A stretch of 14,327 nucleotides of DNA, from the NCBI GenBank assembly GCA_018814055.1, contig JAHJAL010000026.1, positions 1 to 14,327 on the forward strand, in the 5' to 3' direction. This document shows, piece after piece, positions 1 to 14,327 of the stretch. The position numbers and the translations under genes are program-made. How positions within the stretch are numbered: position 1 is the stretch's first letter; every line of letters starts with the position of its first letter. The DNA comes from Patescibacteria group bacterium. GTDB taxonomy: Bacteria; Patescibacteriota; JAHJAL01. Under the pieces are notes generated by a model. The model ran no database searches. It was not told the origin of the DNA and saw only the letters and a list, made by a program, of their open reading frames with translations.

Positions 1-632
1 CCAAAATTCAATACCGATGCTCGTTGTTTGATATCGATATACATCCCCGGCCCCATCGTATTGACCGCCACTATCCCATCCGCCCCGCCTGCCTCTCCCG
101 CTTTGGCCACCTCACCCAATCGATCACTGTTGGGAGACAATTTGATAAACACCGGAATTTTCGTTTTGGCTTTTACCCTCTTTGTTACCTCTTCTACAAA
201 TTCTGGTGTATTTTGTCCGGCCATTGTCCCAAAACCAGGAGTGTGTGGGCATGATAGTACCACCTCTACTCCCGCAAACTCATCACTCAAAAAATTTTCT
301 GCCAAAAAGGAATAATCGTCAACATTTTGTCCCGTGATACTAGCCCAAATTGGCGCGCCCAAATCATTTAGATCAGCAAATTCTTGTTTGGCCGCCTCAT
401 ATCCCGGGTTTGAATACCCAACCGCATTCAAAAACCCACCCTCCACCGGATGCATATTGGGCGCTTTGTGTCCCTGGCGCGGCTCTTTACTGATTGATTT
501 GATCACGCACCCGCCGGCTCCATGATCAATCATATCACCAACGGATGCTTTGCTAAGACCCATCACCCCCGACGCCAATATCGTTGGATTCTTCAATCTT
601 ATGCCAGCTATTTCTACCGCCAAATTAGTCAT
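1..632 (-). CDS. pyrD: Dihydroorotate dehydrogenase-like protein (class 1), C-terminus cut by window edge
   Basis: FMN-dependent TIM-barrel enzyme; the family oxidises dihydroorotate to orotate in de novo pyrimidine synthesis. The 210 visible residues show FMN/substrate-site motifs: IKSISKEPR (44-52), LNAVGYSNPG (68-77), LSCPH with Cys128, FIKLSPN (162-168), and AVNTMGPGMYIDI (189-201). A Cys at the catalytic-base position is the class 1 signature (class 2 uses Ser). The start ATG (630-632) directly abuts the argG stop (633-635), with no Shine-Dalgarno, so translational coupling is likely. Odd points: relative to Lactococcus DHODA numbering as I recall it, the orotate-binding Asn three residues before the catalytic Cys is Val125, and the Asn two residues after it is His130; Asn69 and Asn191 are kept. 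It may be a divergent PyrD or a DHODH-like enzyme with another substrate. Family membership is confident, substrate less so. Confidence 0.85.
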   Translation of the reverse strand, partial: MTNLAVEIAGIRLKNPTILASGVMGLSKASVGDMIDHGAGGCVIKSISKEPRQGHKAPNMHPVEGGFLNAVGYSNPGYEAAKQEFADLNDLGAPIWASITGQNVDDYSFLAENFLSDEFAGVEVVLSCPHTPGFGTMAGQNTPEFVEEVTKRVKAKTKIPVFIKLSPNSDRLGEVAKAGEAGGADGIVAVNTMGPGMYIDIKQRASVLNF

Positions 633-2261
633 TTAGTCAATATTACACACCAGTAAACTAGCCATCTTGCCCACCATCTGCTCGGCATTACCTATATCGG
701 TAATCAAAGGAATCTTTTTGTAAATAGCTAACTTCCTGATTCGATCCCCATCAGTCTTATCACCATTTACATTGTCTTCGGGCGAAGGAATGTTAATCAC
801 CAAGTCATAATATTTCTGCATCATCATTGTATCGATATTTGGCTCTTTTTCCTGAGAAATTTTGTGCACCAATTTACTATTTACATCATTTTCCATCAAG
901 AAATCATTGGTTTTTGTGGTAGCATGCAGCTGACAACCGCATTTATCAAGCTGTCTGATTACTTCCAGCAGTCTTCGTTTGTTTACCTCCCCGCCGATTG
1001 ACACAAGTACATTTTTGGCAGTCATCTTGGCCATTTTCATCTGCAAAGTATGCAGCTCGATAAATCCCGGTGAAGCATTCTGATTAAATGTTTCATCTCT
1101 ATTAAACGTGGCCATCTTGGCGTCAAATAGGGCATAGGGCGATTGTATCGCCACCGCCTCCACACTGCCTTTGTACAAGCGGAGTTTGATCGTACCAGTA
1201 ACCTTTTTGTTGACTGAGTCAATAAATGCATTCAAATCATCCATCAGTGGCTCATACCATAACCCCGCGTAACAATTATATGCCCACTCCTGATCAACCG
1301 TTTCTTTGAATTTGTTTTCTATCCGCGTACAAACGTATTTTTCCAAATTTCTATGCGCCTTGATAATTACCGCTGCCGCCGGTTGTTCATAAACTCCCCG
1401 GACTTTTAGACCCACCACTCTATCTTCCAGATGATGCACAATCCCTACCCCGTGCCGGCCGGCCAATTTATTTAGATATATTATCAACTCGCTCAGCTTC
1501 ATCTGAATTCCATTCAAAGACGTCGGCAACCCCTTCTCAAATTCCAGGTCAATAATCTCCTCTTTATTCGGAGCCGCGTTGGGATTGGCGCATACTTGCA
1601 AAAACTTGTCCATTGGTGGTACCAATTCCGGATCTTCGATTTCGCCACCTTCACAAGTTACTCCCCACATATTGTCGTCAGCCGAATATGGCTTATCAAC
1701 CGTATTGGGGATAGGTATATTATGTTTCCTGGCATACTCAATCTCTTCCTCTCGTCCCATACCCCATTCCCGCACCGGCGCGATTACTTTCATGCTTGGA
1801 TTCAACGTTATTACCGTACCATCAATCCTCACTTGATCATTACCTTTACCCGTACAACCATGAGCAATAGTATCCGCTTTTTCCCGGATAGCCGTCTCCA
1901 CCGCCAATTTGGCCAAAAGCGGCCGGCCCAGCGGGGTACTCAAAAAATAATCTCCCTGGTAATGTGCGTTGGCCCTGATTCCTTTGGCGATGTAATTATT
2001 GGCAAATTCATCTTTGGCATCCACTACAATCGATTTAATCGCTCCCAATTTCAATGCCTTCTGGCGTATCTCTTCCAAATCATCCACTTGTTGACCGATG
2101 TCAATACACAGCGCAATCACTTCTGCCCGGTATTTATCTTGAATCCACTTGACCATCACTGATGTATCCAACCCTCCCGAATATAAGAGCACCACCCTAT
2201 TTACTTCATCTGCCGACTTGGGCTCGTACTTGGCAATCGGAATGTATTTTGACTCCTCCAT
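633..2261 (-). CDS. argG: Argininosuccinate synthase fused to a C-terminal MGS-like domain
   Basis: ArgG joins citrulline and aspartate, using ATP, to make argininosuccinate. Residues 20-415 carry the family motifs: the PP-loop YSGGLDTSV (27-35), IDIGQ (53-57), HGCTGKGNDQVR (134-145), and the later GRHGVG and RGVYE motifs. The protein is 542 residues, against about 400 for ordinary ArgG. The extra 126 residues (417-542, about 636-1013) resemble the MGS-like domain that ends carbamoyl-phosphate synthase large subunit: a start VLVSIGG, then LHATTKTNDFL, a YYDLVINIP strand, and DGDRIRKLAIYKKIPLITD. In known proteins this fold binds phosphorylated effectors such as UMP or IMP, so I infer allosteric control. 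The start is backed by CAGGAG 7 bases upstream (2269-2274). Some ArgG positions are diverged (LEDR for VENR; YEQPAAA for YETPGG). pyrD follows without a gap. Confidence 0.93.
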   Translation of the reverse strand: MEESKYIPIAKYEPKSADEVNRVVLLYSGGLDTSVMVKWIQDKYRAEVIALCIDIGQQVDDLEEIRQKALKLGAIKSIVVDAKDEFANNYIAKGIRANAHYQGDYFLSTPLGRPLLAKLAVETAIREKADTIAHGCTGKGNDQVRIDGTVITLNPSMKVIAPVREWGMGREEEIEYARKHNIPIPNTVDKPYSADDNMWGVTCEGGEIEDPELVPPMDKFLQVCANPNAAPNKEEIIDLEFEKGLPTSLNGIQMKLSELIIYLNKLAGRHGVGIVHHLEDRVVGLKVRGVYEQPAAAVIIKAHRNLEKYVCTRIENKFKETVDQEWAYNCYAGLWYEPLMDDLNAFIDSVNKKVTGTIKLRLYKGSVEAVAIQSPYALFDAKMATFNRDETFNQNASPGFIELHTLQMKMAKMTAKNVLVSIGGEVNKRRLLEVIRQLDKCGCQLHATTKTNDFLMENDVNSKLVHKISQEKEPNIDTMMMQKYYDLVINIPSPEDNVNGDKTDGDRIRKLAIYKKIPLITDIGNAEQMVGKMASLLVCNID

Positions 2262-2298
2262 GATTTTTCTCCTGTTTACAAATTATTAATAAATTGAT

Positions 2299-2432
2299 TG
2301 TGTGAATTATTTTATATTATGTTCCTAATTTATGTGAACGCGCCTGTTTGAGCTCTCACCTTAATGTACGATGGTGAAAAGAGTGAGTCTGCGACACATA
2401 AATTAGGAACATAATATAAAATAATTCACACA
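2299..2432. repeat. 134-bp element with perfect 38-bp terminal inverted repeats
   Basis: Bases 2299-2336 are the exact reverse complement of 2395-2432, separated by a 58-base centre that holds a small TCACC/GGTGA hairpin (about 2356-2378). The arms are AT-rich. The element fills most of the gap between the amidohydrolase stop and the argG start and would lie in the argG leader if transcription reads through. It has the layout of a MITE (miniature inverted-repeat element), but I see no target-site duplication at its edges and no GC-rich stem plus T-run typical of a terminator. Function is unknown; the repeat itself is read directly from the sequence. Confidence 0.85.
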
Positions 2433-2458
2433 GCTCATTTAAATAATAATAACGCCGA

Positions 2459-3430
2459 TCAAACGCTTGTTTTTGACAAAATCTTTTGACCATTGATAGT
2501 AGCGATTTGTACCAATTGTTCAAAATCATAATACCGGCATGCCTCCTGCAATATTCGCATTTCGGTCCACATATCACCATCCACGAAAGGTTGGTAAAAA
2601 TCATATATATTATCCACTCCCAACCCCACCGTCACTCCCGCCGCCAACATTTCCGGGACATTGGCAATCGAATTGTGTATCGGCGCCTGAAATTTATCCA
2701 GCTGTCTCATAGCCAAAGCCGCCGATGGACACACCACCACGCTTACTCCGCTGTCCGCCATCGATTGATATATTTCCCGACGAACCTGTGGCGGCTGAGC
2801 GGAAGTCGATACGGCATGTACCGCCGTTACTTCTCCCTGCATATGGTACCTTTTGGTATATTCAATCAGTATGGACGTATCGCGCTCGTATGGATTATTC
2901 TCCTGATCGATATGTACATGCAGTGGTTTTTTGAGATTTTTGGCTATGGCAAACAGATAATCCAAATTTTCCCGATCAAGCGGCCGATCCTTTGAGGGCA
3001 AACCACCGGCCATATCCGCTTTGGCAGTCAATTCCTCGTATAAATTTCTAGCGCGATTATCCACCAATCCCCCCAATGGCTGAGTAATAATCAAAAAATT
3101 AATCCTATCTTTATAGTCATTTTTTACTGTCAAAGCCGCGTCAATGTTTTTGGCACCGACGGCCTCATAAGCATCGATAAAACTGCCCGTTGTTTTGACA
3201 CCCTGGTCGATCATTATATCCAAACATCGCCTGATCCTATCCTTTACCTCTTCTATACTCGAATTACGCTTGATATCATCACTCATGTGCCATTTCTTTT
3301 CCATATCCACCATACTCTCAGCCAGTCTTTCTTTGGAAATGTAAAATGCTTTATCAAAATGGCCGTGACAATTCACAAACCCACCCTGTTGTCTAATCTC
3401 CCTCAATAATTCCTGCTTCAAGTTTTGCAT
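2459..3430 (-). CDS. Cytosine deaminase-like metal-dependent amidohydrolase (compact form)
   Basis: A 323-residue amidohydrolase-superfamily TIM barrel. Likely metal ligands by analogy with CodA: HGHFDKAF (His22, His24), HVHID (His173), AVHAVS (His205) and GVDNIYDFYQPF (Asp273); the last block resembles the GxDD..D..P loop of cytosine deaminases. CodA-type enzymes have about 420 residues with an N-terminal beta-sandwich half. Here the barrel motif comes at residue 22, so that half is missing. The Glu that follows HxD in CodA (HCDE) and acts in proton transfer is Gln176 here, so cytosine may not be the substrate. No Shine-Dalgarno precedes the ATG. Its position upstream of argG and pyrD suggests a pyrimidine or related amide substrate, but that is inference. 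Confidence 0.8.
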   Translation of the reverse strand: MQNLKQELLREIRQQGGFVNCHGHFDKAFYISKERLAESMVDMEKKWHMSDDIKRNSSIEEVKDRIRRCLDIMIDQGVKTTGSFIDAYEAVGAKNIDAALTVKNDYKDRINFLIITQPLGGLVDNRARNLYEELTAKADMAGGLPSKDRPLDRENLDYLFAIAKNLKKPLHVHIDQENNPYERDTSILIEYTKRYHMQGEVTAVHAVSTSAQPPQVRREIYQSMADSGVSVVVCPSAALAMRQLDKFQAPIHNSIANVPEMLAAGVTVGLGVDNIYDFYQPFVDGDMWTEMRILQEACRYYDFEQLVQIATINGQKILSKTSV

Positions 3431-3448
3431 TGTTTAGTAAAAAGATAT

Positions 3449-3481
3449 AAAAAAAATTCTCTTCGAGTGAGAAAAGAATTT
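3449..3481 (-). terminator. Weak hairpin plus U-run in the amidohydrolase leader
   Basis: Read on the minus strand, a 7-bp AT-rich stem (AAATTCT at 3475-3481 with AGAATTT at 3454-3460) runs into a T tract about 20 bases before the amidohydrolase ATG. It could be the end of an upstream transcript or an attenuator. The stem is weak and an alternative 5-bp pairing exists, so this is a low-confidence call. Confidence 0.25.
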
Positions 3482-3511
3482 AAACAATTGAAGAAAAATA
3501 TTTTGTCCGAC

Positions 3512-3539
3512 TTGTCGGCAACACCAAGTTTTGTATAAT
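3512..3539 (+). promoter_or_regulatory. Candidate sigma-70-type promoter for the ECF S-component gene
   Basis: TTGTCG (3512-3517), a 16-base spacer, then TATAAT (3534-3539). Transcription would start near 3546 and leave a leader of about 170 bases before the ATG at 3717, long enough to hold a regulatory RNA. I could not match it to a known riboswitch. The -35 sequence overlaps a small imperfect hairpin (about 3502-3520). The reverse strand also reads TATTAT at the same place, so divergent promoters are possible. Confidence 0.4.
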
Positions 3540-3716
3540 ACCCTCTTCAATTTCATCATAATCATTTTATTGCACTTAACTAACATTCTAATTTATTCAA
3601 AAAACGAAGTCAACGATCTTTTGGATAAAAACATTGCTATGGCGATTTCTCTTTACATATACCCCAAATTTTATCAAACTATAAATACACGCTAATAAAA
3701 TTTGTGAGGTGAATTT

Positions 3717-4265
3717 ATGAAAAGACTTGAACAACTTTTCAAGTATCTGATTGGTTTGGTTGTGGTAATCGCCTTTCGACTCATTCCCCATCCGCCCAAC
3801 GTTGAACCCATCATGTCCACTATGATCCCCTTTGGTAAGAAATGGGGTTGGCTTTCCGGTATGATCTTTTGTTTGTTATCCATCCTGATATATGACGTTA
3901 TTACCGGCACCCTCGGTTCTTGGTCCATCCTCACCGCCGGTACTTACGCATTCCTCGGCGCCATGGCCGGTCTCTGGCTAAAAAACCGCCCCGGCTTCTG
4001 GCACTATATCGGTTTCGCCATTGTCGGCACCATCTTCTACGATTTCATCACCGGTGTCGTCGGCTCCACCTGGCTTTGGGGTATGGATTTCATGGTGGCC
4101 CTGACTGGTCAAATCCCCTTTACCCTCAATCATTTAGCCGGCAACATCATATTATCCGCCATCTGGTCCCCGATTTTGTACAAATGGATCGTGGATAATA
4201 AGCAATTAGAGACAAGTCAATTGGCTGATAAAGTAAAATTGGCCTTCGGACAAAAGAAATCATAA
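3717..4265 (+). CDS. ECF-transporter S-component-like integral membrane protein
   Basis: A 182-residue hydrophobic protein with about five to six membrane segments (roughly 8-24, 46-62, 72-88, 97-115, 122-135, 138-158) and a short charged C-terminus. The first loop RLIPHPPNVEPIM (21-33) and the overall length resemble substrate-binding S components of energy-coupling-factor vitamin importers. The substrate cannot be told. An internal repeat is visible: IYDVITGTLGSW (58-69) and FYDFITGVVGSTW (107-119). The start is supported by GAGGTG at 3706-3711, five bases before the ATG. No ATPase or T component is in this window, which fits a group II system with a shared energising module encoded elsewhere. 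The gene is visibly richer in G+C than the transposase gene after it. Another small membrane family remains possible. Confidence 0.65.
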   Translation: MKRLEQLFKYLIGLVVVIAFRLIPHPPNVEPIMSTMIPFGKKWGWLSGMIFCLLSILIYDVITGTLGSWSILTAGTYAFLGAMAGLWLKNRPGFWHYIGFAIVGTIFYDFITGVVGSTWLWGMDFMVALTGQIPFTLNHLAGNIILSAIWSPILYKWIVDNKQLETSQLADKVKLAFGQKKS

Positions 4266-4291
4266 GCATCAAAGGTTATCACATATGTCAC

Positions 4292-4320
4292 GTAGAGACC
4301 TAGCAATGCTACGTCTCTAC
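4292..4320. repeat. REP-like palindrome, copy 1
   Basis: Two 14-base arms around a single A (GTAGAGACCTAGCA, then TGCTACGTCTCTAC), with one mismatched position (C at 4300). It is the same repeat as at 4728 and 5006. It sits 26 bases after the ECF gene stop, upstream of the transposase-like gene, and could also act as a weak transcript end. Confidence 0.9.
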
Positions 4321-4327
4321 TCTTTGC

Positions 4328-4352
4328 GATTAATTTGATATATAAATTAATC
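4328..4352. repeat. AT-rich hairpin upstream of the RAYT gene
   Basis: GATTAATTT (4328-4336) is the exact reverse complement of AAATTAATC (4344-4352), around a 7-base loop. A half-REP sequence TCTCTAC overlaps its right edge (4351-4357). It is part of the run of hairpins before the transposase start. Confidence 0.65.
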
Positions 4353-4371
4353 TCTACATAATTCCAATTAT

Positions 4372-4407
4372 TTATATTGATAAATGATTGATCATTTATC
4401 AATATAA
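4372..4407. repeat. Perfect 16-bp palindrome abutting the RAYT start codon
   Basis: Bases 4372-4387 pair exactly with 4392-4407 around the loop TTGA. The right arm ends one base before the ATG at 4409, where a ribosome-binding site would be expected and none is seen. It could be an operator, a translation-blocking hairpin, or the imprinted foot of the mobile module. An in-frame TTG at 4388 lies in the loop, but starting there would make the hairpin part of the gene and extend the protein by seven untypical residues. Confidence 0.8.
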
Positions 4408-4408
4408 T

Positions 4409-4987
4409 ATGGCAAAACGTCTCTATAAAAACAAATACCGCATCAAAACTACTCGTTTGCAAGGTTGGGATTACGCCGATCCCGGATTGTATTTTATTAC
4501 GATATGTACTTATAAAAAGATACATTATTTCGGACATGTCAAAAATAAAAAGATGATATTGAATAACGCGGGCTGTATAGCACATGAATTCTGGCTCAAC
4601 ATATCAAAATATAACAAAAATACTTCATTACACGAATTTATTGTTATGCCAAACCACATACACGGTATTCTGGAAGTCATCTCAAACCAATCAAAGGGTA
4701 ATTTAGATAATAAACAATGTTGCAATCGTAGAGACGTAGCAATGCTACGTCTCTACGGTAAACAAAAATTTTTATCACATATATCTCCAAAACACAGCTC
4801 AATATCCACTATTATTCGATCATATAAATCTGCCTGCACCAAACAAATTCGTCAAATTAATCCCGATTTCTCCTGGCAATCTCGATTTTACGAACACATC
4901 ATCGATGACGATTTTGCTTATGACCAAATCCGCTTCTATATCAAAACCAATCCTAAATACTGGCATGTTGATCGAAATAATATTTGA
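4409..4987 (+). CDS. REP-associated tyrosine transposase (RAYT), Y1/IS200-like HUH family
   Basis: A 192-residue protein of the TnpA-REP family, single-strand endonucleases that cut and join REP hairpins. Seen: GWDYADPGLYFITICT (19-34), the HUH metal motif MPNHIHGIL (80-88; His83, His85), the nucleophile region IIRSYKSACTK (136-145, likely Tyr139), and the family end WQSRFYEHII plus YIKTNPKYW. Residues 107-117 (RRDVAMLRLYG) are encoded by an intact REP palindrome inside the frame, in the loop between HUH and Tyr motifs where the family varies in length; all catalytic motifs are kept. I prefer ATG 4409 over the upstream TTG because MAKRLYKNKYR is a more typical N-terminus. No Shine-Dalgarno. 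REP copies 1 and 3 flank the gene. Confidence 0.9.
   Translation: MAKRLYKNKYRIKTTRLQGWDYADPGLYFITICTYKKIHYFGHVKNKKMILNNAGCIAHEFWLNISKYNKNTSLHEFIVMPNHIHGILEVISNQSKGNLDNKQCCNRRDVAMLRLYGKQKFLSHISPKHSSISTIIRSYKSACTKQIRQINPDFSWQSRFYEHIIDDDFAYDQIRFYIKTNPKYWHVDRNNI
4727..4757. repeat. REP-like palindrome, copy 2, inside the RAYT gene
   Basis: A perfect palindrome: two 15-base arms around a central A (core 4728-4756, extended by a C/G pair). It is read through as residues 107-117 of the transposase without a stop or frameshift. It is the best-formed of the three copies. Confidence 0.93.
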
Positions 4988-5005
4988 ACAAGAATAACGG
5001 TTATC

Positions 5006-5034
5006 GTAGAGACGTAGCATTGCTACGTCTCTAC
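5006..5034. repeat. REP-like palindrome, copy 3
   Basis: Two perfect 14-base arms around a central T, 18 bases after the RAYT stop codon. It differs from copy 2 only at the central base. Copies 1 and 3 are each preceded by GGTTATC (17 bases before in copy 1, overlapping the edge in copy 3), hinting at a short conserved neighbour sequence. Confidence 0.92.
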
Positions 5035-5077
5035 ATGTACAAAACCATGATATCATAAATATAATAATCACAATCAC

Positions 5078-5620
5078 ATGGACCCATACACTATCCTTCA
5101 AAAATACTATGACCCCAACTCCAAAGCGTACAAAACTTTGGTTGAACATAGCGAAAAAGTCAGAGACAAAGCCCTGAAAATTGCCGACAATGTTCCCGAA
5201 CTAAACCCAGACAAAGAATTCATAAAGGAAGCAGCTATGTTGCATGATATTGGTCTCTGCAAATTAAATATTCCTGAGAATGATTATAATTGCTCCAAAA
5301 AACATTACATCCAGCACAGCATATTTGGGCGAGAAATTCTCGAAAACGAAGGATTGCCACAACATGCATTAGTCTGTGAGCGCCATATGGGCGGCGGCAT
5401 CGACAAACAACAAATCATAGAAAAAAATCTACCACTGCCGGTTTGTGACATGAGGCCCCGAACCATCGAAGAAAAAATAATTTGCGTCGCTGACAAATTT
5501 TTCCGCAAAAGCCAACCCGATCGTGAACAAACAATTGATGAAATATTGGCTCTACTTACTACTCATTCGCCACGAGAAGTTGGTTATTTCAAGAAATGGA
5601 TGAAAGAATTGAAAATTTAA
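5078..5620 (+). CDS. HD-domain phosphohydrolase
   Basis: A 180-residue metal-dependent phosphohydrolase of the HD superfamily, whose members remove phosphates from nucleotides and related compounds. Visible ligands in order: LVEHSEKV (His24), AAMLHDIGL (His56-Asp57), IQHSIFG (His80), CERHMGGG (His103) and CVADKF (Asp139). The HDIG form and the extra histidines place it near small HDIG proteins such as the YqeK/YqeG-neighbour type; the actual substrate is unknown. No Shine-Dalgarno is seen before the ATG. It starts 44 bases after REP copy 3 and is followed, after 91 bases, by a MazG-like gene, so it may share their transcript. Confident in the fold, not in the substrate. Confidence 0.85.
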   Translation: MDPYTILQKYYDPNSKAYKTLVEHSEKVRDKALKIADNVPELNPDKEFIKEAAMLHDIGLCKLNIPENDYNCSKKHYIQHSIFGREILENEGLPQHALVCERHMGGGIDKQQIIEKNLPLPVCDMRPRTIEEKIICVADKFFRKSQPDREQTIDEILALLTTHSPREVGYFKKWMKELKI

Positions 5621-5711
5621 CCAAGGAGATCCCTGATAGCCTGAGTGCATGCTTCCGGTCTACAGATGATGTAATTAATCAGTGACTTATTATTTACCAA
5701 ATGTAAATATC

Positions 5712-6023
5712 ATGAAAAAACAACAAACCCAAATCAAACATTTCAAGCAAATTCGCGGTTGGGACAAATACCACACCCCCAAAGAATTATTACTCGGCAT
5801 GGTGGAAGAAATAGGGGAGTTTCGCAACGTTATTAAATGGCAACTGACCGAAGCCGGAGTAAAACAGCAAATCAAAGAAAATTTTGACGAGATCGAAGAT
5901 TTCTTTGGAGACATCATGTTTGAAATCTGCTCCTTGGCCAATTATTGCGAAGTCGACGTCGAAACGGCTTTGGATATAGTAATAAAAAAGCACAAAATCA
6001 GATATAAAGATGAGATAAAATAA
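5712..6023 (+). CDS. MazG-like nucleotide pyrophosphohydrolase
   Basis: A 103-residue all-alpha NTP-pyrophosphatase, the family that hydrolyses (d)NTPs to NMP and pyrophosphate, often as housecleaning. The metal-binding pattern is clear: MVEEIGEF (30-37; Glu32, Glu33, Glu36), then EIEDFFGDIMFE (60-71; Glu62/Asp63, Asp67), followed by the usual SLANYCEVDVETAL and a lysine-rich end. It is the size of single-domain MazG/MazG-like proteins, not of the two-domain E. coli MazG. An in-frame GTG at 5682 would add ten residues; I chose ATG 5712 because the family homology begins there. The stop overlaps the next start by one base (TAATG), which points to coupled translation with the HAD-like protein. 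Confidence 0.85.
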   Translation: MKKQQTQIKHFKQIRGWDKYHTPKELLLGMVEEIGEFRNVIKWQLTEAGVKQQIKENFDEIEDFFGDIMFEICSLANYCEVDVETALDIVIKKHKIRYKDEIK

Positions 6024-7327
6024 TGACTGACTCAATCAAAAAAGGGATCGATGTCTTCACCTTTCGCCCCAGAGTGCCAAAACAAATCAAATCCGAGGAC
6101 TTGATCAAATTTGAAACACACAAACTATTGGAAGAATTAGATATAGATTCAATCGAGAAACTAAATCCAGACTTATACAATGACTACTATATCAGCCGCA
6201 AATGCAGTATTCTTGGAAGATATATTGGAAAAAAACACAACGTCAACATGAAGGCTTTCTGTGAATACTTGGCTATTTTAATCGCAACTCCTCACAACAT
6301 CGATCATATTTTTACCGACCTGAATATCAAAAAAGCTGCCCCCAAAAAAATACTAAGCCAACCCCTACAGCTAAAAACCAAAAAAATTGATATCTCAAAT
6401 CTGCCAAGTGTTATAAAAAAAGCTTTGGAAAAAAAAGCTGTCTATCATACTTGCATACCCAGTGAAGCTATGAATATAATCCCCAAAATGTTTAACCATG
6501 GTCCGATTCGCATCTGGACCAATGCCGACACCCAAAATACAGATGAACAATATAGAAAGATTTTCTCATCCAACATCAACAACATCAAAGACCTAATGGC
6601 CAAAGTCAAAACATGTGATTATCTCGAAAACAAAATCAAAATCCGAAAAAATCACAACGAGTTCCAACCAATAGTATTTGTCGTACTTCAAGAATATGAC
6701 AAGTACAAAAAAAATATAGTTACCAAGCATTACAAAGAGTTTTCAGAATATTTTGCTCATCTAGAATCAACGCAATTCAAAAGTGTACAACAAAAACATT
6801 TTGTAAAATTCTGCTTGTTGCTTGATTGCAAAAAAGAAAACCTTTCTGAAGGTGATATTGACTTCATGATCGGCATGAATCTAATAATAAAAAATTACAT
6901 CAGACAAAATTACCAGTCTTTCCTAAAAAGCACAATGAACGAAAAATTAAAAAATACCAAAAAAAATATTTTTGGTATTTATGCCTCCAAACAAAAAAGA
7001 AACCTACTCGAAAATGTCATTAGCCAGGACTTTGAGGATCTAGGAATAAACAAAATAATTGTTATCGACGACCGTGAAAATAACCTCCAAGCTGCCAAAA
7101 ACATACTCAATCAAAAAGGATTCCAGGTAATAGCTCGTCATATCAGTCAAGATCAAAAACATATCCGTCAAGAAGACTTTGACCAAATAGAGCAAAATAT
7201 TTTTCCTACTGATAAAGTTGGTTTTCTCGTAGATTGGGACGGAGTAATTTCTCGTGACGACATTCGATATATTATTCAAAATATCGCCATTATAGAAATT
7301 CTCAGAGAAAAAGGAATTATTTACTAA
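6023..7327 (+). CDS. HAD-like protein with motifs in permuted order; N-terminal region unrecognised
   Basis: A 434-residue protein I do not recognise as a whole. Residues 1-130 are helical and match nothing I know. From about 160 the haloacid-dehalogenase (HAD) motifs can be read: IRIWTNADT (162-170) like motif II; a Lys in IYASKQKR (319-326) like motif III; IIVIDDRENNLQAAKNIL (345-362), a very typical motif IV; and, near the C-terminus, GFLVDWDGVIS (400-410), which has the DxDGV form of motif I (Asp404, Asp406). Normal HAD proteins begin with motif I, so the order II-III-IV-I suggests a circular permutation. About 150 residues between II and III sit where a C2 cap would be. The start overlaps the mazG stop by one base; the end lies 5 bases from a convergent gene, with no visible terminator. 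Activity and substrate are unknown. Confidence 0.6.
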   Translation: MTDSIKKGIDVFTFRPRVPKQIKSEDLIKFETHKLLEELDIDSIEKLNPDLYNDYYISRKCSILGRYIGKKHNVNMKAFCEYLAILIATPHNIDHIFTDLNIKKAAPKKILSQPLQLKTKKIDISNLPSVIKKALEKKAVYHTCIPSEAMNIIPKMFNHGPIRIWTNADTQNTDEQYRKIFSSNINNIKDLMAKVKTCDYLENKIKIRKNHNEFQPIVFVVLQEYDKYKKNIVTKHYKEFSEYFAHLESTQFKSVQQKHFVKFCLLLDCKKENLSEGDIDFMIGMNLIIKNYIRQNYQSFLKSTMNEKLKNTKKNIFGIYASKQKRNLLENVISQDFEDLGINKIIVIDDRENNLQAAKNILNQKGFQVIARHISQDQKHIRQEDFDQIEQNIFPTDKVGFLVDWDGVISRDDIRYIIQNIAIIEILREKGIIY

Positions 7328-7332
7328 CAAAT

Positions 7333-8340
7333 TCATCTTTGCAAAACAAATTTCCCCTTTTCCATCACCATCTCCCCATCCACCCATGCCGTAGCATCTC
7401 GCATCACTCCATCCACGTGAGTATCACAGTCCCAATCAGCCCCAGTTTGCGCTTTGGAAGTGGCTCCAAATCCCAAGTGAACACCGGGGAATTTTTCATC
7501 CTGCAGTAAATTACCTATGAAACCGGTCAATTCCACATTGATCCCAAAGGCAAACTCACCAACTCGATTGGAGTTTTCTTCTTGGTCGAACAAATAATTG
7601 GCATACTCTTCTTTTAGCTCATTGTTTTCACACTCAATACTATCTTTGACCGCTCGGCCGCGCTCTATTTGCAGTGTAATTGGAGTGCTTTTTATATCTT
7701 TGTATTTTTTGGCGAAGAAATCCCCCAAACAACCATCAATAACCATAGTTCCTTTGACATTGTATGGAACAGTAAATACTTCCCCCGGCGGTAAATTTTG
7801 TTCACGACCGGGTACAATGTTGGCATCACTCAACACCCACTTGAAACTCGGCGTAAATTCCACTGTCAAATCAGTCCCGGCCGGGGTAGCTACCTTTATT
7901 TCCCGCGCGTCACGAACTTTTTGGTACAACCAGTCACCCACCTGCTTGACTTTCACAAAATCAGTACACATCCCTTGCTCCATTATCTTGGGCTCAATCC
8001 CGATCATATGCGCGTGCCGAATCTTGAAGTTGGCATGCACCGCCCGCAGCATTGGCATTCGAAAAGTTACTATCTCTTTGCCCACGCCCCCCGCCGCATA
8101 AATACTCACATCCGCGTCCTCATATTCTTTTTCCAGCTCGTCATTCCAACCCACCGGCCGCTTTCCCAAATCCTCCATTACCACAAATACCACATTATCC
8201 GTAATCTTCCCGACTTCATCACGAAGTGCCTCACCAACCTCCGAAGTCGGCTTTTCACTAATTATAATTACCTTTTCCCCCGACTTTACTTTCAATGCCA
8301 CATTGATCGCGTTGTATGCCCCTTGTTTTATAGTTCCCAT
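7333..8340 (-). CDS. Aminopeptidase of the M29/COG2309 type
   Basis: A 335-residue metallopeptidase-like protein expected to remove N-terminal residues from peptides in the cytoplasm. Motifs read in the C-terminal half: NLPPGEVFTVP (182-192, Glu187), RVGEFAFGIN (259-268, Glu262), FPGVHLGFG (284-292, His288) and DTHVDGVMRDATAWVDG (306-322, His308, Asp310). These match the two-metal site of thermophilic aminopeptidases and of COG2309 relatives such as NicX-type dioxygenases, so a non-peptidase role cannot be excluded. It is slightly shorter than M29 enzymes (about 370-410), mainly at the N-terminus. No Shine-Dalgarno precedes the ATG. It converges on the HAD-like gene with a 5-base gap and lies 97 bases downstream of cysteine-rich protein A on the same strand. 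Confidence 0.85.
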   Translation of the reverse strand: MGTIKQGAYNAINVALKVKSGEKVIIISEKPTSEVGEALRDEVGKITDNVVFVVMEDLGKRPVGWNDELEKEYEDADVSIYAAGGVGKEIVTFRMPMLRAVHANFKIRHAHMIGIEPKIMEQGMCTDFVKVKQVGDWLYQKVRDAREIKVATPAGTDLTVEFTPSFKWVLSDANIVPGREQNLPPGEVFTVPYNVKGTMVIDGCLGDFFAKKYKDIKSTPITLQIERGRAVKDSIECENNELKEEYANYLFDQEENSNRVGEFAFGINVELTGFIGNLLQDEKFPGVHLGFGATSKAQTGADWDCDTHVDGVMRDATAWVDGEMVMEKGKFVLQR

Positions 8341-8437
8341 TGGTATTTCAAAAAATGCCTATCTACTTATTTGAGAATAGTCGAAAAAAATATTATGTCA
8401 AAAGTATAATCACGCTCATTGGTAATTCTCGCATTCA

Positions 8438-10174
8438 TCACTGGATCACTGATTTTGAATAACACCCTTCACAATATATCTTTTCACTTCGCTTTGGGGC
8501 GTACGTTGTCTCAAATCTATTGCTACATATTCCTTCATGCCCATGATTATTTTCACCACAATCACACTGTCTCCTCCACAATTTCCTCGGATTCATTCTA
8601 GAAAATCTTTCTTCGTGTCTCACTTCCGGATGTTTTGTGGGTACAGGAATACCCATCTTGATATACTGCCGCAGTTCACGCGGCATTATTTTGAATAACC
8701 TTCCTGAAACTTCACACCGCAAAATTCCACTCGTACACTTATTTATTTCCTGTTCTGCATCCGGATTCAAAGTCGGATCGTATTTACGAATATCTTCATG
8801 CGGTACATAAAAATCCGCATTTGTCTGAATATCTTCCTCGTCATCCTGCCACTTCATCCCCATTTCTTTTACTTGTTCCCTGTCCCTAGGATAATAATCA
8901 TTGGCAATCGTTTCATTGTAACCAAATGGTGATAAAGCCAATGGAAAATATTCACCCCACTCACCAGTTTTGATCATATGATCAATAATTTTGGGCGCCA
9001 ACTCTTCATACTCCTCCTTGGTGTATTGCTTGTTCAAAATACAATATTCCTTTCGATGCAATCCGACACAGCCAAATAGATGCTTGCCATGCAAACAATA
9101 GATATTATAAAAACAATCATTCAAAGCCATACATCCAAATATATTGGCGCATCTACTAAAACTATATCCAGATGAAGAAACATTGTAACAAAGCTCTCCT
9201 TCGCCAAACGAAAAAATATCCATCAAATCCCGCCCGTCAAAAACAACATTGATATTTTTGCTATCTTCAACATCGGTCGACAAGAAAGCGTTTTTAGCAT
9301 TTATGCAATTTGCCAGCACGTCTCCTGTGCAATTCTCACATCCTGTCATTTTGGCAAATCGACGAGGATGCTGCGCAAAAACACTCTCGGCTTCTTTAAT
9401 TGCTTTATTCTGTCCGTCTATAGTATTCAAATATTCTGCCAATCGTTTATCATAATCCTCTTTGGATAATGGTTGATTGAAAAAATGGTATTCCTTGTGC
9501 CGAAGACCAATGCAGCCGAAACAGTTATTACATCCTACACAATCACGACAGTAATGACATTCATGACAACTATCACAATTAAATAAATATTTCGAACTGT
9601 AACATTTATCACAGTTTACACATTCGTATAACCCTTGCGAACCCATCACCCAGTAATTATCAATATTATCCTGGCCACCAAAGCAGTAGGTATTGTAATA
9701 ACAATCCTGATTTTCACCCCCACCATAGTTCAAATAACAATCTTTGCTGTTTTTCTCGTAATTACAATAATCACTGTTCTCATTGTCCACTCCCAGAAGG
9801 CCCCACAACTTACTATCTTTGAATAATTCGGCAAACTGTTCAAAGAAAGGCCGACTAAAATTATAATCTCTGCCCTGATCAACCGGATCCCATTTATCCG
9901 ACCAAAAACACTCATTACAACAAGCTTTCAAATTTTTGTCGGGTGAATAAATCAGTATTTTTTCCTCACCACACAAATAACACTTGGTTTTGTACAACGC
10001 CCTCTCATTGCGTAACACCATTCGCCGTTGTTCCCTACAATGCGGGCAAATATTTGGCGGAGGTATCAAATATCTTTTTCCGGCAAATTCCGGACTAACC
10101 TTGTCCAGTAACTCCAGGTCATCATCTGCCACCACAAAATCAGCACTGCATTGTTCACAAGTTTTATTTTCCAT
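8438..10174 (-). CDS. Cysteine-rich zinc-ribbon protein A (paralogue of the next gene upstream)
   Basis: A 578-residue soluble protein with 41 cysteines; function unknown. Order: zinc ribbon 1 (Cys6/Cys9 with Cys43/Cys46), zinc ribbon 2 (Cys65/Cys68 with Cys85/Cys86/Cys89), a first cysteine-rich repeat field (about 136-221) ending in CFGCIGL, then a KEY..LNK-type helix module (222-250), GCENCTGD (278-285), a second, poorer field (about 290-370) ending in FGCVGLHRKEYCILNK, a conserved block GEWGEYFP...YNETIANDY (404-427), and a C-terminal cluster (Cys537, 539, 550, 568, 571). The short CxxC repeats at regular spacing recall a small beta-helix or stacked metal loops. The two halves look like an internal duplication. 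No signal peptide, no Shine-Dalgarno. Such proteins occur, to my recollection, in Parcubacteria-type genomes, with unreliable names. Confidence 0.8.
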   Translation of the reverse strand: MENKTCEQCSADFVVADDDLELLDKVSPEFAGKRYLIPPPNICPHCREQRRMVLRNERALYKTKCYLCGEEKILIYSPDKNLKACCNECFWSDKWDPVDQGRDYNFSRPFFEQFAELFKDSKLWGLLGVDNENSDYCNYEKNSKDCYLNYGGGENQDCYYNTYCFGGQDNIDNYWVMGSQGLYECVNCDKCYSSKYLFNCDSCHECHYCRDCVGCNNCFGCIGLRHKEYHFFNQPLSKEDYDKRLAEYLNTIDGQNKAIKEAESVFAQHPRRFAKMTGCENCTGDVLANCINAKNAFLSTDVEDSKNINVVFDGRDLMDIFSFGEGELCYNVSSSGYSFSRCANIFGCMALNDCFYNIYCLHGKHLFGCVGLHRKEYCILNKQYTKEEYEELAPKIIDHMIKTGEWGEYFPLALSPFGYNETIANDYYPRDREQVKEMGMKWQDDEEDIQTNADFYVPHEDIRKYDPTLNPDAEQEINKCTSGILRCEVSGRLFKIMPRELRQYIKMGIPVPTKHPEVRHEERFSRMNPRKLWRRQCDCGENNHGHEGICSNRFETTYAPKRSEKIYCEGCYSKSVIQ

Positions 10175-10180
10175 AATTAA

Positions 10181-10292
10181 TCAATTTTCAATCTATAATT
10201 TTCAATTTTCATTCAATTACCAATATTCAATGACCAATGTTTTTAAAATTGTGAAATTGAATATTGAATGAAAATTATAAATTGAAAATTGA
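10181..10292. repeat. AT-rich imperfect inverted repeat between the cysteine-rich paralogues
   Basis: Bases 10181-10200 pair with 10273-10292 at 19 of 20 positions, and the inner parts (about 10208-10231 with 10255-10272) pair imperfectly with small insertions. The arms are built from ATTGAAAATT-type units. It occupies the whole gap between the stop of protein B and the start of protein A on the minus strand and would form a long AU-rich hairpin in a joint transcript. No typical terminator signature. Confidence 0.65.
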
Positions 10293-10298
10293 AAATTC

Positions 10299-12008
10299 CT
10301 ACACTACTGATTTCTGATAACAATTTTCACAATAAACCCGTTCCTCTCGATCAGGCGCGTACGTCGTCTCAAATTCATTGGGACAACGGAGAGTATGAGT
10401 ATTACAACCCCCCTGACAATCACACTGCCGGTGAAATAATTTCCAAGGATTAATCAATTGCCACCGATCTTTGTATCGTTGGTCCGGGTGTCTTCTGGGA
10501 ATTGGAACACTATTTTTTATATAAAAAACCAACTCCTGCGGCTGTATCTTGTATGGCCGTTTGGTAACCTCACACTCCAAGACCTGATTAACTATATCTT
10601 CATTCACGTCTTTAATGTTATCTGGCACTTCAAAACCAGAAGTTTTGACCAGATTATCAACTATTTCTTTCCATCGTCCGCCTATTTTAGCCGCTTCCTC
10701 CTGGCTCATAGGGAAATAATCATTGGCAATTGTCTCATTATAAGCAAATGGCGAAATGCCGGTCGGAAAAAACTCCCCCCACTCACCAGTTGATTGCATG
10801 TGTTCAATAATCCTGGGCACCAATTCTTCATATTCCTCTTTTGTAAATTGCTTGTTCAAAATACAATACTCAGCTTTACGCAAACCAGTGCAACCAAAGC
10901 AATTACTACATCCATGACAAAAATCACAATAAATTATGTTTTTGTTACTCGTCCAACATGAAAAACAGAATAAACCATGATAAAGAGTTTCACAACCAAT
11001 CGTCTCGTAATTGTATTGCGAAGTTTCATAACCTGTAAAACAATCATCATAGCACTCCTTGCCACCAGGAGAACCATACATATATTTGCAATCTTCCAAT
11101 TTTTCACAATCAAAACAAACCTTTGAATTTTTGCAATTCAACAAATAATCACCAGTACAATTTTCACACTTCAACAAATCGGCATATGGACGAATAGCAT
11201 TTTTGAATACCCGTAGGAAAGTTTCGTAATATTTTTTTGATTGCTCATAAGAGCCAAAATCGTACTCCTTAATACGATTCTCATATTTTTCCCGACTTAG
11301 TTGTTCATTGTTAATACAATATTGTTTTTTTCTCAAATTAGAACAGAATAAACAATCCCGACAACCCTTCAAATCGTAAGAATAATAACAATTTGAACTG
11401 TTGGCGCCATCTACACAAAAACGGCTATTACTTAAGCTGCTGCAACCAACACATTCATATATATTTTCACAATGATCTTTACAATAAATACTATCAACTA
11501 CATTAACCGAATCATGTGTTGTTCTCGAAAATAAGACTTTTTCATTTTTACCAATATCAAAAGACATATAGCAATCTTTATTGCCCACTGCATGATTTAT
11601 AAAGTCACTATTTACATGATTAACGTTTACCAGAGATATTCTAGGCACTTTCTCACGCAAACCATTGAATTGTTCAAAAAACGGCCGGCCAAAATCAAAT
11701 TCTTGCCCAAAATCCCGCGCATCCCAGTCATCCCCCCACCATTCTTTTTGACTGTATACTTTAAATGGTGAATCCTGATCATAGATCGTCACAATCATCT
11801 CCCCGCCTTTATCGCACTTTCTCTGATAAAGCCTTCTCTCATTTCTCATCGACAATCGCCGCCGAAAACGGCAGTCACAACACAAAGTAGGGGAGGGAAT
11901 CAGATATTTCTTCCCCCCGAACTCCGGGCTAACCTTTTGGTAAAATTCTAAATCTTCATCTTCCACTACAAAACCAACACTACACCGTTTACAAACCTTT
12001 TTTTCCAT
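10299..12008 (-). CDS. Cysteine-rich zinc-ribbon protein B (paralogue of A)
   Basis: A 569-residue tandem paralogue of the next gene, also with 41 cysteines; function unknown. The N-terminus aligns without gaps: ribbon 1 is kept (Cys6, Cys9, Cys43/44, Cys46), with shared KVSPEF and RNER segments. Ribbon 2 is lost: of the partner's five cysteines only Cys65 remains, the others being Gly68, Tyr85, Ser86 and Glu89. Then come a cysteine-rich field (146-222), the LRKKQYCINNEQLSREKY module (225-242), CENCTGD (281-287), a second field (292-373) ending CFGCTGL, AEYCILNKQFTKEEYEEL (379-396), GEWGEFFP and YNETIANDY (423-431), and the C-terminal cluster (Cys529, 531, 535, 542, 560, 563). No Shine-Dalgarno; a terminator separates it from the secreted-protein gene upstream, so it probably has its own promoter. 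Confidence 0.8.
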   Translation of the reverse strand: MEKKVCKRCSVGFVVEDEDLEFYQKVSPEFGGKKYLIPSPTLCCDCRFRRRLSMRNERRLYQRKCDKGGEMIVTIYDQDSPFKVYSQKEWWGDDWDARDFGQEFDFGRPFFEQFNGLREKVPRISLVNVNHVNSDFINHAVGNKDCYMSFDIGKNEKVLFSRTTHDSVNVVDSIYCKDHCENIYECVGCSSLSNSRFCVDGANSSNCYYSYDLKGCRDCLFCSNLRKKQYCINNEQLSREKYENRIKEYDFGSYEQSKKYYETFLRVFKNAIRPYADLLKCENCTGDYLLNCKNSKVCFDCEKLEDCKYMYGSPGGKECYDDCFTGYETSQYNYETIGCETLYHGLFCFSCWTSNKNIIYCDFCHGCSNCFGCTGLRKAEYCILNKQFTKEEYEELVPRIIEHMQSTGEWGEFFPTGISPFAYNETIANDYFPMSQEEAAKIGGRWKEIVDNLVKTSGFEVPDNIKDVNEDIVNQVLECEVTKRPYKIQPQELVFYIKNSVPIPRRHPDQRYKDRWQLINPWKLFHRQCDCQGGCNTHTLRCPNEFETTYAPDREERVYCENCYQKSVV

Positions 12009-12034
12009 AAAGAAACATTCAAATCAATAAATAT

Positions 12035-12068
12035 AAAAGTTGTCATCCTGGACAGGAAGACAACTTTT
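12035..12068 (-). terminator. Intrinsic terminator of the DUF5648-like gene
   Basis: A long stem: AAAAGTTGTC (12035-12044) pairs with GACAACTTTT (12059-12068), continued after one A/A mismatch by TCCTG/CAGGA. It begins right after the stop codon of the secreted-protein gene and is followed on the minus strand by TTTTATATTT. The plus strand also ends in a T-run, so it may work in both directions. Confidence 0.8.
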
Positions 12069-12653
12069 TTAAACTATCACTATATATGGCAAATTATACG
12101 CCTCACCCTCATACTCCCAATTCGGATCAAAATTTGTCAAATGAGTGGCCTCATCCCAGTCAGTGGTATAGAAATGATGCAAAAAGACCGGACTCCAAAA
12201 ACGATAGACTACATCCGACACCACTTGGTAACCAACTGGATAAGCAAAATAAGCTATTCCTTCGTACTCCCAATTGGGGTCAAAATCCCGCACCTGCACC
12301 ATTTCATTGTAATCAGTCGTATAAAAATGCCCCTCAAACACCGGGCTCCAAAATCGGTAAACGGGAATACTGTCCGGTTCTTGCATATAGTAAGCTTCGC
12401 CGATAGTACCTTCATAATTCCAGTTGCTATCTTCATTGGCGACATGCATCGCTTCATTCCAATCGATAGTATAAAAATGCCCATGAAACACCGGGCTATA
12501 AAACCGATAAACCAGATCTGTCTGAAAATTTTGCGACACCGGCAAGGTTATCTGCTGCGACGCGTCAGCCTTGTCATAATCAGCCAACACATATACCGAC
12601 GAAATCAACAACACCAATACCAACATCCACCGCCCAATCTTTGTTTTTTGCAT
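12069..12653 (-). CDS. Secreted protein with three DUF5648-like repeats
   Basis: A 194-residue protein with an N-terminal signal/anchor segment (Lys3-Lys5-Arg8, hydrophobic 9-24) and three tandem repeats of about 40 residues: 48-89, 98-138 and 149-187. Each has the form VYRF(Y/W)SPVF..HFYT.D..E........ (N/D)WNYEG or NWEYEG followed by AY. This is the DUF5648 pattern, seen elsewhere in extracellular bacterial proteins, often beside peptidase or binding domains; its role is not established. Here the repeats form the whole mature protein, too few for a closed propeller unless it oligomerises. It has one of the few clear ribosome sites in the window (AAAAGGAG, 12659-12666, about five bases from the ATG), a candidate -10 at 12698-12703 and its own terminator, so it looks like a well-expressed single-gene unit. 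Confidence 0.85.
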   Translation of the reverse strand: MQKTKIGRWMLVLVLLISSVYVLADYDKADASQQITLPVSQNFQTDLVYRFYSPVFHGHFYTIDWNEAMHVANEDSNWNYEGTIGEAYYMQEPDSIPVYRFWSPVFEGHFYTTDYNEMVQVRDFDPNWEYEGIAYFAYPVGYQVVSDVVYRFWSPVFLHHFYTTDWDEATHLTNFDPNWEYEGEAYNLPYIVIV

Positions 12654-12697
12654 AAATACTCCTTTTAATACAAAATAATTAATTCACGCTCATTTCA

Positions 12698-12703
12698 ATT
12701 ATA
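12698..12703 (-). promoter_or_regulatory. Candidate -10 box for the DUF5648-like gene
   Basis: On the minus strand this reads TATAAT, with no convincing -35. It would start transcription near 12691 and give a leader of about 38 bases with the Shine-Dalgarno near its end. It lies back to back with a candidate plus-strand promoter at 12735-12762. Confidence 0.35.
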
Positions 12704-12734
12704 CCCTATATTTTCATATATTTTTTAATTTTTA

Positions 12735-12762
12735 TTTAACAAACAATAGGATAAACTATACA
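12735..12762 (+). promoter_or_regulatory. Candidate promoter for the small cysteine-rich protein / kinase operon
   Basis: TTTAAC (12735-12740), a 16-base spacer, then TATACA (12757-12762). Transcription from about 12769 would give a leader of about 30 bases before the ATG at 12800. The match to consensus is modest. Confidence 0.3.
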
Positions 12763-12799
12763 TAAGTATTAGTTGATTTTTGAATTATGGACAAACAAA

Positions 12800-13057
12800 A
12801 TGATCAAAACCAAAATTATCATCATCGGCGCCGTCATTGTGTTGGTCTTTGCTAGCTTGTACTATATTTTCAAGCTTACTCCTGAAAAAATCCAATGTTA
12901 CATAGTAGGCGGCAATTGGAGAGTGTTTTCCAATACCTGTGTTGATGCCTGTACTTCAGAAAAATATCCCGTCTGTGGTATGGCTATTACCGCCGGCTGC
13001 GACTGCGGCCCCGACAAATGCTGGAATGGATATATGTGTGTTAAGAATAATTTATGA
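12800..13057 (+). CDS. Small membrane-anchored cysteine-rich protein, unknown function
   Basis: An 85-residue protein: one N-terminal membrane helix (about 6-24, after Lys3/Lys5) followed by an outside-facing domain with eight cysteines (33, 47, 51, 59, 67, 69, 74, 80), including CVDAC, GCDCG and KCWNG. Eight cysteines in under 50 exported residues suggest four disulfides, or a metal site. There is no lipobox. I do not recognise a named family. An in-frame TTG at 12773 would add nine residues in front; I chose ATG 12800 because the Lys-rich start then sits next to the helix. Its stop overlaps the start of the kinase-like gene by four bases (ATGA), so the two are likely co-translated although one product is exported and the other is cytoplasmic. 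Confidence 0.65.
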   Translation: MIKTKIIIIGAVIVLVFASLYYIFKLTPEKIQCYIVGGNWRVFSNTCVDACTSEKYPVCGMAITAGCDCGPDKCWNGYMCVKNNL

Positions 13058-13590
13058 AACTAATCGTCATCTACGGCCCACCGGCCACCGGCAAACTGAC
13101 TGTAGCCCAAAAATTAGCCGAATTAACCAATTTTAAGATATTTCACAATCATCTGACTGTTGATTTAGCAACTTCTGTATTTGACTTTGGTACTCCCGGA
13201 TTTAACCATATAAAAACCAAATTCCGACTCGATATGATCGAAGCTGCCGCCAAATACAAAACAAACACCATCACCACTTTTTGTTATGCTCATCACGAAA
13301 AAAAGGAAAACCAACAATTTGTAAAAAATATGATCAAAAGAGTTAAAAAGCATAAAGGCCAAGTTTATTTCGTCTATTTGTTTTGTGATATCAAGACCAT
13401 GCTCGAAAGAGTTGAAAACAAGTCACGCCAACAATACGGAAAATTACAGTCATCCATAAAACTTCAGAACATTATAAAAGACCTGGATTATTTCACCCCT
13501 ATACCTTTTGTTGATAATTTCATTATCGACAACACCAATTTACCCGCCCTCAATGCAGCCAAGAAGATCGAGGAAAAATTCAAAATATAA
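13054..13590 (+). CDS. P-loop kinase-like NTPase
   Basis: A 178-residue P-loop protein with Walker A YGPPATGKLT (7-16), followed by KIFHNHLTVDL (28-38), a second strand ITTFCYAHHEKKE, and VYFVYLFCDIKTMLERV (about 104-120), where shikimate or nucleoside kinases place the lid and its arginines. Overall size and order fit the small-molecule kinase group (AAA_18/shikimate-kinase-like) rather than a GTPase or large ATPase. The phosphate acceptor is unknown. It overlaps the upstream gene by four bases and is followed after one base by another kinase-fold gene, so the three form one transcription unit. Confidence 0.75.
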   Translation: MKLIVIYGPPATGKLTVAQKLAELTNFKIFHNHLTVDLATSVFDFGTPGFNHIKTKFRLDMIEAAAKYKTNTITTFCYAHHEKKENQQFVKNMIKRVKKHKGQVYFVYLFCDIKTMLERVENKSRQQYGKLQSSIKLQNIIKDLDYFTPIPFVDNFIIDNTNLPALNAAKKIEEKFKI

Positions 13591-13591
13591 C

Positions 13592-14327
13592 ATGCCAAGT
13601 TCATATCAAAAACAATTCCTCAAAAAAAGACATTCATATGTCCCTCTCAGCAACCTCAAAATCAAACAGATAATCAAAAAAGCCACCAACCAAGACATTA
13701 CAAGCAAAAGAAGAATTTTTGAAGGATATGACAATGAAGTTTATGACATCACTTTGACAAATACCGATCATGTCATCCTCCGCGTCAATCACTTTCCCTC
13801 AGCCGGCTTTGCCAATGAAGCCTGGGCGATGGAACAATGTCCTCATATCGGCATTCCTGTCTCCGAAATATTATTATTGGACAAAATAAAATACCTGGGC
13901 CAAGAACATGATATGATGGTCCAAACCAAAATCTCCGGTCAATCCTACAATAATATTTCACAAAAAATCACACCGGCTGAACAAAAACAAATTCTCATCA
14001 AAACTGGTGAATTGATGAGCAAAATCCACACAATCCGGGTCAAAGGCTTTTACCGTCGCAATCCTGTTTGTAACAGTTGGGATTTCCCGAGCTGGAAAAA
14101 ATTTCTGTCCGTTACGATAAGAGACCGCCGGCAGGAAAAACCATATATTACCCAACAAGGATTTACATCAGATGAATTCGATCAAATGATTGGTTATATC
14201 AAAATTTATCAGGACAAGTATCCTTGTCAACAGCCGGTTCTCACTCATAGCGATATTGGCTTGGGGCACGTTTACTTTGACGAACAACTAAACATAGTCG
14301 GCTTAATTGATTTTGGCGAATCCCAAG
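13592..14327 (+). CDS. Aminoglycoside-phosphotransferase-fold kinase (APH family), C-terminus beyond window
   Basis: 245 complete codons are visible and the frame is open to the window end. Early parts match the N-lobe of APH/choline-kinase-like enzymes: GYDNEVYDITLT, HVILRVNHFP (Arg/Asn where many have the ATP-site Lys) and ANEAWAMEQC. The catalytic loop LTHSDIGLGHVYFD (His219, Asp221) is the Brenner motif HxDxxxxN with His in place of the last Asn, a variant known in the family. LIDFGES follows as the metal-binding IDFGD-like motif. Such proteins phosphorylate sugars, amino alcohols or antibiotics; nothing here points to resistance. The ATG lies one base after the stop of the P-loop gene; no Shine-Dalgarno. 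Confidence 0.8.
   Translation, partial: MPSSYQKQFLKKRHSYVPLSNLKIKQIIKKATNQDITSKRRIFEGYDNEVYDITLTNTDHVILRVNHFPSAGFANEAWAMEQCPHIGIPVSEILLLDKIKYLGQEHDMMVQTKISGQSYNNISQKITPAEQKQILIKTGELMSKIHTIRVKGFYRRNPVCNSWDFPSWKKFLSVTIRDRRQEKPYITQQGFTSDEFDQMIGYIKIYQDKYPCQQPVLTHSDIGLGHVYFDEQLNIVGLIDFGESQ

Follow-up and report, generated by a model that had tools for sequence, protein, structure and literature searches.

Why does an argininosuccinate synthase (ArgG) carry a regulatory domain of the type found in carbamoyl-phosphate synthetase, and which pathway does such an enzyme serve? The question is raised by one gene of the window, which is the whole 14,327-nucleotide stretch of DNA analyzed here, a contig from a Patescibacteria genome. 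Features are collected in Table 1, and comparisons were made within a sample of 379 genomes of the phylum, in which the window's own genome is G000.

Table 1. Positions of the ArgG-MGS operon features in the window and of candidate citrulline-forming genes in related loci
Feature	Position	Strand	Remarks
pyrD, class 1 dihydroorotate dehydrogenase	3..632	-	N-terminal 210 aa, cut by contig end; NF005574 191 bits
MGS domain	636..1013	-	residues 417-542 of the fusion; PF02142 at 699-971
ArgG catalytic domain	1014..2261	-	residues 1-416 of the 542-aa fusion
AH-argG intergenic region	2262..2458	-	holds 47-nt inverted repeat
AH amidohydrolase, upstream partner gene	2459..3430	-	323 aa; predicted to act on argininosuccinate
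DDAH / arginine-dihydrolase-like genes	L065:9224-10027, L066:9905-10711, L069:4805-5650		possible citrulline source

A conserved ArgG-MGS family

The gene is a single reading frame that encodes a whole ArgG and then runs on into an MGS domain. The ArgG part gives full-length matches above the curated cut-offs of TIGR00032 (469 bits; cut-off 268) and NF001770 (520 bits; cut-off 334), and its ATP, citrulline, and aspartate motifs are retained in alignments with 6xnq and 1j1z. A profile search of the tail matches Pfam family PF02142 above the gathering score (E 2.5e-14), which confirms the original prediction that this ArgG continues into an MGS fold. The same architecture is common to 119 of the best 120 of 8000 proteins scored in a full-length search (the window's own protein counted), and the sole exception is P0234 (450 aa), which lacks PF02142. 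This rules out a frame accident or an assembly error that joined two proteins, an alternative that had been raised with the prediction. ArgG-MGS is a conserved family and not an accident.

The source labels of the homologues include Magasanikbacteria, Roizmanbacteria, Moranbacteria, Parcubacteria, Microgenomates, and one Bacteriovorax. Among the matches listed, the closest relative is P0002, with 88% identity. The MGS profile matches 72 of the 379 phylum genomes, and a frame of ArgG-MGS length is found in nine (G000, G019, G046, G057, G148, G166, G198, G271, and G218), in each of which ArgG was confirmed by BLAST and TIGR00032. The first eight of these also encode AH, the amidohydrolase described below, and are here called AH-linked. 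With the window as reference, 50 of 50 chosen conserved sites of ArgG-MGS are the same in the other seven AH-linked genomes; the assignment of these sites to particular substrates is our assumption. No description of ArgG-MGS, or of a route from argininosuccinate to pyrimidines, was found in the literature searched (titles and abstracts of open-licence PubMed Central articles, covering part of long result lists), in agreement with the original impression that the fusion was new.

Operon context and genes not found

In the window, the start of pyrD directly abuts the argG-MGS stop, with no gap, and AH lies upstream on the same strand. The genome contains two PyrD pieces, PyrK, PyrE, and PyrF. 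Because the window's pyrD is cut by the contig end, and contig C54 of the same genome opens inside pyrD and continues with pyrK, pyrE, and pyrF, the operon probably comprises six genes, for AH, ArgG-MGS, PyrD, PyrK, PyrE, and PyrF, where we infer the joint across the contig break. In the numbering of the G166 protein, the window covers PyrD positions 1-206 and C54 covers 232-306.

The region between AH and argG includes an inverted repeat whose 47-nt arms (2290-2336 and 2395-2441; 91% match) flank a 58-nt loop. Because the matching gap in G271 spans just 25 bases, the repeat is possibly a small inserted palindromic element. An Rfam search for RNA switches near the operons, conducted on the window and seven loci, gave four tRNAs and nothing else.

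Pyrimidine genes are present in eight of the nine ArgG-MGS loci, and the exception, G019, is on a 5,651-base contig. AH adjoins ArgG-MGS in eight of the nine genomes, and seven of these eight have pyrimidine genes there as well. In G271, genes for AH, ArgG-MGS, an aspartate-ammonia-lyase-like (AspA-like) protein, a PyrD-like protein, and a PyrE-PyrF fusion are on one strand within 7 kb. The order in G166 is ArgG-MGS, AH, PyrD, PyrE, and then PyrF two genes further, and both G198 and G148 have PyrD-like, PyrF, and PyrE genes near ArgG-MGS. PyrF was found in 10 of 11 genomes examined and is missing from G019. A divergent dihydroorotate-dehydrogenase-like protein of ~360 aa replaces class 1 PyrD at L065:7119-8207 and has relatives in L062, L064, L066, and L067.

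The canonical front end of de novo pyrimidine synthesis (CarAB, PyrB, and PyrC) was not found in the eight AH-linked genomes in searches for CarB, PyrB, and PyrC. None of the eight has a PyrC match at E 1e-8, PyrB does not exceed its cut-off in any, and CarB was not found in any, apart from the match of the MGS domain itself and weak ATP-grasp matches (41-49 bits). The apparent absence of carbamoyl-phosphate synthetase is judged from the CarB searches. Carbamoyltransferases below the cut-off are an OTC-like gene in G046 and an ATCase-like gene in G057. Completeness is 82% for G000, 85% for G019, and 99-100% for the other six, of which G166 and G198 are single contigs. In the phylum, 79 of 158 PyrD genomes lack both PyrB and PyrC, and 69 of these 79 also lack AH, in a co-occurrence count that leaves out 14 genomes with weak PyrC matches (87 becoming 73) and the two with distant AH proteins, G109 and G263 (21 becoming 19). 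Gene absence alone is thus weak evidence, and the argument is carried by the operon and by the exchange of partner genes described below.

ArgH, which would complete arginine synthesis, passes its cut-off in only one AH-linked genome, G198. Weak lyase matches to ArgH occur in G148 (77 bits) and G271 (76 bits), the latter being the aspartate-ammonia-lyase-like gene of the operon. G198 also has a second ArgG, free of MGS, that adjoins its ArgH, so the two ArgGs of this genome are divided between contexts. Four MGS-free ArgGs were found in 22 genomes searched: the one beside ArgH in G198, two beside carbamoyltransferase-like pieces in G283 and G308, and one beside neither in G216. The fusion differs from known ArgG enzymes (TIGR00032; 1kh1 and 6xnq) in its C-terminal MGS domain, in its location in a pyrimidine operon, and in that seven of the eight AH-linked genomes have no ArgH over the cut-off. 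It is quite likely that ArgG-MGS belongs to pyrimidine rather than arginine metabolism.

The partner amidohydrolase

AH belongs to a family currently named hypothetical protein in NCBIfam. At E 1e-10 the window AH is matched by 948 proteins, not all of which need be one family, and P0061 is the closest among the matches listed. In fold and sequence AH is nearest to AtzC (2qt3) and to the cytosine deaminase CodA (1k6w), with 20-24% identity. Its invariant residues H22, H24, H173, H205, and D273 align with H/D residues of AtzC, and are presumably metal ligands. AH differs from both enzymes in an invariant D-Q-E (175-177) that follows H173, and its substrate is a prediction. Within this triplet, Q176 is invariant in 51 rows and aligns with AtzC D220, at what we take to be the site of E217, the proton relay of CodA. 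At E 1e-8, no protein of G000, AH included, matches the dihydroorotase model TIGR00857, and dihydroorotase structures are absent from the 50 rows of the AH structure comparison.

AH matches (E 1e-30) occur in 21 of the 379 genomes. The association with ArgG-MGS, in eight of nine genomes, has a Fisher p of 7e-11, which is only a guide because the genomes are not independent. The other 13 AH genomes reveal a second partner: in 11 of them, AH directly adjoins an ArgH that passes the cut-off. The remaining two, in G109 (34% identical) and G263 (30%), are outgroups on the AH tree, and these genomes have no ArgH match. On this tree (29 proteins), the well-supported branches require the ArgG-MGS label to have changed three times or more and the ArgH label twice or more. 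Because argininosuccinate is the metabolite common to ArgG and ArgH, taking it as the substrate of AH requires the fewest assumptions.

A search at E 1e-10 detected no ArgG in 8 of the 11 AH-ArgH genomes, which makes it improbable that ArgH completes arginine synthesis there. PyrB and CarB exceed their cut-offs in 9 of the 11 each, and PyrC is found in 8. Because most AH-ArgH genomes have these canonical genes, AH is not solely a substitute for them. The AH proteins nearest to that of the window among the 11 are from G236 (67%) and G361 (61%), and both genomes lack a PyrB or PyrC match. In G361 (90% complete), genes for CarA, CarB, AH, and ArgH are in a row (L095:7991-15356), PyrE, PyrF, and PyrD are encoded elsewhere (L108), and no match to PyrB, PyrC, or ArgG was found.

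MGS is itself fused to the N terminus of AH in L003, L004, L005, L006, L010, L011, L013, L014, and L017. The carriers are Pseudomonadota, a Myxococcota-labelled MAG, and a Gemmataceae MAG, and include Rhodomicrobium udaipurense JA643 (L010). A plasmid search with an MGS-AH protein revealed distant amidohydrolases only.

The MGS domain and its probable ligand

Residues K428, T448, T451, K467, N490, and D504 of the fusion align with CarB K954, T974, T977, K993, N1015, and D1025. Their conservation in 119 homologues is 94%, 100%, 99%, 99%, 96%, and 100%, respectively, the last alignment having been read by eye against the CarB row. Ligand roles for CarB K954, T974, N1015, and D1025 are our assumption. 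CarB Thr977 and Lys993 are described, in a passage of PMC6245113, as crucial for UMP inhibition and binding. The corresponding T451 and K467 are thus kept in ArgG-MGS. The best solved-structure match is the MGS domain of CPS1. Conservation of K467 where CPS1 has Trp points, at the sequence level, to the CarB type, and sensing of NAG as in CPS1 is less favoured.

In a tree of MGS domains (69 rows, 63 different, 120 columns), those of ArgG, AH, PyrB, an AsnRS-like protein, and P0003 group together in a single branch (99/96) that is separate from CarB, and the ArgG domains are not a single clade inside it. The ArgG domain shares its fold and the aligned residues with the allosteric domain of CarB, but differs in its branch, in its host protein, and in a proline that the window has at the position of CarB T1017. 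Taken together, the MGS domain of ArgG is very likely regulatory, and its ligand is probably a pyrimidine nucleotide.

PyrB proteins with a C-terminal MGS domain of the ArgG-MGS branch are encoded at L070:8862-10181, L071:10120-11457, and L072:2220-3530 (G018, G056, and G038), with pyrF within ~2 kb. Because PyrB catalyzes a step of the ordinary pathway, this arrangement supports pyrimidine feedback as the role of the domain. A protein resembling AsnRS or asparagine synthetase A is also joined to MGS and is found near ArgG-MGS and pyrD (L061:9471-10970 and L062:10180-11598); in G057, its MGS domain and that of the neighbouring ArgG are sisters on the tree. Other C-terminal MGS domains are those of P0003, whose N-terminal part has no Pfam match and is GNAT-like by eye, and of P0057, a radical SAM/B12-binding protein by Pfam.

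A proposed route to the pyrimidine ring

The evidence leans toward a route in which citrulline and aspartate are converted to argininosuccinate, and this to carbamoylaspartate or dihydroorotate plus ornithine, with UMP-type control exerted on ArgG. In the first step, as its conserved active sites suggest, ArgG-MGS would join citrulline and aspartate to argininosuccinate at the expense of ATP. In the second, AH might attack the guanidino carbon and free ornithine, as would suit its genomic context and its AtzC/cytosine-deaminase fold; AtzC frees an alkylamine from a ring carbon. Linear argininosuccinate would yield N-carbamoyl-L-aspartate, and a six-membered cyclic form, which we assume could be the form that AH uses, would yield L-dihydroorotate directly. 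The argininosuccinate anhydride is described as a five-membered ring in a passage of PMC6918381, which counts against this cyclic variant. PyrD/PyrK, PyrE, and PyrF would then lead to UMP by the ordinary steps. The MGS domain would restrain the first step on binding UMP or another pyrimidine nucleotide, as it does on CarB. Pyrimidine synthesis would then proceed without carbamoyl phosphate, and ArgG-MGS would be its regulated first enzyme. We somewhat favour the reading that ArgG-MGS and AH stand in for CarA, CarB, PyrB, and PyrC. The fusion and its conservation, the operon contexts, the failure to find the canonical genes, and the exchange of AH partners are observations, whereas both reactions and the ligand are predictions.

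A broader form of the proposal is evenly balanced between right and wrong. It holds that neither carbamoyl phosphate nor aspartate carbamoyltransferase takes part when Patescibacteria make the pyrimidine ring. Argininosuccinate would come from UMP-controlled ArgG-MGS (citrulline plus aspartate) or, in AH-ArgH genomes, from ArgH run in reverse (arginine plus fumarate, with no ATP), and the AtzC-like AH would convert it to ornithine and dihydroorotate, directly or through carbamoylaspartate.

Candidate sources of citrulline are the DDAH / arginine-dihydrolase-like genes near ArgG-MGS in G019, G148, and G218 (222-276 bits; cut-off 300) and the OTC-like gene of G046. The window's own genome, which is 82% complete, yielded no citrulline-source gene. 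The presence of such a source in only some genomes counts against the proposed pathway, as does the ATCase-like gene of G057. No arginine or pyrimidine reference protein has a match among the neighbours of the Proteobacterial MGS-AH genes examined, which also counts against it.

Among the ArgG-MGS genomes, G218 alone has no AH, and it lacks ArgH as well. The neighbours of its ArgG-MGS are an arginine-dihydrolase-like gene, PyrB, CarB, CarA, and a PyrC-like gene (a TIGR00857 match below the cut-off). Its ArgG-MGS departs from the window at 6 of the 50 chosen sites, including S28 (in the ATP loop), S193, and D504 and R509 of the MGS domain, compared with none in the other seven genomes, although the sites were picked from alignments without G218, a choice that favours its looking divergent. 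On the ArgG tree, the G218 branch measures 0.93 and that of its sister G148, where AH is retained, 0.011. These data fit a degenerating ArgG-MGS that lost constraint once the canonical front end was present. That G218 keeps the fusion without AH or ArgH nevertheless counts against the proposed pathway.

Alternative roles for AH and the fusion

AH might instead substitute for arginine deiminase and make citrulline for ArgG-MGS, with an unrecognized enzyme splitting argininosuccinate to a pyrimidine precursor. Such a function would suit the place of AH in the deaminase branch and the lack of an arginine-dihydrolase-like gene in the window's own genome. However, G019, G148, and G218 already have such genes near ArgG-MGS, argininosuccinate would be left a dead end in seven of eight genomes, and the AH-ArgH pairs without ArgG would be unaccounted for. 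This explanation is unlikely.

Alternately, AH could simply be a new type of dihydroorotase, with carbamoylaspartate coming from elsewhere and ArgG-MGS serving aspartate or arginine balance. The fold and sequence of AH, nearest to AtzC and cytosine deaminase, argue against this, as does the failure to find CarB, or PyrB over the cut-off, in the eight AH-linked genomes. AH does occupy an operon position where PyrC might stand in the eight genomes that lack PyrC, and the CarA-CarB-AH-ArgH row of G361 has no PyrC to accompany it; yet PyrC is already present in 8 of the 11 AH-ArgH genomes. We consider this role slightly less likely still.

It is quite improbable that AH is a repair enzyme that reopens cyclic argininosuccinate to the linear form while PyrD is fed by dihydroorotate or orotate from a host or neighbours. 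This reading leaves the MGS domain on ArgG, the pyrimidine operon, and ArgG without ArgH in seven of eight genomes unexplained, even though AH is a partner of ArgG as well as of ArgH, PyrD without PyrB and PyrC is found in many genomes of the phylum, and the formation of a cyclic anhydride by argininosuccinate is described in the same passage of PMC6918381.

The original prediction regarded a nucleotide-sensing ArgG as a control point for arginine synthesis; its first part stands, in that the MGS domain is of the CarB type and probably senses nucleotides, but throttling of arginine synthesis, despite the retained ArgG family residues, is very improbable and was rejected, given the lack of an ArgH over the cut-off in seven of eight genomes, the pyrimidine context of eight of nine loci with the window gene itself between an AtzC-like amidohydrolase and pyrD, and the separate MGS-free ArgG beside ArgH in G198.

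Relation to known pathways

The usual teaching is that de novo pyrimidine synthesis is nearly universal and that carbamoyl phosphate and aspartate carbamoyltransferase invariably stand at its start. Proof of the ring-building step proposed for ArgG-MGS and AH would establish a novel type of entry to this pathway. Uncultured bacteria with small genomes would then use a different ring-building chemistry, in which citrulline or arginine supplies the carbon and nitrogen of the carbamoyl group, and enzymes of the arginine cycle would have been turned into pyrimidine enzymes. Some apparent pyrimidine auxotrophies of Patescibacteria would represent a working pathway, the AH family would gain a function, and the occurrence of MGS on ArgG, PyrB, the AsnRS-like protein, and AH would be explained.

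The nearest system in the literature searched is the arginine synthetase pathway of Thermococcus (PMC13260591), in which organisms without carbamoyl-phosphate synthetase take the carbamoyl group of pyrimidines from arginine via citrulline. There, OTC remakes carbamoyl phosphate from citrulline for the ordinary pathway. The route proposed here likewise has arginine or citrulline as its carbamoyl source, but CarB, PyrC, and PyrB over the cut-off were not found, and ArgG and AH would take the place of these three. The proposed replacement thus goes further than the Thermococcus route.

Other genes in the window

Two neighbouring genes (8438-10174 and 10299-12008, minus strand) encode proteins (578 and 569 aa) that are rich in cysteine, resemble each other by eye, have many CxxC motifs, and have no Pfam match. 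An IS200-like transposase just under the Pfam cut-off is encoded at 4388-4987, a DUF5648 protein at 12069-12653, and an APH-family phosphotransferase at 13595-14326.
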